From: Longicatena caecimuris
Lineage (GTDB): Bacteria > Bacillota_I > Bacilli_A > Erysipelotrichales > Erysipelotrichaceae
Assembly: GCF_004341945.1 (NCBI RefSeq)
Contig: NZ_SMBP01000003.1
Span: forward strand, 1-64,000
Length of the DNA: 64,000 nucleotides
Direction: 5' to 3'
Each line of letters opens with the position of its first letter. Within the stretch, counting starts at the first letter, position 1. Shown here one piece after another: positions 1 to 64,000 of the stretch. The notes under the pieces were generated by a model that worked only from the letters and a program-made list of their open reading frames with translations, was not told the origin of the DNA and did no database searches. A program made the position numbers and the translations under genes.

Positions 1-60
1 AGAAGTGCAGATGTAACAGTCGTGTTTGTACTTGGCAATATCAATGCCTACGTAATACAT
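1..60 (-). CDS. IS110-family transposase, N-terminal fragment cut by the window edge
   Basis: Reading leftwards from an ATG at 60-58, the first 20 residues contain the motif GIDIAKYKHD. This is the start of the DEDD (RuvC-like) nuclease domain of IS110-family transposases, in which the first Asp is catalytic. A strong AAGGAGG ribosome site lies just upstream on this strand (about 70-78). Only the N-terminus is visible because the gene runs off the left edge. IS110 enzymes recombine DNA guided by a bridge RNA made from the element's own non-coding end, which fits the structured DNA found at 86-244. The family call is good; the subgroup and completeness cannot be judged. Confidence 0.82.
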   Translation of the reverse strand, partial: MYYVGIDIAKYKHDCYICTS

Positions 61-85
61 GATGAAATACCTCCTTTTGAAATAA

Positions 86-244
86 GGGCTGTTGGAAAAT
101 CACAGTTGTTTATTCGGACCTAATCTTGTGCGAAATAAAACATCAAGTGTTATCTAACTAATTAAAGTTTGTAAATAAAAACTGTGGTCTGATTCTCCTT
201 TAAATGGTCTACGCCACAAAAATATAGATACAAATCCACAGCCC
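86..244 (-). ncRNA. Candidate IS110 bridge RNA region
   Basis: The non-coding DNA just upstream of the transposase can fold as one unit. An outer stem pairs GGGCTGT (86-92) with ACAGCCC (238-244). Inside it CACAGTT (101-107) pairs with AACTGTG (180-186). There are two further hairpins with large loops: TTTATTCG (109-116) with CGAAATAAA (131-139, one bulge) around 14 nt, and TGTGG (183-187) with CCACA (214-218) around 26 nt. A stem holding two large guide-like loops, about 160 nt long, in the transposase leader and sense direction is the known plan of IS110-group bridge RNAs. The second hairpin shares bases with the CACAGTT pairing, so the two may alternate. No covariance test was possible. 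Confidence 0.45.
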
Positions 245-272
245 TAAGCTAATTATATAGCTTAATGAATTC

Positions 273-322
273 CCAAGAAAGGAAGATACTATTTAATTAC
301 CTGTTTCTTGGTTAATTAAATA
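273..322 (+). promoter_or_regulatory. Alternative hairpins in the pgi leader
   Basis: CCAAGAAA (273-280) pairs perfectly with TTTCTTGG (304-311), and TATTTAATTA (290-299) pairs perfectly with TAATTAAATA (313-322). The arms interleave, so the two hairpins exclude each other or form a pseudoknot. The only Shine-Dalgarno-like sequence upstream of pgi, AAGGAAG at 279-285, lies in this region and is about 53 nt from the ATG. The region may control pgi translation, or may be a relic of the nearby insertion sequence end. Confidence 0.35.
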
Positions 323-338
323 ATACAAGAAAAAGCAT

Positions 339-1613
339 ATGATGAAATTAGACACTACGCATGCATTTTTAAAAGAAGACGTAAAAAGCTATCAGGAAGT
401 CGTTAATAAATATCACGAACAGCTGATGAAGCGTACCGGTAAAGGGAATGACTTTGTAGGTTGGGTAGAATGGCCACATACCTATGATAAAGAAGAGTTT
501 GACCGTATGAAGAAGGTTGCCCAAAAAATCCGTGAGAAATGTGATGTTTGTATTGTTTGTGGTATTGGTGGTTCTTATCTGGGAGCACGTGCTGCTATTG
601 AAATGATCAATGGCTTGTATGCTGATAAAAAACCAGAAATTATCTTTATGGGAAATACGTTCTCCAGTACGTATATCGCACAGGTCCTGAATTATATAAA
701 AGATAAGGAAGTTTGTGTAAATGTTATTTCTAAATCCGGAACAACGACGGAAACAGCATTGGCTTTCCGTTTACTGAAACAGTTCATGGAAGATAAATAT
801 GGAAAAGACGGTGCACGTGAAAGAATTGTTGCGACAACCGATAAAGCACGAGGAACATTGAAGGCAATTGCTGATAAAGAAGGCTATGAAACTTTTGTAA
901 TTCCAGATGATATCGGTGGACGCTTTTCTGTTATCACACCGGTAGGTTTATTCCCAATCGCTGTAGCTGGTATCGATATTGATGCCATCATGACTGGTTT
1001 ACAGAAGGCATATGAAGATATGGCGGATCCTGATCTGGCTAAGAATGATGCTTATGCATATGCAGTCTGCCGTCGCATTTTAGAGAATCAGGGCAAAAAT
1101 GTGGAAATGCTGGTAAGCTATGAATCACAAATGACCATGGTTGCGGAATGGTGGAAGCAGCTGTTTGGTGAAAGTGAAGGTAAGGAAGAAAAAGGAAACT
1201 TACCAACCAGTGCAAACTTCTCTACCGATTTGCATTCTTTAGGTCAATTTATCCAAGAAGGTAAAAAAGTACTGTACGAAACCTTGTTGTTAGTAGAAAA
1301 ACCAACGTTGGATATCACTTTCCCAAGTGATCCTGACAATGCGGATGGCATGAATTATTTAGCAGGTAAATCGGTTGATTGGGTAAATAAGATGGCAGCA
1401 AAAGGTACTTTAGAAGCTCATGAAGTAACCGGAAATGTACCAAATCTGATTATTACGATGCCCGATATGAGTGCGGAAAGCTTTGGCTATATGTGCTATT
1501 TCTTCTTCCGTGCTTGCGCTATGACTTGTTATATGTTGGATATCAATCCATTCAATCAGCCGGGTGTAGAAGTTTATAAGAAGAATATGTTCCGTTTATT
1601 AGGTAAGAACTAA
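339..1613 (+). CDS. pgi: Glucose-6-phosphate isomerase
   Basis: Interconverts glucose-6-phosphate and fructose-6-phosphate in glycolysis; cytoplasmic. The 424-residue length fits the short Firmicute form. The SIS-type sugar-phosphate motif GIGGSYLGAR lies at residues 75-84 and SKSGTT at 131-136, both of which bind the substrate phosphate. The first two codons are both ATG (339 and 342) and no good ribosome site lies within 15 nt of either, which is unusual beside the strong sites elsewhere in this window. The gene stands alone: an IS110 end lies upstream and a strong terminator follows at 1634. Confidence 0.96.
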   Translation: MMKLDTTHAFLKEDVKSYQEVVNKYHEQLMKRTGKGNDFVGWVEWPHTYDKEEFDRMKKVAQKIREKCDVCIVCGIGGSYLGARAAIEMINGLYADKKPEIIFMGNTFSSTYIAQVLNYIKDKEVCVNVISKSGTTTETALAFRLLKQFMEDKYGKDGARERIVATTDKARGTLKAIADKEGYETFVIPDDIGGRFSVITPVGLFPIAVAGIDIDAIMTGLQKAYEDMADPDLAKNDAYAYAVCRRILENQGKNVEMLVSYESQMTMVAEWWKQLFGESEGKEEKGNLPTSANFSTDLHSLGQFIQEGKKVLYETLLLVEKPTLDITFPSDPDNADGMNYLAGKSVDWVNKMAAKGTLEAHEVTGNVPNLIITMPDMSAESFGYMCYFFFRACAMTCYMLDINPFNQPGVEVYKKNMFRLLGKN

Positions 1614-1633
1614 AAAAGCAAATAATAAAACCT

Positions 1634-1663
1634 AAAAAAAGTGCTGTAGCAAGCACTTTTTTT
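1634..1663 (+). terminator. Rho-independent terminator of pgi
   Basis: The stem AAAAAAAGTGCT (1634-1645) with AGCACTTTTTTT (1652-1663) has a short loop and ends in a run of seven T. It lies 20 nt after the pgi stop codon. Confidence 0.9.
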
Positions 1664-1752
1664 AAGTTTTAAATAAAAGTAATACGTAAAGTTAAAGCAC
1701 AGGAAACCATATCCCATGCTGATACTATGCTATACTAAATTATAAAGTTTGT

Positions 1753-1776
1753 AACGTTTTTATTAGGTTGTGGTAC
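1753..1776 (+). promoter_or_regulatory. Possible ECF-sigma promoter (autoregulation)
   Basis: GTAACG (1751-1756) followed 17 nt later by GTAC (1773-1776) resembles the AAC ... CGT layout of ECF-sigma promoters, 27 nt before the sigma gene. Autoregulation is usual in this family. No good SigA-type -35/-10 pair was seen closer to the gene. The match is short, so this is tentative. Confidence 0.3.
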
Positions 1777-1802
1777 ATATAGGTGGAAGGAGGAAAACAT
1801 AG

Positions 1803-2291
1803 ATGATAGAAGAATTGTATGAAGCATATCACAAGGATGTCTATATCTATATTTACTCCTTGTGTCATGATGCCAGTTTAAGTGAAGATCTGACATCGGA
1901 AACGTTTTACCAGATGATCCTATCCTTGCCGACTTTCAAAGGAAAGGCAAGTCTGAAAACATGGTTATTTTCGATTGCCAGACATGTGACGTTCAAAGAA
2001 TTACGCAAACGTAAAAAAGAAGTGCACTATGATGTCATGCAAGATGGTTTTGTTGTTGCCGATAAAGATAGGCAACATGACTATGAAGCGCTGATGGAGC
2101 AGTTGATGGAATGGATGCAGGCACAGCCTACACGGGCAAGAGAAATATTTAAAATGAAACAAGAGGGTTATTCCTATGTGGAAATCGCAGCATTTTTACA
2201 GTTAAATGAAAACTCTGTGCGTGTGATTGATTATCGCAATCGTCTATATTTGCGTCAAAAATTAAGTGAGGAGGGATATCATGAAAGATGA
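1803..2291 (+). CDS. RNA polymerase ECF-type sigma factor
   Basis: A 162-residue sigma-70 family protein of ECF type. Region 2, which binds core polymerase and the -10 element, covers about residues 8-75 and includes the typical sequence KTWLFSIARH. Region 4, which binds the -35 element, covers about 100-155, with the helix-turn-helix core GYSYVEIAAFLQLNENSVRV. An AAGGAGG ribosome site at 1787-1793 sets the start. The end overlaps the anti-sigma gene by 11 nt, as expected for a paired regulator. The signal it answers is unknown; a membrane-bound partner suggests envelope stress. Confidence 0.9.
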   Translation: MIEELYEAYHKDVYIYIYSLCHDASLSEDLTSETFYQMILSLPTFKGKASLKTWLFSIARHVTFKELRKRKKEVHYDVMQDGFVVADKDRQHDYEALMEQLMEWMQAQPTRAREIFKMKQEGYSYVEIAAFLQLNENSVRVIDYRNRLYLRQKLSEEGYHER

Positions 2292-2772
2292 ATGTCAAAT
2301 CGTGCAAGATCTGTTGCCGTTAGTTAAAGATGATGTAGCCAGTGAGGCAAGCATAGCCTTTGTACAAGAGCATTGCCGCCATTGTGAAGAATGTAAAAAG
2401 CTGTTGGCGCAGGAAAGCATTACCGTCAATTCCCAAGCAATTAAAAAGAAATTAGTAAAACGCTTGCGTATCATGATGGTGGGTGTAATTTGTTTGATGA
2501 TCCTTTTCGCTTGTTCTTTCTCAGCAACACAATACCAGTTCCATAATTTTCTGCTATTGCCAATAATCGGCGCCTTAGGGTATTGGCTATTGAAACGCTA
2601 TGTCTTCCTATTATATCTAATGATTCCCATCATGCATCTTTTATTAGAAATGATAGATGCATCTTATCAAGAAGCCTTGGCGCCTTATACGCTAATATAT
2701 TGGTTTTTTATGAGTATTGGCATTCTTATTTATGTTGGTTATGCGTATGCCTTAAGGAGGGAAAACTCATGA
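2281..2772 (+). CDS. Zinc-finger membrane anti-sigma factor
   Basis: Probably holds the preceding sigma factor inactive. The cytoplasmic N-terminus has a zf-HC2-like cluster, with H and Cys residues in the segment EHCRHCEEC (about residues 31-39). The rest is hydrophobic, with about four membrane segments (roughly 62-84, 88-105, 107-124 and 135-157). A longer reading from 2266 is possible, but the GAGGAGG ribosome site at 2266-2272 fits the ATG at 2281. It overlaps the sigma gene upstream and shares ATGA with the next gene, so all three are probably one operon. Confidence 0.82.
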   Translation: MKDECQIVQDLLPLVKDDVASEASIAFVQEHCRHCEECKKLLAQESITVNSQAIKKKLVKRLRIMMVGVICLMILFACSFSATQYQFHNFLLLPIIGALGYWLLKRYVFLLYLMIPIMHLLLEMIDASYQEALAPYTLIYWFFMSIGILIYVGYAYALRRENS

Positions 2773-3416
2773 AAAAGAAAGTGTTAAAAGTGCTCGCATT
2801 CATCATTGCAACCGCCGGAGTCATCTTTTTGTTACTGCTTTATAATAGCTTTAATGGCAATTTTATCGCAAAAGAAATAGCAACCAGACATATGAAAGAA
2901 TATTTAAAAACACATCATACAGAATTAGATATTGCAGATTATGAGGTATTCTATAATTTTAAATCCGGTTCATATGTCATGAAAATAGATGTGGCAAACA
3001 GTATAGATAAAGACTTTCGATTATCTTATCGAGGTGATATAGGTATCCAAGATGATTATGATTGGATGGTCTTAGAAAAAGGCAATATGCAAAATCGGGT
3101 AGCAGCATTTTTAAATGAAGAAAGATTTGAGCAGCCGATTTTTGCACTTGTGGAAAAGCAAGATCTAGATTATATCCTATTACAGATCAAAGATGAAGAT
3201 AAAGAAAAGGTATTCCCATATGCGAAGATAGCGAATGATACACCGAGTGAGACCATTGTGAAAACACAGCCAATCACTTTACGTATTTATGTAAAATCAG
3301 AAGCAGCGCAAAAAAAGTATCAAACAAAAAAGATACAAGAGCAATGCAAACAAGCGTATGAAAAACTCGGTATTCATGTTGTGGAAGTGGAAATCGTGTA
3401 TGTCAACAAACCATAG
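2769..3416 (+). CDS. YfjL-like membrane-anchored protein
   Basis: A 215-residue protein with one N-terminal membrane segment (about residues 5-26), followed by a soluble and probably extracytoplasmic domain. The stretch from FNGNFIAKEIA to the pattern EVFYNFKSGSY resembles the YfjL-like family, whose role is unknown. Strong AAGGAGGG at 2754-2761 and the ATGA overlap with the anti-sigma gene fix the start at 2769; the longer frame from 2583 would lie inside the anti-sigma gene. Co-transcription suggests a sensor or effector role in the same envelope response, which is inference. Confidence 0.65.
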   Translation: MKKKVLKVLAFIIATAGVIFLLLLYNSFNGNFIAKEIATRHMKEYLKTHHTELDIADYEVFYNFKSGSYVMKIDVANSIDKDFRLSYRGDIGIQDDYDWMVLEKGNMQNRVAAFLNEERFEQPIFALVEKQDLDYILLQIKDEDKEKVFPYAKIANDTPSETIVKTQPITLRIYVKSEAAQKKYQTKKIQEQCKQAYEKLGIHVVEVEIVYVNKP

Positions 3417-3482
3417 GATAAAAAGGAGCTATATACGGCAAACATAGTGAACATATAGAATTGTTTCTTTTGTTCGTGTAAT

Positions 3483-3524
3483 GCATGTAAGTGCCTTATC
3501 AAAAACGAGAAGGTACTTACATGC
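3483..3524. repeat. 15-bp inverted repeat upstream of ppdK
   Basis: GCATGTAAGTGCCTT (3483-3497) and AAGGTACTTACATGC (3510-3524) pair along 15 bp with a single G-T wobble and a 12-nt loop. No T-run follows on either strand, so it is not a standard terminator. It could be the end of the sigma operon transcript, a protein-binding site or an RNA-processing signal. Nothing else is recognisable between 3417 and 3680. Confidence 0.6.
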
Positions 3525-3681
3525 TAATGTTAGAACTGGAACTTGTCCATTAAATTTTGCGAATTTTGTCGAAATTATTTTAGCATGCGAAAAAACCTTT
3601 GTTCATAAGCTGTTATTAGTTTTTAGCAAGTGAGAAAGGAAGGGATAGTGAAATTAGCACTAGGAAAACACACGAAACTTT

Positions 3682-3716
3682 GGTATAATGTAAGCAAGTA
3701 AATGTAAACGATTACA
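3682..3716 (+). promoter_or_regulatory. ppdK promoter with a perfect cre box
   Basis: An extended -10 (TGGTATAAT, 3681-3689) is followed by TGTAAACGATTACA at 3703-3716. This matches the CcpA-binding cre consensus TGWAANCGNTNWCA at every fixed base. The box would start about 7 nt after the expected transcription start. From that place CcpA usually represses, by blocking initiation or elongation. Glucose would thus be expected to lower ppdK transcription. Confidence 0.75.
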
Positions 3717-3734
3717 TAAGAGGAGGAATGCTTG

Positions 3735-6362
3735 ATGAGTAAAAAGTATGTTTACCTTTTCAGTGAAGGAAATGAAAACATGCGTGAGCTGCTTGGTGGT
3801 AAAGGTGCCAATCTGGCAGAGATGATGAATCTTGGAATGCCTGTGCCTTATGGTTTCACTGTAACAACCGAAGCCTGCAATCAGTACTATGCAGACAATG
3901 AAACTATTAATGAAGGAATTCGCAAAGAAATTTTTGAATATTTAATGAAATTAGAAGAACTGGCTGGAAAACAGTTTGGTGATCCAAAGAATCCATTGTT
4001 AGTATCCGTAAGATCTGGTGCGCGTGCATCTATGCCAGGCATGATGGATACCATTTTAAATTTAGGTATGAATGATGAAGTGGTAGAAGGTGTTGCCAAG
4101 CTGATGGACAATCCTCGTTTCGCTTATGACTCTTACCGCCGTTTTATTCAGATGTTTGCTGATGTTGTCATGGGTTTAAACAAGGCTAAATTTGAAGAGA
4201 TCATTGATGAAATGAAAGAAACAAAGGGCGTTGAACAGGATACGGAATTAGATGCTGAAGATATGAAGGTCATGGTAAAACGCTTTAAGAAGTTCTATCA
4301 GGAATCTTTAGATGAGGAATTCCCATCAGATCCTAAAGAACAATTGTATCGTGCAATCGAAGCCGTTTTCCGTTCTTGGAACAACCAACGTGCGATTTTC
4401 TATCGTAAGATGAACGATATTCCGGGTGATTGGGGAACTGCGGTAAATGTGCAGATGATGGTATTTGGTAATATGGGTGATGATTGCGGTACCGGTGTTG
4501 CCTTTACACGTAATCCAAGTACCGGTGAAAACAAGCTGTATGGTGAATTCTTGATGAATGCGCAGGGCGAAGATGTTGTTGCCGGTATCCGTACACCACA
4601 GACCATTGATCAATTAAAGGTAATTGCTCCTGCTGCTTATGATAAGTTTGTAGAAATCTGTTCTACCTTAGAAAAACATTACAAGAATATGCAGGATATG
4701 GAATTTACGATTGAAAAAGGTAATCTGTTCATGTTGCAGACACGTAATGGTAAACGTACAGCAGCTGCCGCATTAAAGATTGCTTGTGACATGGTAGATG
4801 AAGGTATGATCACCAAAGATGAAGCATTGATGATGGTAGAACCTAAACAGTTGGATGCCTTATTACATCCACAATTTGATGCAGAAGCTTTAAAGAAGGC
4901 AAAACCAATTGCATCGGCATTGCCTGCTTCTCCTGGTGCAGCTTGCGGACAGATTGTTTTCTCTGCTGAAGAAGCAATCGCGGAAACAGCATTAGGACAT
5001 AAGGTTATCTTAGTTCGCTTGGAAACTTCTCCGGAAGATATTGAAGGTATGCATGTATCTGAAGGTATCTTAACCGTGCGCGGTGGTATGACATCTCATG
5101 CAGCTGTCGTTGCTCGTGGTATGGGTGCTTGCTGCGTATCCGGTTGTGGTGATATCGCGATTAATGAAGAAGAAAAATATTTTGAAGTAAAAGGAAACCG
5201 CTATAATAAAGGCGACTATATTTCTCTAGATGGTTCTACTGGTAATGTGTATGGTGAAAAGATCAAGACTGTGCCAGCAGAAATCTCCGGTGACTTTGAA
5301 CGTTTCATGAATTGGGCAGATGAACGCCGTACGTTAAAGGTTCGTACAAATGCCGATACGCCTCGTGATGCACAACAGGCAGTGAAGTTCGGTGCGGAAG
5401 GTATTGGTTTGGTTCGTACGGAACATATGTTCTTTGAAGGTGATCGTATCAAAGCGGTTCGTGAAATGATCGTTTCTAAGACAGAAGGACAAAGAAGAAA
5501 AGCGCTGTCGAAATTATTGCCTATGCAAAGAGGCGACTTTGAAGGTATTTATGAAGCAATGCAAGGTATGCCGGTAACCATTCGTTATTTGGATCCACCT
5601 CTGCATGAATTCTTACCAACAAGCTCTTATGATATTGCACAGTTAGCAAAAGATATGAAGATCGATCTGGATGAATTGAAAAATGTTATCAGTGGACTTC
5701 ATGAATTTAACCCTATGATGGGACATCGTGGTTGTCGTTTGGCTATCTCTTATCCGGAAATTGCCGAAATGCAGACAACAGCGGTTATTGAAGCAGCAAT
5801 TAATGTAAACAAAAAACATCCGGATTGGAACATTGAACCGGAAATCATGATTCCATTAGTTGGTGATAAAGCAGAATTGAAATATGTAAAAGATGTTGTC
5901 GTACGTACAGCAGATGAAATTTTAGCAAGAGAAAATATTGATATGAAATACCATGTTGGTACCATGATCGAAATTCCTCGTGCAGCATTATTGGCAGATG
6001 AAATTGCCGAAGAAGCTGAATTCTTTAGCTTTGGTACAAACGACTTAACACAGATGACATTTGGTTTCTCTCGTGATGATGCCGGTGGATTCTTGAATGA
6101 TTACTATGAAAAGAAAATCTTTGAACAAGATCCTTTTGCCAGAGTTGACCAAAAGGGTGTCGGCAAACTTATCGAACTGGCAGTAGCCGGCGGACGTAAA
6201 ACACGTCCAAACATCAAGCTTGGTATTTGTGGTGAACATGGTGGAGATCCAAGTTCTATCGACTTCTGTCATCGTATGGGATTGACCTATGTATCCTGTA
6301 GCCCATTCCGTGTACCAATTGCACGTTTAGCTGCAGCACAGGCCGCTATTACGAACGGTTAA
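3735..6362 (+). CDS. ppdK: Pyruvate, phosphate dikinase
   Basis: Interconverts pyruvate + ATP + Pi and PEP + AMP + PPi. In anaerobes it can run either way, replacing or opposing pyruvate kinase. Full length at 875 residues: an N-terminal ATP-grasp domain, a central swivelling domain with the phospho-histidine motif GGMTSHAAVVARGMG (around residue 450), and a C-terminal PEP/pyruvate TIM barrel with the catalytic Cys in CGEHGGDPSS. AGGAGG at 3721-3726 supports the ATG at 3735 rather than the TTG at 3732. It has its own promoter with a cre box and a strong terminator. Confidence 0.97.
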   Translation: MSKKYVYLFSEGNENMRELLGGKGANLAEMMNLGMPVPYGFTVTTEACNQYYADNETINEGIRKEIFEYLMKLEELAGKQFGDPKNPLLVSVRSGARASMPGMMDTILNLGMNDEVVEGVAKLMDNPRFAYDSYRRFIQMFADVVMGLNKAKFEEIIDEMKETKGVEQDTELDAEDMKVMVKRFKKFYQESLDEEFPSDPKEQLYRAIEAVFRSWNNQRAIFYRKMNDIPGDWGTAVNVQMMVFGNMGDDCGTGVAFTRNPSTGENKLYGEFLMNAQGEDVVAGIRTPQTIDQLKVIAPAAYDKFVEICSTLEKHYKNMQDMEFTIEKGNLFMLQTRNGKRTAAAALKIACDMVDEGMITKDEALMMVEPKQLDALLHPQFDAEALKKAKPIASALPASPGAACGQIVFSAEEAIAETALGHKVILVRLETSPEDIEGMHVSEGILTVRGGMTSHAAVVARGMGACCVSGCGDIAINEEEKYFEVKGNRYNKGDYISLDGSTGNVYGEKIKTVPAEISGDFERFMNWADERRTLKVRTNADTPRDAQQAVKFGAEGIGLVRTEHMFFEGDRIKAVREMIVSKTEGQRRKALSKLLPMQRGDFEGIYEAMQGMPVTIRYLDPPLHEFLPTSSYDIAQLAKDMKIDLDELKNVISGLHEFNPMMGHRGCRLAISYPEIAEMQTTAVIEAAINVNKKHPDWNIEPEIMIPLVGDKAELKYVKDVVVRTADEILARENIDMKYHVGTMIEIPRAALLADEIAEEAEFFSFGTNDLTQMTFGFSRDDAGGFLNDYYEKKIFEQDPFARVDQKGVGKLIELAVAGGRKTRPNIKLGICGEHGGDPSSIDFCHRMGLTYVSCSPFRVPIARLAAAQAAITNG

Positions 6363-6394
6363 ACTTATGGAATAGTAATTTCCTAATATCAAAT

Positions 6395-6452
6395 AAGGAA
6401 GATTAAAGTCATAAATCGTCATTAATGATTTTAACGCTTCCTTTTTCTTTTT
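6395..6452 (+). terminator. Terminator after ppdK
   Basis: AAGGAAGATTAAA (6395-6407) pairs with TTTTAACGCTTCCTT (about 6428-6442), with an inner TCAT/ATGA pair, and a T-rich tail runs to 6452. The long stem ends the ppdK transcript. Confidence 0.75.
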
Positions 6453-6627
6453 AGTGAAAGAAAATTTATGAGAAAGTGATACTTCCTTTAAAATCGCTTT
6501 AGATGATGCAAAACATCATGATTGTGACTTCTAATATTATCGAAAGATAAAGGAAAACAGCTAATCGGATAAAACGGTTATGCCGCATCACATGTTAAGG
6601 TTAAAAAACACGGTAAGTGATACTAGG

Positions 6628-6699
6628 TGGTATCGTTTACGTTTATGTTATAGATGCATAAAAAATCTAATAGTTATTTTTGAGCGGCTTTGTTATAAT
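6628..6699 (+). promoter_or_regulatory. Promoter of the pyruvate kinase-like gene, with an upstream cre-like box
   Basis: An extended -10 TGTTATAAT (6691-6699) lies 28 nt before the start codon. TGGTATCGTTTACG at 6628-6641 matches the cre consensus with two mismatches, and is centred about 70 nt upstream of the expected start. CcpA boxes at this distance often activate. The sequence also forms half of an imperfect hairpin (6613-6640), so the match could be chance. The rest of 6453-6690 holds no recognisable gene. Confidence 0.4.
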
Positions 6700-6726
6700 G
6701 TAAAAAAAGAAATAGTGTGAGGGTAT

Positions 6727-7743
6727 ATGGAAAAATTAGAAATTTATGGTACATTAGGTCCAGCATGTGCAAACAAAGAAATACTGAAACAGATGTTTTT
6801 CAGTGGTATGAATGGTATTCGATTGAATTTATCACATGTGAATTTAACAGATAGTCAAGAATGGCTGACAATCTTACATGAGGCCGCAGAAGAAGCAAAT
6901 GTGGAACCAAAACTGTTGATCGATATGAAAGGGCCGGAATTGCGTATAGGAAAATTAGATAAGCCTATACATTTAATCGAAGGAGGTATCGTTTGTTTGG
7001 GAACAGAAATAGCAGTTCCTGAACAAGTTTATGGACATGTACCGGTTGGGCAAAGGATTTTATTAGACGATGGTAAATTCTTATTGGAAGTGCAGGAAGT
7101 AAAAGGAAAAAATATTATTTGTAAGGTTCTTCATGGTGGTGAACTCACTTCTAGAAAATCTTTGGCACTGCCGCAACAGCATATCCAGATGCCGGTTTTG
7201 ACACCAAGTGATATGGAAAATCTGCGCCTGGCTAAAAAATATGGAATTACGGGTATTATGCAGCCTTTTGTCAGAAATGCAGAAGATTTAAAAGCATTGA
7301 AACAAATAGTGAGAGAATTGGATGCGGAATCTTTAGAAATTTATGCAAAGATTGAAAACATGGATGGAGTCAGACATTTAACAGAATTGCTGCCCTATTG
7401 CGATCATATTGTGATAGCACGTGGAGATTTAGGCAATGCCATGCCATTGTATGAACTGCCGATGGTACAAAAACATATCCAGGATATTTGTCATGCTTAT
7501 CATAAGCCTTATATGGTCGTAACACAGATGTTGCATTCTATGATGACACAACCAACGCCTACACGCTCTGAGGTGAGTGATATTTTTTATGCGGTATATC
7601 ATGGAGCATCTGGAATTATGCTGACAGGAGAAACAGCAGCTGGAGCTTATCCGAAAGAAGCTATGTCATTTTTTGCACAAACGGCACGTTCGGCTCAAAA
7701 CGTATTGAAAAGGGAAGCAGCAAATCAGAAAAATCAACATTGA
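6727..7743 (+). CDS. Short pyruvate kinase-like protein
   Basis: Pyruvate kinase makes pyruvate + ATP from PEP + ADP. This 338-residue protein has the catalytic barrel and the B-domain with active-site motifs intact: RLNLSH, MKGPELRIG, LLDDGKF, KIEN, ARGDLG, TQMLHSM and PTRSEVSD. It lacks the C-terminal domain of the usual 470-590-residue enzymes, which carries allosteric control and subunit contacts. The frame ends at a clean stop with no sign of a frameshift, and Ts in key positions are conserved, so it is probably a real compact paralogue rather than a pseudogene. It follows ppdK, which works on the same metabolites, but has its own promoter. Confidence 0.82.
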   Translation: MEKLEIYGTLGPACANKEILKQMFFSGMNGIRLNLSHVNLTDSQEWLTILHEAAEEANVEPKLLIDMKGPELRIGKLDKPIHLIEGGIVCLGTEIAVPEQVYGHVPVGQRILLDDGKFLLEVQEVKGKNIICKVLHGGELTSRKSLALPQQHIQMPVLTPSDMENLRLAKKYGITGIMQPFVRNAEDLKALKQIVRELDAESLEIYAKIENMDGVRHLTELLPYCDHIVIARGDLGNAMPLYELPMVQKHIQDICHAYHKPYMVVTQMLHSMMTQPTPTRSEVSDIFYAVYHGASGIMLTGETAAGAYPKEAMSFFAQTARSAQNVLKREAANQKNQH

Positions 7744-7785
7744 AAATATTTTCAGAAAAAAATTAAATGAAATTTACTTTTTCTG

Positions 7786-7814
7786 TTGACATTTTACATA
7801 GAATGATATATCCT
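7786..7814 (+). promoter_or_regulatory. Promoter of the leu operon
   Basis: A perfect -35 TTGACA (7786-7791) is followed, 17 nt later, by TATCCT (7809-7814); TATATC at 15 nt is an alternative. Transcription would start near 7821, just before the T-box leader. Confidence 0.65.
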
Positions 7815-7829
7815 TTTGGTAATGATGAA

Positions 7830-8105
7830 ATAGCATTGATCGGGACCAGATGAAAGATACGTCACACCGTAGAGAATTGCCGGCTGGTGAAAGGCATGTG
7901 GACACTGGAATCAACTCACCCGTGAGCTGTGATCTGAACATGCATTGCATAAGTAAGCATCACCGGGACTGCTCTACCGTTATCATTGAGCTCTTATTCA
8001 ACAGGATAAGAACTAAGTGGATGAGTGTTCATCAAGTGAAGTGGTACCGCGGATAAAGCAGACAGCTTTCCGTCTTCAAAATAAGAAGATGGAAGGCTTT
8101 TTTAT
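7830..8105 (+). promoter_or_regulatory. T-box riboswitch, leucine type
   Basis: Stem I features are present: AGAGA (7871-7875) and an apical GCCGGC...GGTGAAAGGC hairpin (about 7879-7894). A specifier-loop segment follows with CTC at 7915-7917, ahead of the usual ACCCGTGAG sequence; CTC is a leucine codon. The T-box motif AAGTGGTACCGCGG ends at 8052. A terminator pairs GCTTTCCGTCTTC (8065-8077) with GAAGATGGAAGGC (about 8085-8097) before a T-run. Uncharged tRNA-Leu would bind and favour the antiterminator. The codon and the downstream leuA agree. Confidence 0.92.
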
Positions 8106-8132
8106 TACAAGGTAGAAAGAGGAGGACATCAC

Positions 8133-9821
8133 ATGGAAGGATATCAAAAGTACAAACGGCAATATTATATGCCTCCAACGGATTGTATGGATTGGACCAA
8201 AAAAGAATATATTGAGAAAGCACCAACATGGTGCAGTGTTGATTTACGAGATGGCAATCAAGCATTGATCGTGCCAATGAGCTTAGATGAAAAACTGGAT
8301 TTCTTTGAATTACTAGTAGAAATTGGTTTTAAAGAAATTGAAATTGGTTTTCCTGCAGCCTCACAAACCGAATTTGAATTCTTACGGAAACTTATCGATG
8401 AGAACCGCATTCCAGAGGATGTTACGATCCAGGTGCTGACACAAGCACGTGAGCATATCATCCGCCGTACCTTTGAAGCAGTGAAAGGTGCAAAAAATGC
8501 TGTGATTCATTTATACAATTCCACATCTTATGCACAAAGGGAACAGGTGTTTAAGAAAAGCAAAGAAGAAGTATTAAAGATTGCGGTAGAAGGGGCAAAA
8601 CTGTTAAAACAGCTGACCGAAGAAGATGGTGGAAATTATCGCTTTGAATATTCTCCGGAAAGCTTTACAGGAACCGAAGTCGATTATGCTTTAGAAGTAT
8701 GCAATGCGGTCTTGGACGTTTGGCAGCCTACAGCGGATAACAAGGTTATCATTAATCTTCCGGTAACCGTGGAAATGAGCATGCCACATGTGTATGCCAG
8801 TCAAATCGAATACATGTGTAAGCATATGAACTATCGGGAAAATGTTGTGGTTTCCCTTCATCCGCATAATGATCGTGGCTGTGGTGTTGCGGATACAGAG
8901 ATGGGTATTTTAGCAGGTGCTGATCGTATTGAAGGTACCTTATTCGGTAATGGCGAACGTACTGGAAATGTCGATATTGTCACTTTAGCAATGAATATGT
9001 ATGCGATGGGAGTCGATCCTGAATTGGATTTTTCAAATATGCCACATATCGTTGAGGTATATGAAGCCTGTACACGCATGAAAGTCGGTATGCGTCAGCC
9101 TTATGCTGGGCAATTGGTATTTGCAGCGTTCTCCGGTTCACATCAAGATGCTATTGCGAAAGGGATGCATTATCGCGATGCCAAAGACCCACAACACTGG
9201 ACCGTTCCATATTTGCCAATTGATCCAAGAGATGTCGGCAGAGTGTATGAAACAGATGTCATTCGCATCAATTCACAAAGTGGCAAAGGCGGCATTGGTT
9301 ATATGCTGGAAGAATATTATGGCTATGAACTTCCAAATGATATGCGAGAAGAAGTTGGCTATTTCATGAAGAATGTGAGCGATCATGAACATAAGGAATT
9401 GCTGCCAAATGAAATCAATGATTTATTCCAAAAAGAATATATGAATGTGAATGCACCTTATGCGTTAAACGATTATCATTTTATAAGGGAAAATGATAAA
9501 GTTACTTGTACGATGAACATCACCTATGAAGGGATGAATCGATACATTACCGGTGTTGGAAATGGACGTTTAGATGCTGCTAGCAACGCTTTGCGTGATA
9601 ACATGAATTTAACATTTGATATCTTAGATTATAAGGAACATGCCTTAAGCAAGGGATCTACTTCAAAGGCAGTATCTTATGTCAAAATCATTGACTGCCG
9701 CCAAAAGAACCAATGGGGCGTCGGTTTACATGAGGATATCATCGCTTCCAGTGTGAAGGCCTTATTTGCGGCTATTAATCGAGCTGTTATACAAAAACGA
9801 GCAACACAACAACAGAACTAG
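8133..9821 (+). CDS. leuA: 2-isopropylmalate synthase (LeuA type 2)
   Basis: Condenses acetyl-CoA with 2-oxoisovalerate, the first step of leucine synthesis. The 562-residue sequence is the longer type-2 form, recognised by APTWCSVDLRDGNQAL and IGFKEIEIGFPAASQTEF near the N-terminus. The HMGL-like barrel has metal-ligand residues in SLHPHNDRGCG. A C-terminal LeuA dimer/regulatory domain (about residues 420-555) normally gives leucine feedback. An AGAGGAGG site at 8118-8125 supports the start. It is the first gene behind the leucine T-box, and leuCDB follow. Confidence 0.95.
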   Translation: MEGYQKYKRQYYMPPTDCMDWTKKEYIEKAPTWCSVDLRDGNQALIVPMSLDEKLDFFELLVEIGFKEIEIGFPAASQTEFEFLRKLIDENRIPEDVTIQVLTQAREHIIRRTFEAVKGAKNAVIHLYNSTSYAQREQVFKKSKEEVLKIAVEGAKLLKQLTEEDGGNYRFEYSPESFTGTEVDYALEVCNAVLDVWQPTADNKVIINLPVTVEMSMPHVYASQIEYMCKHMNYRENVVVSLHPHNDRGCGVADTEMGILAGADRIEGTLFGNGERTGNVDIVTLAMNMYAMGVDPELDFSNMPHIVEVYEACTRMKVGMRQPYAGQLVFAAFSGSHQDAIAKGMHYRDAKDPQHWTVPYLPIDPRDVGRVYETDVIRINSQSGKGGIGYMLEEYYGYELPNDMREEVGYFMKNVSDHEHKELLPNEINDLFQKEYMNVNAPYALNDYHFIRENDKVTCTMNITYEGMNRYITGVGNGRLDAASNALRDNMNLTFDILDYKEHALSKGSTSKAVSYVKIIDCRQKNQWGVGLHEDIIASSVKALFAAINRAVIQKRATQQQN

Positions 9822-9848
9822 GGAAAATTGATTAACTACAGTAAAGGG

Positions 9849-10016
9849 TTGTCTCTGATAAGGGGATAGTTAAGATTCTAATAAGAAAAGATAGAGACAA
9901 TAGAGCCATCTGCATAAGGATTGGCTTCGCGTATGAAAACATACAAGCAAGAATAATACAAAAGTTTTATATCATAGTGAACAAAATGACGATATTTCAA
10001 TGTACTTCATGTACAT
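9849..10016 (+). promoter_or_regulatory. Structured spacer between leuA and leuC
   Basis: The 215-nt gap holds a chain of possible hairpins: TTGTCTCT/AGAGACAA (9849-9856, 9893-9900), AGCCA/TGGCT (9904-9908, 9922-9926), GTATG-AAAA-CATAC (9931-9944) and ATGTAC/GTACAT (10000-10005, 10011-10016), the last just before the leuC ribosome site. No terminator T-run or known riboswitch core was seen. It may set the relative expression of leuA and leuCDB by processing or translation control. Confidence 0.4.
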
Positions 10017-10036
10017 CGTGTAGGAGGTAAAACAAA

Positions 10037-11299
10037 ATGGGTATGACAATGACACAAAAGATCTTAGCAGAGCATGCACATGTTGCTGAGGTCAAAGCCG
10101 GACAACTGATTGAAGTTGATCTTGATATGGTATTAGGGAATGATATCACATCACCGGTTGCTATTAAAGAATTTGAGAAGTATGGATTTGAACAGGTATT
10201 TGATCCTGGTAGGGTGACGATGGTGATGGATCACTTCGCGCCGAACAAGGATATTAAAGCTGCGCAGCAATGTAAAGCTTGCCGTACCTTCGCATACGCA
10301 AAGAACATCAAACACTTTTATGATGTAGGCGAAATGGGCATTGAACATGCGTTATTGCCAGAAAAAGGTATCGTCGGTCCCGGAGAATGTATCATTGGAG
10401 CAGATTCACACACATGTACGTATGGAGCTTTAAATGCATTTTCAACAGGTGTAGGCAGTACCGATATGGCAGCCGGTATGGCAACGGGCAAATGTTGGTT
10501 TAAAATTCCTGAAGCGATCAAGTTTGATTTGCGTGGGAAATTAGCGCCGAATGTCAGTGGGAAGGATGTTATACTTCATATCATCGGGATGATTGGTGTA
10601 GATGGTGCTTTATATAAGTCTATGGAATTTAGCGGTGTGGGTTTGCGAAATTTGACAATGGATGATCGCTTAGCGATGGCCAATATGGCAATTGAAGCAG
10701 GGGCAAAAAATGGTATCTTTGCCTATGATGAAATTACCGAAGCTTATGTGAAAGAGCGTGTTCATCGTCCATATAAAACATATGAAGCAGATAGTGATGC
10801 AGACTATGCAAACGTATATCATATTGATCTTAGTGCCATTAAACCGACAATTGCGTTTCCACATCTGCCAGAAAATACGAAAACGATGGAGGATATAAAA
10901 GAAAACATCGTCATTGATCAGGTCGTCATCGGTTCTTGTACGAACGGTCGCCTATCTGATATGGAAACAGCGGCAAAAATTCTAAAAGGAAAGCATGTGG
11001 CAAAAGGAGTACGTACGATTATCATACCGGCAACGCAAGCTATTTATAAAGAATGTATGAAACGTGGGTATATGGAAATCTTTATCGATGCTGGCTGTGT
11101 AGTATCAACACCAACCTGTGGCCCTTGTTTAGGCGGCTATATGGGAATCTTAGCTGAAGGGGAACGCTGTGTAGCAACGACAAATCGTAACTTTGTCGGA
11201 CGTATGGGACATGTGGAATCTGAAGTATATCTGGCAAGTCCGGCAACGGCTGCGGCAAGTGCAATCGCCGGTCATATTGCTGTTTGGGAAGGAGAATAA
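10037..11299 (+). CDS. leuC: 3-isopropylmalate dehydratase, large subunit
   Basis: With LeuD it isomerises 2- to 3-isopropylmalate. The 420-residue length matches the shorter, homoaconitase-like LeuC form. The three Cys ligands of the [4Fe-4S] cluster are visible, one in [10 protein letters not shown] and two in [21 protein letters not shown] is also conserved. GGAGG at 10023-10027 sets the start. leuD begins 3 nt after the stop. Confidence 0.95.
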
Positions 11300-11302
11300 A
11301 GG

Positions 11303-11794
11303 ATGGAAACAAAAGGTTATGCACATAAATATGGTGATAATGTAGATACGGATGTTATCATTCCGGCACGTTATTTGAATACTAGTGATCCAAAAGAACT
11401 GGCCGAAAAATGTATGTGTGATATTGATGCGGATTTTGTAAATAAAGTAAAAGCCAACGATATTATGGTGGCAGGGTTTAATTTCGGTTGTGGATCTTCA
11501 AGAGAGCATGCACCAATTGCCATTAAGGCTAGTGGAATTTCCTGCGTGATTGCAAAAAGTTTTGCACGTATCTTTTATCGCAACGCTATCAATATCGGCT
11601 TGCCGATATTAGAATGTCCGAAAGCCAGTGAGCGAATCGATACTGCGGATGAAATTGAAATTAATTTCGATACGGGTGAAATTATCAATCATACGAAAGG
11701 GGAAAGTTATCAGGCAGAACCATTTCCTGCTTTTATCCAAAACATTATGAAACATAATGGTTTGATGAATGCTATCAAGGAGGGGAAGGAATGA
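11303..11794 (+). CDS. leuD: 3-isopropylmalate dehydratase, small subunit
   Basis: The swivelling aconitase-like subunit that completes the LeuC active site. At 163 residues it is typical, with DVIIPARYL near the N-terminus and the conserved [12 protein letters not shown] loop (about residues 54-65) that contacts substrate. GGAG lies 8 nt before the ATG. It overlaps leuB by 4 nt (ATGA). Confidence 0.95.
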
Positions 11795-12870
11795 AAAAAC
11801 ATATCGCAGTAGTTCCCGGAGATGGAATAGGTCCGGAAATTGTAAAAGAAGCTATTAAAGTGTTAGATTGTATTGCTGAAAAGTATGATCATGAATTTAC
11901 GTATACGCATGTCATTGCAGGTGGCTGTGCCATTGATCAATTTGGTAAAAGCCTGCCAGAAGAAAGTCTGCAGCAATGTTTGAATTCTGATTCGGTTTTA
12001 TTAGGCGCTGTTGGCGGTCCTAAATGGGATGATGTAGATCCTAGTATTCGTCCTGAAAAGGCCTTGTTGGGTATTCGTAAGGAATTGGGCTTGTATGCAA
12101 ACTTACGTCCAGCTAAAATCTTTCCGCAACTTGCAGATGCATCGCCATTACGTCAGGATATTGTAGCAAAAGGCATTGATTTTATGGTCGTACGGGAGTT
12201 AATCGGTGGTGTATACTTTGGGGAAAAGAAGACAGAAGAAATCAATGGCGAACTTGTCGCAAGTGATCATATGAATTATGCGGAACATGAGATTCGCCGT
12301 ATTGCCCATACGGCTTTCCAAACTGCCCGTAAACGTCATCATAAGGTCATATCTGTGGATAAAGCAAATGTATTAGATACCTCACGTTTATGGCGTAAGG
12401 TCGTACATGAAGTTGCCAAGGAATATCCTGATGTTGAGGTTGCGGATATGCTGGTAGATAATACGGCGATGCAAATCGTAAAAAATCCTGCGCAGTTTGA
12501 TGTTGTCGTCACAGAAAATATGTTCGGTGATATCTTAAGTGATGAAGCAAGCATGATTACTGGTAGTATCGGTTTGATTCCAAGTGCATCTTTAGGGGAT
12601 AGCAAGCGTGGTATGTATGAGCCAATCCATGGTTCTGCACCAGATATTGCAGGGCAAAATATTGCGAATCCGATTGGAACGATCTTAGCGGCAGGTATGA
12701 TGTTGAAATATGCATTCGATTTAGATACGGAATATGCGCAAATAGAAAAAGCAGTAGAAGATGTATTAGCAGATGGCTATCGCACAGCCGATATCATGGA
12801 AGACGGGAAAAAACATCTGTCTTGCAGCGAGATGGGAGATAAAATCGTCGAATATTTGAATAAGGCATAG
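11791..12870 (+). CDS. leuB: 3-isopropylmalate dehydrogenase
   Basis: NAD-dependent oxidative decarboxylation of 3-isopropylmalate to 2-oxoisocaproate, the third dedicated step of leucine synthesis. 359 residues. Motifs are GDGIGPEI at residues 10-17, [11 protein letters not shown] for substrate, the metal-binding D residues in MFGDILSDE, and [14 protein letters not shown] near the NAD site. A strong AGGAGGGGAAGG site precedes it. It is translationally coupled to leuD. Confidence 0.95.
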
Positions 12871-12939
12871 GCAACTATGTCTTTTGTCATAAGAAGTATT
12901 AGGGTAATAAATAAGTTATAAATAAAAGGAGAATGGATA

Positions 12940-14085
12940 ATGTTATTAAAAAATGCACAGATTTATACAATGGAAGAAGAACAGGTCATAAAAGGCGATA
13001 TCTTAATTCAAAATGGGCGAATTGCGGCAATTGGGCATGTGGAAACGGAAGATGAAGTATGCATTGATTTGAATGGAAAACGCGTTTACCCGGGAATGGT
13101 AGAAGCTCATTGTCATTTAGGTATGGAAGAAAGTGCCATTCGCAGTGAAGGTAATGATGTAAATGAGAGCAGTGATCCTATCACACCGCAGGTAAGAGGC
13201 ATTGATGGCTGCTATCCGTTGGATGAAACGATTGTAAATGCACGTAATGCCGGTATTACAACAGTAGCAGCTGGTCCTGGAAGTGCCAATGTCATTGGTG
13301 GAACCTTTGTTGCATATAAGACGTATGGTGTCAGCATGGATGAAATGGCAATTAAAAATCCGGTCGCTATGAAATGTGCTTTTGGTGAAAATCCAAAACG
13401 TGTGTATCAGGATTCTCGTATCAAAACACGAATGAACGTAGCTGCTTTATTAAGAGAAACCTTATTTAAGACCAAGGAATATCTTGCAAGAAAAGAAGCA
13501 GCACAAGGGGATATCACGAAGATGCCTGCTTTTGATATGAAACTAGAAGCGATGATTCCGGTGATTCAGGGGGAACTGCCTTTAAAATGCCATGCCCATC
13601 GCTGTGATGATATCTTAACTGTTTTAAGAATTGCGAAAGAATTTGATATTAAGGTGACTTTGGATCATTGTACGGATGGGGAAATAATTAAGAAACAAAT
13701 AAAAGACAGCGGTTTTGCGGCAATTGTTGGACCTTCCTTAACCCACAAATCAAAATATGAGTTAGCTAATAAATCTTTTAAAACACCTTATGAATTATAT
13801 AAAGAAGGTATTCTGATTGCGATAACTACGGATTCTCCGGTAGTACCTCAGGAATATTTGCCATTGTGTGCAGGATTGGCGATGAAAGAAGGATTACCGG
13901 AAATAGAAGCAGTCAAGGCGATTACCATTAATGCAGCAAAAATATTAGGCTTGGATGAGCGCATTGGCAGCTTAAAGGTTGGTAAGGATGCAGATATGGT
14001 AATATGTGATGGTTCTATATTGGATCCGCAAACAACGGTATACCATACCATTATTGATGGGGAAATCGTTTATTCCAAGGCATAA
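12940..14085 (+). CDS. Amidohydrolase family protein (imidazolonepropionase-like)
   Basis: A metal-dependent hydrolase of the amidohydrolase superfamily; substrate unknown. A small beta-sandwich (about residues 1-50 and the C-terminus) flanks the barrel. Metal-ligand motifs are HCHLG after VYPGMVEA, KCHAHR, LDHCTDG and the late Asp in ITTDSPV. Related proteins act on cyclic amides, guanidines or dipeptides. AAGGAG lies before the ATG. It follows leuB by 69 nt with no terminator seen, so it may be read with the leu operon, though no pathway link is evident. Confidence 0.8.
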   Translation: MLLKNAQIYTMEEEQVIKGDILIQNGRIAAIGHVETEDEVCIDLNGKRVYPGMVEAHCHLGMEESAIRSEGNDVNESSDPITPQVRGIDGCYPLDETIVNARNAGITTVAAGPGSANVIGGTFVAYKTYGVSMDEMAIKNPVAMKCAFGENPKRVYQDSRIKTRMNVAALLRETLFKTKEYLARKEAAQGDITKMPAFDMKLEAMIPVIQGELPLKCHAHRCDDILTVLRIAKEFDIKVTLDHCTDGEIIKKQIKDSGFAAIVGPSLTHKSKYELANKSFKTPYELYKEGILIAITTDSPVVPQEYLPLCAGLAMKEGLPEIEAVKAITINAAKILGLDERIGSLKVGKDADMVICDGSILDPQTTVYHTIIDGEIVYSKA

Positions 14086-14260
14086 GAAAGAACAGCAAGT
14101 AGAACTGTTATTACTTTACGTATTTGAGAGAATCACAGTATTTGAAAAATACATATCAATTTTGGAAGATGTTTTATTGTATTGATGATGTCAAAAGAAC
14201 TATTTGTGAATGGGCTCATGAAGGGTAAATAACAAGCAAAAAGTGTAGATGATATAGGAA

Positions 14261-14317
14261 AAAAGAAGATTACAAGCTATTACATCATCAATTAAATAGC
14301 TTTGCTAATCTTCTTTT
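14261..14317. terminator. Bidirectional terminator between convergent genes
   Basis: AAAAGAAGATTA (14261-14272) pairs with TAATCTTCTTTT (14306-14317), with an inner AAGCTATT/AATAGCTT stem. A-run and T-run on the two sides let it act for the amidohydrolase (plus) and the zinc-ribbon gene (minus). Between 14086 and 14260 nothing else was recognised. Confidence 0.8.
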
Positions 14318-14342
14318 GCTTTGTCTCTTATTATCTTTCTTG

Positions 14343-14810
14343 TTATGAAGAAGCTTGTAGGGTGTTACTTAATACTTCTTTCCATTCTTTTAATTTCGGT
14401 GCGGTGATTTTAATCACATTTGCTTCTTTCGTTTCAACAATCAAAGCTTTTCCCAACAGACCGAATTTTCCATCACGTACTTCCTTTATCATTGTAATAG
14501 GAACCGAAACTACACCATAATTACTTGTAATTTTATTCATGATGGAAGCAGTGAGAACCGTGGAACGATTAAAACCCTCTAATTTTTCCGGTATGACAAG
14601 AAAGCGCTGATTCGTAAGTATGATCGTCGCATTTGCACTCATTTTTCCAAAAAATTGCTTATCCTCCATAGTATAAGTGCCTGGCGAATTTCTTATAATC
14701 TTTTCACTGTTTACCTTTATTAAATCAGTACCGCATACAGGACAATAGATGATTTCATCATTGGTATCATCAAGGGTGTATGCACAAATGGGACATGTAG
14801 TTGTTTTCAT
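14343..14810 (-). CDS. Zinc-ribbon protein with a GRAM/PH-like domain
   Basis: 155 residues. Two CPxC pairs (CPIC near residue 6 and CPVC near 23) form an N-terminal zinc ribbon. The remainder (about 45-150) has the strand pattern of a PH/GRAM-like domain, with ATIILTNQRFLVIP as the typical core. There is no membrane segment. Proteins of this plan are common in Firmicutes and their role is not known. An AGGAGG site lies upstream on this strand. It stands alone between a bidirectional terminator and the LysR gene. Confidence 0.6.
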   Translation of the reverse strand: MKTTTCPICAYTLDDTNDEIIYCPVCGTDLIKVNSEKIIRNSPGTYTMEDKQFFGKMSANATIILTNQRFLVIPEKLEGFNRSTVLTASIMNKITSNYGVVSVPITMIKEVRDGKFGLLGKALIVETKEANVIKITAPKLKEWKEVLSNTLQASS

Positions 14811-14889
14811 AAAGTATAAGACCTCCTATTTTCATTTTGTTTTATCACATTTTTAAGTATACCATAGGATACAGGCAGTATGAATATCA

Positions 14890-15774
14890 TTATTGTAAGG
14901 TTGTTACCTGTAAAGCAATGTTGATGAAATCCTGCATGGCAGGAGTAACATATTTATTGTGATGATAGATAATGAAATATTTACGCTGCAGATTAATGTC
15001 TTCTACATACAGACGCTGGATGGATTGGTTTTGTAAGTCTTCTTTCACCATCTGATAGGGCAATATGGAAATGCCAAAGCCTCGTTGCACTCCTTTTACC
15101 AAAGCTCTGGTACTGGCACTTTCCCAAATAGGAGTGACATTCATATTGTAAAGCTGTAGGATAGAATCAATGACAGCTCTGGTACCACTGCTGCGTTCTC
15201 TTAACAAAAAAGGTTCTTGCAAGAGATCCGCAAAACTTAAATGTTCATGTTTGGTAAACGGATGCTCATTGGCACATAAGATGACCAGCTCATCTTGAAA
15301 GAAAGGTAATTTTTCTATGGATGGATGTGTTGGGATACCTTCTACCATTGCTAGATCTAATTCATTGTTTAAGATCTTACTTTCCAGCATAGCGCTTGTT
15401 TCAATTAAAACCTGACAGTTTCGTTTTGGATAATTTTGTTGATATTGGGCAAGAAAATCACATAGAAAAGAGTTCGCTATGGTGATACTAGAGCCAATAT
15501 GCAATGGTTCATATTCACTGACACTTTGAATGGATTCCTCCATTTCATTGAATAAAGAGGTGATATGTGTTGCATACTTTAAAAGGCGTTCACCTTGTTC
15601 TGTGATATAAAGCTTGCGTGATATACGATCAAACAAGGTGATTTGATAGTATTCTTCCAATTCGCGAATGGCTAAGGATACGCTAGGCTGTGCAATGTGG
15701 AGCATAGCAGCAGCTTTTGTAACGCTGCCACATCTACAAACAGCCGCAAAGATGCGTAAGTGTCGCAATGTCAT
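14890..15774 (-). CDS. LysR-family transcriptional regulator
   Basis: 294 residues with the N-terminal winged helix-turn-helix (about 1-60; GSVTKAAAMLHIAQPSVSLA is the recognition region) and a two-lobed effector-binding domain (about 90-290). It is transcribed divergently from the chromate-type transporter genes 100 nt away, the usual sign that it controls them. Direct repeats lie between the two genes. The ligand is unknown; relatives of CysB/CbbR type sense small anions or metabolites. Confidence 0.9.
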   Translation of the reverse strand: MTLRHLRIFAAVCRCGSVTKAAAMLHIAQPSVSLAIRELEEYYQITLFDRISRKLYITEQGERLLKYATHITSLFNEMEESIQSVSEYEPLHIGSSITIANSFLCDFLAQYQQNYPKRNCQVLIETSAMLESKILNNELDLAMVEGIPTHPSIEKLPFFQDELVILCANEHPFTKHEHLSFADLLQEPFLLRERSSGTRAVIDSILQLYNMNVTPIWESASTRALVKGVQRGFGISILPYQMVKEDLQNQSIQRLYVEDINLQRKYFIIYHHNKYVTPAMQDFINIALQVTTLQ

Positions 15775-15800
15775 AAAAAAGCCCCTTTCATAATAAAATC

Positions 15801-15855
15801 TTATAAACTATATATGATAATACTATTTTCATTATAAACTAAGAAAGCATATAAT
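15801..15855. promoter_or_regulatory. Divergent LysR/transporter promoter region with direct repeats
   Basis: TTATAAACTA occurs exactly twice, at 15801-15810 and 15832-15841, 31 bp apart (about three helical turns, so on one DNA face). A -10 TATAAT for the transporter lies at 15850-15855. Paired sites upstream of the target -10 are typical for LysR proteins. The sequence is very AT-rich, so chance matching is possible. Confidence 0.5.
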
Positions 15856-15874
15856 AGAAGCAGAAGGTGATGGA

Positions 15875-16441
15875 ATGGAAAGAAATTTTACTTTATATAG
15901 AAAATTGTTTACCTCAACATTTTATTTGAGTGCATTCACATTTGGTGGCGGTTATGTCATAGTTCCTTTGATGCGTAAGGAATTTGTGGAAAAGCTGAAA
16001 TGGATTGATGAGAAAGAAATGATGGACATGGTAGCAATCGCCCAGTCCAGTCCTGGAGCGTTAGCAGTAAATGCATCTGTCATTATCGGATATCGCTGTG
16101 GTGGTGTCTTAGGGGCACTTGTTACTGTTTTTGGAACAATCTTACCGCCTTTGATCATTCTTTCTGTAATTTCTTATTTTTATGAGGCCTTTGTATCCAT
16201 TAAATGGATTCAGATCATGTTATTTGGTATGCAGGCAGGTGTTGCGGCTGTTATTTGCGATGTTGTTTGGACGATGGCAAAAGAAGTGGCGTCACAACCT
16301 CAGAAAATTTATATTGCCGTCATGTTAATAGCTTTTTTTGCGAATGTGGTATTGCATCTGCATTTGTTAATTATCATCATTGGCTGTGGAATTCTTGGTT
16401 TTCTAATTGAACGTTATGCGAAAAGGAGGCCAATTCAATGA
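15875..16441 (+). CDS. Chromate-transporter family protein, first half
   Basis: 188 residues with about five or six membrane segments and the family motif FGGGYVIVPLMRKE near residue 25, followed by the conserved AIAQSSPGALAVNAS. Short CHR proteins like this work as pairs with a second half-length gene. They are named for chromate efflux, but many are probably sulfate or other anion carriers. It overlaps the next gene by 4 nt and is divergent from a LysR gene. Confidence 0.88.
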   Translation: MERNFTLYRKLFTSTFYLSAFTFGGGYVIVPLMRKEFVEKLKWIDEKEMMDMVAIAQSSPGALAVNASVIIGYRCGGVLGALVTVFGTILPPLIILSVISYFYEAFVSIKWIQIMLFGMQAGVAAVICDVVWTMAKEVASQPQKIYIAVMLIAFFANVVLHLHLLIIIIGCGILGFLIERYAKRRPIQ

Positions 16442-17001
16442 TTTATTTACAGTTATTGTTAAGCTTTTTACAGATCGGCTTGCTTAGTATTGGCGGTGGA
16501 TATGCAGCTTTGCCAATCATCCAAAGTCAGGTTGTTGATTTACATCATTGGATCACGATGCGTGAGTTTGCGGATATTTTAACGATCTCACAAATGACGC
16601 CTGGTCCTATCGCTATCAATGGTGCTACGTTTGTCGGTACGAAAATAGCGGGCTTGCCCGGTGCTATCGTGGCAAGTGTCGGTGTGGTAATTCCTAGTTT
16701 CATCATTGTTTTAACCCTGGCATTTATCTATTATAAATATCGTCAGTTGGATACCATACAAGCGGTCTTAAAAGGCTTAAGACCAGCAGTTGTTGCCTTG
16801 ATCGCCAGTGCAGGTTTATCATTAGCAATGTCAGCTTTCTGGCCGGATGGAAAAATGCAGTTAGCAACCATCAGCTGGGAAAGTGTTGGCTTGTTTGCTG
16901 TTGCTTTCTTTATCTTGCGCAAGTATAAAAAAAGTCCGATCGTCGTTATGTTTTTATGTGGTGTAGGTGCTGTACTACTTTCATTTTTTGGCATAAGTTA
17001 A
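16438..17001 (+). CDS. Chromate-transporter family protein, second half
   Basis: 187 residues with the paired motifs IGGGYAALPIIQSQ (about 17-30) and ISQMTPGPIAINGATF, and about six membrane segments. It is the expected partner of the preceding half and shares its ATGA start, so the two probably form a heterodimeric carrier in the membrane. A terminator follows at 17048. Confidence 0.88.
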   Translation: MIYLQLLLSFLQIGLLSIGGGYAALPIIQSQVVDLHHWITMREFADILTISQMTPGPIAINGATFVGTKIAGLPGAIVASVGVVIPSFIIVLTLAFIYYKYRQLDTIQAVLKGLRPAVVALIASAGLSLAMSAFWPDGKMQLATISWESVGLFAVAFFILRKYKKSPIVVMFLCGVGAVLLSFFGIS

Positions 17002-17047
17002 GCATAAAGCTATTTAGAAGACTATTTATAGGAACGATAAGTTTATG

Positions 17048-17080
17048 ACCTAAAGTAAATAAAAACTTTAGGTATTTTTT
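17048..17080 (+). terminator. Terminator after the chromate-type transporter pair
   Basis: ACCTAAAGT (17048-17056) pairs with ACTTTAGGT (17065-17073), followed by a T-rich tail. Confidence 0.85.
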
Positions 17081-17146
17081 TATTGTTACATAGATATTGT
17101 CACAAAGTATTCTAAAATGAAACTATCAGAAAGGATGGCGATAGTT

Positions 17147-17470
17147 ATGAAAGGTTTTCAGATACATACAAAAGCAGTACGAATGGAAGAGCATTTACAA
17201 CAGGCGATGCGCATACGCACAGATATACAAATAAAGGAGCTAACAGATATTACGATGATCTATGATCGTCCGATTCAATTATGCGGTGATGTTTTAACGG
17301 TTTTAGAAAATCGGATAGACGATCCAAATGAGTTGGCAACGATACAAGATATCAAAAGGAAGTATTGTCGTTACCATAGCTATATTTTATCACAGCTGGA
17401 TGAAGAAACCTTAGATGCTCTTTGTGAGGATCTAGCAAAACTTAGTAAGACGAATACGACGAAAGCATGA
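17147..17470 (+). CDS. Small hypothetical protein
   Basis: About 107 residues, charged and probably helical, with no membrane segment or motif I recognise. Start choice is uncertain: the frame opens at an ATG at 17117, but AGAAAGGA at 17128-17135 best serves the ATG at 17147 (MKGFQIHTK). It sits between two terminators and is therefore transcribed alone. Its stop codon lies inside the terminator stem. Confidence 0.55.
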   Translation: MKGFQIHTKAVRMEEHLQQAMRIRTDIQIKELTDITMIYDRPIQLCGDVLTVLENRIDDPNELATIQDIKRKYCRYHSYILSQLDEETLDALCEDLAKLSKTNTTKA

Positions 17471-17486
17471 CATCATGCTTTTTTTC
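17462..17486 (+). terminator. Terminator overlapping the stop codon of the small hypothetical gene
   Basis: AAAGCATGA (17462-17470) pairs with TCATGCTTT (17473-17481) and a T-run follows. The TGA stop at 17468-17470 is part of the stem. Confidence 0.82.
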
Positions 17487-17603
17487 ATAGTTGTGTTGAA
17501 AGAAGCAAAAAGAACAAATGCAAACAGTATTTTCACATAATCTTCAGACAACAGCCATCTTTACATCGCTAAACTTCGATATGCTTAAGTGGAGGTGATG
17601 AGA

Positions 17604-18323
17604 ATGAAACAACAGACGATTCAACGGGTAGAAAAGAAATATGTATTATCAACAGCTGTTTATGAAACGATCTTTACGCAGATAGCACCCTATCTTATGA
17701 AGGATATATATCCAACCAGTCATATTTATAATTTATATCTAGATGGAGATGATTATCATATGATTACAACTTCTATGCAGAAGCCGTTATATAAAGAAAA
17801 ATTACGGTTGCGTAGTTATGCACCAATGAGCTTAAAAGATAATAGTATGGTTTTTCTGGAAATAAAGAAAAAATATAGACAAACCGTATGTAAGCGACGG
17901 TTAGAACTGCCTTTGCAGGAAGCCATGTATATGCTAGAACGACATGATCGAAAGGATTCACAGATTGCACGTGAATTGTGTTATGCACTAGCCTTTCATG
18001 CAGCTTTACCTAAAGTATATATCGCCTACGATCGATGCTCTTATGTAGGTAAGCAAGAACCAGGATTACGCATTACATTTGACAAACACATCAGAGGACG
18101 CATGCATAAGTTAAATTTACAGGATGAAGAAGGGACATTTCCTTTATTTGAAAAAGATCAAGTGCTGATGGAAATCAAAGCATGTGGAAGTTATCCCTTT
18201 TGGTTGGTAGAGGCTTTATCTAAGCTGCAGATTTATCCAACTTCTTTTTCTAAAGTTGCCAATATCGTAATGAAGGAAGCAAAACAGAAAGGTGGAAGAC
18301 AAACATGTTTACAAGCATTTTAA
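17604..18323 (+). CDS. VTC-domain (polyphosphate polymerase-like) protein
   Basis: 239 residues of the VTC / CYTH-like tunnel fold, with the N-terminal RVEKKYVLS and basic strands such as EKLRLRSYA and FLEIKKKYRQTVCKRR that would line a triphosphate tunnel; a late EIKACG is also typical. In yeast Vtc4 this domain makes polyphosphate; bacterial activity is little known. GGAGG at 17591-17595 supports the ATG at 17604 over upstream GTG/ATG codons. It overlaps the DUF4956 gene by 19 nt, and a carbohydrate-binding lipoprotein follows: a recurring gene trio. Confidence 0.85.
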   Translation: MKQQTIQRVEKKYVLSTAVYETIFTQIAPYLMKDIYPTSHIYNLYLDGDDYHMITTSMQKPLYKEKLRLRSYAPMSLKDNSMVFLEIKKKYRQTVCKRRLELPLQEAMYMLERHDRKDSQIARELCYALAFHAALPKVYIAYDRCSYVGKQEPGLRITFDKHIRGRMHKLNLQDEEGTFPLFEKDQVLMEIKACGSYPFWLVEALSKLQIYPTSFSKVANIVMKEAKQKGGRQTCLQAF

Positions 18324-18979
18324 CAGATTTAAGTGAAGGATTAACGATAGGACAGGGAGTTATCTGTACCTTTAGTGCACTAGGTTTAGGCATTTTGATT
18401 GCTTTAGTTTATCGTATACAGCATGTGGCTTCGCGTAATTTTATGTTAACGCTGGCTATTTTACCTTCCTTGGTCCAGTTTGTTATCATGATGGTAAATG
18501 GAAATCTAGGTACTGGTGTTGCAGTTGTAGGAGCCTTTTCTTTGGTTCGTTTTCGATCAGTGCCTGGCAGCAGCCGTGAGATTACCTTTATCTTCTTTGC
18601 GATGTCCATCGGCTTAGCCATCGGTATGGGCTTTGTTAGTTTTGCTTTTTTTATGAGTTTATTGATATCTATATTTTCCATCGCTTTACAAAAAATCCCT
18701 TTATTAAAGCCATTCACGCAGTTTAAAGAATTAAAGATCGTCATTCCTGAAGATTTAGATTACACAGAAGTTTTTACGGATATTTTAGCAACGTATACGA
18801 AGAAACAAGAGTTAATACGGGTAAAGACCATGCAGTTAGGCTCCATGATTGAATTGCTATATGAGATAGAATTAAAGGATAGCATGATGGAAAAAGAAAT
18901 GATTGACGCGATTCGGGTTAGAAATGGGAATTTAAGCGTAATCTGTGCAAGAAGACAGGTGAATGTAGATGAACTATAG
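18305..18979 (+). CDS. DUF4956 membrane protein
   Basis: 224 residues with about four membrane segments in the first 130 residues, the signature GAFSLVRFRSVPGSSREITF (about 77-96), then a soluble ACT-like tail. It matches the DUF4956 family, often found next to VTC-domain genes. It may be the membrane partner of the VTC enzyme, by analogy with yeast VTC complexes; no direct evidence. Overlaps both neighbours, so coupled translation is likely. Confidence 0.85.
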   Translation: MFTSILTDLSEGLTIGQGVICTFSALGLGILIALVYRIQHVASRNFMLTLAILPSLVQFVIMMVNGNLGTGVAVVGAFSLVRFRSVPGSSREITFIFFAMSIGLAIGMGFVSFAFFMSLLISIFSIALQKIPLLKPFTQFKELKIVIPEDLDYTEVFTDILATYTKKQELIRVKTMQLGSMIELLYEIELKDSMMEKEMIDAIRVRNGNLSVICARRQVNVDEL

Positions 18980-20714
18980 AACAAAGAAAACCTTTTTATG
19001 TATCATGATGATATTATGCTTGAGTGGTTGTACACAATCACAAGAAGCAACAACGAAAAAAACAACATCCGCCACTAAAGAAACGACAACAAAGAAAAGC
19101 AGCTTAGATGTCTTTAAGGAAAATGATTATTACAGCGATTATCAAACGGAAGAAACAACGACCATTGCATTATCTTCCCAAACCACAGATGTCAAGATTA
19201 CAAGTGCTGGTTGTTATGTTTTAGAAGGAAGTTTACAGAAGCACAGTATCATCGTAGATGCCAAGGAGAATGATGTAGTGCGTATTGTATTACAGAATGC
19301 TAGCATACAAAGTGCTTCTACAGCACCTATTTATGTAAAAAAGGCAAAGAAGGTCATACTATCCTTACCACAAGGAACTAAAAATAGTATAACTGACACG
19401 GATAGCTATGAAGTCAATATAGATAAAGAACCGACGGCAGCCATCTTTAGCAAGGCTGATTTGACCATCAATGGCAGTGGCGAATTACAGGTGAATGCCT
19501 CATATAAAAATGGTATTCAAAGCAAAGATAAACTGAAATTGCTAGATGCAAACTTACAGATAAGTGCAGCTAATGATGCAGTAAAAGGAAAAGATGCATT
19601 GTATATTTGCGATGGCACATATACGATCAAAGCAAATAAAGATGGAATCGTGACGACGAATCAGGAAAAAGGTGCCATGATCCTTGAAAAAGGAACTTTT
19701 CATATCACAGCAAAGCAAGATGGCATTCAGGCAGCTACGACCTTACGTATCTTAAATGGAACGTACACGATTGTAAGTGGTGAAGGAAGTGTTAATGAAG
19801 TGGCACAGAATCAGCAGCCTTGGGGTGATTTTAAGGATCATGAGGAGACAGATGAAAAAAGCAGTAAAGGTATGAAGAGTGGAAAAGCGATGCTTATTGA
19901 AAATGGTAGTTTCTCTATCAATGCCCATGATGATGCAATTCATAGCAATACGACAATACAAATAAAAAAAGGAACATTTACTTTAAAGAGTGATGATGAT
20001 GGTATCCATGCGGATCAAAAGCTTACAATCGAGGATGGTACGCTCCAGGTGAAACAAAGCTATGAAGGCTTGGAAGCCTTACATATCGTTATTAAAGGTG
20101 GTAAAATTTCAGTATGTGCCAGCGATGATGGAATAAATGCAGCAGGAGAAGGCAATCCAGTATTGGAGATTTTCGGTGGTTATACGTATGTCGATGCTTA
20201 TGGTGATGGTGTGGATAGCAATCAGGATATCGTAATGGAAGATGGTATGTTGCTTATCATGGGACCTGATACTGGCGGGAATGGTGCTTTGGATTATGAT
20301 GGCCGTTTTCAAATGAATGGTGGAACACTTATTGCCTTAGGTAGTAGTGGCATGGCAATGGCTCCATCTAGCGATAGTAAACAAAACAGTGTAATGCTTA
20401 ATGTCGATGCTTCATTAGCGGCAGGAAAAGCCATATATTTAGAGGATGCTGATGGAAAGTTTGTGATAGGTGCAGTTCCTACGCGTACGATACAATCCAT
20501 TGTTATTAGCTCTTCTGATATAAAGAAAAACGCTGTTTATCAAATCATGACAAATGGTACGGCAAATAAAAAGCGTGATATCATGGCAACGAATGCAACA
20601 AATGGTGACAAGCTTACCAGTTTAACGATAGAAGAAACCATTACCACTTATGGAAACAGTGGTATGATGGGAAAGCCCAGTGGTGGTATGCCTCCAAGGG
20701 GCGGAAGACCATAA
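18969..20714 (+). CDS. Carbohydrate-binding-domain lipoprotein (DUF4353-like)
   Basis: 581 residues. A lipoprotein signal ends in LSGC (Cys21), so it is anchored outside the membrane. The body is built of repeating short beta units with patterns such as NGTYTI, EKGTFHI, DDGIHA and SYEGLEA, characteristic of the DUF4353 / right-handed beta-helix type. The C-terminus is Gly/Met/Pro-rich. It overlaps the DUF4956 gene by 11 nt. In other genomes this family, or CotH kinase proteins, accompanies VTC and DUF4956 genes. Ligand unknown. Confidence 0.8.
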   Translation: MNYRTKKTFLCIMMILCLSGCTQSQEATTKKTTSATKETTTKKSSLDVFKENDYYSDYQTEETTTIALSSQTTDVKITSAGCYVLEGSLQKHSIIVDAKENDVVRIVLQNASIQSASTAPIYVKKAKKVILSLPQGTKNSITDTDSYEVNIDKEPTAAIFSKADLTINGSGELQVNASYKNGIQSKDKLKLLDANLQISAANDAVKGKDALYICDGTYTIKANKDGIVTTNQEKGAMILEKGTFHITAKQDGIQAATTLRILNGTYTIVSGEGSVNEVAQNQQPWGDFKDHEETDEKSSKGMKSGKAMLIENGSFSINAHDDAIHSNTTIQIKKGTFTLKSDDDGIHADQKLTIEDGTLQVKQSYEGLEALHIVIKGGKISVCASDDGINAAGEGNPVLEIFGGYTYVDAYGDGVDSNQDIVMEDGMLLIMGPDTGGNGALDYDGRFQMNGGTLIALGSSGMAMAPSSDSKQNSVMLNVDASLAAGKAIYLEDADGKFVIGAVPTRTIQSIVISSSDIKKNAVYQIMTNGTANKKRDIMATNATNGDKLTSLTIEETITTYGNSGMMGKPSGGMPPRGGRP

Positions 20715-20735
20715 AAAAGCAGATAATAAAAAAGG

Positions 20736-20761
20736 AAATAGAAAAAGCTGATAAACAGCTT
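20736..20761 (-). terminator. Terminator of the cca-acetyltransferase operon
   Basis: Read on the minus strand, AAGCTG-TTTAT-CAGCTT (20761-20745) is followed by TTTC and T-rich DNA. The stem is short, so it is a modest terminator. Confidence 0.5.
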
Positions 20762-20763
20762 CA

Positions 20764-21222
20764 TTACGAAAATAGATTTAATTTATAAATATCACAATGA
20801 TCTATATGATCAATAAAACGGAAATGGTTTTTAAGGGCTATGCGCTTTGTTGATTCCTGTTCTGGAACACATTCAATAACTAAGTTTTTCCTTTTTTGCT
20901 TAGCATCGCATAGCATAGCTTCTGTCAATTCTTGTGCATAACCTTTTCGCCATTCTGTTTTATACAATACCCACCCTATTTCATAACTGCTTTCATCATA
21001 CGGGTGATAGATGATGTATCCGATAAAATTTCCACACATATCTTCTACTGCGAAGATAAGCGGATGTTTGTGTAAACCTGCTTCTTGTAAAAACTGATCT
21101 GTTCTTTTTAAGGTATATGGTTTTTCTAAATACCGCATAACCTCTTTATCGGAAAGTAATTTAAATAAATCCGCAAGATCATCTGGTTGAAATCTTCGGA
21201 TATGTAATCTCTTAGTTTTCAT
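20764..21222 (-). CDS. GNAT-family N-acetyltransferase
   Basis: 152 residues, of the RimJ/RimL-like type: TKRLHIRRFQPDDL at the start, and an acetyl-CoA-binding region around EWRKGYAQELTEA (about 95-107). The substrate cannot be told. AGGAG at 21233-21229 gives a 6-nt gap to the ATG at 21222; the ATG at 21228 would touch the ribosome site. It follows cca by 17 nt and is probably in the same transcript. Confidence 0.82.
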   Translation of the reverse strand: MKTKRLHIRRFQPDDLADLFKLLSDKEVMRYLEKPYTLKRTDQFLQEAGLHKHPLIFAVEDMCGNFIGYIIYHPYDESSYEIGWVLYKTEWRKGYAQELTEAMLCDAKQKRKNLVIECVPEQESTKRIALKNHFRFIDHIDHCDIYKLNLFS

Positions 21223-21239
21223 AAGCATCTCCTATGCAT

Positions 21240-22598
21240 TCACAAACGAGTAAGAAATTCTGTTTCAATATATCTTTCTAAAATATCTTTTTCATTGCGT
21301 GATGGCTCCTCCAACACCCACTCATAAACCGCTTTTAATACATCGCCAATGGCTTTACCTTGAAAGCCAAGCTGTATGAGATCATGGCCATTAATCGCCA
21401 AATCTTTCATGCTTAGCATATCTTTCTCTTTTTCCATGATTGACAAAAGTCTTTGGCAGTTTTTTATAATGACGATTTTTTCATCAGATTTTGTTCGATT
21501 TTTTGCCATATCATCTGCAAGCTGGATATCTAGAGCCTGTTTTGCCAAGGTGAAGTCATTGTGAAAATGAGCAACAAAGCGTCGTAAAGTAGAGCGCTTT
21601 TCATGCACATAGTAATCATGATAGCGAATAAACAGACATACGGTTTCAATCGTTTTGTTGTCGTACTTTAAAGCTTTCATTTGCTCATATGCGATTTGTT
21701 CACTGACATAAGCATGCTTTTTGTAATGCGCAATGCCGTTATCATCAAAGCTTTCACAAGCAGGTTTGCCCCAATCATGAAAAATAATAGCAAGCTTACT
21801 TTCTAAGGGATATCCTTTGGTATGATTTAAAGCGATATCGGTGTGCTGAAACACATCGTAAATATGCCAAGGTGTTTTTTGTTCATGCCCATACAAAGCA
21901 CTATAGCCTGGTAAGATTTCATCCAGTACATGGAAGTCGTATAACAGCTGTAAGGTATTTGCTTTTTCTCCCATTAACAAACGATTGAATTCTTCTCGAA
22001 TACGCTCCTTGGAAACATAATGTAATAAGTTATGATTTTGCTGTATGGCTTTTCCGCACGCTTTATCAAGTGTGAAATCAAGGACACAGGAAAAGCGTAA
22101 GGCACGAAGCATACGCAAGGCATCTTCTTGAAACCGCGTGGTAGCATCACCTACGCAACGTATGCGTTTTTGTGCAATATCTTGCGCTCCATGAAAGGGA
22201 TCGTAAAGGCCATAGGTAGGATCATAAGCAATGGCATTCATGGTGAAATCGCGACGTTTTAAATCTTCTTTTAGATCCTTTGTGAAGATGATTGCGCTAG
22301 GATGGCGATGATCATGATAAGTTTGTTCTATCCGATAGGTCGTGATTTCCACAGGTTCTTTGTTTACTAAAACTGTTATGGTGCCATGCTTGATGCCTGT
22401 AGGAATCACTTGATAACCTTTTGCGGCAAAAATCTGCATGGTTTCTTGGGGTAGGGCGTTGGTGGTGATATCATAATCATGCGTTTTACGTTGCATTAGC
22501 ATATCACGAACACAGCCGCCAACAAAATAAGCTTCATAGCCAGCTTCCTTTAATATGGTTAGAATCTTGATCATAGATGGTGGAATGTTATTTTTCAT
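21240..22598 (-). CDS. cca: CCA tRNA nucleotidyltransferase
   Basis: Adds or repairs the 3'-CCA of tRNAs. 452 residues. The polymerase-beta-type head has GGCVRDMLMQRKTHDYDITT (about 22-41), where D residues bind metal, and the template motif RRDFTMNAIAYD. An HD domain (FHDWGKP, RYHDYYVHEK) covers about 245-370. The encoded tRNA-Lys in this window carries CCA, so here the enzyme may serve mostly for repair. It is divergent from the MnmM-like gene. Confidence 0.93.
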   Translation of the reverse strand: MKNNIPPSMIKILTILKEAGYEAYFVGGCVRDMLMQRKTHDYDITTNALPQETMQIFAAKGYQVIPTGIKHGTITVLVNKEPVEITTYRIEQTYHDHRHPSAIIFTKDLKEDLKRRDFTMNAIAYDPTYGLYDPFHGAQDIAQKRIRCVGDATTRFQEDALRMLRALRFSCVLDFTLDKACGKAIQQNHNLLHYVSKERIREEFNRLLMGEKANTLQLLYDFHVLDEILPGYSALYGHEQKTPWHIYDVFQHTDIALNHTKGYPLESKLAIIFHDWGKPACESFDDNGIAHYKKHAYVSEQIAYEQMKALKYDNKTIETVCLFIRYHDYYVHEKRSTLRRFVAHFHNDFTLAKQALDIQLADDMAKNRTKSDEKIVIIKNCQRLLSIMEKEKDMLSMKDLAINGHDLIQLGFQGKAIGDVLKAVYEWVLEEPSRNEKDILERYIETEFLTRL

Positions 22599-22654
22599 AG
22601 CTTTTACCTCAGGGTTATTATATAATGATATCGTTCAGGAAAAAAGGAGAAACA

Positions 22655-23218
22655 ATGAAAAAAATAGTTGAAATGGCACATCAACTGATAGAAGAACATG
22701 TAGGTGAACATAGTATAGCAGTTGATTTTACGATGGGACAGGGCAATGATTTGCTGTTTCTTGCAGAACTCCCTGACGTAAAGATTGTTCATGGTTTTGA
22801 TATTCAAGAGGAAGCTGTGAAGATGAGTGAAGAAAAGCTGAAAACAGCCGGACTTTTAGAAAAGGCAAAACTACATCTTGTTGGGCATGAGCATTGTGAT
22901 GCGTTTCTTGATGGTTATGATATCGGAATTTTTAATTTTGGTTATTTACCCCATGGAGATGAAACCATTACCACGATGCTAGATACCAGTAAACTAGCGG
23001 TAGCAAAGGCTTTAAAGCTTTTACATAAACATGGCTTGTTAGTTTTGGTTGTGTATCCAGGACATGAACAGGGACAAAAAGAAAGTGCATATTTTAACAG
23101 CTGGTGTGAAGAATTGGATGGACATTGTTTCAATGTATTGCAGATGCGTATGGTGAATCGCAAACAAGCACCTTATATTTTAGCAATACAACGTATTAGG
23201 GAGGAAAAGAAGAAATGA
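22655..23218 (+). CDS. mnmM: MnmM/YtqB-like tRNA methyltransferase
   Basis: 187 residues with a class I SAM-binding fold: DFTMGQGNDLLFLAE (motif I) and HGFDIQEEAV (motif II), then the family mark NFGYLPHGDE. The B. subtilis homologue YtqB (MnmM) methylates the wobble uridine modification of certain tRNAs. The ATG at 22655 has an AAGGAG site 5-6 nt upstream; a longer frame from 22625 starts at the likely -10 (TATAAT, 22621-22626). It overlaps the HAD gene by 4 nt. Confidence 0.82.
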   Translation: MKKIVEMAHQLIEEHVGEHSIAVDFTMGQGNDLLFLAELPDVKIVHGFDIQEEAVKMSEEKLKTAGLLEKAKLHLVGHEHCDAFLDGYDIGIFNFGYLPHGDETITTMLDTSKLAVAKALKLLHKHGLLVLVVYPGHEQGQKESAYFNSWCEELDGHCFNVLQMRMVNRKQAPYILAIQRIREEKKK

Positions 23219-23853
23219 TAAAAGCAGTTATTTTTGATATGGATGGTGTGCTGGTGGATAGCGAACCAGAAAATTTAAGATTGTTAAAGGAGTTTATGGA
23301 AGGCTATAATGTGCATGCAGATGATGCATTTTTAGCTTCTTTAGTTGGCAGTTCTTATACCTTTACATGTGAGGAATGCATTCGTATCATGGAAAAGGAT
23401 TGGAGCGTAAAAGAATTCAGTGAAATTTATGAAGCCTATGCGGCTGAGCATCCATTTCGTTATGGTGAAGTCGGCAATCCTTATGTAAAAGAAACCTTGG
23501 ATTGGTTAAAAGAACATGGATATAAAACCGCAGTCGCAAGCAGCAGTTTCTTATCACAGATTGAAGAGATGGAGCAAGATTGTGGCTTGGATGGTTGTTT
23601 TGATGTGAAAATCAGTGGTGAGATGTTTGAAGAAAGCAAACCAAATCCGGAAATTTATTTGCATACGGCACAGGCTTTGGGAGTAAAACCAGCGGAATGT
23701 TTAGCCATCGAGGATTCTTCTTATGGTATCGAAGCGGCAAGACGTGCCGGAATGAAAGTCTTTGCGTATCGTGATGAACGCTACGGTGTTGATCAAAGCA
23801 AAGCAGACAGCATTATTGATGATATGCGTGATGTTGTAGCCTATTTGAAGTAA
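23215..23853 (+). CDS. HAD-family hydrolase (beta-phosphoglucomutase-like)
   Basis: 212 residues. The nucleophile motif DMDGVLVDSEP is at residues 8-18; motif II is ASSS, and motif III/IV is KPNPEIYLHTA with IEDSSYGIEAA. The helical cap lies between 18 and 85. Such proteins dephosphorylate sugar phosphates or isomerise beta-glucose-1-phosphate; the true substrate is not visible. It is coupled to the MnmM-like gene by ATGA overlap. Confidence 0.85.
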   Translation: MIKAVIFDMDGVLVDSEPENLRLLKEFMEGYNVHADDAFLASLVGSSYTFTCEECIRIMEKDWSVKEFSEIYEAYAAEHPFRYGEVGNPYVKETLDWLKEHGYKTAVASSSFLSQIEEMEQDCGLDGCFDVKISGEMFEESKPNPEIYLHTAQALGVKPAECLAIEDSSYGIEAARRAGMKVFAYRDERYGVDQSKADSIIDDMRDVVAYLK

Positions 23854-23891
23854 GTAGTGATAAATCAGGATTTAAGAAAACGTAGTATATT

Positions 23892-23927
23892 AGAGGATCG
23901 TGCATTGGGTATTGTCCTCTTTTTTTG
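23892..23927 (+). terminator. Terminator after the HAD gene
   Basis: AGAGGA (23892-23897) pairs with TCCTCT (23915-23920), followed by T7. Confidence 0.72.
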
Positions 23928-24029
23928 GCTTATATGCTTTATAGGCATAGATTACTTTACCATTTAAGCATTTGTCTAGGATAGAAGTTGACTATATAAT
24001 ATGGATAAAGATACTATGGAGGTGTTTTA

Positions 24030-24569
24030 ATGAAAAAAATCGTTATCTTATCAACAAGTCTTCGTCAAAACAGTAATTCAGATAGATTAGCAAAGGAATT
24101 CGCCAGAGGGGCTATCGAAGCGGGACATGAAGTTACCTATATTCGCCTGTTGGATAAAAATATCCATTTCTGTATCGGTTGTCTAGCTTGTCAGAAAAGT
24201 GGTGTCTGTGTGTTGCAAGATGATATGACATCTATTTTAGCGGCCATGAAAGCTGCAGATAGTATCGTATTTGCTACACCAACTTATTATTATGAGATGA
24301 GTGGGCAGATGAAAACCTTATTGGATCGCAGTAATCCACTATTTTCAGCGGAGTATCAATTCCGCGATATTTATTTACTAATGAGTGCTGCTGAAGAAGA
24401 GGAAGACATCATGGAGCGTACAATACAAAGTCTTGGTGGTTGGATCGAGTGTTTTGATAAAACGGTTTTAAAAGGTGTTGTACGAGGTGTTGGGGTTACC
24501 GATGTCAATGAGATGAAGGAAAAAGAGGAATTTTTGTTGCAGGCATATAAGCTAGGAAAGCAGGCATAA
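24030..24569 (+). CDS. Flavodoxin-fold NAD(P)H-dependent oxidoreductase
   Basis: 179 residues of the FMN-reductase/iron-sulfur flavoprotein type. The FMN phosphate loop is STSLRQNSNS (about 8-17). A Cys-rich insert CIGCLACQKSGVC (about 48-60) resembles the cluster motif of iron-sulfur flavoproteins. TPTYYYEMSGQMKTLLDR binds the flavin ring. Probably transfers electrons or reduces quinones or small molecules. GGAGGTG precedes the start. Single gene. Confidence 0.85.
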   Translation: MKKIVILSTSLRQNSNSDRLAKEFARGAIEAGHEVTYIRLLDKNIHFCIGCLACQKSGVCVLQDDMTSILAAMKAADSIVFATPTYYYEMSGQMKTLLDRSNPLFSAEYQFRDIYLLMSAAEEEEDIMERTIQSLGGWIECFDKTVLKGVVRGVGVTDVNEMKEKEEFLLQAYKLGKQA

Positions 24570-24695
24570 AGTGACTTGACTTTCATGCTTATTAAAGAAT
24601 GTATTCGGATTTTTAAAGATGTTTTTTAATTCATAATGTCTTTCTTGTTTGATAAACCAAAAAGTCGCTGATATTTGTATTGAGTTATCATTTAA

Positions 24696-25241
24696 ATCTT
24701 AACTACAGAACAAACGGTGAAACTCGGTTTTTCACGAATGTTGCTATCGCAATATGTGGAAAAAGGCCTTTTAGAACGAATTGGACATGGAGTTTACACA
24801 ACACCACATACAATTATCGATGACATGTTTCTATTGCAGTGCAGGTCAGATAACATAATTTTTTCTCATGATACAGCATTGTTTTTAAATGGCTTATCTG
24901 ATCGAACACCATTTATGCATATCATAACGATTCCTAGTAATACGTCTTTATCTAAAAGTATAAAAGAAGATTGTGTATGTTATTACATTAAACCCGAACT
25001 TCATAAGCTCGGTATGATTCAGGAAAAAACAACTTTTGGTAATACTGTAAATTGTTATAATGCGGAACGTACTGTATGTGACTTGCTTAGAAGTCGAAAT
25101 CGGTGTGATGAGGAAACTGTTATCAGTGGAGTGAAAAATTATGCAAGGTATGCTGATAAGGACTTGAATCGTCTTTTTACATATGCTTCTATATTGCGAG
25201 TTGATAAAACACTAAAAAAATATCTTGAGGTGTTGTTATGA
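24696..25241 (+). pseudogene. AbiEi-type antitoxin, N-terminally truncated
   Basis: The reading frame resembles type IV AbiEi antitoxins: a winged helix (LGFSRMLLSQYVEKGLLERI and GHGVYTT) followed by the effector domain, ending in KYLEVLL. It lacks the first 10-15 residues of the family. The in-frame sequence starts ILTTEQTV directly after a TAA at 24693-24695. Possible starts (GTG 24717, ATG 24738) have no ribosome site. Its partner toxin is also wrecked, so it is probably decaying, though a short protein could still be made. Confidence 0.65.
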
Positions 25242-25367
25242 CCGCAAAAGCAATGAATGTGGAATAAATATCAGAAAAAATTTAATTATGCAGCAGACAT
25301 TTCATTTTCTCAAGCAATCGAAGCTATCAACCATCTAACAGAATGTCTATATGTAAACAATGATTAA
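25238..25367 (+). pseudogene. AbiEii-type toxin remnant with internal deletion
   Basis: At the ATGA overlap expected for AbiEi-AbiEii pairs, a frame starts MTAKAMNVE and stops at 25267. One base out of frame, 25260-25367 reads WNKYQKKFNYAADISF and runs to a natural stop; this resembles the C-terminal end of AbiEii nucleotidyltransferase toxins. The large catalytic middle is missing, so the junction near 25258 joins the two ends of a deleted gene. The match rests on recollection of the family and a search would settle it. Confidence 0.55.
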
Positions 25368-25383
25368 AGTGATAAATTCATAT

Positions 25384-25435
25384 AAAAATGCCATATGCTT
25401 ACGTCTGAAAGCAGCATATGACATTTTCTTTTTTT
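25384..25435. terminator. Bidirectional terminator
   Basis: AAAATGCCATATGCT (25385-25399) pairs with AGCATATGACATTTT (about 25412-25426, one mismatch region) and is followed by T-rich DNA; an A-run lies on the other side. It separates the AbiE remnant from the convergent arsC operon. Confidence 0.78.
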
Positions 25436-25437
25436 AT

Positions 25438-25854
25438 TCAATTTATATTTAGTTGTTTATCAGAAATTCGTTTTGCTAAAGTGATCACTTTGGCTTCGAT
25501 TTGCAAAATGATATCCATAAACACATCATCATCTTGATTTGTCGGATCAAGTAATCCCCAATCTTCACGATATTGACAACTTATGGTAGGACATTGTACA
25601 TGACAGCCCATGGTAATGACGATATCGACCGAAGGAATGTCCTTGATAAGTTTTGGATATTGTTCTTTCTCCATATCAATTTGATAGTGCTGTTTCAGTA
25701 AACGAATTGCATCCGCATTTATATTAGATTTGATATGCGTCCCCGCTGAATAGCTTTCAAATATCTCACCTGCTAAATGTCTTCCCAATACTTCAGCTAT
25801 TTGACTGCGACATGCATTATGCACACAGATAAAGGCGACTTTAGGCTTATTCAT
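25438..25854 (-). CDS. arsC: Arsenate reductase, low-molecular-weight phosphatase type
   Basis: Reduces arsenate to arsenite. 138 residues of the LMW protein-tyrosine-phosphatase fold, with the P-loop Cys10...Arg16 (CVHNACR) and a second redox pair Cys84/Cys88 (MGCHVQC), as in thioredoxin-linked ArsC. Both extra Cys separate it from plain phosphatases. It overlaps the thioredoxin gene by 8 nt and ends the arsR-permease-thioredoxin-arsC operon. Confidence 0.88.
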   Translation of the reverse strand: MNKPKVAFICVHNACRSQIAEVLGRHLAGEIFESYSAGTHIKSNINADAIRLLKQHYQIDMEKEQYPKLIKDIPSVDIVITMGCHVQCPTISCQYREDWGLLDPTNQDDDVFMDIILQIEAKVITLAKRISDKQLNIN

Positions 25855-26191
25855 GGGTATCCTTGCGGAATGTTTGTGTGAGTAGCTGTTTACATTCCTC
25901 TACGCTTAATACTTTCCCATAAGATAATAGGTTTCCTTTATAGACAATAGCAGGTGTGCTCATTACACCAAAAGCAGCAATTTGGGCAAAATCAGTTACA
26001 TGACGGACAGGAATTTGCAATTGCAGTTCCTCTAAGGCTGTCATGATAGAAGATGTTAATTTCTGACATTTCGCACATCCTGAACCTAGTATCAGTAATT
26101 CAGAAGCATCCTTATTGAATTCAGTTTGGTTCATTTTTGTAAAATCTGTGTTACAGCAAGAGTTGTTTTCTTTTTTCTTAAATATGTGCAT
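25847..26191 (-). CDS. Small thioredoxin-like protein
   Basis: 114 residues. A redox-active CxxC (Cys39-Ala-Lys-Cys42 in GSGCAKC), the cis-Pro region STPAIVYKG, and the thioredoxin strand order. An extra CC pair lies near residue 12. This is the small 'redox-active disulfide protein' often next to COG0701 permeases. It may supply electrons to ArsC, which it overlaps, or load the permease. Confidence 0.82.
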   Translation of the reverse strand: MHIFKKKENNSCCNTDFTKMNQTEFNKDASELLILGSGCAKCQKLTSSIMTALEELQLQIPVRHVTDFAQIAAFGVMSTPAIVYKGNLLSYGKVLSVEECKQLLTQTFRKDTHE

Positions 26192-26209
26192 GATAATCGT
26201 ACCTCATTT

Positions 26210-27220
26210 CTATAAAAAGTTTTGTAAGATGTTAAAGAAATAACCAACAGCGATAATACCAAAGGTGCAAATGGCAATAAAGACACCTAACAGTTTAGGT
26301 TTCAAAACCTTTCTTAACATAATCAAAGATGGCAAACTTAAGGTAGTTACCGCCATCATGAAAGCTAGGACACTGCCAAGATCTGCTCCTTTTGCCAATA
26401 AAGCTTCAGCAATGGGGATAGTCCCGAAAATATCGGCATACATGGGAATGCCAACGATGGTAGCAAGAATAACACCAAAGGGATTATGGCTTCCTAACAA
26501 AGAAGTTATCCATTCTTTTGGTATCCAGTTATGAATGAATGCGCCGAGAGCAACGCCGACAACAATATAAGGAAATACCTTTTGAAAGGTTTCTTTTACC
26601 TGCTCCTTGGCATATTGCAGACGATCTTTGCGTGAGAGCTGCACCTCATGTATCGCCATGCAGTTGGCTTGCGAAATGATGTCTTCCACTTGCTGTTCAA
26701 GATGCATCTTTTCGATGAAGGCACCACCAAGAATCGCAACGAGCAATCCTAACAAAACATATAGGATTGCAATTTCACTGCCAAAAATGCTCATTAATAA
26801 TACCAAGCTGCCTAAATCAACCATCGGGGAAGATATTAAAAACGAAAAGGTAACACCCAAAGGTAACCCTGCACTGGTAAAGCCAATAAACAAGGGGATA
26901 GAAGAGCAAGAGCAAAAAGGGGTTACGGTTCCTAACAATGCCGATATCAGATTTGCTTTGATGCCATGATAACGTGCAGCGATAGAACGACTTTTTTCCG
27001 GAGGGAAATAACTTTGAATATAGGAGATGAGAAAGATAAGCAAGTACAATAACAAGGTTATCTTTACCACATCATAAAAGAAAAAATGCAGACTTGCGCC
27101 AAGACGACTTTGTATATCGACGCCAATGGCTTGAAGAAATGCCGCAAACATATCTTTTAACCATTGCATGCCAAGCACTTGATCTTGTAGAAACAATATT
27201 ACGCTTTGTACAATGCGCAT
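26210..27220 (-). CDS. ArsP-like permease (COG0701 family)
   Basis: 336 residues and about eight membrane segments. The family motif TPFCSCSSIPLFIGF (about residue 105-119) holds the Cys residues implicated in arsenic binding in ArsP; a second SSPMVDLGS and TIVGIPMYADIFGTIPIAEALL also match. A cytoplasmic loop lies at about 170-200. AAGGAGG supports the start at 27220 rather than 27241. Its own operator-like palindrome and an arsR-side attenuator lie upstream. Confidence 0.85.
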   Translation of the reverse strand: MRIVQSVILFLQDQVLGMQWLKDMFAAFLQAIGVDIQSRLGASLHFFFYDVVKITLLLYLLIFLISYIQSYFPPEKSRSIAARYHGIKANLISALLGTVTPFCSCSSIPLFIGFTSAGLPLGVTFSFLISSPMVDLGSLVLLMSIFGSEIAILYVLLGLLVAILGGAFIEKMHLEQQVEDIISQANCMAIHEVQLSRKDRLQYAKEQVKETFQKVFPYIVVGVALGAFIHNWIPKEWITSLLGSHNPFGVILATIVGIPMYADIFGTIPIAEALLAKGADLGSVLAFMMAVTTLSLPSLIMLRKVLKPKLLGVFIAICTFGIIAVGYFFNILQNFL

Positions 27221-27237
27221 GAAATACCTCCTTGTTT

Positions 27238-27261
27238 TCATATCAAAAAAAATTGATGTGA
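27238..27261. promoter_or_regulatory. Second ArsR-type operator, upstream of the permease
   Basis: A 24-bp imperfect palindrome, TCATATCAA ... TTGATGTGA, with the same length and half-site as the operator at 27597-27620. It lies 18 bp upstream of the permease start and just after a hairpin (AAAGTCAT/ATGACTTT, 27274-27296) that would act as an attenuator for arsR on this strand. Confidence 0.65.
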
Positions 27262-27302
27262 GTGATGTTAAGAAAAGTCATAGCTAGCATGACTTTGTTT
27301 TT

Positions 27303-27587
27303 TTAATCATCTCCTGCAAGAATCTTTTGTAAACGTTTCAAAGCATAGGCACAACCTTCAGGATTTATTCGATAATGTGTCCATTTCCCATCCTGGCGAC
27401 TGGCTATGATGCCGGATTCGCATAAGATCTTCATATGATAAGATAAAGAAGATTGACCGATTTGCATGTCTTCAATCAGCGAACAGGCACATTTTTCTTG
27501 ATTCCTTAATAACGCTATGATACGTAAGCGTTTCTCATCACATAAAGCCTTAAAAATGATTGCATCTTCTGTATAACGATCTTGCAT
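27303..27587 (-). CDS. arsR: ArsR-family metal(loid)-responsive repressor
   Basis: 94-residue winged-helix protein. The KCACSL segment has Cys33 and Cys35 in the alpha-3 position used by ArsR to bind arsenite, and SLSYHMKILCESGII is the recognition helix, with another Cys. Binding of As(III) would release DNA. The operator overlaps its own transcription start, so it represses itself and the downstream permease, thioredoxin and arsC genes. Confidence 0.9.
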   Translation of the reverse strand: MQDRYTEDAIIFKALCDEKRLRIIALLRNQEKCACSLIEDMQIGQSSLSYHMKILCESGIIASRQDGKWTHYRINPEGCAYALKRLQKILAGDD

Positions 27588-27596
27588 CTTATCACC

Positions 27597-27651
27597 TCAT
27601 ATCAAAATTATTTGATATGATAAGTTTACGGTATGTTTTTGTGAAAGTCAA
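27597..27651 (-). promoter_or_regulatory. arsR promoter with a near-perfect operator
   Basis: On the minus strand: -35 TTGACT (27651-27646), 17-bp spacer, -10 TAAACT (27628-27623). The palindrome CATATCAAA...TTTGATATG (27597-27620) begins right after the -10, covering the start point. This resembles the classical ArsR operator ATCAAATAATTTTGAT. Confidence 0.85.
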
Positions 27652-27920
27652 GACAAAAGAAACTTATTTGTATATCATAAAGAAATACGCGGAAACAGCC
27701 ATTTTCTTACCAATTCTACATGCCATGAATGTAACATTTTAATTGCTTGCGAATAAATTTTTAAGCGATATGCTGCCGCATGAGAAAAACATGTTATGCT
27801 GCATAGAAAACACGCACTGTTTGGCCTTTTGAAGTTGAATTTAACTTTACATTTCAGATAAGAAGATGCATTCTATACTTACTATAGTAAATTGTCGAAA
27901 TTTGTGATAAAATGTCATAG

Positions 27921-28045
27921 TTTCGTATACGTCTGCCGGTATGGGGCAGATGTTTCTACCCCGATCCATACTTTGGGACTACGAAAATCAGACGTTTTTA
28001 TAATGGAATGACTGATTCTCGTATGCCGTATACGAGAATTTTTTT
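27921..28045 (+). promoter_or_regulatory. Purine riboswitch with terminator
   Basis: P1 TTTCGTA (27921-27927) with TACGAAA (27980-27986); P2 CTGCC/GGCAG around L2 GGTATGG; the conserved junction GTTTCTACC; P3 with loop TCCATACT. L2 GTATGG and L3 CCATAC can pair, as in known kissing loops. The specificity base before the P1 3' strand is C27979, the guanine-type base. A terminator follows: ATTCTCGTAT (28014-28023) with ATACGAGAAT (28030-28039) plus T7. TACGAAAATCAG (27980-27991) can instead pair with CTGATTCTCGTA (28012-28023, one mismatch) as antiterminator. Ligand binding should turn the permease off. Confidence 0.93.
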
Positions 28046-28057
28046 ATGGAGGAAATT

Positions 28058-29383
28058 ATGGAAGAGAGAAAAAAAGATACAATTTATGAACTTGATGGCA
28101 GAGTACCTTTGAAAAAAGCCTTGCCTTTGGGTATTCAGCACATTTTAGCCATGTTTCTTGGCAATGTCTCACCATTGATCATCATTTGCGGTATGCTGCA
28201 GATGAGCGGCGCGTTGAAGATGACCTTGATTCAGAACGCCATGTTTGTTGCCGGTGTTGCAACCTTGATACAGCTGTATCCCTTCTGGAAAATTGGTAGT
28301 GGTTTACCAATCGTCATGGGAACAAGCTCTGGTTTTATCGGTACAGCAAAAGCCATTGGGGCAGCCTTTGGTTATGGGGCGTTGATGGGAGCTAGCTTTG
28401 TTGGTGGTTTATTTGAAATGGTACTTGGGTATTTCATTAAACCATTGCGTAAGTTGTTTCCACCGGTTGTTACAAGCTTAGTTATTATTTCTATTGGTTT
28501 ATCTTTACTGCCAGTTGGTATTAATTACTTTGGCGGCGGCAGTGGAGCTGCCGATTTTGGTGCCGTAAATCATTTGGCTGTTGGTACCTTTGTCATTTTG
28601 GTTATCTTGATAGCAAAACAGTTCAAGGGAGCTATCAATAACGCATCTATCTTGATTGGTATCGTTGCAGGCTATCTTTTGGCTATCATCTTAGGTATGG
28701 TCGATTTTACACAGGTGGTAGAAGCAGATTGGATTGCGTTGCCATCCTTTATGCCGGTAGGTTTTGATTTCAATATGCAGGCCATCATTGCGATGGGCAT
28801 CATGTTTATTGCGACAACGGTTGAAACGATTGGTGATACTAGCGGAGTAGCGAATGGTGGATTGAATCGAGAAGCGACAGATAAAGAATTGCAGGGCAGT
28901 GTCATGGCAGATGGTCTTGGCTCTGTGTTAGGCTCAATTTTCGGTGTATTGCCAAATACTAGTTTTTCTCAGAATGTTGGTTTGGTAGCGGTAACCAAGG
29001 TCGTGAATCGTTTTGTCATCATGACTGGCGCAGTTTTCTTGATCTTATGTGGCTTTTGTCCAAAGCTGAGTGCTTTGTTCTCTGTTATGCCACAGTCTGT
29101 ATTAGGTGGTGCTGCAGTTATCATGTTTGCGATGATCTTAGTGAGTGGTATTCAATCTTTGACCAGAAAGCCATTAACGGAACGTGATGGTCTGATCGTG
29201 GCATTAGCAATCGGCTTGGGTGTCGGTATTGGAAATGTACCGGCAGTCTTAGCACAGCTGCCTAGCTGGGTAGGCAATATCTTTGCTCAGAATGGCATTA
29301 TCATGACCTTTGTGATAGCAACTGTATTAAATCTTGTCTTACCTAAAGATAAAGAAGATCCTAAGCAAATCGAAGAGGCATAA
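28058..29383 (+). CDS. NCS2-family purine (xanthine/uracil) permease
   Basis: Proton-linked nucleobase uptake in the membrane. 441 residues, about 12-14 membrane segments. The family motif region IATTVETIGDTSGVANGG (about 255-272) carries the substrate-contact Glu, and GLGSVLGSIFGVLPNTSFSQNVGL is also diagnostic. GGAGG at 28048-28052 supports the ATG at 28058; the ATG at 28046 overlaps the ribosome site. The purine riboswitch just upstream and the molybdenum hydroxylase downstream favour xanthine or guanine as cargo. Confidence 0.9.
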   Translation: MEERKKDTIYELDGRVPLKKALPLGIQHILAMFLGNVSPLIIICGMLQMSGALKMTLIQNAMFVAGVATLIQLYPFWKIGSGLPIVMGTSSGFIGTAKAIGAAFGYGALMGASFVGGLFEMVLGYFIKPLRKLFPPVVTSLVIISIGLSLLPVGINYFGGGSGAADFGAVNHLAVGTFVILVILIAKQFKGAINNASILIGIVAGYLLAIILGMVDFTQVVEADWIALPSFMPVGFDFNMQAIIAMGIMFIATTVETIGDTSGVANGGLNREATDKELQGSVMADGLGSVLGSIFGVLPNTSFSQNVGLVAVTKVVNRFVIMTGAVFLILCGFCPKLSALFSVMPQSVLGGAAVIMFAMILVSGIQSLTRKPLTERDGLIVALAIGLGVGIGNVPAVLAQLPSWVGNIFAQNGIIMTFVIATVLNLVLPKDKEDPKQIEEA

Positions 29384-29384
29384 T

Positions 29385-29909
29385 ATGAAGGTGTTTTTGA
29401 CAGGTCGTATCCAGTGTGGAAAATCAACCTGTATCAAACAACTTATCGAGGAGTGTTCGTTAGCCGTTTGCGGCTTTCAGACACTTCCTTTTTATGAACA
29501 AGGGATACGCCTTGGCTTTTATATGCACGCTTTATGGGAGAATCCTTATAACGATGTGCGTTTTTCGATACAGCATCCTACATATAATGAGGTCATCCCT
29601 CAGGTGTTTGATCAATTTGGAGTAGCGGTGTTACAGCATGCAAGACAATTTTTAATAGAAAAGAAACAACAAAAACCAGTCTTGATAGTAGATGAAATCG
29701 GGCGTTTGGAACAACAGGAAAAAGCGTATTTAAAACTTTTACAAGATAGTATTGCGAAGGCGCAAAACGTTCTTGGTGTTTTGAAGAAATGTGAGGTACA
29801 ATATATACAAGCGATTGCCGCCAGAGAAGATGTGCAAGTTTTTGATCTGGATGTGATGAGTTATGATGAGGTTTATGACAAGGTGTTGGCATTATTAAAA
29901 AGCCGATGA
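29385..29909 (+). CDS. THEP1-like P-loop nucleoside-triphosphatase
   Basis: 174 residues. The Walker A loop is GRIQCGKST (7-15), and the Walker B-like VLIVDEIGRLE lies near 100. This pattern is that of the THEP1/NTPase_1 family, which hydrolyses NTPs slowly and has no settled role. It starts 1 nt after the permease stop, so it shares the riboswitch-controlled transcript. Placed between purine uptake and a Mo-hydroxylase cluster, it might be an accessory (MobB-like) protein; this is inference. Confidence 0.72.
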   Translation: MKVFLTGRIQCGKSTCIKQLIEECSLAVCGFQTLPFYEQGIRLGFYMHALWENPYNDVRFSIQHPTYNEVIPQVFDQFGVAVLQHARQFLIEKKQQKPVLIVDEIGRLEQQEKAYLKLLQDSIAKAQNVLGVLKKCEVQYIQAIAAREDVQVFDLDVMSYDEVYDKVLALLKSR

Positions 29910-29912
29910 AAC

Positions 29913-29943
29913 TATCGTGATTCTTTATAAGAAACGATAATCT
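29913..29943 (+). terminator. Weak terminator after the permease-NTPase pair
   Basis: TATCGT (29913-29918) pairs with ACGATA (29934-29939), with an inner TTCTT/AAGAA stem, then ATCTTTT. The short T-run suggests partial read-through to the ABC genes. Confidence 0.4.
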
Positions 29944-30015
29944 TTTATAAAGATGTTATAGTGTTTCTACCATAAGTGTTGGATGGTGAATATTGTGTAT
30001 ACAGATTAGCTCATA

Positions 30016-30038
30016 GAACGCACGTTCACAAGCTTGTG
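30016..30038. repeat. Adjacent palindromes before the ABC importer genes
   Basis: GAACGCACGTTC (30016-30027, GAACG/CGTTC) abuts the perfect 12-bp palindrome CACAAGCTTGTG (30027-30038). They lie 36 nt before the lipoprotein start, in a 160-nt gap with no other recognised element. They could bind a dimeric regulator such as a metal or molybdate sensor, or fold in the leader RNA. Confidence 0.4.
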
Positions 30039-30073
30039 CCATATCAACAAAACCGATGAAGAAGGGTGATATA

Positions 30074-31087
30074 ATGAAGATATTTAAAAAATTAGGAATC
30101 TTAGTGACGACCATGAGTTTGCTTGTTGGCATGAGTGCCTGTACGCAGCAACCTAATAAGGAAACAACAAAAACAGAAGGTATTACGATCATTGATCAAG
30201 CAGGTCGTAAAGTGACATTGGAAAAACCAGCGGAAAAGGTAGTTAGTGGCTATTATATTGCGACTTCTACTTTGCTTGGATTAGGTCAAAAGGACAAGCT
30301 GGTTGGGGTAGAGATGAAAGCGGATAAACGTCCGATCTATAAAATGGCAGCGCCCGAAATCGTTAAGTTGCCAGCCATGGGCAATAAGAAAATGTTTAAT
30401 GTAGAAGAATGTGCCAAAGTGAAACCGGATGTTGTGTTTTTGCCGGTAAGTCTGAAAAGCTATGTGGAGAAATTGGAAAGTCTGAATATCAAGGTAATCT
30501 TGTTACAGCCGGAAACCATGGATAGCTATGATGAGGCAGTGGATATCATCGCCAAGGCTTGTGGGGCACAAAAGCAGGCAAAGGCTTATTTTGCATATCG
30601 TAAAAACTTATATGAAACATATATCAAAGATGGAAACGCAAATAAAAGAGTATATTTTGCAGGAACAAAGGCATTGCAGAGCGCAGGTATAGATATGTTT
30701 CAAAGTGAATTGTTGAAGGTGGCTGGTGCTGAGAATGTCATGAAAGAAAATGGTAAGGGCAATTGGCTGCATATCAATAAGGAAACACTTATCAAAGCGA
30801 ATCCGGATATTATTTTTATTGAACAAAAAGGTGCTAAGGTGAGTGACTTTACAAAAGATGCAGCTTTCGCGAGTGTCAATGCTGTAAAACATAAGCAAGT
30901 CTATGTTTTCCCGGCACATTTAGAAACTTGGGATACCCCTAATTTATCAAGCTGTTTAGGCGTTTTATGGACCTATGCAATTTTGTATCCTGAACGTGTT
31001 TCTATGGATATCGTAAAACAGGAAGCAAGATGCTTTTATCAACAATTTTACCAAATAGATGTAGATGTAGAAGAGCTGGGATGTTAA
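30074..31087 (+). CDS. ABC importer substrate-binding lipoprotein (FecB/BtuF/MolA fold)
   Basis: 337 residues. The lipobox ends in SAC at Cys23. The mature part has the two-lobe, helix-linked fold of cluster A-II binding proteins (IIDQAGRKVTLEKPAEKVV, then PDVVFLP and NPDIIFIEQ). This family binds ferric chelates, cobalamin or haem, but MolA of Haemophilus, of the same fold, binds molybdate/tungstate. Co-location with a molybdenum hydroxylase and MocA makes molybdate or tungstate an attractive cargo; sequence alone cannot prove it. The start at 30074 follows AGGGTGAT. Confidence 0.82.
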   Translation: MKIFKKLGILVTTMSLLVGMSACTQQPNKETTKTEGITIIDQAGRKVTLEKPAEKVVSGYYIATSTLLGLGQKDKLVGVEMKADKRPIYKMAAPEIVKLPAMGNKKMFNVEECAKVKPDVVFLPVSLKSYVEKLESLNIKVILLQPETMDSYDEAVDIIAKACGAQKQAKAYFAYRKNLYETYIKDGNANKRVYFAGTKALQSAGIDMFQSELLKVAGAENVMKENGKGNWLHINKETLIKANPDIIFIEQKGAKVSDFTKDAAFASVNAVKHKQVYVFPAHLETWDTPNLSSCLGVLWTYAILYPERVSMDIVKQEARCFYQQFYQIDVDVEELGC

Positions 31088-31144
31088 GCGAAAAGAACGG
31101 GGAATGTGTATATGCTTAATGCCAAGGGCAGAAAGGAGTAGGTG

Positions 31145-32122
31145 ATGCATATGAAAAGATATTTCAGCTGTGGACTCCTGCTGCTGATTCTGCTTGTGAT
31201 TGCTTTACTGGCAGGGCGCTATGGTACAAATCTGCAGGACATGTTGGCTGCCCTTTGTTTCCATGGAGATGCCGGTACACAGGCTATTGTTTGGAATATT
31301 CGCATACCGCGTATTTTATTGGTACTTGCCGGTGGTGGGGCGTTGGCTGTCAGTGGATTGATTTATCAAACCATCTTCAAGAATCCATTAGCTTCCGGTG
31401 ATGTGATTGGGGCAAGCAGTGGCTGTTCCTTAGGGGCTGCCCTTGCCATCGTGCTATTTCATGATGAACCATGGATTACGATGCTCTTGGCGTTTGGCTG
31501 TGGATTGCTGCTTGTTATTTTCACCATGCTATTGGCAACAAAAGTACATGGAAATCGCATCTTGAATTTAGTCATTGCCGGCATCATCTTACAAGCTGTA
31601 GCAACTTCATTCCTGATGTTATTGAAATTAGCCGCAGATCCTTATCAGGAATTAGCTAGCATTGAATACTGGCTGATGGGGGGCTTTGGCGATGCTACTT
31701 GGACACAGGCTTTACTATGCATCGGTGTTAGTGCGATTTGTATGATTTCGCTTTATCTTCTACGCTGGCAGATTCAAATGCTGTCATTTGGTGAAGAAAC
31801 GACAACATTAGGCGTTAGAGAAAAGCAGATTCGCTGGATAGCGTTATTGTTATCTACCTGTATGATTGCCACCGTTGTCAGTGTAGCTGGTATCGTGAGC
31901 TGGGTCGGTCTTTTGATACCGCATGCCGTACGCTTGCTCTATCATCAGCCTTTAAGCAAGGCACTTGGCAAGACGTTTTTTGGGGGAGCCTGTTTCCTTT
32001 TGGTTTGTGATACCTTAGCACGAGCTGTATTAGCGATAGAGCTGCCCATCAGTATATTGACTTCCTTGTTTGGTGCGTTTTTTCTGATCATCGTCTTTGT
32101 GAAAGGCAGGTTTTCATTATGA
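31145..32122 (+). CDS. FecCD/BtuC-type ABC importer permease
   Basis: 325 residues with about nine or ten membrane segments. Typical motifs are RIPRILLVLAGGGALAVSG and the coupling-region GASSGCSLGA, with late SWVGLLIPHAVRLL. AAAGGAG at 31132-31138 suits the ATG at 31145; 31151 is the alternative. The end overlaps the ATPase gene by 4 nt. It would form the channel for the cargo of the preceding lipoprotein. Confidence 0.88.
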   Translation: MHMKRYFSCGLLLLILLVIALLAGRYGTNLQDMLAALCFHGDAGTQAIVWNIRIPRILLVLAGGGALAVSGLIYQTIFKNPLASGDVIGASSGCSLGAALAIVLFHDEPWITMLLAFGCGLLLVIFTMLLATKVHGNRILNLVIAGIILQAVATSFLMLLKLAADPYQELASIEYWLMGGFGDATWTQALLCIGVSAICMISLYLLRWQIQMLSFGEETTTLGVREKQIRWIALLLSTCMIATVVSVAGIVSWVGLLIPHAVRLLYHQPLSKALGKTFFGGACFLLVCDTLARAVLAIELPISILTSLFGAFFLIIVFVKGRFSL

Positions 32123-32892
32123 TCGAAGTGGTTCATGTTAGTGTGGCATATGAGCAAAAAGAAGTGTTGCATGATATCAGCTTAACCATTCCCAAAGGTC
32201 GCATCGTGATGATGTTAGGAGAAAATGGCAGTGGCAAAACAACGCTGATGAAAGCCATGTTGGATAAGCTTCCTTTCGTGCAAGGGGATATCTTATGGAA
32301 GCAAGAATCCTTGCGCAAGCTCAACGAAAAGCAACGCGCTGCCTGTTTTAGCTATGTTCCCCAGATCAAGGAAATGGTGGCGGATATCAAGGTGATGGAT
32401 TGTATTGTTGCCGGTTGTACACGACGTTTGTCACTGTTTGAAGTTCCTGACGCAAAGGATTATGCCAAAGCAAACGCTGTCCTAAAAAAGTTTCAGCTTG
32501 CCCATATCAAGGATAAATATTTACATGAAATCAGTGGAGGAGAGCTGCAAATGACCTATGTAGCCAGAGCTTTTTTACAGGATAGTGAGGTCATTCTCAT
32601 GGATGAACCATGTACTTATCTAGATTTCCAGCACCAGCATCTTTTCTTGCAACAGGCAAAACAGCTGGCACAGCAAGGAACATCCTTATTCATCAGCATC
32701 CATGATCCTAATTTGGCTTTACAATATGCAGATGATATTTACATTCTGCATGAAGGAAGGATATATACGCATTTGAAAAAAGAAGAACCCTTCTTACGCA
32801 GAAGGTGCTGTGAATGTTATAATACAATATATGGAAAACACTTTGCTTTGGCAGGGGATGATAGCTCTGGCTATCTGGTATGGAAGGAGTAG
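32119..32892 (+). CDS. ABC importer ATPase (BtuD/FepC type)
   Basis: 257 residues. Walker A GENGSGKTT (34-42), signature EISGGELQM (about 138-146), Walker B VILMDEPCTYLD (about 157-168) and the switch His in ISIHDPN. It drives import through the preceding permease. The residues CCECYN near 225-230 add an odd Cys cluster at the C-terminus. Overlaps the permease gene, and the hydroxylase genes follow 6 nt later, so importer and enzyme are probably one operon. Confidence 0.9.
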   Translation: MIEVVHVSVAYEQKEVLHDISLTIPKGRIVMMLGENGSGKTTLMKAMLDKLPFVQGDILWKQESLRKLNEKQRAACFSYVPQIKEMVADIKVMDCIVAGCTRRLSLFEVPDAKDYAKANAVLKKFQLAHIKDKYLHEISGGELQMTYVARAFLQDSEVILMDEPCTYLDFQHQHLFLQQAKQLAQQGTSLFISIHDPNLALQYADDIYILHEGRIYTHLKKEEPFLRRRCCECYNTIYGKHFALAGDDSSGYLVWKE

Positions 32893-32898
32893 GAAATC

Positions 32899-33675
32899 AT
32901 GCTGCATATACAACAATATGTAAAAGCGTCATCGCTGGATGAGGCGTATACGCTGTTAATGAAAAATCGTAATCATCAAATTTTAGGAGGCATGCAGTGG
33001 CTGAAAATGCAAGATCGTGTGGTACCGATGGCAATTGATCTGCAGGCCTTGCATCTGGATGAAATTAAGGAACAGGATGACTATATTGAAATTGGTGCGA
33101 TGTGTACATTGCGCCAGTTGGAAACAAGTCCGATTCTTTTAAAAACCTTTGGTACACTGATACAGGATAGTATCAAAGATATCGTAGGGGTACAATTTCG
33201 TAATACGGCAACGTTGGGAGGCAGTTTGTATTCACGCTTTGGCTTTTCTGATATACTTACAGCTTTCATGGTATTAGATACAAGTGTGGTATTGTATCAT
33301 CAAGGAGAAATAAAGCTGAGTGATTATTGCAAGATGCCTTATGAGCGCGATATCTTGACGCATATCCGTATCCGTAAAGAAAACATTTTGACAAAATTTT
33401 TATGTATGCGTAAAAGTGCTACGGATTTATCGGTATTAAATTTTGCCATTGCCAAAACGGAGACAAACTATCGCATTGCTATTGGTGCCAGACCAAAACG
33501 TGCAGAATTGGTGGTCTTACCGGTAAGCTATGATGATAAGCAGATTGAAGAAGCGCTTTCCCATATTACGTTGCAAGATAACATGCGTGGCTCTAAGGAA
33601 TATCGCAAAGCATTAGTATATGCCTTTGTACAAAAAGGCTATATAGCACTTCAGGAGGAAACAACATGCAGATAA
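32899..33675 (+). CDS. Molybdenum hydroxylase FAD-binding subunit
   Basis: 258 residues of the CoxM/XdhB family. FAD contacts are ILGGMQWLK near the N-terminus and NTATLGGSL (about 100-108); a CO-dehydrogenase flavoprotein C-terminal-like domain covers about 165-250. It passes electrons from the iron-sulfur subunit to NAD or another acceptor. An AGGAG site precedes it. It overlaps the iron-sulfur gene by 10 nt. Confidence 0.88.
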   Translation: MLHIQQYVKASSLDEAYTLLMKNRNHQILGGMQWLKMQDRVVPMAIDLQALHLDEIKEQDDYIEIGAMCTLRQLETSPILLKTFGTLIQDSIKDIVGVQFRNTATLGGSLYSRFGFSDILTAFMVLDTSVVLYHQGEIKLSDYCKMPYERDILTHIRIRKENILTKFLCMRKSATDLSVLNFAIAKTETNYRIAIGARPKRAELVVLPVSYDDKQIEEALSHITLQDNMRGSKEYRKALVYAFVQKGYIALQEETTCR

Positions 33676-34130
33676 CAATGATGATCAATGGACGGCGTGT
33701 CATAGATGATATCAAACCGGATATGCTTTTATTAGATTTTTTACGTGCACATGGCTGTTACAGTGTCAAACGCGGTTGTGAAACAAGCAATTGCGGGTTA
33801 TGTACGGTTTGGCTAGATGGTAAACCCATCTTATCCTGCAGTATGTTGGCTGTTCGCTGTGATGGACATGCCGTTACGACTTTAGAAGGCGTTGAACAAG
33901 AAGCACATGAATTTGCGGACTATATGGCAAAACAAGGTGCTGAGCAATGTGGATTTTGTTCTCCCGGCTTGATCATGAATGTTTTAGCAATGAAAAAGGA
34001 ATTGCAGCAACCCACACGTGAAGAAATTAATCATTATCTAGCTGGCAATTTGTGTCGCTGTACCGGTTATATGGGACAGCTAAGAGCTATTGAAGCTTAT
34101 TTGCAGGAAAAAGGAGGCGAACAGGCATGA
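33666..34130 (+). CDS. Molybdenum hydroxylase [2Fe-2S] subunit
   Basis: 154 residues. Plant-ferredoxin-type cluster: Cys38, Cys43, Cys46 and Cys58 (CETSNCGLC...C). A helical second cluster domain has CGFCSPG and CRCTGY. Both match XdhC/CoxS-type subunits that link the Mo centre to FAD. Overlaps both neighbours, consistent with equal production of the three subunits. Confidence 0.92.
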   Translation: MQITMMINGRRVIDDIKPDMLLLDFLRAHGCYSVKRGCETSNCGLCTVWLDGKPILSCSMLAVRCDGHAVTTLEGVEQEAHEFADYMAKQGAEQCGFCSPGLIMNVLAMKKELQQPTREEINHYLAGNLCRCTGYMGQLRAIEAYLQEKGGEQA

Positions 34131-36403
34131 AACATATCTCACAGCCCGTTGTAAAAAAGGATGCTTATGCTTTATTAAGTGGCAAGCCTGTCTATACCGG
34201 CGATATGGTGCCCAAAGATGCCTTGATCCTAAAGCTGTTACGCTCTCCGCATGCCTATGCGCGCATCAAAGCAATTGATACAAGTGCAGCTTTGAAAATG
34301 CCCGGTGTTGTGGCTGTTTATACATGGAAAGATGTCCCGGATGTACGCTTTACCTTAGCCGGACAAACCTATCCGGAACCTTCTCCTTATGATCGTAAGA
34401 TCTTAGATGAAATCGTACGATATGTAGGCGATGAAGTAGCCATCATTGCCGCAGAAACGCTAGATGCAGCTGAAAAAGCGATGAAGTTGATCAAGGTTGA
34501 TTATGAGGTATATGAACCATTATTAGACTTTACCAAGGCTATCGATAATGACATCATCGTACATCAAGAAGATAATTATCGTACGCTATGTGAGATAGGG
34601 AATGTGCGCATGCGCAATATCTGTTCGCAAGGGGAAAGCTGTGTCGGTGATATTGATGCGGCGTTTGCGGATTGTGATGTTATCTTAGAAAGAGATTATC
34701 ATACAAAAGCCAATGCTCAGGCGATGATGGAAACTTTTCGCTCTTATGCCTATGTCGATGCCTTTGATCGTTTGAATGTCGTCAGCTCTACTCAGGTACC
34801 TTTCCATGTTCGCCGTATGGTTGCCAATGCTTTAGAGATTCCAAAAGCTAAGATACGTATCGTAAAACCACGCATTGGCGGTGGCTTTGGCGCAAAGCAA
34901 ACCGGTTGTTGTGAAATCTTCACCGGCTTTGTGACGTGGAAATTAAAGCGTCCTAGTTATATCGTTTATAGTCGTGAAGAAACTTTTACGGCTAGCAATT
35001 CTCGTCATGAGATGAAGATGCATGTAAAGATCGGAGCGAAGAAAAACGGTGAGATTTTGGCGATTGATTTACATACCTTATCCAATACCGGCGCTTATGG
35101 TGAGCATGGTTCAACAACGGTTGGCTTAAGCGGTCATAAATCCTTGCCGCTGTACAATCATGTCAAAGCTAGCCGTTTTACCTATGATGTTGTATACACC
35201 AATACGATGCAAGCCGGTGCTTATCGAGGATATGGGGCAACGCAAGGACAATTTGCGGTTGAATCAGCTGTTAATGAATTGGCCGATGCCCTTCATATGG
35301 ATCCTTGTGAACTGCGTTTCATGAATATCGTTGGTGAAAATGAAATCATGTCCCAATACTATAATGAACATCTCAACAGCTGTGCTTTAGATCGCTGTCT
35401 GAAAAAAGCTATGGAAATGATCGGCTGGAAAGAAAAACAGTTATGTCGTGATATGGGGAATAAGCGGCGTGGTCTGGGTGTTGCCTTATCCATGCAGGGA
35501 AGCGGCATTGCCAATGTCGATATTGCCTCGGTTATCATCAAGCTACAGGATGATGGTTTCTACACCTTATCTATCGGTGCTACCGATATGGGTACCGGCT
35601 GTGATACGATCTTAGCACAGATAGCAGCAGAATGTTTAGACTGTGAAGTTGAGCAAGTCGTTACACAGGCGGTTGATACCGATGCATCTCCTTATGATAC
35701 CGGCTCCTATGCTTCTGCAACGACCTATGTCACCGGCATGGCGGTGGTGAAAGCATGTGAAGAGCTGAAACAAAAAATCATCAACGAAGCATCCATCTTG
35801 ATGGAAGTGCCCAAAGAACATATCTGCTTTGATGGTGAACTGATTACAGCCGTTGAAGATAAGAAACAGATGAGCCTAAAAGATTTTGCCAATACTTGTT
35901 TTGAAGGAGGCAAAGGGGAAGTGTTGATTGCCAACGCATCCCATTGCTCACCTACCTCACCACCACCGTTCATGGTTGGAATTGCTGAAGTGGATGTCGA
36001 TAAACTGACTGGTGAAATTTCATTAGTGGATTATGTTTCGGTTGTCGATTGTGGTACGGTCATCAATACGAATCTGGCTAAAATTCAGGCGGAAGGCGGT
36101 ATCGCGCAAGGTATCGGTATGGCCTTGTATGAGGATATCAGCTATAGCAAACAAGGAAAGATGCGCAATCGCAGCTTCCTGCAATATAAGATACCAACAC
36201 GATTGGATGTCGGCACGATTCGTGTGGACTTTGAAAGCAGTTATGAAGACCATGGTCCTTTTGGGGCAAAGTCCATCGGTGAGGTTGTCATCAATACGCC
36301 GGCACCAGCCATTGCCTCCGCGATTGCTCATGCCAGTGGTGTACAAATCAGAACGTTACCGATTACCGCAGAAAAAATCCTGTTGAAAAAAGATGAAGAT
36401 TGA
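34127..36403 (+). CDS. Molybdenum hydroxylase catalytic subunit (xanthine dehydrogenase-like)
   Basis: 758 residues with the molybdopterin-binding aldehyde oxidase/xanthine dehydrogenase fold. Motifs include IGGGFGAKQ, GAYRGYGATQGQFAVES (which holds the Arg that contacts substrate in xanthine dehydrogenase) and the late GAKSIGEVV, whose Glu is the likely catalytic base. The purine riboswitch and permease upstream suggest a purine (xanthine, hypoxanthine) substrate, but other heterocycles are possible. A MocA-like gene follows, which fits a molybdopterin-cytosine-dinucleotide cofactor. Confidence 0.9.
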   Translation: MKHISQPVVKKDAYALLSGKPVYTGDMVPKDALILKLLRSPHAYARIKAIDTSAALKMPGVVAVYTWKDVPDVRFTLAGQTYPEPSPYDRKILDEIVRYVGDEVAIIAAETLDAAEKAMKLIKVDYEVYEPLLDFTKAIDNDIIVHQEDNYRTLCEIGNVRMRNICSQGESCVGDIDAAFADCDVILERDYHTKANAQAMMETFRSYAYVDAFDRLNVVSSTQVPFHVRRMVANALEIPKAKIRIVKPRIGGGFGAKQTGCCEIFTGFVTWKLKRPSYIVYSREETFTASNSRHEMKMHVKIGAKKNGEILAIDLHTLSNTGAYGEHGSTTVGLSGHKSLPLYNHVKASRFTYDVVYTNTMQAGAYRGYGATQGQFAVESAVNELADALHMDPCELRFMNIVGENEIMSQYYNEHLNSCALDRCLKKAMEMIGWKEKQLCRDMGNKRRGLGVALSMQGSGIANVDIASVIIKLQDDGFYTLSIGATDMGTGCDTILAQIAAECLDCEVEQVVTQAVDTDASPYDTGSYASATTYVTGMAVVKACEELKQKIINEASILMEVPKEHICFDGELITAVEDKKQMSLKDFANTCFEGGKGEVLIANASHCSPTSPPPFMVGIAEVDVDKLTGEISLVDYVSVVDCGTVINTNLAKIQAEGGIAQGIGMALYEDISYSKQGKMRNRSFLQYKIPTRLDVGTIRVDFESSYEDHGPFGAKSIGEVVINTPAPAIASAIAHASGVQIRTLPITAEKILLKKDED

Positions 36404-36968
36404 TCTGGTTATCTTAGCTGCCGGTTATGCCAGACGCTTTCAAGGAAACAAATTGTTACATGTCTGGCAAGGAAAACCCATCCTGGCACATGTGATGGAT
36501 ACTTGTCAACAAGTGGACTTTCATGCGATTCATGTGGTAAGTCAATATGAAGAAGTGTTAGCTTTGGCTCATACAAGAGGTATGCACGCTGTTAAGAATG
36601 ATCATCCACAAAAAGGAATGTCATCTTCTCTTCAATTAGGTCAAAAAGCCGCCAAAGATGCGGATGCCATTGTCTTTCTTACCGGTGACATGCCTAAAAT
36701 CAAGGCAGAAACTTTACAAAAATTATGTCATATGGCAGATGCACAACATATTATCTGTGCTGCGGTTCATGGAGCTATTCGCAATCCCATGCTGTTTCCA
36801 AGCTGCTGGTTTTCAGAATTTGATAGCTTAGTACATGAGGAAGGTGGAAAAACGATTGCCATGCGACATCAAGAAGCTTGTATCTTAATGGAAGTCAATG
36901 AAGCAGAAGTACAGGATATTGACACCAGAGAAGATTTACAACAATTTGACAATGCAATAGGTGGTTAG
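36393..36968 (+). CDS. MocA-like molybdenum cofactor cytidylyltransferase
   Basis: 191 residues of the MobA/MocA nucleotidyltransferase fold: LAAGYARRFQGNKLL (about 8-22) binds NTP, HPQKGMSSSLQLG and FLTGDMPKI carry the metal-binding and base-reading residues. MocA adds CMP to molybdopterin for xanthine-dehydrogenase-type enzymes. It starts inside the end of the hydroxylase gene (11-nt overlap) without its own clear ribosome site, so coupled translation is likely. MobA-type GMP transfer is less likely given the partner enzyme. Confidence 0.85.
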   Translation: MKIDLVILAAGYARRFQGNKLLHVWQGKPILAHVMDTCQQVDFHAIHVVSQYEEVLALAHTRGMHAVKNDHPQKGMSSSLQLGQKAAKDADAIVFLTGDMPKIKAETLQKLCHMADAQHIICAAVHGAIRNPMLFPSCWFSEFDSLVHEEGGKTIAMRHQEACILMEVNEAEVQDIDTREDLQQFDNAIGG

Positions 36969-37070
36969 TGAAAAACTAGCCACTTTTGTTCTTGAAAAGC
37001 ATGCTTATACAAAGAAAGTAATGTGGTTTAGATACATAAAAATCAGGTAGGTATTTGCGTGATTTTTCGC

Positions 37071-37324
37071 TATAATAGATATAGAAAACATCATGAGATG
37101 TTTTGCTGGGAAAGCTTTTGAGAAATAAACAGAGCTATTTCTTTTAATGAGCATGTACAGGTAAAAGCCAACTGCCTCAACAGGTGAATTGCAAAGGTGC
37201 TAACTGCATCAACAGGAAACAATCATAGGTGCTACCGGCATTAACAAGATATTTAGAACTGGGAAAAGCATATGGAATAGCTCAATCGTTTATTAGGAAA
37301 GCAAACAAGAAAAAGGAGAAGAAT
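37071..37324 (+). promoter_or_regulatory. Long structured leader of the HAD gene, with three 32-nt repeats
   Basis: A -10 TATAAT lies at 37071-37076, about 250 nt before the gene. The leader has a perfect hairpin AAAACATC-ATGA-GATGTTTT (37085-37104) and an attenuator-like hairpin AGAAATA/TATTTCT (37121-37142) with TTTT. Three tandem imperfect repeats with a 32-nt period follow, cores AACTGCCTCAACAGG (37170), AACTGCATCAACAGG (37202) and ACCGGCATTAACAAG (37234); AGGTGCTA precedes the last two. The period is not a multiple of three, so these are not coding repeats. I know no RNA family of this form. Confidence 0.5.
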
Positions 37325-38131
37325 ATGAACCAAGCGTATCAATTGATTTGTTGCGATTTAGATGGAACCTTATTAAATGAGAAGGATGAAGTTAGTGAGA
37401 AGAATAAGGAAATGATTCAACGCTGTCGTAAACAAGGCATGCAATTTGCCATCGTCAGCGGACGTCCGGTGGAGGGGATCTTACAACTCATCAAACAATG
37501 GCAGATGGAAGAGATGGTCGATTATGTCATTGGCATGAATGGCGGTGTTGTTTATCATTGTAAAACAGCAATCAAAAAAGAATATCATCGTTTAGATGGC
37601 GCGATCATTAAAGCAATCATGGAGCATTATGCTGGCTGGAAAGTACGCTTTATCATCTTTGATGGTGCTAAGCGTTATGTCAGCTATAGTGATGAAGAAA
37701 CCAAAAGGCTTGCCGCATCATATTGTGAACAGGAAGTACAGACAGACATGTTTACTTTATGTGATGTCCCACGTAATAAGCTAATTGTGCAATGCTATCC
37801 ACAAGATATGCCAAAGGTAGAGGCTCATGGTAAGCAGTATCACAATGCACAATGTGTTTGTTTTAAAACAGCGGCAGATCTATTTGAATTTGTAAATCCA
37901 CAAGTAAATAAAAGCAGTGGCATCCAAAAGCTGTGTGAGGATATTGGAATAACGATGCAAGAGGTTCTTGCTTTTGGGGATACCAGTAATGATAATGAAA
38001 TGCTGCGTGATGCTGGTTTGGGCGTATGGTTATGCAATGGCAGTGAAGATACCAAAGCCATGGCAGATGCTGTGGCAAAGGCGAATACAGAAAGTGGCGT
38101 TGGCTGTTTTTTAGAGGAACACATCTTATAG
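37325..38131 (+). CDS. Cof-type HAD-IIB phosphatase
   Basis: 268 residues. The nucleophile motif is CDLDGTLLN (about 9-17), motif II VSGRP, the C2B cap lies at about 85-190, and motifs III/IV are NKSSGIQKL and AFGDTSNDNEML. Members dephosphorylate sugar or vitamin phosphates; the substrate is not predictable. AAAAGGAG supports the ATG at 37325. The gene is preceded by an unusually long, repeat-bearing leader, suggesting a regulated role. Confidence 0.88.
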   Translation: MNQAYQLICCDLDGTLLNEKDEVSEKNKEMIQRCRKQGMQFAIVSGRPVEGILQLIKQWQMEEMVDYVIGMNGGVVYHCKTAIKKEYHRLDGAIIKAIMEHYAGWKVRFIIFDGAKRYVSYSDEETKRLAASYCEQEVQTDMFTLCDVPRNKLIVQCYPQDMPKVEAHGKQYHNAQCVCFKTAADLFEFVNPQVNKSSGIQKLCEDIGITMQEVLAFGDTSNDNEMLRDAGLGVWLCNGSEDTKAMADAVAKANTESGVGCFLEEHIL

Positions 38132-38266
38132 AAGCAATTATACAAAGAGAAATTCAGTTTTTGAAAAAGAGCTTTCTTTGTTTCCATACCTAATGAGGTA
38201 ATAAAAGGAAATGGCTTTTAGGATAGGAAAAAACATGGTATAGTAGTACCTAGCGAGGTGTAGTAT

Positions 38267-39568
38267 ATGAAAATAGGTTTTATTTCTTTAGGCTGTAGTA
38301 AAAATTTAGTTGATAGTGAAAAGATGATGGGCATGTTGAAAAGTGGACATCATGAATTGGTTAAGGATGCGCAGGAAGCAGAAGCCATCATCATTAATAC
38401 ATGCGGATTTATTAATTCTGCGAAAGAAGAAGCCATCAATACGATTTTTAAGATGGCGGAATATAAAAAACAAAATTGTAAAAAGTTGATTGTGGTTGGC
38501 TGTCTGGCGCAACGTTATAAGGAAACCTTGGAGGCAGAAATTCCAGAAATCGATGCCGTCATCAGTATTCGCGAATACCCGCATCTACATGAGATTCTTC
38601 ACTCTTTATTGGATGGGAAAGAGCTTGTCAGCTATGGCAAAAGTGAGCGTATGGTATCAAGCAAGCCATGGACGGCATATTTGAAAATTGCCGAAGGTTG
38701 CAGCAATCGCTGTACCTATTGTGCAATTCCTTTGATTCGCGGTGATAATGTAACCTTTCCCATGGAACAATTGGTCCAAGAGGCCAAAGAACTGGCACAG
38801 CGCGATGTTAAGGAATTGGTTTTAATTGCCCAGGATACGACAAAGTATGGAGTTGACTTATATGGCAAACGTTCTTTATTAGAACTGTTACAAAAGCTTC
38901 ATGAGATTGATGGCTTTCATTGGATTCGTATCTTATATATGTATCCGGATGAAATTGATGAGGACTTAATTGAAGGTATGGCGAAGTTATCGAAAGTATT
39001 GCCATATTTTGATATTCCAATGCAGCATGCCAATAATCGTATGCTGGCAGCTATGAATCGTCGAGGCACTAAAGAGGAAGTCTTGGCATTGATTAAAAAG
39101 ATTCGCAAGACGTATGCGGATCCTACTTTACGTACGACCTTTATCGTGGGCTTTCCCTCAGAAACACAGGAAGATTTTGATGAATTGATGCAGTTTGTAG
39201 AAGAGGTTCATTGGGATCGCATGGGTGCTTTCACCTATTCTCCGGAAGAAGATACACCGGCTTTTGATATGGAACAAAGTGTTGCAGAAGAAGAAAAACA
39301 GCGGCGTTTAGCAATTTTGATGCAGCGCCAGGAAGAAATCTCTTTAGCCAATCAACAAAAACGTATTGGTACGGTGATGGAAGTTTTGGTAGAAGCACAG
39401 GATGGCTTGACTGGCAAATATCGTGGACGTGGAGCAAACAGTGCACCGGATGAAGTGGATGGTATGGTCATTTTTACAAGTAAACAACCATTAGCCCTGG
39501 GAAGTTTTGTCCAGGTTAAGATTACCGAGGCCCTCCCTCATGATGTGATCGGAGAAGCTTTGTGTTAA
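38267..39568 (+). CDS. rimO: Ribosomal protein S12 methylthiotransferase RimO
   Basis: Radical-SAM enzyme that adds a methylthio group to an Asp of ribosomal protein S12. 433 residues: N-terminal UPF0004 domain (SLGCSKNLVDSE, NTCGFI, VVGCLAQR with the three Cys for the auxiliary cluster), radical-SAM motif CSNRCTYCAIP (about 145-155), and a C-terminal TRAM domain. AGCGAGGTG precedes the start. The next gene overlaps its end. Confidence 0.95.
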   Translation: MKIGFISLGCSKNLVDSEKMMGMLKSGHHELVKDAQEAEAIIINTCGFINSAKEEAINTIFKMAEYKKQNCKKLIVVGCLAQRYKETLEAEIPEIDAVISIREYPHLHEILHSLLDGKELVSYGKSERMVSSKPWTAYLKIAEGCSNRCTYCAIPLIRGDNVTFPMEQLVQEAKELAQRDVKELVLIAQDTTKYGVDLYGKRSLLELLQKLHEIDGFHWIRILYMYPDEIDEDLIEGMAKLSKVLPYFDIPMQHANNRMLAAMNRRGTKEEVLALIKKIRKTYADPTLRTTFIVGFPSETQEDFDELMQFVEEVHWDRMGAFTYSPEEDTPAFDMEQSVAEEEKQRRLAILMQRQEEISLANQQKRIGTVMEVLVEAQDGLTGKYRGRGANSAPDEVDGMVIFTSKQPLALGSFVQVKITEALPHDVIGEALC

Positions 39569-40044
39569 AAGGCTTTGCCCCTATTATTGCCAAACAGCCG
39601 CGAGTGATGATCTTAGGCTCTATGCCGTCTGTGACTTCTTTAGAGAAGGAAGAATATTATGGGTTTGCGCATAATCGCTTCTGGAAGATCTTGCATGCAC
39701 AATTTGGGATGCCAATAGCTACCTATGAGCAAAAGAAGGCAATCATTTTAACGCATCATATGATTTTATGGGATGTCATTGGAGAATGTGAACGAGAAGG
39801 CAGCTTGGATTCGGCAATTCGCAATGAAAAAGTAAATCCGATTGATGAGCTGCTAGAAGCGTATCCGGAAATTTCAATCATTATCTGCAATGGTCGTAAA
39901 AGCTATGAACTGTTTCAAAAACATTTTGCGCATTTGGATAAGCAAGTAATTTATTTGCCTAGTACCAGCAATGCGAATCGCACGATCAAAGAGGATGCAT
40001 TATTTGCAAAATGGATGCAGGTGTTATCTGCATATGATTTATAA
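39562..40044 (+). CDS. DNA-deoxyinosine glycosylase (UDG superfamily)
   Basis: 160 residues. GSMPSVTSLEKEEYYGFAHNRFW (partial motif 1, about 18-40) with the catalytic Asn in HNRFW, and LPSTSNANRT as motif 2, match the hypoxanthine-DNA glycosylase group. It would remove deaminated adenine (hypoxanthine) from DNA. The start is a GTG at 39562 with GGAG 7 nt upstream, overlapping the rimO end by 7 nt. Confidence 0.85.
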   Translation: MLKGFAPIIAKQPRVMILGSMPSVTSLEKEEYYGFAHNRFWKILHAQFGMPIATYEQKKAIILTHHMILWDVIGECEREGSLDSAIRNEKVNPIDELLEAYPEISIIICNGRKSYELFQKHFAHLDKQVIYLPSTSNANRTIKEDALFAKWMQVLSAYDL

Positions 40045-40069
40045 AGTGCTGATGATTAGCACTTTTTTT
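40043..40069 (+). terminator. Terminator after the rimO-glycosylase operon
   Basis: AAAGTGCT (40043-40050) pairs with AGCACTTT (40058-40065) followed by T-run. It nearly repeats the pgi terminator stem. Confidence 0.88.
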
Positions 40070-40235
40070 CATGCTTGATGGAAAGCTGAAAACGTTTCTA
40101 GGATGAAAGGGTGATAGAAGAAGCAAATGATAACGACAAGATAAGTTACAAAAAGGGAATAGCTTTTTATTTTGATGTCTGCTTTTTAGGAAGAAAGTGC
40201 TATAATAATGGCTATATAAGAAGGGAGCGAGGCAT

Positions 40236-40730
40236 ATGCAGATACGCAAGTGTCAAAGTGATGAGGATATCCAACAGTTAGCAAAGCTGGCAAATGAGAT
40301 ATGGCATGAGTATTTTATAGATATTATTTCATTCGAACAAATAGAATATATGGTGGAGAAATTTCAAAGCTATCCGGCATTAAAAAAAGCCATAGAGGAA
40401 GAACAGTATACGTATTTCTTAGCCTTTGAGGAAACTGAATTGATTGGCTATTGTGGGGTGAAACCGGAAAAGGAACGCTTATTTTTAAGTAAGCTGTATT
40501 TAAGAAAAGATAAACGTGGGCAGGGCTTGGCTTCTTATTTATTAAAGGAAGCAATCAAGTTTGCGAAAGAACAAAATAAACAAGCGATTTATCTGACTTG
40601 TAATAAATATAATCAGCATAGCTTGGATGTATATCATGGCAAGGGATTTCAGGATATCGATGCAGTGCAGACAGATATCGGTCGTGGTTTCATCATGGAT
40701 GATTATATCTTGGAAAAGGTGTTATCATAA
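40236..40730 (+). CDS. GNAT-family N-acetyltransferase
   Basis: 164 residues. The acetyl-CoA motif is RKDKRGQGLASYLL (about 90-103), preceded by the strand FLSKLYL; the C-terminal YNQHSLDVYHGKGF is also typical. The substrate is unknown. A GGGAGCGAGG site precedes the ATG. It is flanked by terminators and is transcribed alone. Confidence 0.86.
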   Translation: MQIRKCQSDEDIQQLAKLANEIWHEYFIDIISFEQIEYMVEKFQSYPALKKAIEEEQYTYFLAFEETELIGYCGVKPEKERLFLSKLYLRKDKRGQGLASYLLKEAIKFAKEQNKQAIYLTCNKYNQHSLDVYHGKGFQDIDAVQTDIGRGFIMDDYILEKVLS

Positions 40731-40793
40731 AAAAAGGAAATAAAGATCTTTTGATGTTTTATCAAAGATTATATTATTTCTTTTTTATTTTAG
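40731..40793 (+). terminator. Terminator after the acetyltransferase gene
   Basis: GAAATAAAGATCTTTTGAT (40737-40755) pairs with ATCAAAGAT...TTATTTC (about 40761-40782) and a T-run follows. Between 40794 and 40950 only AT-rich DNA was seen. Confidence 0.7.
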
Positions 40794-40950
40794 TAAGGTT
40801 TATTTGATAGTTACTTTTTTTGTTCTGCTTATGGCTTTTTTACCTGAAGATGCTATGCCCTATATCATCTTCATTTTTTATGATGGTATCATGGCTGCAA
40901 CCTAAACCGTTTTCTTTCAGATACATAGAGTAAAACAAGAGGTGAAGAAA

Positions 40951-42018
40951 ATGAAACGATTCGGGATAGATGTTTCTGAACATAATGGCATCATTGATTG
41001 GAAAGCTATAAAAAGGGCTGGAGTAGAGTTTGCCATTATACGATCAAGTTATGGACATTTTGTAGAAGATCAGCAATTTCGTCGTAATGTAAAAGAATGT
41101 GAAAGATATAAGATACCATATGGCCTTTATCATTATTCCTATGTTGCCAATCATGCACAAATGAAAGAGGAGGCAGAAGGTTTTTTACGACAGTGTCGTT
41201 CCTGTAAGCCAGCGTATCCTTGTTTTATTGATATGGAAGATGCTGATGGTTGGAAAGCCAGACATGGTGTGAGTGATGCAATGAATATCGAAACGGTATA
41301 TTATACTTGTGATACCTTAGAAAAAGCAGGATATTATCCCGGTGTTTATGCAAATTTGGATTGGCTTGAGCATCGTATAAATTCGCCGCGATTAGATCGA
41401 TTTGATAAATGGGTAGCACAATGGGCTAGCAAAATCACATATGATAAACCATATGGCATGTGGCAATTTAGTGATAAGGGAACAATTAATGGATATCGTG
41501 GATGGTTGGATTTTGACTATGCCTATAAGGATTATCCAAAAATTATCAAGGAAAAAGGCTTCAATGGGTTCAGTAAAGATGATGGAAATTCCTCGAAACC
41601 AGAGAAACCAAAACCATATTTACGCTATCATGTAGGGGATCATGTACATTACAGTGGTTTATGGACACAAAGCAATGGTGGCAATTGGTATCCTCTTAGC
41701 TCACTGAGGGTGAAAGAAGGCACGATAACAAAAGTGATAAAAACAGCGCAACATCCGTATCTTATCGAGCATAATATTGGCTGGGCAAATAATCAGGTAA
41801 TTGAAGATGCACAAAAACCATCCATTCATTTCCATGTGGGTGAGCTTGTTCGCTTTGATGGCTTATGGACAGCCAGTGATGGAGGTATCTGGTATTCAAA
41901 AGATCAATTATTGATAAAATCAGGAAGGATAACAAAAGTAATAAAAGGTGCAAAGCATCCATTCCTTATCAATAATGGATTGGGCTGGGCATCCGCAGCT
42001 GTGCTACACCATATATAA
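40951..42018 (+). CDS. GH25 lysozyme with two C-terminal wall-binding-like repeats
   Basis: 355 residues. The GH25 muramidase barrel (about 1-195) starts at once with FGIDVSEHNG and has CFIDMEDADG, where Asp and Glu are catalytic, and WQFSDKG. Two homologous repeats of about 60 residues follow (about 227-285 and 292-350), each with HVG-(D/E)-x-V, GLWT and a GWA end; they resemble SH3-like wall-binding modules. There is no signal peptide, so it would need lysis, a holin or a non-classical route to reach the wall. No phage genes are nearby. Confidence 0.88.
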   Translation: MKRFGIDVSEHNGIIDWKAIKRAGVEFAIIRSSYGHFVEDQQFRRNVKECERYKIPYGLYHYSYVANHAQMKEEAEGFLRQCRSCKPAYPCFIDMEDADGWKARHGVSDAMNIETVYYTCDTLEKAGYYPGVYANLDWLEHRINSPRLDRFDKWVAQWASKITYDKPYGMWQFSDKGTINGYRGWLDFDYAYKDYPKIIKEKGFNGFSKDDGNSSKPEKPKPYLRYHVGDHVHYSGLWTQSNGGNWYPLSSLRVKEGTITKVIKTAQHPYLIEHNIGWANNQVIEDAQKPSIHFHVGELVRFDGLWTASDGGIWYSKDQLLIKSGRITKVIKGAKHPFLINNGLGWASAAVLHHI

Positions 42019-42044
42019 AAAAAGACACCCCATCTGGGATGTCT
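42017..42044 (-). terminator. Terminator of the cold-shock gene
   Basis: On the minus strand AGACATCCC (42044-42036) pairs with GGGGTGTCT (42031-42023) before a run of seven T. On the plus strand no T-run follows, so the lysozyme transcript is not stopped here. Confidence 0.8.
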
Positions 42045-42061
42045 ACATAAACAAGTGATGA

Positions 42062-42262
42062 TTATAGAACGTTTACGTTTGCGGCATGATCTCCACGATC
42101 ATTTGTTTTAATATCGAAGCTTACTTTCGCTCCTTCTTCTAATGTACGGAAACCATTACCCTGAATTTCTGTGTAATGTACGAAAATATCATTTCCTTCA
42201 TCAGAAGTGATAAATCCAAATCCTTTGTCTGCGTTAAACCATTTTACTTTTCCTGTACTCAT
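42062..42262 (-). CDS. Cold-shock protein (CspA family)
   Basis: A 66-residue single-domain OB-fold nucleic-acid chaperone. RNP1 KGFGFIT (13-19) and RNP2 DIFVHY (26-31) are both intact. Binds single-stranded RNA and aids translation, often at low temperature. GGAGGTAC precedes the ATG. A long structured leader (42263-42397) precedes the gene, as is usual for csp genes. Confidence 0.95.
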
Positions 42263-42431
42263 GTTATAGTACCTCCATTTTTCTGTATAAGAGGCGCCTC
42301 AAGGTATTAAAAAACACATATGTGAAATTGTACTTTGAGATAATTACAATTTCTGATATGTGAATATTGAAATCATAGTTATTTTGCTCGTTATTACTTC
42401 TTCAGTATAACATAATAATTTCAAATAGCAA
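42263..42431 (-). promoter_or_regulatory. Promoter and long leader of the cold-shock gene
   Basis: Minus-strand -35 TTGCTA (42431-42426), 16-bp spacer, -10 TATACT (42409-42404). The start near 42397 gives a leader of about 135 nt. It contains a GAAATTGTA/TACAATTTC stem (42324-42332 with 42345-42353), the palindrome CACATATGTG (42315-42324) and GAGGCGCCTC (42291-42300) close to the ribosome site. Such leaders in csp genes change fold with temperature. Confidence 0.65.
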
Positions 42432-42500
42432 GTGTTTTAAAAAAGAATTCGTTTGACAAGCGTGTAAATAAAGCATACACTTACTATATGAGGTAAGGAA

Positions 42501-42968
42501 ATGACAACTAACGAAAAAAAAGTGTTTCATCCCACATTGGGCATTTGTACCATCACGGAATATGACCGTAAAAGTGATCGTATCACGATGATATCTTTAG
42601 ATGGCAACCAAAGCGTCATTCCATATAAAAATATGGATAAGGCCGGTGTCAGAGAAATCATGGATATTGCTACAGCGCGATTGATTCTAGACAGAATTTT
42701 TCATCCGGCGATTCACGCGGATTATGGAAAAGAATTAAGTGAACTTTTAAAAATGCGGAATTATTCGAATATTGATATGAATGCACTGGTGGATGTTTAT
42801 ATTTATTTAATGAATTGGAAATATGCAGAAAGAAAATGTGGCATGAAAAATCAGGAGTGTTTGGAGCGTATTCAGGAGCGCCTTTGTGATGAACTGGCAT
42901 TTGTGTTAGATGTAGGGAAGGAACAACTCATTGCTCATTTAATTGCCTGTTATGAAAATTTAGCTTAA
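42501..42968 (+). CDS. CarD-like small protein
   Basis: 155 residues. The first 55 residues (FHPTLGICTITEYD, VIPYKNMDKAGVREI) resemble the Tudor-like RNA polymerase-interacting domain of CarD/CdnL/TRCF proteins. The rest is helical, with paired-helix character like the CarD DNA-binding half, but diverged. If right, it modulates transcription initiation at some promoters. The evidence is pattern likeness only. AAGGAA lies before the ATG. A terminator follows. Confidence 0.5.
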   Translation: MTTNEKKVFHPTLGICTITEYDRKSDRITMISLDGNQSVIPYKNMDKAGVREIMDIATARLILDRIFHPAIHADYGKELSELLKMRNYSNIDMNALVDVYIYLMNWKYAERKCGMKNQECLERIQERLCDELAFVLDVGKEQLIAHLIACYENLA

Positions 42969-42971
42969 TGA

Positions 42972-42999
42972 ATGAAAGATCGTTTTTCTTTCATTTTTT
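42972..42999 (+). terminator. Terminator after the CarD-like gene
   Basis: ATGAAAGA (about 42972-42979) pairs with TTTTTCTTTCAT (42983-42993 region), then T7. Confidence 0.75.
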
Positions 43000-43084
43000 T
43001 TATTATCATATGAGCACCATAGATGATATGCTATGGCAGAGCAAGCTTTCTTATTGTGGGTCCAGAAGAGCGGCATAGAAATAT

Positions 43085-43115
43085 AAAAAACGGAAATTTT
43101 ATTAAATTTCCGTTT
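43085..43115 (-). terminator. Terminator of tRNA-Lys
   Basis: On the minus strand AAACGGAAATTT (43115-43104) pairs with AAATTTCCGTTT (43099-43088) and ends in T-run; it lies 11 nt after the tRNA. Confidence 0.85.
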
Positions 43116-43125
43116 GTTTATGTAA

Positions 43126-43201
43126 TGGTGACCCCTCAGGGAATCGAACCCTGGACCCACTGATTAAGAGTCAGTTGCTCTGCCAGCTGAGCTAAGGAGT
43201 C
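43126..43201 (-). tRNA. tRNA-Lys (anticodon CTT), CCA encoded
   Basis: Read on the minus strand: acceptor GACTCCT/AGGGGTC, D-arm GCTC-AGCTGGC-AGAG, anticodon arm ACTGA-CTCTTAA-TCAGT with anticodon CTT, T-arm CAGGG-TTCGATT-CCCTG, discriminator A and genomic CCA at 43128-43126. It decodes the lysine codon AAG. All stems pair, with one G-T in the acceptor. Confidence 0.97.
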
Positions 43202-43221
43202 ATGACTTAACTTGCTCAGTT

Positions 43222-43249
43222 ATTATACCAAATATAAAACAAATTTCAA
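43222..43249 (-). promoter_or_regulatory. Promoter of tRNA-Lys
   Basis: -35 TTGAAA (43249-43244), 16-bp spacer, -10 TATAAT (43227-43222), about 20 nt upstream of the tRNA. From 43250 to 43460 nothing else is recognisable. Confidence 0.8.
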
Positions 43250-43496
43250 GTGTTTTCTTTAAAAAAGTAATAAAAGTTAGCGCATTTTTATCACGTAGAT
43301 ATCTTATTACAGTTCATTACCATAATGCTATCATGGCTTGCTCAAACAGATGTGTAGGAAAAAATTCATAAATGAAAAAGAATAGTGAAGATGGATAGAA
43401 ATGATAAATATGTGATTATGTGGTATCCGGTAGCATTTATGGAAAGGTTTAGGAATTTATTGTATAATGGTAACAGTTATGGAAGGAAGGATATCC

Positions 43497-44663
43497 ATGT
43501 TTTTCAGAAAAAATAAAGCAAAACCGGAAAAGAATGAAGATTTTATCGTAGCAGACACACAGGACTTACATGAGGAAATGATAGAGTCATTAATCGCGAT
43601 ATGTGAAGATGGAATTAGTTATGAAGATGCCTTTGTTTTATCAGATGAAGATATTTATGTATATGCTGATATTTTATCCATCCATGATAATGTGGTGCAG
43701 ATTTTATTTCAGTTACATCATGACTGGTTAGAAGACACGATATTTGAAGCCATAGCAGCAAGTGGAAGTAGTGTACATGATGCCATCTTAAACGCCTGTA
43801 AACAGTATTATGATCAAGTTTTATCGTTATATAGAAAAGCCATCCGCAATGATGAGAAACAATATACTTGTGAGGGATTTACACAAGAACGTCATTTTTT
43901 CGATGTATTTGCCAGTAAACTTGGCGGTATCGGAAAAAAAGAAGGACCGGATGTAGATTATTGGGCAATGCTGAAAGAGGCAATCTGTTTGCGCTTAGGC
44001 AATAAAAAGGTGTATTGGGTAAAAGTGTTTGCTTCAAAGGACAAAGAAAATGCCACAGCTGAAGTATGGATCAATGGCAAAGAGGCTAAAGAGCTTAGTC
44101 AAAAGCTTTTGGCATATGCCATAAACTGGGATACCATCAGTGCTATTCATACGGAAAAACAGTGTTTTCTGTTTGTTCAACAGGAACGCAGTTATGAAAA
44201 AAGTGATTTCACGAAGAATGAAATACAGGAATATACACGCAAAGCATTGCAGGCTTTTGAAACATGCAAAGGTAAACAAGAACATGTAAAGATACGTTCT
44301 CAGCTCATAAAATGGTGTGAGGATGATTCTTTAGCATATGAGATTTTCTGCTTTCTTCCGGAATTATATTGTAAATATGCATATCCTTATGTAGAATTTG
44401 GTGAAAAACTCTTTTTAGTGAAGAAAAATGAAAAAACGCGTGAATTATATCAGAGTCAGCTACAGTCTTATGCGTATATTGAAGAGGTAGTTAAACAACA
44501 TTTTGAAGAGGATGATATTGAGAATTCATGTATCCAGAATGTATTAGCTTTTAGTGCGAATGCCAAAGCAATCCAGAAAGCTATTGAACAAGGGGATTCT
44601 CCAGCGGATCTATTCGTACCTGGAATTGGCTATTTTGTCCGCGATGGTTATCAATTAAGATAG
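43497..44663 (+). CDS. Uncharacterised protein, possibly DUF6348-related
   Basis: 388 residues, acidic and soluble, with no signal or membrane segment. The N-terminal half (about 10-185) has a pattern I loosely associate with the DUF6348 family (EDGISYEDAFVLSDEDIYVYAD). The second half is helical. No catalytic motif is recognised. The start at 43497 follows GGAAGGAAGG; the upstream codon at 43467 lies inside the -10 TATAAT (43463-43468) and cannot be used from that promoter. Single gene; function unknown. Confidence 0.6.
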   Translation: MFFRKNKAKPEKNEDFIVADTQDLHEEMIESLIAICEDGISYEDAFVLSDEDIYVYADILSIHDNVVQILFQLHHDWLEDTIFEAIAASGSSVHDAILNACKQYYDQVLSLYRKAIRNDEKQYTCEGFTQERHFFDVFASKLGGIGKKEGPDVDYWAMLKEAICLRLGNKKVYWVKVFASKDKENATAEVWINGKEAKELSQKLLAYAINWDTISAIHTEKQCFLFVQQERSYEKSDFTKNEIQEYTRKALQAFETCKGKQEHVKIRSQLIKWCEDDSLAYEIFCFLPELYCKYAYPYVEFGEKLFLVKKNEKTRELYQSQLQSYAYIEEVVKQHFEEDDIENSCIQNVLAFSANAKAIQKAIEQGDSPADLFVPGIGYFVRDGYQLR

Positions 44664-44799
44664 CGCCATCCATTTAAAAGATGGTTCGTATATGGTATAA
44701 GCGTAAAGCTGAATGAAGAAAAGCGTGTACATACGCAAGAATCATCTGCATAAAAGAAAACAGCGAATGCAAAGATGAAGTACAGTTTCTAAAAAAGGT

Positions 44800-44828
44800 T
44801 TGACATGGCAGTGAATTCATGGTATGCT
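44800..44828 (+). promoter_or_regulatory. Promoter of the infC operon
   Basis: -35 TTGACA (44800-44805), 17-bp spacer, -10 TATGCT (44823-44828). Start near 44835. Confidence 0.82.
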
Positions 44829-44834
44829 TAACAA

Positions 44835-44963
44835 GCAGAAAAGTTAGTGGAAAGTTAGAAGCACCCCTTCTCACCTGATGTCTGAAGACGTAGGTAAATG
44901 CTACATCATATTAAGAATTACATGATGATATTAGCGGGTGCATAGTGAGTACCCGCTTTTCTT
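44835..44963 (+). promoter_or_regulatory. L20-type leader with terminator/antiterminator
   Basis: The terminator pairs AGCGGGT (44933-44939) with ACCCGCT (44951-44957) plus T4. GCACCC at 44861-44866 can pair with GGGTGC at 44936-44941 and break the terminator: a long-range antiterminator. In B. subtilis, L20 binds the infC leader and favours termination. The same gene order, infC-rpmI-rplT, follows here. The leader is shorter than in Bacillus. Confidence 0.72.
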
Positions 44964-44986
44964 ATGGCAACAAAATGGAGGTGTCT

Positions 44987-45526
44987 ATTATAAACAAGAG
45001 AGTTATTCCTAACAATGTAAACGACGATTTAGTAAATGAAAAGATTAAGTTCAAGGAAGTCATGGTGATTGATGCTAATGGCGATAAACTTGGAGTTAAG
45101 ATGCGTCGTGAAGCTTTAGAGATTGCATACAACCAGGAACTGGATTTATTGTGTGTAGCTCCAAAAGCACAGCCACCGGTTTGTAAAGTGCTGGATTATG
45201 GTAAATATCACTTCGAACAGCAGAAGAAAGCAAAAGAAGCGAAGAAGAAACAGCATGTAACCGAGGTGAAGCCAATTCGACTGTCTCCGGTCATTGACCG
45301 CCACGATTTTGAAACCAAAATGCGTCATGCACGCAAATGGATCGAGGATGGAATGAAAGTTAAAGTGGATATGCGATTCCGCGGACGCTTGATTACGAGA
45401 CTCGAGGTTGGTAAAAAGATTATGAATAGCTTCACTGAAGAAATTTCTGATATCGCAGTTATTGAAAAGAAACCAATTCTGGAAGGTAATACGATGTCAT
45501 GTGTTCTGGCACCGAAGAAGAAATAG
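44987..45526 (+). CDS. infC: Translation initiation factor IF-3, ATT start
   Basis: Binds 30S subunits and checks start codons. 179 residues: an N-domain with VNDDLVNEKIKF, a Lys-rich linker and a C-domain (about 90-175). The start is best placed at ATT (44987-44989). GGAGG at 44977-44981 gives 5-nt spacing; the nearest ATG (44975) overlaps that site, and GTG 44945 lies inside the terminator. Rare AUU starts let IF-3 repress its own synthesis in other bacteria. First gene of infC-rpmI-rplT. Confidence 0.92.
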   Translation: MINKRVIPNNVNDDLVNEKIKFKEVMVIDANGDKLGVKMRREALEIAYNQELDLLCVAPKAQPPVCKVLDYGKYHFEQQKKAKEAKKKQHVTEVKPIRLSPVIDRHDFETKMRHARKWIEDGMKVKVDMRFRGRLITRLEVGKKIMNSFTEEISDIAVIEKKPILEGNTMSCVLAPKKK

Positions 45527-45548
45527 TTATTTATAGGAGGTACTACTT

Positions 45549-45743
45549 ATGCCAAAGATGAAATCACATAGAGGTTTAGCAAAACGTATTAAAACAACTG
45601 GTTCCGGTAAACTGAAAAGAAGTCACGCTTATACTTCTCACCGTTTCCACGGTAAGACACAGAAACAGAAACGTCATTTAAGAAAAGCATCTACGGTACA
45701 CAACACAGATTTCAAACGTATCAAACAGATGCTGGTGAAGTAA
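45549..45743 (+). CDS. rpmI: Ribosomal protein L35
   Basis: 64 residues, highly basic: [20 protein letters not shown] start and the KRHLRKAS core, both typical. AGGAGG at 45536-45541 region precedes the ATG. Part of the L20-regulated operon. Confidence 0.97.
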
Positions 45744-45761
45744 GATAGGAGGAATATAAAC

Positions 45762-46130
45762 ATGGCTAGAGTTAAAGGTGGATATACAACACGTCAAAGA
45801 AGAAAGAAAGTATTAAAGTTAGCAAAGGGTTATTATGGAGCAAAACACTTGCTGTATAAAACTGCACACGAGCAGGTAATGCACTCTTTCAAATACGCAT
45901 ACAATGACCGTAAAGATTTAAAACGTGAAATGCGTAAATTATGGATCGCACGTATCAACGCTGCAGCAAGAATGAATGACATTTCTTATTCAAGATTGAT
46001 GCACGGTTTGAAATTAGCTAACGTAACGATCAACCGTAAAATGCTGTCAGAAATTGCTATTCACGATGAAAAAGGATTCACAAAAATCGTTGAAACAGCA
46101 AAGGCTGCATTGGAAAAAGCTGCTGCTTAA
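45762..46130 (+). CDS. rplT: Ribosomal protein L20
   Basis: 122 residues, basic: [16 protein letters not shown] and [14 protein letters not shown] are hallmark segments. It nucleates 50S assembly on 23S rRNA and is the likely repressor of its own operon through the upstream leader. A FabT-like gene follows after 15 nt with no terminator. Confidence 0.97.
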
Positions 46131-46145
46131 TTGAGGTATGTATAA

Positions 46146-46583
46146 ATGAATGACACACGGCATACGCTGAATGAACTTCTGGTAGATCTCTTTAATTACA
46201 TCCTGTTGATTGAAGAGAAGAATCTGCGGGATCAAGGTGTCAGCTTATCCATGACAGAGGTACATATTCTGGAAGCCATTGACAAAAGTGAATCCAAGAT
46301 GATGTCCGCAATTGCCAAGCGATTGATGGTAACACAAGGAACACTCACCGTTTCAGCTTCAAAGCTTGTTAAAAAAGGATATGTGGAGCGTGTCAAGGAT
46401 GAACGTGATAAACGTATCGTGCGTCTTCAATTGACTGATCGAGCAGTACATGTCCTTGAAGTTCACAATGATTTTCATGCGAAGATGATTGATAAGCTAC
46501 TAAATGAGCTGGAGCTGGATAAGGAACAGGAACTGATACAGTCTTTACGAAATCTGATGGATTTCTTTAAATCTCATTACTAA
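46146..46583 (+). CDS. MarR-family regulator, FabT-like
   Basis: 145 residues with a winged helix (about 35-105). The pattern ILLIEEKNLRDQG, MTEVHILEAID, LMVTQGTLTVSASKLVKKGYVERV and DKRIVRLQLT closely follows FabT, the acyl-ACP-dependent repressor of fatty acid synthesis in streptococci. In those species FabT heads the fab cluster; here it follows rplT with 15 nt and no terminator, and no fab gene is in the window. Target genes are thus unknown. Confidence 0.8.
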   Translation: MNDTRHTLNELLVDLFNYILLIEEKNLRDQGVSLSMTEVHILEAIDKSESKMMSAIAKRLMVTQGTLTVSASKLVKKGYVERVKDERDKRIVRLQLTDRAVHVLEVHNDFHAKMIDKLLNELELDKEQELIQSLRNLMDFFKSHY

Positions 46584-46586
46584 TAT

Positions 46587-46614
46587 AACGTCTGTTCATA
46601 CAGGCGTTTTTCTA
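46587..46614 (+). terminator. Terminator of the infC-rplT-marR operon
   Basis: AACGTCTGT (46587-46595) pairs with ACAGGCGTT (46600-46608), followed by T-run. Confidence 0.82.
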
Positions 46615-46862
46615 TTCTATGACACCTTTTATGAATACGAACTAGAACATATGCAGGTTTTATTAGAATTTCTTATACTTGCGATATGTGAACAAGCATA
46701 GTTACTTTTGTGATTGTCCTCATAACGTGTTCTTGTGAAATCTGAAAAGAAAAAGAGAAGGTTAAGCACATTATTTCATGCGATTTGCTATTATCGTGAC
46801 TATCATGTCCGCAAAAAGAAAATAAAAAAGTAAAACATCGTCATAATTCAAAACAGTTTTAT

Positions 46863-46948
46863 GCTATACTATAAGTACAAGTTAATAAAAAATTACGAGA
46901 AAGCGAGATGAGAAACAGAACAGACTGTTTTTATCATGTCGCTTTTTT
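46863..46948 (+). promoter_or_regulatory. Promoter and GlpP-type attenuator before the glycerol-phosphate operon
   Basis: An extended -10 TGCTATACT (46862-46870) starts a leader. Terminator: AAAGCGA (46900-46906) and ATGA (46908-46911) pair with TCAT (46934-46937) and TCGCTTT (46939-46945), with an inner AAACAG/CTGTTT stem, and T6. The operon encodes GlpP, an antiterminator that in Bacillus lets polymerase pass such a leader terminator when glycerol-3-phosphate is present. Between 46615 and 46860 nothing else was recognised. Confidence 0.75.
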
Positions 46949-46971
46949 AGCGTATGGGAAAGGAGAATCGC

Positions 46972-48402
46972 ATGAAAACGATTGCTGTTATCGGTGCTGG
47001 CATTGTCGGATCTTTTTTAGCATATGATCTGACACAATATGAAGAAGTAGAGGTAATATTATTTGAAAAACATGGGGATGTTGCACAAGAAACAAGTAAG
47101 GCGAATAGTGCTATTGTTCATGCTGGATATGATCCTGTAGATGGTACTTTAAAGGCAAAATTAAATAAACGCGGAGCCAAGATGTATCAAAACATATGTA
47201 AGCAGTTAGGCTGTGGTTATCAGGCTTGTGGAGGCTATGTATTGGCAAGCAATGAAGAAGAGGTAGAAATCTTACAGGAATTGTATGCAAGAGGTAAAAA
47301 GCGCGGTATCACTGTGGAGATAAAAGAACGTGAAGAAGTAGTAAAGAATGAAAAAAACTTGAGTAAACATATTCGTAAAGCTTTGTGGGTGCCAGATACA
47401 GCTATCATCACTCCATGGGAAGTATGCGAGGCTCTTGTAGAAGAGGCTTTATGGAATGGCTTACAGCTTCATTTGCATGAAGAAGTGTTGGATATTAAAG
47501 CATGCGAAAAGGGATATGTCATAAGAAGTGATAAAGGACAATATTCTGTGGATATGCTTGTGAATGCTGCTGGCTTAGGTGCACAAAAGATCATGGAAAT
47601 GGTGGAGGCAGAATCCTTATTTACGATTACACCAAAACGTGGTCAATATTATGTTCTAGCTAAGCGTAGTCAACCTTATGTATCCCATGTGTTATATCCT
47701 GCCCCATCTAAAGCGGGAAAAGGTGTTTTGGCAGTGCCTACCATACATGGTAATATTTTGTTAGGACCAACGAGTGAAGTATTAAAGAAGGTGGATAATG
47801 GCACAACAACGTCAGGCTTACAAGAAGTACAGGAAAAGGTGGAAAAAATCATTCAACATGTACCTTATCAAGAAGTTATCCATAGTTACAGCGGATGTCG
47901 GCCTACTGGTAATAACAATGATTTCTATATCGAAGAATCAAGAAGGTGCAAGGGGATTTTTCATTTAGGATGCATTGATTCACCAGGCTTAGCATCAGCA
48001 CCTGCCATAAGTGAATATGTGATCGTAGATCTCATGAAACTTCCGTTGACTTTTCATAAGAAAAAACATATTGTGCATCGTCAAAAACCACTCATTATGC
48101 GAAACTTAAGTGAAACAAAACAGCAAGCCCTCATACAAAAGCATCCGGGCTATGGACATATCGTCTGTTATTGTGAGCAGATCAGTGAGCAAGAAGTGGT
48201 CGATTGTATCCATCGAAAGTGTGGTGCCCATAGCATTGCGGGGGTAAAAATGCGTGTGCGCCCAGGAATGGGGAAATGTCAGGGAGGGTATTGTGAAGTA
48301 GAAATCGCTAAACTATTGGCAAGAGAATTGCAAATACCATTGCACGAAGTGCAATATGATGAAGACAGCTATTATGAGGTGGCAAAGGAGGGGAGACGAT
48401 GA
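46972..48402 (+). CDS. GlpA-like FAD-dependent glycerol-3-phosphate dehydrogenase with BFD [2Fe-2S] domain
   Basis: 476 residues. Rossmann FAD site GAGIVG (8-13), DAO fold to about residue 365, then a BFD-like [2Fe-2S] domain with CYCEQ and GKCQGGYC (about 400-445). This matches the anaerobic GlpA type, which oxidises glycerol-3-phosphate to dihydroxyacetone phosphate. AAAGGAG at 46959-46965 supports 46972. The family also holds L-2-hydroxyglutarate-like oxidases, but the glpP gene in the operon favours glycerol-3-phosphate. Confidence 0.87.
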   Translation: MKTIAVIGAGIVGSFLAYDLTQYEEVEVILFEKHGDVAQETSKANSAIVHAGYDPVDGTLKAKLNKRGAKMYQNICKQLGCGYQACGGYVLASNEEEVEILQELYARGKKRGITVEIKEREEVVKNEKNLSKHIRKALWVPDTAIITPWEVCEALVEEALWNGLQLHLHEEVLDIKACEKGYVIRSDKGQYSVDMLVNAAGLGAQKIMEMVEAESLFTITPKRGQYYVLAKRSQPYVSHVLYPAPSKAGKGVLAVPTIHGNILLGPTSEVLKKVDNGTTTSGLQEVQEKVEKIIQHVPYQEVIHSYSGCRPTGNNNDFYIEESRRCKGIFHLGCIDSPGLASAPAISEYVIVDLMKLPLTFHKKKHIVHRQKPLIMRNLSETKQQALIQKHPGYGHIVCYCEQISEQEVVDCIHRKCGAHSIAGVKMRVRPGMGKCQGGYCEVEIAKLLARELQIPLHEVQYDEDSYYEVAKEGRR

Positions 48403-49649
48403 AACAGGTAGATATGATCATTATCGGAGGTGGCAGTGCTGGAATGAGTGCAGCTATTGCGGCCAAAGAAGCTGGTATAGATAATATCTTGATCTTAGAG
48501 CGTAAGGAAGAACTCGGTGGAATTTTGCAGCAATGTATTCATAATGGTTTTGGCTTACAGACTTTTCATGAAGAGTTAAGTGGTCCTATGTATGCGCAAC
48601 GCTTTATAGATCAAATTCATGCTTATCGAATTCCCTATCGTTTATGCAGTGATGTTGTATGGATCGATGAGAGATTACGTGTACAATATGTTAATGCAGA
48701 AGAAGGCTATGTATGGGTACAGGCGAAAACGATTCTTTTAGCTTGTGGCTGTTATGAACGTAATCGCGGAGCCATCAGTATTCCTGGAAAACGGCTGCCT
48801 GGTGTCTATACGGCAGGCAGCGCACAGCGTTTTTTAAATCTTGAAAATATTCTCGTTGGCAAGAACATCTTCATCTTGGGAAGTGGTGATATCGGACTCA
48901 TCATGGCAAGACGTATGACACTGGAAGGGGCAAACGTGTTGGGGGTAGCTGAAATTATGCCATATTCCAATGGCTTAAATCGAAATATTGTACAATGCTT
49001 AAAAGATTTTGCGATTCCTTTATATTTATCACATACAATCGTTGATATTCAAGGGGATTTTCATGTGGAACGTGTAGTCATTGCCCAGGTAGATGAACAT
49101 CGCAACATTCTTCCAAAGACACAGAAAAGCTTTGCGGTTGATACCTTATTATTGTCCATTGGGCTGCTTCCGGAAATGTCATTAGCAGATCATTTGGATA
49201 TGGAAATGGATAGTAAGAGCAAAGGGGCAAAAGTAAACGCACATTATGAAACAAGTATTCCGCATATCTATGCTTGTGGGAATGCTTTGCATGTCCATGA
49301 TATTGTGGATTTTGTCAGTATGGAGGCTCATGAAGCGGCTTTATGTGCCGTTCAAGATATCAAAGGGCAGTATCACCGACAGAAACAATTTTCTACGCAA
49401 GCTGGGTCAGGTATTTCCTATGTATTGCCGCATTCTGTTGATGCCCAGCCTTCACAAAACATCACCCTTTGTGTTCGTTCCATTAGACCTTATAAACAGG
49501 TGATGATCAACATACGAACAGGGGATCGTATTATCAAAACCATAACAAAACGCTATCTATTACCTTCTGAAATGGAACGAATTATTTTAAAACCATCAGA
49601 TATTGGTATTTTAGAGGAATCATTAATTGTGGAGGTAAAAGAGTCATGA
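48399..49649 (+). CDS. FAD/NAD-dependent oxidoreductase, GlpA partner
   Basis: 416 residues of the pyridine nucleotide-disulfide oxidoreductase type: GGGSAGMSAAIAA (about 9-21) binds FAD, and ILGSGDIGLIMARRM (about 162-176) binds NAD(P). HNGFGLQTFHEELSGP is characteristic of the 'NADH oxidase' companion found with GlpA-like and DUF1667 genes in Firmicutes. It probably takes electrons from the GlpA-like protein. ATGA overlap with the preceding gene. Confidence 0.85.
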   Translation: MKQVDMIIIGGGSAGMSAAIAAKEAGIDNILILERKEELGGILQQCIHNGFGLQTFHEELSGPMYAQRFIDQIHAYRIPYRLCSDVVWIDERLRVQYVNAEEGYVWVQAKTILLACGCYERNRGAISIPGKRLPGVYTAGSAQRFLNLENILVGKNIFILGSGDIGLIMARRMTLEGANVLGVAEIMPYSNGLNRNIVQCLKDFAIPLYLSHTIVDIQGDFHVERVVIAQVDEHRNILPKTQKSFAVDTLLLSIGLLPEMSLADHLDMEMDSKSKGAKVNAHYETSIPHIYACGNALHVHDIVDFVSMEAHEAALCAVQDIKGQYHRQKQFSTQAGSGISYVLPHSVDAQPSQNITLCVRSIRPYKQVMINIRTGDRIIKTITKRYLLPSEMERIILKPSDIGILEESLIVEVKES

Positions 49650-50008
49650 AAAAGACATTTGACTGTATTGTTTGCCCAATGAGTTGTCATTTAGAAGTGA
49701 CGAAGCAAAAAGATGATATACAAGTCAGAGGAAATAGCTGTTTGAAAGGAGCAGCCTTTGCTCGTCAGGAGATGATAGAACCTATGCGCATGTTAACGAC
49801 GACCATACGTATAGAACATGCTATCTATCCATTACTGCCGGTGATTACTTCAAGAAATGTTCCAAAAGCTAAATTATTTGCTATAATGGAAGCATGTAAA
49901 CACGTTTGCGTAAGTGCGCCGGTGCATGTAAATGATGTGATTGTAAAAAATATTGCGGACAGCGGCGCAGACTTATTGGCATCAAGAAGCATGGAAAGAA
50001 GGATTTGA
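49646..50008 (+). CDS. DUF1667 Cys-rich protein
   Basis: 120 residues. The N-terminal CIVCPMSCHLEV and the later NSCLKGAAFA carry four Cys likely to bind an iron-sulfur cluster or metal. DUF1667 proteins nearly always follow GlpA-like and NADH-oxidase genes and are thought to be an electron-transfer subunit of the complex. Overlaps both neighbours. Confidence 0.85.
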   Translation: MKKTFDCIVCPMSCHLEVTKQKDDIQVRGNSCLKGAAFARQEMIEPMRMLTTTIRIEHAIYPLLPVITSRNVPKAKLFAIMEACKHVCVSAPVHVNDVIVKNIADSGADLLASRSMERRI

Positions 50009-50559
50009 TGATCATACAGAACATCTTGCCGGTGATATCCGATTGGAAGACATTTGAAGCCTTTCTAAAGGGGTCTTATACATGGTGCATCCTCATGGAT
50101 TTTCATATGAACTTTATGGAGGACTTGGTAAAACAGTTGCATGAGCATAACAAAAAAGGCATTGTGCATATGGATTTGATTCATGGTATTGCCAATGATC
50201 AATATGGTACACAATATATGTGTCAGAAGGTACATGCTGATGGAATTATATCAACAAAGCCGAAAGCGATTGAAGCTGCTAAAAGCAATCAATGCATTTC
50301 GATCTTACGTATTTTCATGATTGATTCACGCTCCTTTATGCGTTCTGTACACATGGCATCAGCTTTACAGCCGGATTATATTGAAGTTTTACCAGCCTTA
50401 TTACCGGGGATTGTTAAAAAGTTGCATGCCTATTGCGATATTCCAGTCATTGGCGGTGGTATGATCGAGAATCAAGAAGATATCGCCAAGTGTTTATCCG
50501 GTGGTATGCAGGCAGTATCAACTAGTCATAGAGAACTATGGGAAAGTGTGGAGAAATGA
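50008..50559 (+). CDS. glpP: Glycerol-3-phosphate-responsive antiterminator GlpP
   Basis: 183 residues with a TIM-barrel-like fold. Segments such as VHMDLIHGIANDQYGTQYM, DGIISTKPKAIEAAK and EVLPALLPGI are those of GlpP. It binds glycerol-3-phosphate and prevents termination in leaders of glp operons. The ATG at 50008 follows AAGAAGGA; TTG 50005 is the alternative. It is inside the operon whose leader it should control, giving positive feedback. Confidence 0.92.
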   Translation: MIIQNILPVISDWKTFEAFLKGSYTWCILMDFHMNFMEDLVKQLHEHNKKGIVHMDLIHGIANDQYGTQYMCQKVHADGIISTKPKAIEAAKSNQCISILRIFMIDSRSFMRSVHMASALQPDYIEVLPALLPGIVKKLHAYCDIPVIGGGMIENQEDIAKCLSGGMQAVSTSHRELWESVEK

Positions 50560-51860
50560 AAAGAGCATTGGTGTTAGGTGGTGGCGGAAGTAAAGGTGCC
50601 TATGAAATCGGTGTATGGAAGGCTTTAGATGAGATGCATCAGCAATTTGATCTGGTTTGTGGAACAAGCATTGGGGCAATGATCGGGGTATTGTATGTGC
50701 AGCATGATTATCCTAAGGCTTATGATCTGTGGAAAGATCTGAAGGTGGAAGATATCATGGTAAATGGTGTTAATTTGGATAAAGATATCGAATTGATCAT
50801 GTCTCAGAAAGGGAAATATGCCGACTTTTTATCAAGCTATATCCATCATAAAGGTGCAGATATTACACCGTTTATTGAAACAATCACACCTTTATTTGAT
50901 GCAGATGCCTTTTTCAACAGTGACATTGATTATGCCTGTATGACCGTTAATTTCACACGCCGCCAACCGCATCCATTTCTAAAGCAAAAGATGGACAGAG
51001 ATCGTGTCATTGATTATGTTTTAGCTAGCGCTTCATGTTTCCCGGCATTTCCAATGAAAGAGATTGATGGGGAATACTATCTTGATGGTGGCTATCATGA
51101 CAATGTACCGATTGAACTGGCACGCAGCTTAGGCGCTCAACAAATCGTAGCCGTTGATTTAAAAGCTGTTGGAAAAAATCAAATTCATGAACCACAGGAA
51201 GATACTATTTACATAGAACCCTATGTACCCTTAGGAAGCTTTCTGCTATTTGATACGAAACGAATTCATCGCAATATGCAGCTAGGGTATCAAGATACTA
51301 TGAAGAAATTTCATAAGCTTCTTGGTTCTATTTATACCTTTTCCTTAAACGATGAAAAAGCCATTGCGCATTTGGATGATCAGCTACAAAAAGCATTGGA
51401 ACAAATTGATGATCTATTGGATCATGAAACTATGCTTAATGTGGTAGAAAAGGTTGTTCATCATCGCGTCTTGAAAGGTCTTGCGCCTTATCAATACCAT
51501 ACGTTTCCTTTCTTTGCCTTGTTAGAAAAAACGGCATGGATATTTGGATTAGCAGATATTGGCATTTGGCAGTTACAAGCATTTGTAATTGAAATCTTAC
51601 ATGTTGCTGACGCGCATATAAGCATATTTGAAAAGATGAAGGCTAGCCGCATTTCCGTGGGTGACATCATCGTGGCATTGAAAAATGAAAGTGAATTAGA
51701 AATCATTTGTTATATTTATCAGTATCTATTGGATACTCAAAATAAGCAAAGTGATCGTTTCACTGGGTTAAAAGCTATCAGTGTCGTATTTAATGACTCT
51801 TTTTTGAAGGCTTACATGCTATATGCCTTGCATATGAATTTTTTGAAGATGGAAGGGTAA
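50556..51860 (+). CDS. Patatin-like phospholipase
   Basis: 434 residues. The patatin domain (about 1-210) has the oxyanion loop LGGGGSKGAYE (7-17), the nucleophile Ser38 in GTSIG and the Asp of the dyad in LDGGYHDN. The long helical C-terminus (about 215-434) has no recognised domain. Probably releases fatty acids from membrane lipids. It starts within the glpP stop, so lipase and glycerol-phosphate oxidation are co-expressed, which fits lipid salvage. Confidence 0.88.
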   Translation: MKRALVLGGGGSKGAYEIGVWKALDEMHQQFDLVCGTSIGAMIGVLYVQHDYPKAYDLWKDLKVEDIMVNGVNLDKDIELIMSQKGKYADFLSSYIHHKGADITPFIETITPLFDADAFFNSDIDYACMTVNFTRRQPHPFLKQKMDRDRVIDYVLASASCFPAFPMKEIDGEYYLDGGYHDNVPIELARSLGAQQIVAVDLKAVGKNQIHEPQEDTIYIEPYVPLGSFLLFDTKRIHRNMQLGYQDTMKKFHKLLGSIYTFSLNDEKAIAHLDDQLQKALEQIDDLLDHETMLNVVEKVVHHRVLKGLAPYQYHTFPFFALLEKTAWIFGLADIGIWQLQAFVIEILHVADAHISIFEKMKASRISVGDIIVALKNESELEIICYIYQYLLDTQNKQSDRFTGLKAISVVFNDSFLKAYMLYALHMNFLKMEG

Positions 51861-51927
51861 GAAAAGAATGCTCATGTATAGCTGAAGATGCAAGAAATCT
51901 CTTTTTAAAAAACTTTATTAAAAAGAT

Positions 51928-51977
51928 AAAACGTCATCCTGAAAGAATCTTGGCATTCTTATAGGGATGCGTTTTTA
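51928..51977 (+). terminator. Terminator of the glycerol-phosphate operon
   Basis: AAAACGTCATCCT (51928-51940) pairs with AGGGATGCGTTTT (about 51963-51975), followed by T-run. Confidence 0.78.
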
Positions 51978-52107
51978 TTCATATGATAGTACGCATGTTA
52001 TCTATGATCAAGAAAAAAACGATCTTGTTTACTTTAACGGGTATAAAGGAAGCTAATAAGTTTGCATCATCATAAGATGATCTATGCGCGATACCTTCCA
52101 CTGTTTG

Positions 52108-52137
52108 TTGGCACAGGTATTTCCACTATGATATAAT
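52108..52137 (+). promoter_or_regulatory. Promoter of the AI-2E transporter operon
   Basis: -35 TTGGCA (52108-52113), 18-bp spacer, extended -10 TGATATAAT (52129-52137). Nothing else was recognised between 51980 and 52107. Confidence 0.75.
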
Positions 52138-52161
52138 GGTACTTGAAAGGTGTGTTTAACT

Positions 52162-53379
52162 ATGAAGTATAAATTTCATGATGAAAAAGTGTTGCACAGA
52201 ATAAAACCATGGGTTTATCTGTCGACCTATATATTGCTGTTGGCTTTTTTTCTTATGCATGTACAAGATGTAGTAAATGGTTTTGACTTTGTGTTATCTT
52301 TGTTTCGCTCTTTGTTATATGCTATCGTATTTGCCTATGTCTTAAATTTACCGATGAAAAAGATTGAATCTTTTATCATCCGCCATACAAAAGAAACATC
52401 GCTTTTGCGTAAAAGAAAACGCATGGTTTCCATGTTTCTGACATTTTTAATTGCTTTTTTGTTACTAATCATTATTGGCAGCATCATCTTGCCAAGCATT
52501 ATCGATTCACTGATTTCACTTATGCAAAATCTTTCGTCGTTTTTTACCGATATTGTTAAAAATATAGATGAGATATTAAAATATTTTCATATTGATTATC
52601 GTATTGAAGACATTCAACAGGTGGAACAATTCATACAAATGCCATGGGAGAAGATTGTCAGCAATGCGATAGCCTTTCTTTCGGGTAGTGCCAGTGGCAT
52701 TTTATCTAGTGCCTCTAATTTCATCTCATCTTTTGCCGTTGGTTTTACGGGTTTTATGTTTTCTTTATATTTATTAAGTGGGAAAGAAAATTTTATCCGC
52801 CAATTGCGTAAGGTAACAGCTGCCTTTTGTGGATATGATGCATCTTTAATTGTCTTCCAATATGCAAGTCGTGTAAATCGTATTTTCTCAAGTTTTATTG
52901 GTGGACAGTTAACCGAGGCATGTATCTTATGGGTATTATATTATGTATGCATGCGTCTGTTTCAATTCCCATATCCGGAACTTATCTGTACCCTTATTGC
53001 CGTTTGTTCTTTAGTTCCTGTATTTGGATCCATGTTTGCGATGAGTGTTGGTGCTGTCATGATGCTTTCACACGATCCTTTGCAAAGTATTTGGTTTATT
53101 GTCTTTTATCAGGTAATCAGTTATTTTGAAGACAATGTAATTTATCCACGCGTGGTTGGGAATTCTGTTGGCCTGCCAGGCTTATGGGTATTATTGAGTA
53201 TTTTTGTCTTTGGTGATTTATGGGGCGTATTTGGTATGGTGATGGCTGTTCCTACAACTGCTTGCTTGTATGTATTCTTTGCTGAATTTATAAATAATCG
53301 ATTAAGAAAGAAACGATTGCGTATTGAAAATGATACGTTAGTTCAAGAGGAAATACATGATGAAAAAACAATTTCATAA
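52162..53379 (+). CDS. AI-2E family transporter
   Basis: 405 residues with about eight membrane segments, and the diagnostic late motif FGSMFAMSVGA, PRVVGNSVGLPGLWVLLSIFVFG and GMVMAVPTTACLYV. Family members export AI-2, or in some Firmicutes exchange sodium for protons; the name does not prove signalling. The ATG at 52162 is preferred; GTG 52150 overlaps the ribosome site. The next gene begins 22 nt before its end. Confidence 0.85.
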   Translation: MKYKFHDEKVLHRIKPWVYLSTYILLLAFFLMHVQDVVNGFDFVLSLFRSLLYAIVFAYVLNLPMKKIESFIIRHTKETSLLRKRKRMVSMFLTFLIAFLLLIIIGSIILPSIIDSLISLMQNLSSFFTDIVKNIDEILKYFHIDYRIEDIQQVEQFIQMPWEKIVSNAIAFLSGSASGILSSASNFISSFAVGFTGFMFSLYLLSGKENFIRQLRKVTAAFCGYDASLIVFQYASRVNRIFSSFIGGQLTEACILWVLYYVCMRLFQFPYPELICTLIAVCSLVPVFGSMFAMSVGAVMMLSHDPLQSIWFIVFYQVISYFEDNVIYPRVVGNSVGLPGLWVLLSIFVFGDLWGVFGMVMAVPTTACLYVFFAEFINNRLRKKRLRIENDTLVQEEIHDEKTIS

Positions 53380-54169
53380 AGTTGTGTCAAAATTCACGTT
53401 AGTATTTCTTATTATAGGAATGCTAGTAGGAGGTTGTAAAGAAAAGGAAACATCAAAAGTAGCTGTTCGTTTGCCTTCCTTTCCTGCGATAAAATCAAGT
53501 ATCCAAAAAATTGCTTGTGTTGGGGATAGCATCACATATGGCTCCACTTTACAAGATAGGAAAAGCGAAAGTTATCCATCACAGTTATCAAAACGATTCG
53601 GGAACACCATCCAAGTCAAAAATTTTGGTGTTGATGGTGCAGCTGTACAGAAAACAGCAATCTTATCGTATTGGAATTGTAAGGAAATGAGCGAAAGTCT
53701 TTCTTATCAAAGCGATGTCATCTTTTTGATGCTTGGTACAAATGATTCTAAAAATGTAAATTGGCAAAATGCTGAGGTTTTTAAAAAAGATTATATATCC
53801 TTAATTGAAACATATCAACAAGCATTGCCTAAAGCTGTTATATACCTAATGTTACCTTCGACAATGTATTCAATCCGTGAAGACGGTACATTAATTCACC
53901 AATTTTCACAAAGTAACATGAAGGAAATACAATCCGTTATTAAATCCATCGCAAAAGAAAAACAGCTGCCGCTTATTGATATTCATAGTGTCACAGCTGA
54001 ACATGAAGAGTATTATCGTTATGATGGTATACATCCAAATGCAGATGGAGCAGCCTTCATCGCACAAACAGTCTATGACAGACTTGTGATAGATCAGCTA
54101 GAAGCCTTCTTACGTACCTTTGTAAATTGGGAGATCAAAGCGATGAAAATACTTATTGAAGCAAAATAA
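53357..54169 (+). CDS. SGNH/GDSL hydrolase lipoprotein
   Basis: 270 residues. The lipobox LVGGC gives a lipidated Cys27. The SGNH fold follows with block I GDSIT (nucleophile Ser57), block III GTND and block V DGIHPN with Asp and His. It probably removes acyl or acetyl groups from lipids, wall sugars or small esters outside the cell. It overlaps the AI-2E gene and precedes the phosphorylase by 21 nt. Confidence 0.88.
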   Translation: MMKKQFHKVVSKFTLVFLIIGMLVGGCKEKETSKVAVRLPSFPAIKSSIQKIACVGDSITYGSTLQDRKSESYPSQLSKRFGNTIQVKNFGVDGAAVQKTAILSYWNCKEMSESLSYQSDVIFLMLGTNDSKNVNWQNAEVFKKDYISLIETYQQALPKAVIYLMLPSTMYSIREDGTLIHQFSQSNMKEIQSVIKSIAKEKQLPLIDIHSVTAEHEEYYRYDGIHPNADGAAFIAQTVYDRLVIDQLEAFLRTFVNWEIKAMKILIEAK

Positions 54170-54190
54170 GAGTGCCGAGGAGGAATGAGA

Positions 54191-54979
54191 ATGCCGTGGT
54201 GCAAGAAAGAAGATACAACAAATGCCATCATAACGGCAAAGCGTAATATGCAAAGTTCTCACCATGATGTAAAGATGATACAAAAGTTGCCGGAAATTGC
54301 TATTCTGTTCTTCATAGGGAAAGCTATACCTTATGTTTTGCGCACCTATGAATGTGATGAGCTATCCGCCAAATTTCCACGCTTTTTAAATCCATGCCCA
54401 ATATATCGTTTTAAGAACATGGAAGCATGTTTTTTGGATGGAGGCAGAGGAGCACCACAGGCTGCAGATACTTTGGAAACGTTAGCGGAACTAGGAGTAA
54501 AAACGATTATATCTGTAGGCATGATAGGAGCCTTTCATCCTGCTTTCCATGTTGGTGATATACTTATCCCTTCCCATGCGTTAGCTGAAGAAGGAACTTC
54601 TCATCATTACTATGAAGATCTCATCTTTGCGTATCCTGCGCATCCTTTATGGGAAGAGTTAAAAAATCTATTGCCACAAGCGAAAAGTGAGCCAATTGTG
54701 AGCTGTGATGCTATTTATCGTCAAACCCTGCGAAAAGAAGAGCAATGGCGTAGGCAAGGCTGTGTCGGTGTTGATATGGAGACCTCTGCCATTATGAGCA
54801 TTGGAAATTACCGGCATTTGCAGACAGCAGCAATTCTTATGGTTTCTGATGTTCATTCACATGAAACAGAGCATTGCGCTTGGGAATGGAAGGTGACAGA
54901 TGCAATGCGAGAGGCTTTTACACGTACTTGTATTTCTTGTGTACAACGCTTATCCAGTGATAAAGAAATAACGAAATGA
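54191..54979 (+). CDS. Nucleoside phosphorylase-family protein
   Basis: 262 residues of the PNP/UDP phosphorylase family: VGMIGAFHPAFHVGDILIPSHA is the glycine-rich phosphate/base region, and VDMETSAIMSIG holds the Met-Glu pair that binds ribose. Probably splits nucleosides with phosphate. GGAGG at 54179-54183 supports the ATG at 54191 rather than 54185. Specific base not visible. Confidence 0.82.
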   Translation: MPWCKKEDTTNAIITAKRNMQSSHHDVKMIQKLPEIAILFFIGKAIPYVLRTYECDELSAKFPRFLNPCPIYRFKNMEACFLDGGRGAPQAADTLETLAELGVKTIISVGMIGAFHPAFHVGDILIPSHALAEEGTSHHYYEDLIFAYPAHPLWEELKNLLPQAKSEPIVSCDAIYRQTLRKEEQWRRQGCVGVDMETSAIMSIGNYRHLQTAAILMVSDVHSHETEHCAWEWKVTDAMREAFTRTCISCVQRLSSDKEITK

Positions 54980-55015
54980 ATGGATGGAAAACATCTCTTC
55001 TGATACACATAAAAA

Positions 55016-55058
55016 AACAGAAGGCAAATTCGCTTGATGAGCTGCCTTCTGTTTTTTT
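55016..55058. terminator. Bidirectional terminator
   Basis: AACAGAAGGCA (55016-55026) pairs with TGCCTTCTGTT (about 55042-55052), with T-run on the plus side and a matching run on the minus side. It serves the phosphorylase operon and convergent gatZ. Confidence 0.85.
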
Positions 55059-55062
55059 GTTA

Positions 55063-56388
55063 TTATTTGAATAATTCTTCCTGATGGGATGCAAAAACAT
55101 ATTCATCAATCGTATTTTTGATACGGTCTTTGATCAATGCTTCCGGATCATTTTCTAAAACACCTTCACGTACTTTTGTATACTGAATTGGCATAAACTG
55201 TGATAAAGCGGCGAGAGAGATACCTTCTTTACGCAGATTAGCAATCAATTTATCTTTCGCTGCTGCAACCTTAGGATTTGGCATATAATAACGGCTGCGA
55301 TCAGAGAAACTGAATTTACGTTTGAACCATAATGCGTTATCATCACCATGATAATGTTTGCACCAGTTCTTAGGTTCTTCTAACATAGCTTCTTCCAAAA
55401 CATCAATAAAATGCGATTTTTCATCATCTCTGCCATGGAACTGCATATCTTCCATATATGCTAATGCAAACAATGCTTCACGCATGCCATAGGTCATTCC
55501 TGGACCTACCTTCAAGATGCCAACACCATCTTCTACAAGTTCGCGTAGTTTGTATTTTGTCTGATAATCGGTAGAATGTCCTTCAAATACCAGATTAGGG
55601 AAATCTTTAATGCTTGCCATTAAATCTTTTGCTTTCTCGCGATCATATTCCGTACATCCGGCATCTTTTTCTTCTACACCTGGTTGAACAACCACGGCGA
55701 TGACATCCTTCCAGATATCGTCCAATCCTTCTTTTTTGAATGCTGCTTCAAATGCTGCAACCGTTGCCTTGAAATCTTCAACTCGTGTTACCTGCATGCC
55801 GGCATCTGCTTCCTGAGCACCGCCAGGAATAGGTACTTCACTACCTACGATATAGACAGGACGAACAGCATCAGGATTGGTTTTTAAAACTTCCTGGTAA
55901 GTATCTTCACATACACGTGCAAGTTCAGCACCGCGGCGAGCGATGGTTTCATCACTTAAGCGAACATTTGGATCATCGTCTGCTACCTTCATGCTGGTAT
56001 CGATATGAATCTTAGTGAATCCGGCAGCGACATAGCAACGAACCAATTCACGAGCCATTGCCATGGCTTCTTTTTCTGGTTTAGAAGCAAAGGTCAATGG
56101 TCCTAAATGATCTCCGCCCAAGAATACACGATCTTTTGCCAAGCCTACTTTATCAGCTTTCTCCATAACGAAGTTCATGAAGTCAATAGGCTTCATTCCT
56201 GTATAACCACCATTTTGATCTACTTGATTTGCGGTAGCTTCAATCAGCACACAGGAATCATCACGTTTTGCAGCCTCTAAAGCAGCTTCAATGACATAAT
56301 CATTCGCACTGCAGCAAGAATAAATTCCTACCGGCTGACCATTTTTCTGTTTTACTACAATTTGTTTTAATGGATTTGCGTTTGGCAT
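55063..56388 (-). CDS. Tagatose-bisphosphate aldolase subunit GatZ/KbaZ-like
   Basis: 441 residues of the D-tagatose-1,6-bisphosphate aldolase class II 'non-catalytic' family: VGIYSCCSANDYVIEAAL, LIEATANQVDQNGGYTG, FLGGDHLGP and FEGHSTDYQT. In E. coli GatZ/KbaZ stabilises the catalytic GatY/KbaY. No catalytic partner, PTS or kinase gene is near, so here it may work alone or with a distant partner. AAGGAGGG precedes the ATG. Confidence 0.87.
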   Translation of the reverse strand: MPNANPLKQIVVKQKNGQPVGIYSCCSANDYVIEAALEAAKRDDSCVLIEATANQVDQNGGYTGMKPIDFMNFVMEKADKVGLAKDRVFLGGDHLGPLTFASKPEKEAMAMARELVRCYVAAGFTKIHIDTSMKVADDDPNVRLSDETIARRGAELARVCEDTYQEVLKTNPDAVRPVYIVGSEVPIPGGAQEADAGMQVTRVEDFKATVAAFEAAFKKEGLDDIWKDVIAVVVQPGVEEKDAGCTEYDREKAKDLMASIKDFPNLVFEGHSTDYQTKYKLRELVEDGVGILKVGPGMTYGMREALFALAYMEDMQFHGRDDEKSHFIDVLEEAMLEEPKNWCKHYHGDDNALWFKRKFSFSDRSRYYMPNPKVAAAKDKLIANLRKEGISLAALSQFMPIQYTKVREGVLENDPEALIKDRIKNTIDEYVFASHQEELFK

Positions 56389-56414
56389 TATAAAACCCTC
56401 CTTATCTAATTCAA

Positions 56415-56450
56415 ATTATAACACGAATAAAAAGAAAGTAAACGGATACA
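56415..56450 (-). promoter_or_regulatory. gatZ promoter with cre-like box over the -35
   Basis: On the minus strand an extended -10 TGTTATAAT (56423-56415) is preceded, 16 nt away, by TTTACT (56442-56437) as -35. The overlapping sequence at 56437-56450 (plus AGTAAACGGATACA) matches the cre consensus with two mismatches. CcpA binding there would block polymerase. Confidence 0.5.
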
Positions 56451-56590
56451 TATCGGCTTGCTAGTTTGTATAAAAGTTTTATTCAAAAATGCAAATTTCA
56501 TGAATACAATGAAGTAGATGCATCTTGCAAAGCCTGTTATGTCAGATATTGTCGAGAAATCACTAGTTTTGTAAAGACTATGAAAAGGCA

Positions 56591-56619
56591 TTGTATTCAA
56601 TAGAATTCCTTGCTATACT
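56591..56619 (+). promoter_or_regulatory. Promoter of the GGDEF gene
   Basis: -35 TTGTAT (56591-56596), 17-bp spacer, extended -10 TGCTATACT (56611-56619). Confidence 0.8.
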
Positions 56620-56667
56620 ATGGGCTAATGCAAGAATGTGATTCATTTGTGATTTGAGGTGTTTTGT

Positions 56668-57972
56668 GTGAATAAAAAAGAACTGGCAATCTTACAAAAT
56701 ATACAGCATTTGATACAGCAGTTGGATTGTGGAGCAGATGATGAGGAACAAAAACCAAACGTAAGCAGTTTCGCCAATCGAATGCTTGCTTTAAGTAAGA
56801 TTACATGCTGGCGATATGAACCTATGAGTAATATGTTATTTTTTACAGATGAGAAAGGGTCTAAAAAGCATCCAAGTGGATGCTCTCTTACCCTTTTCCT
56901 TAAGGAGTTGAATAGAAAAGACCGTCAAAATATGCTAGATGCCTTTCATCGATTGTTAACAGAAAGTTGTGAGGAAATAACCTTTACTTTTGCTAAGCCT
57001 TTTAAAAATGGTCAGCATTGGTATGAAGTACATGCCTGTCGTTATGAAAAATGTATCATAGGGACGATGTGTTTATTACGTCATGAAGATGAACAAGCTC
57101 AAAAAGCGTTGCAGGATAAACAAAAATTCGAACTGTTAATGAGCATTGCCAATGTTTTTGTATGGGAGTATGACGTAGGAAAAAAGGTGTTTTCTGCGAA
57201 TGAGTCACTTTGCCAAAAACTTGGTGTTCCGCATAAAACCTTTCCAATCAAAGAGTTAAAAAAGGTCTTAAAAATTGAACGTCTAGACGACTTTTTAAAA
57301 AATATACATGAAAAACCACAGCAGGATCACAGCGTCATTCATATCACCAATCCTTATGGGGATATGCAGTTTATCTTTGAGACCAGTTTTAATTCTATTA
57401 TTGATAATGAGGGAAAATGTATTCTGGTTTTGGGAACCTTGCATGATATAACAGAACAGGAAATCTTAAAAGATAAGGCTAGTCGTGATGATCTGACAGG
57501 GTGTTTTAATCGGGGAAGTGCCGATGTAACACTTTTAAATACCTTTAAACGTTTTAAAGAAACGAAGGAACAATATATGATCATCTTTTTCGATATTGAT
57601 AAGTTTAAAGAATATAATGATACCTTTGGACATGATGCCGGTGATTATGTCTTAAAACGTTTTAGTTTGTTGATTATGCAGGAAATTAGAAGCAGTGATC
57701 GATTGTTCCGATGGGGTGGAGATGAATTTTTATTACTATGCAGTGGCATTGCAAAAGAAAATATGTATACGTATATTGATCGCTTGCGCAGAGTGATTGC
57801 CTGTGCACAGTTCACATATAGTGGTAAGAAGTTTCGCGTTACCACAAGTATTGGCGCAGCGTATTATTATGCCAATGATACGACTTATCAAGATGCGATG
57901 AAGCGGGCAGATCGCAGTGTGTATAAATCGAAGCTAGCAGGACGTAATAATGCCTGTATGCTGTTGAAATAG
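56668..57972 (+). CDS. PAS-like/GGDEF diguanylate cyclase
   Basis: 434 residues, no membrane segment. A PAS-like sensor region lies at about 130-265. The GGDEF domain (about 270-432) has an intact GGDEF at 350-354, so it should make cyclic di-GMP. An inhibitory I-site RSSD lies five residues before GGDEF, giving product feedback. The start is GTG 56668 with GAGG 8 nt upstream; GTG 56659 overlaps the site. The N-terminal 1-130 region is not recognised. Confidence 0.88.
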   Translation: MNKKELAILQNIQHLIQQLDCGADDEEQKPNVSSFANRMLALSKITCWRYEPMSNMLFFTDEKGSKKHPSGCSLTLFLKELNRKDRQNMLDAFHRLLTESCEEITFTFAKPFKNGQHWYEVHACRYEKCIIGTMCLLRHEDEQAQKALQDKQKFELLMSIANVFVWEYDVGKKVFSANESLCQKLGVPHKTFPIKELKKVLKIERLDDFLKNIHEKPQQDHSVIHITNPYGDMQFIFETSFNSIIDNEGKCILVLGTLHDITEQEILKDKASRDDLTGCFNRGSADVTLLNTFKRFKETKEQYMIIFFDIDKFKEYNDTFGHDAGDYVLKRFSLLIMQEIRSSDRLFRWGGDEFLLLCSGIAKENMYTYIDRLRRVIACAQFTYSGKKFRVTTSIGAAYYYANDTTYQDAMKRADRSVYKSKLAGRNNACMLLK

Positions 57973-58003
57973 TAGTATAGTATGTTTAGTTGGATATGCT
58001 TTT

Positions 58004-58885
58004 TTAAAGCAGGTCTTTCATGTCCAAGGGCATTTCACAGGTTACTTGTATATTCTTATTTGTGAATGGATGCTGTAAGGTCAACAATGAGGCATGAAGA
58101 GCTAGACGATGAATTTTATCAGATGGTGTACCATATAAAGAATCGCTCAACAAAGGGTGTTTTAAGGCAGCCAAATGTACACGTATCTGATGGGTGCGAC
58201 CAGTAAACAAACGTGCATGTATCCAGGAATAAGCTCCATAATTTTTTTGTAAAGTAATCGTTGTTTTGGCATGTTTTCCTGTTGCGGATACGCGCATTTT
58301 CCGCGCATCATGACGATCTCTGGCAATGGGATAGGTGATCGTTTGTTTTTTCTGATGGATGCTGCCTTCCACAATAGCTTCATATTCACGTTGTATCTGT
58401 TTTTCTTTCATCATATGATCCAATAATGGTTGAAAGAAAGGTATTTTACAAAACAGAACGATTCCACTTGTCTCTTTATCTAAGCGATGTAAGGGACGAA
58501 CGGGTGCAGTGATTCCTTGCATCAAATAATACCCTTGTACACGATTGCATAAGGTATGTGATGTATCTACACCATCGCTATGTACCAAAAGATGACTTGG
58601 CTTATTTACAGCTAATAATAATTCATCTTCATAACAAATCGAAAGCTCTGTAAAGTCTGGCGGTATCGAGGACAAAGTTTCATCAGATAAGTGAATCTGT
58701 ACTTCATCATTTTTGGTAATCGATTGATTTTGTTTGCATAAGTAGCCATTGAGATATAATTGCTTGTTTTGATATAAGAGATAACGCGCTTTTTTTGACT
58801 GATGCAGATCTTGTAATAGTGTATCTATATCACTATCCTGTTCGCTTTGGATTTGTATACTATGATACTTCATTGTGATCTTCAT
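58004..58885 (-). CDS. RluA-family RNA pseudouridine synthase
   Basis: 293 residues. An S4-like N-terminal region (about 20-68) precedes the catalytic domain with HRLDKETSG (133-141), whose Asp is catalytic, and the later TGRTHQIRVHLA. Makes pseudouridine in rRNA or tRNA; which site cannot be told. AGGAG lies 8 nt upstream of the ATG. Single gene convergent with the GGDEF gene. Confidence 0.9.
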   Translation of the reverse strand: MKITMKYHSIQIQSEQDSDIDTLLQDLHQSKKARYLLYQNKQLYLNGYLCKQNQSITKNDEVQIHLSDETLSSIPPDFTELSICYEDELLLAVNKPSHLLVHSDGVDTSHTLCNRVQGYYLMQGITAPVRPLHRLDKETSGIVLFCKIPFFQPLLDHMMKEKQIQREYEAIVEGSIHQKKQTITYPIARDRHDARKMRVSATGKHAKTTITLQKNYGAYSWIHARLFTGRTHQIRVHLAALKHPLLSDSLYGTPSDKIHRLALHASLLTLQHPFTNKNIQVTCEMPLDMKDLL

Positions 58886-59046
58886 TTAGATTACTCCTAT
58901 CTTTTTGAAAGTAGCGTATCATGAATTAGGAAAAATGAAAAGAGTAAATACTTTATTTAAACGATTGTCCTTAAAGAAACAAACACCATCTTCAGCATTC
59001 AAAAAATTTTTAGTGCATATCATTTTTCATTTTAAAAGGACGATGG

Positions 59047-59083
59047 TATACTGACAACGTATTAAGGAAATACTGACAACGTA
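59047..59083 (+). promoter_or_regulatory. Superoxide reductase promoter with a 22-bp direct duplication
   Basis: ATACTGACAACGTA occurs at 59048-59061 and again at 59070-59083, 22 bp apart (two helical turns). The first copy includes the probable -10 TATACT (59047-59052). The second lies in the leader, 37 nt before the gene. The gap 58886-59046 shows nothing else. Confidence 0.6.
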
Positions 59084-59119
59084 AGATTATAAACAACGAT
59101 AAAACAGGAGGAAATGAAA

Positions 59120-59500
59120 ATGAAATTATTAAAATGTGCAGTATGCGGCAATATTGTCGAAGTAGTAGAAGATAAAGGCGTTCCAATCATGTGCTGTGGT
59201 CAGCAGATGCAAGAATTAAAAGCCAATACAACAGATGGAGCTTTAGAGAAACATGTGCCTGTAGCTGAAATTGTTGATGGTAATTTACATGTGAAAGTCG
59301 GCTCTATGGAACATCCTATGTTAGCTGAACACTTCATTACAATGATCTTAGTAGAATTTGGTGATAACTTGTATCGAGTAAACTTAAAGCCAGGTGAAAA
59401 ACCAGAAGCCGTTTTTGCTTTAGGTGATTATAAAGGCAAAATCCATGTTTACGAATATTGTAATCTGCATGGCTTATGGAAAACAGACCTTGAGGCATAA
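59120..59500 (+). CDS. Superoxide reductase (desulfoferrodoxin)
   Basis: 126 residues. Reduces superoxide to peroxide without making oxygen, typical of anaerobes. Centre I: Cys6, Cys9, Cys25, Cys26 as in desulforedoxin (CAVC...CC). Centre II: His45, His65, His71, Cys114 and His117 (KHVPV, MEHPMLAEH, CNLHGLW), the complete catalytic iron set. GGAGG gives 8-nt spacing to the ATG at 59120; the ATG at 59114 is too close. Confidence 0.95.
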   Translation: MKLLKCAVCGNIVEVVEDKGVPIMCCGQQMQELKANTTDGALEKHVPVAEIVDGNLHVKVGSMEHPMLAEHFITMILVEFGDNLYRVNLKPGEKPEAVFALGDYKGKIHVYEYCNLHGLWKTDLEA

Positions 59501-59530
59501 TTAACGAAAAAGGAAGATAGGAAAGAAATT

Positions 59531-59551
59531 GACTATGAGACATAGTCTTTT
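59531..59551 (+). terminator. Terminator after superoxide reductase
   Basis: GACTATG (59531-59537), loop AGA, CATAGTC (59541-59547), then T-rich DNA. Confidence 0.8.
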
Positions 59552-59562
59552 TCTTTATGCTC

Positions 59563-59592
59563 TTGCATTCACTTTCTCACCTGCGATACAAT
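59563..59592 (+). promoter_or_regulatory. Promoter of cutC
   Basis: -35 TTGCAT (59563-59568), 18-bp spacer, -10 TACAAT (59587-59592), about 30 nt before the gene. Confidence 0.65.
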
Positions 59593-59621
59593 ACACTTGT
59601 ATTGACAGGAGGAATATGAAT

Positions 59622-60365
59622 ATGGGCTATAAGCTGGAAATCTGCTGTGGCAGTTATGAAGATGTATGTGCGGCTCAACGCGGTGGTGCCGATCGTGCTG
59701 AATTAAATTCGGCTTTACATATGGGAGGATTAACCCCTTCACTGGCATCTTTAATCATGGCTAAACGTGATTGCCAAATCCCAATCATTGCCATGGTAAG
59801 AGGACGTGGAGCAGGTTTTTGTTATAATGAAACAGAGAAAAAAGTTATGTTAGAAGATGCAGCCCTTTTATTGGAACATGGGGCGGATGGCTTGGCTTTT
59901 GGTTATTTAAAGGAAGATGCAACTATCGATGAAGAAGCTGTTCGTATCATGTGTGATTTGATCCATTCTTATGGCAAATGTGCGGTTTTTCATCGAGCCT
60001 TTGATTGTGTGAAAGATATGGATGGGGCTATGGAGAAATTGATATCTTTAGGGGTGGATCGCGTATTGACTAGTGGAGGACAGCCGAATGTAGAAAAAGG
60101 AAGTGAGATGCTGGCCCATCTACAAAAAACCTATGGTTCTCAGATGGAAATCTTGGCAGGCTGCGGAGTTAATGAAATGAATGCCAAAGATCTGATTGAG
60201 ATAACGAAGGTTCAGCAGCTGCACTCTTCTTGCAAGGTATGGAAAAATGATCCTACAACTATCGGCAAGCAGGTGAGCTATGCCTATGCTGCAGCACCTC
60301 ATGAAATGGCTTATGATGTGGTTAGTGAAGAACGTGTACGCGCTTTGCGAAAAGCCATGATGTAA
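59622..60365 (+). CDS. cutC: CutC-family protein
   Basis: 247-residue TIM-barrel protein: LEICCGSYEDVCAAQRGGADRAEL (about 4-27), GGLTPSLA, AMVRGRGAGFCY, FHRAFDCVKD and VLTSGGQPNVEKG are all CutC hallmarks. Linked to copper homeostasis in E. coli, though the true enzymatic role is unsettled. AGGAGG at 59607-59612 suits the ATG at 59622 (59616 is the alternative); longer frames start in the upstream terminator. Confidence 0.92.
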   Translation: MGYKLEICCGSYEDVCAAQRGGADRAELNSALHMGGLTPSLASLIMAKRDCQIPIIAMVRGRGAGFCYNETEKKVMLEDAALLLEHGADGLAFGYLKEDATIDEEAVRIMCDLIHSYGKCAVFHRAFDCVKDMDGAMEKLISLGVDRVLTSGGQPNVEKGSEMLAHLQKTYGSQMEILAGCGVNEMNAKDLIEITKVQQLHSSCKVWKNDPTTIGKQVSYAYAAAPHEMAYDVVSEERVRALRKAMM

Positions 60366-60455
60366 AGGCATACATAAATTTCTTATAAAATAGTCAAAGC
60401 TATAGAAGTGATGAGATGTTGAGGTGTATAATAAGAAAAAAGGAGAAGGATAAAC

Positions 60456-61616
60456 ATGGAAAATTTTACGTATACAATACCTACGACCATTTATTTTGGT
60501 AAAGGACAGGTGAAACAAATCGGTGATATTGTTTCACAGTATGGAAAGCGTGTATTGCTGGTATATGGTGGCGGCAGTATTAAGCGCAATGGTATTTATG
60601 ATGATGTTACAGCTATTTTTAAAGAAAACGGAATTACGTATTTTGAATTAGCAGGAGTAGAACCTAATCCACGTATTACAACCGTACGTAAGGGTGTAGA
60701 AATATGCCGTAAGGAAAATATTGAAGTCGTATTGCCAATCGGTGGAGGTTCTACGATTGATTGTGCAAAGGTCATTGCTGCAGCAACAAGCTATAGCGGT
60801 GATGCTTGGGATATTGTTTTAGATCCAAGCAAAGTTGTCAGTGTCTTACCAATTGTTAGCATTCTAACATTAGCTGCTACCGGCTCTGAGATGGATACCT
60901 TTGCCGTCATTAGCGATATGGACAGCAATGATAAGATTGGTACTTCTCATGAAGATATGCGTCCGAAAGCATCTATTCTAGATCCAACCTATACCTTTAG
61001 TGTTCCGGCTTATCAAACAGCTGCCGGAACAGCTGATATCATGTCACATATCATGGAATGCTATTTCTCAAATGTGCAAGGATATATGCAGGATCGTATG
61101 GCGGAAGGTTTGTTAAAGACCTGTATTGAATTTGGTGTGAAAGCAATTGCTAAACCTGATGATTATGAAGCCAGAGCGAACTTGATGTGGGCAAGCAGTT
61201 GGGCAATTAACAATTTCATCAAGCTGGGCAAGGCTGTTGAATGGAGTGTACATCCTATGGAACATCAGCTAAGTGCTTACTACGATATTACGCATGGCGT
61301 AGGGTTAGCTATTTTGACACCACATTGGATGGAACATGTATTGAATGATAATACTGTAGAAAAGTTTAAAGAATTCGGTGTCAACGTTTGGGACCTGTCA
61401 AAGGATGAAGATGCTTATACGATTGCTCATCAGGCAATTCAAAAAACCAGAGAATATTTTGTAGCCATGGGCATTCCTACAACATTGCGCGAAGTTGGCA
61501 TTGTGGATGATCGCTACTTTGATGTAATGGCAGAGAAAGCATGTGCTGGTTTAGAAGCTGCTTTTGTACCATTAACCAAAGAGGATGTTAAAGCTATTTA
61601 TCAAAAAGCACTTTAA
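60456..61616 (+). CDS. Iron-containing alcohol dehydrogenase (BDH/YqhD type)
   Basis: 386 residues of Fe-ADH group III. The NAD(P)-binding GGGS (about 39-42) and PIGGGSTIDCAKVIAAA (about 95-111) precede metal-ligand segments GTADIMSHIME, HPMEHQLSAYYDITHG and LTPHWM. Probably an NADPH-dependent aldehyde reductase or butanol dehydrogenase. AAAAGGAG precedes the ATG. A bidirectional terminator follows. Confidence 0.93.
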   Translation: MENFTYTIPTTIYFGKGQVKQIGDIVSQYGKRVLLVYGGGSIKRNGIYDDVTAIFKENGITYFELAGVEPNPRITTVRKGVEICRKENIEVVLPIGGGSTIDCAKVIAAATSYSGDAWDIVLDPSKVVSVLPIVSILTLAATGSEMDTFAVISDMDSNDKIGTSHEDMRPKASILDPTYTFSVPAYQTAAGTADIMSHIMECYFSNVQGYMQDRMAEGLLKTCIEFGVKAIAKPDDYEARANLMWASSWAINNFIKLGKAVEWSVHPMEHQLSAYYDITHGVGLAILTPHWMEHVLNDNTVEKFKEFGVNVWDLSKDEDAYTIAHQAIQKTREYFVAMGIPTTLREVGIVDDRYFDVMAEKACAGLEAAFVPLTKEDVKAIYQKAL

Positions 61617-61642
61617 AAAAGAAACAGTAAAATGGCAAGCAT

Positions 61643-61670
61643 AAAAAAGGTCAGAACTTCTGACCTTTTT
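61643..61670. terminator. Bidirectional terminator
   Basis: AAAAAAGGTCAGAA (61643-61656) pairs with TTCTGACCTTTTT (61658-61670). It lies between convergent alcohol dehydrogenase and hydroxyacid dehydrogenase genes. Confidence 0.88.
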
Positions 61671-61685
61671 GCGACTTTTGATAGT

Positions 61686-62537
61686 TTATTTCTCTGTACG
61701 ATAATAATGAACCAGAGCCTGTGTACCATTGTTTCCTTCGGTTTTTGCTAATTCTTCATACATCTCACATACTGTATTCAGCATTGGTAAATTAACTTTG
61801 CCAGCCATTTCTTCTTGAACGATATGCATGTCTTTAATGAAATGATGGATATAAAAACCAGGAGCAAAATCCTTTCGCAAGACACGTGGTGCGGTATTGG
61901 CGATTTGCCAACTTCCAGCAGCGCCACCCTTGATTGCTTCTAACATGGTTTCTACATTCAAATGATTTTGTTCAGCATAAACAATAGCTTCACTCATGGC
62001 TGCGACTGCACCAGCAACAGCGATTTGATTGCAGGCTTTTGTATGCTGACCACTACCAGCCTCTCCCATATAATGCAAACTATTGCCAAGTAGGGATAAA
62101 ACTGGCGTAACTGTTTCAAATATTTTTTTATCTCCACCAACCATGATAGATAAAGTGGCAGCTTTTGCTCCACTATCTCCACCGGAAACAGGAGCATCCA
62201 AGATATCTAAACCATGGTTCTTAGCTTCTTTGTAGAGCTGTTGTGCAAGCTTTGGAGAACTGGTTGTAAAATCAATCAAGATAGTACCAGCTTGTACTGC
62301 CGAAAAGATTTTTTGATAAACCTCCACAACATCTTTTGGATAGCCAACCATGGTACACACAAGCTCTGCATCGCTCACACATTCTTCAATGCTGTCACAA
62401 ACCTTTACACCATCCTTGGCTAGATCCAATGCTTTCGCTTTGGTACGATTGTATGCAGAAACACTATGTCCGCCATGCACAAGGTGCAGCAGCATGCTTT
62501 TTCCCATGACTCCGGTACCAATCCAAGCAATTTTCAT
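61686..62537 (-). CDS. 3-hydroxyisobutyrate dehydrogenase-family reductase
   Basis: 283 residues of the beta-hydroxyacid dehydrogenase family: WIGTGVMGKSMLLHL (about 4-18) binds NAD(P), DAPVSGGDSGAKAATLSIMVGG (about 117-138) binds substrate, and KACNQ holds the catalytic Lys (about 170). Members act on 3-hydroxyisobutyrate, tartronate semialdehyde or succinate semialdehyde; the choice is not visible. AAGGTGAT precedes the ATG. Confidence 0.9.
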   Translation of the reverse strand: MKIAWIGTGVMGKSMLLHLVHGGHSVSAYNRTKAKALDLAKDGVKVCDSIEECVSDAELVCTMVGYPKDVVEVYQKIFSAVQAGTILIDFTTSSPKLAQQLYKEAKNHGLDILDAPVSGGDSGAKAATLSIMVGGDKKIFETVTPVLSLLGNSLHYMGEAGSGQHTKACNQIAVAGAVAAMSEAIVYAEQNHLNVETMLEAIKGGAAGSWQIANTAPRVLRKDFAPGFYIHHFIKDMHIVQEEMAGKVNLPMLNTVCEMYEELAKTEGNNGTQALVHYYRTEK

Positions 62538-62606
62538 ATAATCACCTTCCTTGCTTCTTATTATAACGTATCAACTTTTGAAAGCAAAGATGCGAATACT
62601 TGCACA

Positions 62607-63500
62607 TCATAAAAACAACATCTGCAGCATATAAAAGGACAAGCAGGAAAAAAGGGCTTGTAGCAAACGGAACAATAAAAACTTGCCATAGGATAGAGGA
62701 ACATGCTCAACCATAGAGAATATCTGCATATGGACGCAGAAACCGCCAAAGGACAACAGCACACAGAGCAGCAGTTGGATTAGTATGGGAGCATAAGGAA
62801 GACTTTGGAGTAAGACAGCTCCACTGGAAAATTCAGCACTGATACGCAAAGGCAGTGCAACAGCTTCGGGTAAAAAGGAGAGTAACACCCCGCTGATGCT
62901 TAGAAATAACATGAGGTAGCCACCAATCATATATAAGGACAGACCGCTTTCTTTGACAGCTATAGACAACTGTTTCATCATGGGCTGTGCAGCACTAGGG
63001 GAAAAGGCTGCCTGAACACTTTGCTTACGGGTAAAAAACAATAAAAAAAGGCCAGCGAATAACTGTGCTGCATAAAGTAAAATACCGATCTTTACCGAAT
63101 GATAAAATACTACACCACAAGTCATAATGACAAAACCAGGAGTTGCGAAACAGCAGGTATATAACAAACGCTGTGCCTGTGGTAAGGATAACGTATGCTC
63201 GTGATATGCTTCATCAATTAACAGTGAGCCGGTGGGAAAACCTAACAGCATTGTACAAAGAACCAGCTGTACACCGGCTTTGTTCATGTTCAGCAAAGTC
63301 GGAAGAAAAGGCAGTGGAACTAAAGCAAAGGCATGTGTGTGATATAAAAATTTCACCAGTACCATTGTAACAAACATCGAGGGAACCAACTTTTCAAACC
63401 AGATCGTCAATCCTTGTTGTGCATATTGCAGGGTCAAGGAGCCAAAGCAAAGTGTGATAAGGAAACTAAATAAGAGGAAGGGAAGCAGGAATTTCTTCAT
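62607..63500 (-). CDS. YlbJ-like membrane protein (nucleoside-recognition domain)
   Basis: 297 residues, about seven to nine membrane segments. The layout, with LGFPTGSLLIDEAYH and CCFATPGFVI, follows YlbJ-type proteins, which are needed for late sporulation in Bacillus but also occur in non-sporulating Firmicutes. The cargo is unknown. AGGTG gives 6-nt spacing to the ATG at 63500; upstream starts (63506, 63509) lie too close to it. Confidence 0.7.
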   Translation of the reverse strand: MKKFLLPFLLFSFLITLCFGSLTLQYAQQGLTIWFEKLVPSMFVTMVLVKFLYHTHAFALVPLPFLPTLLNMNKAGVQLVLCTMLLGFPTGSLLIDEAYHEHTLSLPQAQRLLYTCCFATPGFVIMTCGVVFYHSVKIGILLYAAQLFAGLFLLFFTRKQSVQAAFSPSAAQPMMKQLSIAVKESGLSLYMIGGYLMLFLSISGVLLSFLPEAVALPLRISAEFSSGAVLLQSLPYAPILIQLLLCVLLSFGGFCVHMQIFSMVEHVPLSYGKFLLFRLLQALFSCLSFYMLQMLFL

Positions 63501-63622
63501 GTACATCACCTATTCTATCGTATGATGTTCATGAAAAAAACATGAGGGAAACAACGTTAGATACAAATCGCAATTACCACATGCTCTTTTGCAGGAAACC
63601 TTTAGGAAATAAGAAGGGGACT

Positions 63623-63650
63623 TTGCGTTTTTCATAAAATATGGTAAACT
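63623..63650 (+). promoter_or_regulatory. Promoter of the CDF exporter gene
   Basis: -35 TTGCGT (63623-63628), 16-bp spacer, -10 TAAACT (63645-63650). Confidence 0.6.
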
Positions 63651-63680
63651 ATAAACTCAGAAAACAAAAAGGGTGATATG

Positions 63681-64000
63681 ATGATAGCATTATTAGCAAA
63701 AAAAATGATACCAGATCATGAGAATATCGAAAATGAAAAGGTTCGTCGTGCCTATGGAAATCTAACAAGCACGGTAGGCATCGCCAACAATATTCTTTTA
63801 TTTGTCTTTAAGTTTATCGCCGGTACTTTAGCACATAGTGTTTCTATCACAGCCGATGCAATCAACAACCTGTCGGATGCCGGAAGCTCTGTGATTTCTT
63901 TGATTAGTTTTAAGTTATCTAGCAAACCGGCTGATGAGAAACATCCTTTTGGGCATGCACGCTATGAGTGTATTGCCAGTATGGTGGTGGCTTGTCTGAT
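63681..64000 (+). CDS. Cation diffusion facilitator exporter, N-terminal part
   Basis: Runs off the right edge; about 106 residues are visible. The sequence HSVSITADAINNLSDAGSS holds the Asp residues of the metal site in the second membrane helix, and DEKHPFGHARYE is the usual following loop. Probably exports Zn, Mn or Fe in exchange for protons. GGGTGAT precedes; the ATG at 63681 is chosen over 63678, which abuts the ribosome site. Confidence 0.9.
   Translation, partial: MIALLAKKMIPDHENIENEKVRRAYGNLTSTVGIANNILLFVFKFIAGTLAHSVSITADAINNLSDAGSSVISLISFKLSSKPADEKHPFGHARYECIASMVVACL

What the first reader, a model, noticed from the sequence alone, without database searches (positions are those of the whole stretch)
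1..244. IS110 transposase end with a foldable bridge-RNA-like leader
Seen: the first 20 codons of an IS110-type transposase, and upstream of it nested inverted repeats (86-92/238-244, 101-107/180-186) enclosing two hairpins with 14- and 26-nt loops. Known: IS110-group elements make a bridge RNA with target- and donor-binding loops from this position. Inference: this is such an RNA, about 160 nt, and the two loops could be read to predict target and donor sites. TGGTCT occurs twice in the larger-loop region (185-190, 205-210).
Basis: partly seen in the sequence, partly recalled or inferred. Interest (0 to 1): 0.6.

Follow-up and report, generated by a model that had tools for sequence, protein, structure and literature searches.

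The report
Jumping gene aimed at ribosome-binding sites
The start of this contig is the left end of an IS110 jumping gene whose guide ("bridge") RNA appears to be aimed at the ribosome-binding site in front of other genes, and which seems to carry a spare ribosome-binding site so that the gene it lands on, even an essential one, can still be translated.

Summary
A covariance model built only from relatives hits window 85-245 (-) with E 4e-29. Stems covary, and guide loops match their own flanks and ends far better than swapped ones. The larger finding is what the guide reads. The right target guide is UUAAAGGAG, a Shine-Dalgarno (SD) sequence. In this genome all five sequenced left ends stop 8-11 nt before a start codon, here that of single-copy pgi, and both right ends are followed by CTCCTT (= AAGGAG). 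Among 82 insertion sites of the clade, 60 have an ATG of a real ORF 4-18 nt from the element (random 6%), and 86% of rebuilt empty sites hold an SD (shuffled 23%). In the window's group the insertion splits SD from ATG, including at ileS, pheS, trpS and metK. The element end carries AGAAAGGA plus a covarying hairpin that collapses a median 47-nt spacing to 11 nt, as in T4 gene 25. A sister group whose insertions keep the SD lacks this hairpin. SD targeting is well supported; the replacement ribosome-binding site is inferred and untested. I found neither described in the held papers. It is a new variant of a known kind.

The parts
1..60 (-). first 20 codons of the IS110-group transposase (contig starts here; rest of the element is off the contig)
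   Evidence: relatives with both Pfam domains
70..78 (-). transposase ribosome-binding site AAAAGGAGG
   Evidence: sequence
85..245 (-). bridge RNA
   Evidence: covariance model made without the window, E 3.8e-29; covariation
86..92 (-). 3' arm of outer stem P1
238..244 (-). 5' arm of outer stem P1
218..230 (-). left target guide (LTG) UAUCUAUAUUUUU
   Evidence: register from own-vs-swapped test; weak match to its own flank in this copy
204..217 (-). stem-loop inside the target-binding module
   Evidence: 20 doubly changed cells
195..203 (-). right target guide (RTG) UUAAAGGAG, pairs with CTCCTTTAA = complement of a Shine-Dalgarno sequence
   Evidence: right flanks CTCCTT
152..165 (-). left donor guide (LDG) UUAAUUAGUUAGAU, resembles right end TTAATAGTTAG-CT
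139..151 (-). stem-loop inside the donor-binding module
   Evidence: 20 doubly changed cells
125..131 (-). right donor guide (RDG) GCACAAG, ACAAG pairs with core+LE CTTGT
   Evidence: class test
252..257 (-). -10 box TATAAT of the bridge RNA
   Evidence: same position in relatives
276..284 (+). proposed replacement Shine-Dalgarno AGAAAGGAA on the target gene's strand
288..324 (+). spacer hairpin between replacement SD and start codon
327..329 (.). left end of the element (327) and core dinucleotide AG/CT (328-329)
   Evidence: five copies diverge after this point
339..1613 (+). target gene pgi, single copy in this genome; its own SD is separated by the insertion

Best explanation
This is the left end (LE, window 1-327) of an IS110-group insertion sequence, inserted 11 bp upstream of the start codon of glucose-6-phosphate isomerase (pgi, 339-1613 +). 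Minus strand 245-85 encodes its bridge RNA. The target-binding loop (LTG 230-218, RTG 203-195 = UUAAAGGAG) reads the translation start region of genes: RTG pairs with CTCCTT(T), the complement of the Shine-Dalgarno sequence AAGGAG, and in many relatives LTG also contains CAU, the complement of the start codon. The donor-binding loop (LDG 165-152, RDG 131-125) reads the element's own junction TTAATAGTTAG-CT-TGTAT. The recombinase and this RNA therefore insert the element, in one orientation, into the SD of many genes, with LE facing the gene. In the window's group this pushes the SD about 1.5 kb away from the ATG. The LE tip then provides, on the target gene's strand, a replacement SD (AGAAAGGAA, 276-284) and a hairpin (about 288-324) that folds out the intervening bases, so the gene gets a 'split' ribosome-binding site and stays translatable. 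Shown computationally: bridge RNA, guide-target matching, SD targeting, SD loss, and the conserved covarying SD-hairpin. Inferred: that the SD-hairpin restores translation, and that the target gene's mRNA is made by read-through across the element (no outward promoter was found).
For: Bridge RNA. Guides match own sites: RTG vs RT, permutation p 1e-4 in both groups; LTG vs LT z 5.6 (group A) and 9.7 (group B), each peaking at one register; RDG word ACGAG in 37/45 elements whose end reads CTCGT but 2/34 others, ACAAG 19/21 vs 13/58. SD targeting: five left ends in this genome all 8-11 nt before an ATG, both right ends followed by CTCCTT; 60 of 82 distinct sites with ATG at 4-18 nt vs 6.2% random, P 7e-54; rebuilt empty sites with an SD match of at least 5 nt 86% vs 23%; replicate on mostly multi-copy elements of other genomes 27/33 vs 8.4%, P 7e-24. 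Replacement RBS: group A keeps a median of only -3.1 kcal of anti-SD pairing near the ATG versus -8.7 in group B (p 2e-7), while its tip supplies -8.6; group B has no hairpin between the tip SD and the end; within group A weak supply goes with retained SD (p 0.008), and 39/40 sites have one or the other; hairpin covariation 30 doubly changed cells vs 11 shuffled, 85% paired vs 29-40% when slid; hairpin length varies 23-50 nt but collapsed spacing is 11 nt, 10-90% range 8-15; insertions sit in front of pheS, metK, ileS, trpS, pgi, and pgi, ileS, pheS and trpS have no second copy in their assemblies.
Against: No expression, transposition or translation data. No outward promoter on the gene strand above chance, so read-through transcription must be assumed. 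The window copy's own hairpin has a bulge and is weak on its own (z -0.8) and its collapsed spacing (20 nt) is the longest of 37; the sister copy C34 is perfect. Collapsed spacing (11) is longer than native (5). Group B tips also fold stably, only not between SD and end. The contigs of this genome break inside the element, so left and right ends could not be paired. Elements within the clade are related, so counts are not fully independent. LTG matches the left flank only weakly in the window copy.
Confidence: 0.8

Rival explanations
1. Ordinary bridge-RNA element aimed at SD sites, without any replacement function: the CCUUUCU strip and hairpin at the tip protect the transposase. In read-through RNA entering from outside, UUCCUUUCUU (complement of the proposed SD) pairs with the transposase RBS AAAGGAGG and silences it, as outside-transcript hairpins do in IS10/IS50 (from general knowledge).
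For: The minus-strand fold of 62-330 pairs UCUUCCUUU with AAAGGAGG of the transposase RBS.
Against: Does not explain why the hairpin always lies between this strip and the element end with a near-constant collapsed distance to the target's ATG, why group B, which keeps the native SD, lacks it, or how single-copy ileS, pheS, trpS stay translated. Any SD-like strip is automatically complementary to an RBS-masking strand, so both roles could coexist.
Confidence: 0.17
2. The SD proximity is a survivor bias: the element lands at many AG-rich sites, and only insertions in front of ORFs (not inside them) persist; the guide merely reflects AG-rich DNA.
For: Insertions inside essential ORFs would be lost; SDs are the commonest AG-rich motif between genes in low-GC Bacillota.
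Against: The distance to the ATG is fixed at a few nt in one orientation, guides match own flanks position by position, LTGs contain CAU in 23/39 group A elements, and elements with non-SD guides (L107, L111, L115, L181) are not at start codons.
Confidence: 0.04
3. Not a bridge RNA: a chance fold or a transposase 5' leader.
For: The single-sequence fold is only moderately unusual (z -2.9).
Against: Covariation, covariance-model hit E 3.8e-29, guide and donor matching.
Confidence: 0.02

Closest known systems
IS621 bridge RNA and IS110-group elements (PMC11208160, PMC11208158)
   Same: RNA in a long LE upstream of tnp; two guide-bearing internal loops; CT core included in guides; LTG/LDG match bottom strand and RTG/RDG top strand; recombinase with DEDD and Transposase_20 domains
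   Different: IS621 targets REP elements; here the guides spell the Shine-Dalgarno/start region, the predicted RNA starts at the outer stem without a separate 5' stem-loop, and one branch carries an SD plus hairpin at its tip
seekRNA of IS1111/IS110 elements (PMC11187229)
   Same: non-coding-region RNA selecting the target, guides that differ between close relatives
   Different: IS1111 RNA is downstream of tnp and elements have sub-terminal inverted repeats; no SD target is mentioned
Split ribosome-binding sites of phage T4 genes 25 and 38 (PMC3014915)
   Same: hairpin between SD and AUG shortens a too-long spacing to about 5-11 nt
   Different: fixed in phage genes; here the device would be carried by a mobile element and given to whichever gene it lands on; not tested experimentally

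Membership tests
IS110 family, IS110 group | DEDD (RuvC-like) and Transposase_20 domains | tested here: met
   only 20 codons in the window; same-genome fragments and full-length relatives score well over Pfam cut-offs; nearest solved relatives are ISCro4 and IS621
IS110 family, IS110 group | non-coding region upstream of tnp, LE longer than RE | tested here: met
   LE 267 nt (window 61-327), RE 107 nt (L009 881-987)
IS110 family, IS110 group | no terminal inverted repeats, CT-type core shared by both junctions | tested here: met
   core CT in most relatives, CA or TT in some
bridge RNA | structured RNA with two guide-bearing internal loops | tested here: met
   consensus fold with compensatory changes, model hit
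bridge RNA | one loop complementary to target, other to donor ends | tested here: met
   own-vs-swapped tests across the clade; LDG test uninformative; LTG match weak in the window copy
bridge RNA | RNA expressed and bound by the recombinase; needed for recombination | not testable with these tools
   no RNA or biochemical data
IS1111 group | RNA in RE, sub-terminal inverted repeats | tested here: not met
   RNA lies in LE, RE is only 107 nt
split ribosome-binding site (T4 gene 25/38 type) | SD too far from AUG but brought near by an intervening hairpin | tested here: met
   median spacing 47 nt collapses to 11 nt, hairpin covaries
split ribosome-binding site (T4 gene 25/38 type) | destabilising the hairpin lowers translation | not testable with these tools
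   needs reporter assays

The most novel reading that the evidence does not exclude
A whole clade of IS110 elements in Bacilli and Clostridia has bridge RNAs that read the translation start region (SD, spacer and start codon) as a universal landing site in front of most genes, and one branch carries a portable split ribosome-binding site (SD plus spacer hairpin) in its end, so that insertion is nearly neutral even in front of essential genes.
Probability: 0.72. Interest if true: 0.85.

Novelty: new variant of a known kind. Interest (0 to 1): 0.8.

Why it matters
Bridge RNAs are known to be programmable, but natural targets named in the held papers are specific repeats or sites. A guide aimed at the SD would give an element a safe, oriented target in front of very many genes in any SD-using host, and would explain how IS110 copies can spread without killing genes. 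The replacement SD-hairpin would be a mobile, ready-made 5' UTR. It makes two things directly testable: how guide RNAs evolve towards universal motifs, and whether a hairpin-bridged SD works in front of arbitrary genes, as in T4 genes 25 and 38. SD-aimed recombinases could also be practical tools for inserting DNA at gene starts in laboratory strains.

Tried and rejected
Rfam gave no bridge-RNA match; a custom model was needed. An outward promoter in the LE driving the target gene was tested and not supported. The LDG own-versus-swapped test was uninformative because right ends hardly vary. Automatic left-end calling by copy alignment over-extended into the conserved CAT of the targets and was redone with motif-defined ends. 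The TGGTCT doublet: no function found. Literature searches for IS110 or bridge RNA with Shine-Dalgarno or ribosome-binding-site targeting found no report; preprints and most subscription journals are not in the library, and supplementary files could not be read, so an unseen earlier description is possible.

Full report
WHAT IS AT THE COORDINATES. The window begins at base 1 of contig C3 of its genome, inside an IS110 element whose repeats broke the assembly. Window 60..1 (-) is the first 20 codons of the transposase. The non-coding left end (LE) runs from 61 to 327; the core dinucleotide (CT on the element's strand, AG on +) is 328-329; pgi starts at 339. A second copy (C34:1-330, 97% identical) and three more left ends (C42, C37, C23) share sequence up to this point and then diverge, so the end is empirical. 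Two right ends are in C5 (987) and C35, '...CTTAATAG[C/T]TAG|CT|CCTT'. LE is 267 nt, RE 107 nt, as in the IS110 group (LE longer, RNA upstream of tnp; PMC11208160). The transposase carries both Pfam domains of the family, and its closest solved relatives are ISCro4 and IS621.

THE BRIDGE RNA. I collected 89 relatives (33-100% protein identity) and more from whole genomes. The alignment of 26 LE RNAs gives P1 (window 86-92 with 238-244) with 18 doubly changed cells in its three outer pairs, the stem-loop inside the target module (20 doubly changed cells) and the stem-loop inside the donor module (20). A covariance model made without the window, its sister copy or the close relative L055 finds 85-245 (-) with E 3.8e-29 and nothing else in 64 kb, and finds the LE of distant relatives. 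A -10 box TATAAT (257-252, -) lies about 7 nt upstream of the predicted 5' end in the window and at about the same place in most relatives.

THE GUIDES. In each locus I compared guide with flank, own versus swapped. RTG-RT: group A 7.1 vs 5.4 of 8, group B 6.7 vs 5.5, both beyond 10,000 permutations. LTG-LT: a clear peak at one register in each group. Donor side: the RDG contains the reverse complement of core+LE (CTTGT/ACAAG, CTCGT/ACGAG, CACGT/ACGTG, CATGT/ACATG). L062 and L068 differ as CTCG/CTTG and their RDGs differ as GCGAG/GCAAG. This is the signature of a bridge RNA as defined in PMC11208160 and PMC11208158.

THE TARGET. The window's RTG is UUAAAGGAG; the C34 copy has UUUAAGGAG. Flanks of every left end in this genome lead into a start codon on the other strand after 8-11 nt, core included: pgi (C3), and the ORFs at C34, C42, C37, C23. 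Over the clade, 60 of 82 distinct sites have an ATG of an ORF of at least 50 codons at 4-18 nt (random positions in the same flanks 6.2%; P 7e-54); rebuilt empty sites match AAGGAGGTGATC by at least 6 nt in 59% vs 5%. Further elements from other genomes, mostly multi-copy, repeat this: 27/33 vs 8.4%. Guides use different registers of the SD: AAGGAG, UGGAGG, GAGGUGA, GGAGUGA in RTG (Erysipelotrichia- and Acholeplasma-like relatives, group A), or CCUCCU, UUCUCCU, CACCUUCU in LTG (Lachnospiraceae-like relatives, group B). In group A 23 of 39 LTGs contain CAU and 37 of 39 left flanks hold a CAT. Elements whose guides are not SD-like (L107, L111, L115, L181) do not sit in front of a start codon, which ties the site to the guide.

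THE TIP. In group B the SD lies on the gene side of the cut and stays with the gene. In group A it lies on the far side and is lost (retained anti-SD pairing -3.1 vs -8.7 kcal/mol, p 2e-7). Group A tips carry, in the target gene's direction, AGAAAGGA(G), a hairpin starting 0-3 nt later in nearly all (6 in C3), and 2-5 nt to the end; group B tips do not have this arrangement. The hairpin covaries. Its length varies (23-50 nt) while the spacing left after folding is nearly constant (11 nt, 8-15), against 47 nt unfolded. T4 genes 38 and 25 use this device, spacing 22 to 5 and 27 to 11 nt, and lose translation when the structure is destabilised (PMC3014915). Insertions of this kind stand in front of pheS, metK, ileS, trpS and here pgi; no second copy of ileS, pheS, trpS or pgi was found in the respective assemblies. 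Three of these assemblies are metagenome-derived, so a missed copy or strain mixture remains possible. That the hairpin restores translation is therefore an inference, though a well-constrained one.

RIVALS AND STATUS. The CCUUUCU strip could instead mask the transposase's own RBS in read-through RNA (fold); it does not explain the hairpin geometry or the A/B contrast, but is not excluded. The papers that define bridge and seek RNAs do not mention RBS or SD targets. My own ratings: bridge RNA 0.97, SD targeting 0.95, replacement RBS 0.75.

Noticed in passing
L057 2325-2480 and L058 2210-2365: Two nearly identical elements in different genomes have different target guides (RTG UUUGGAG vs AAAGAAG), each matching its own right flank (CTCCAAA vs CTTCTTT): guides seem to change much faster than the rest of the RNA.
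   Followed up: partly
L101-L105, L109 (Chakrabartyella piscis): Six copies in one chromosome share an LTG with CCUCCU but fall into two RTG types (UUAAUAAAG, UUAAGUAAG); several right flanks match the RTG of their own copy.
   Followed up: partly
L107, L111, L115 and L181: Close relatives whose guides are not SD-like and which sit away from start codons (L107/L111/L115 at inverted-repeat DNA), so SD targeting can be lost or replaced.
   Followed up: no
window 27903-28001 (+): Purine riboswitch aptamer, Rfam RF00167, 56 bits.
   Followed up: no
window 43129-43201 (-): tRNA gene, Rfam RF00005.
   Followed up: no
L042 3045-4166: The Eggerthia catenaformis copy of the transposase lacks about 16 residues present in its relatives, so this copy may be inactive.
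   Followed up: no
LE palindromes upstream of the bridge RNA, e.g. L062, L084: The -10 box of the bridge RNA sits inside long palindromes that mirror TATAAT on both strands in some elements; no excess promoter signal on the gene strand overall. Purpose unknown.
   Followed up: partly
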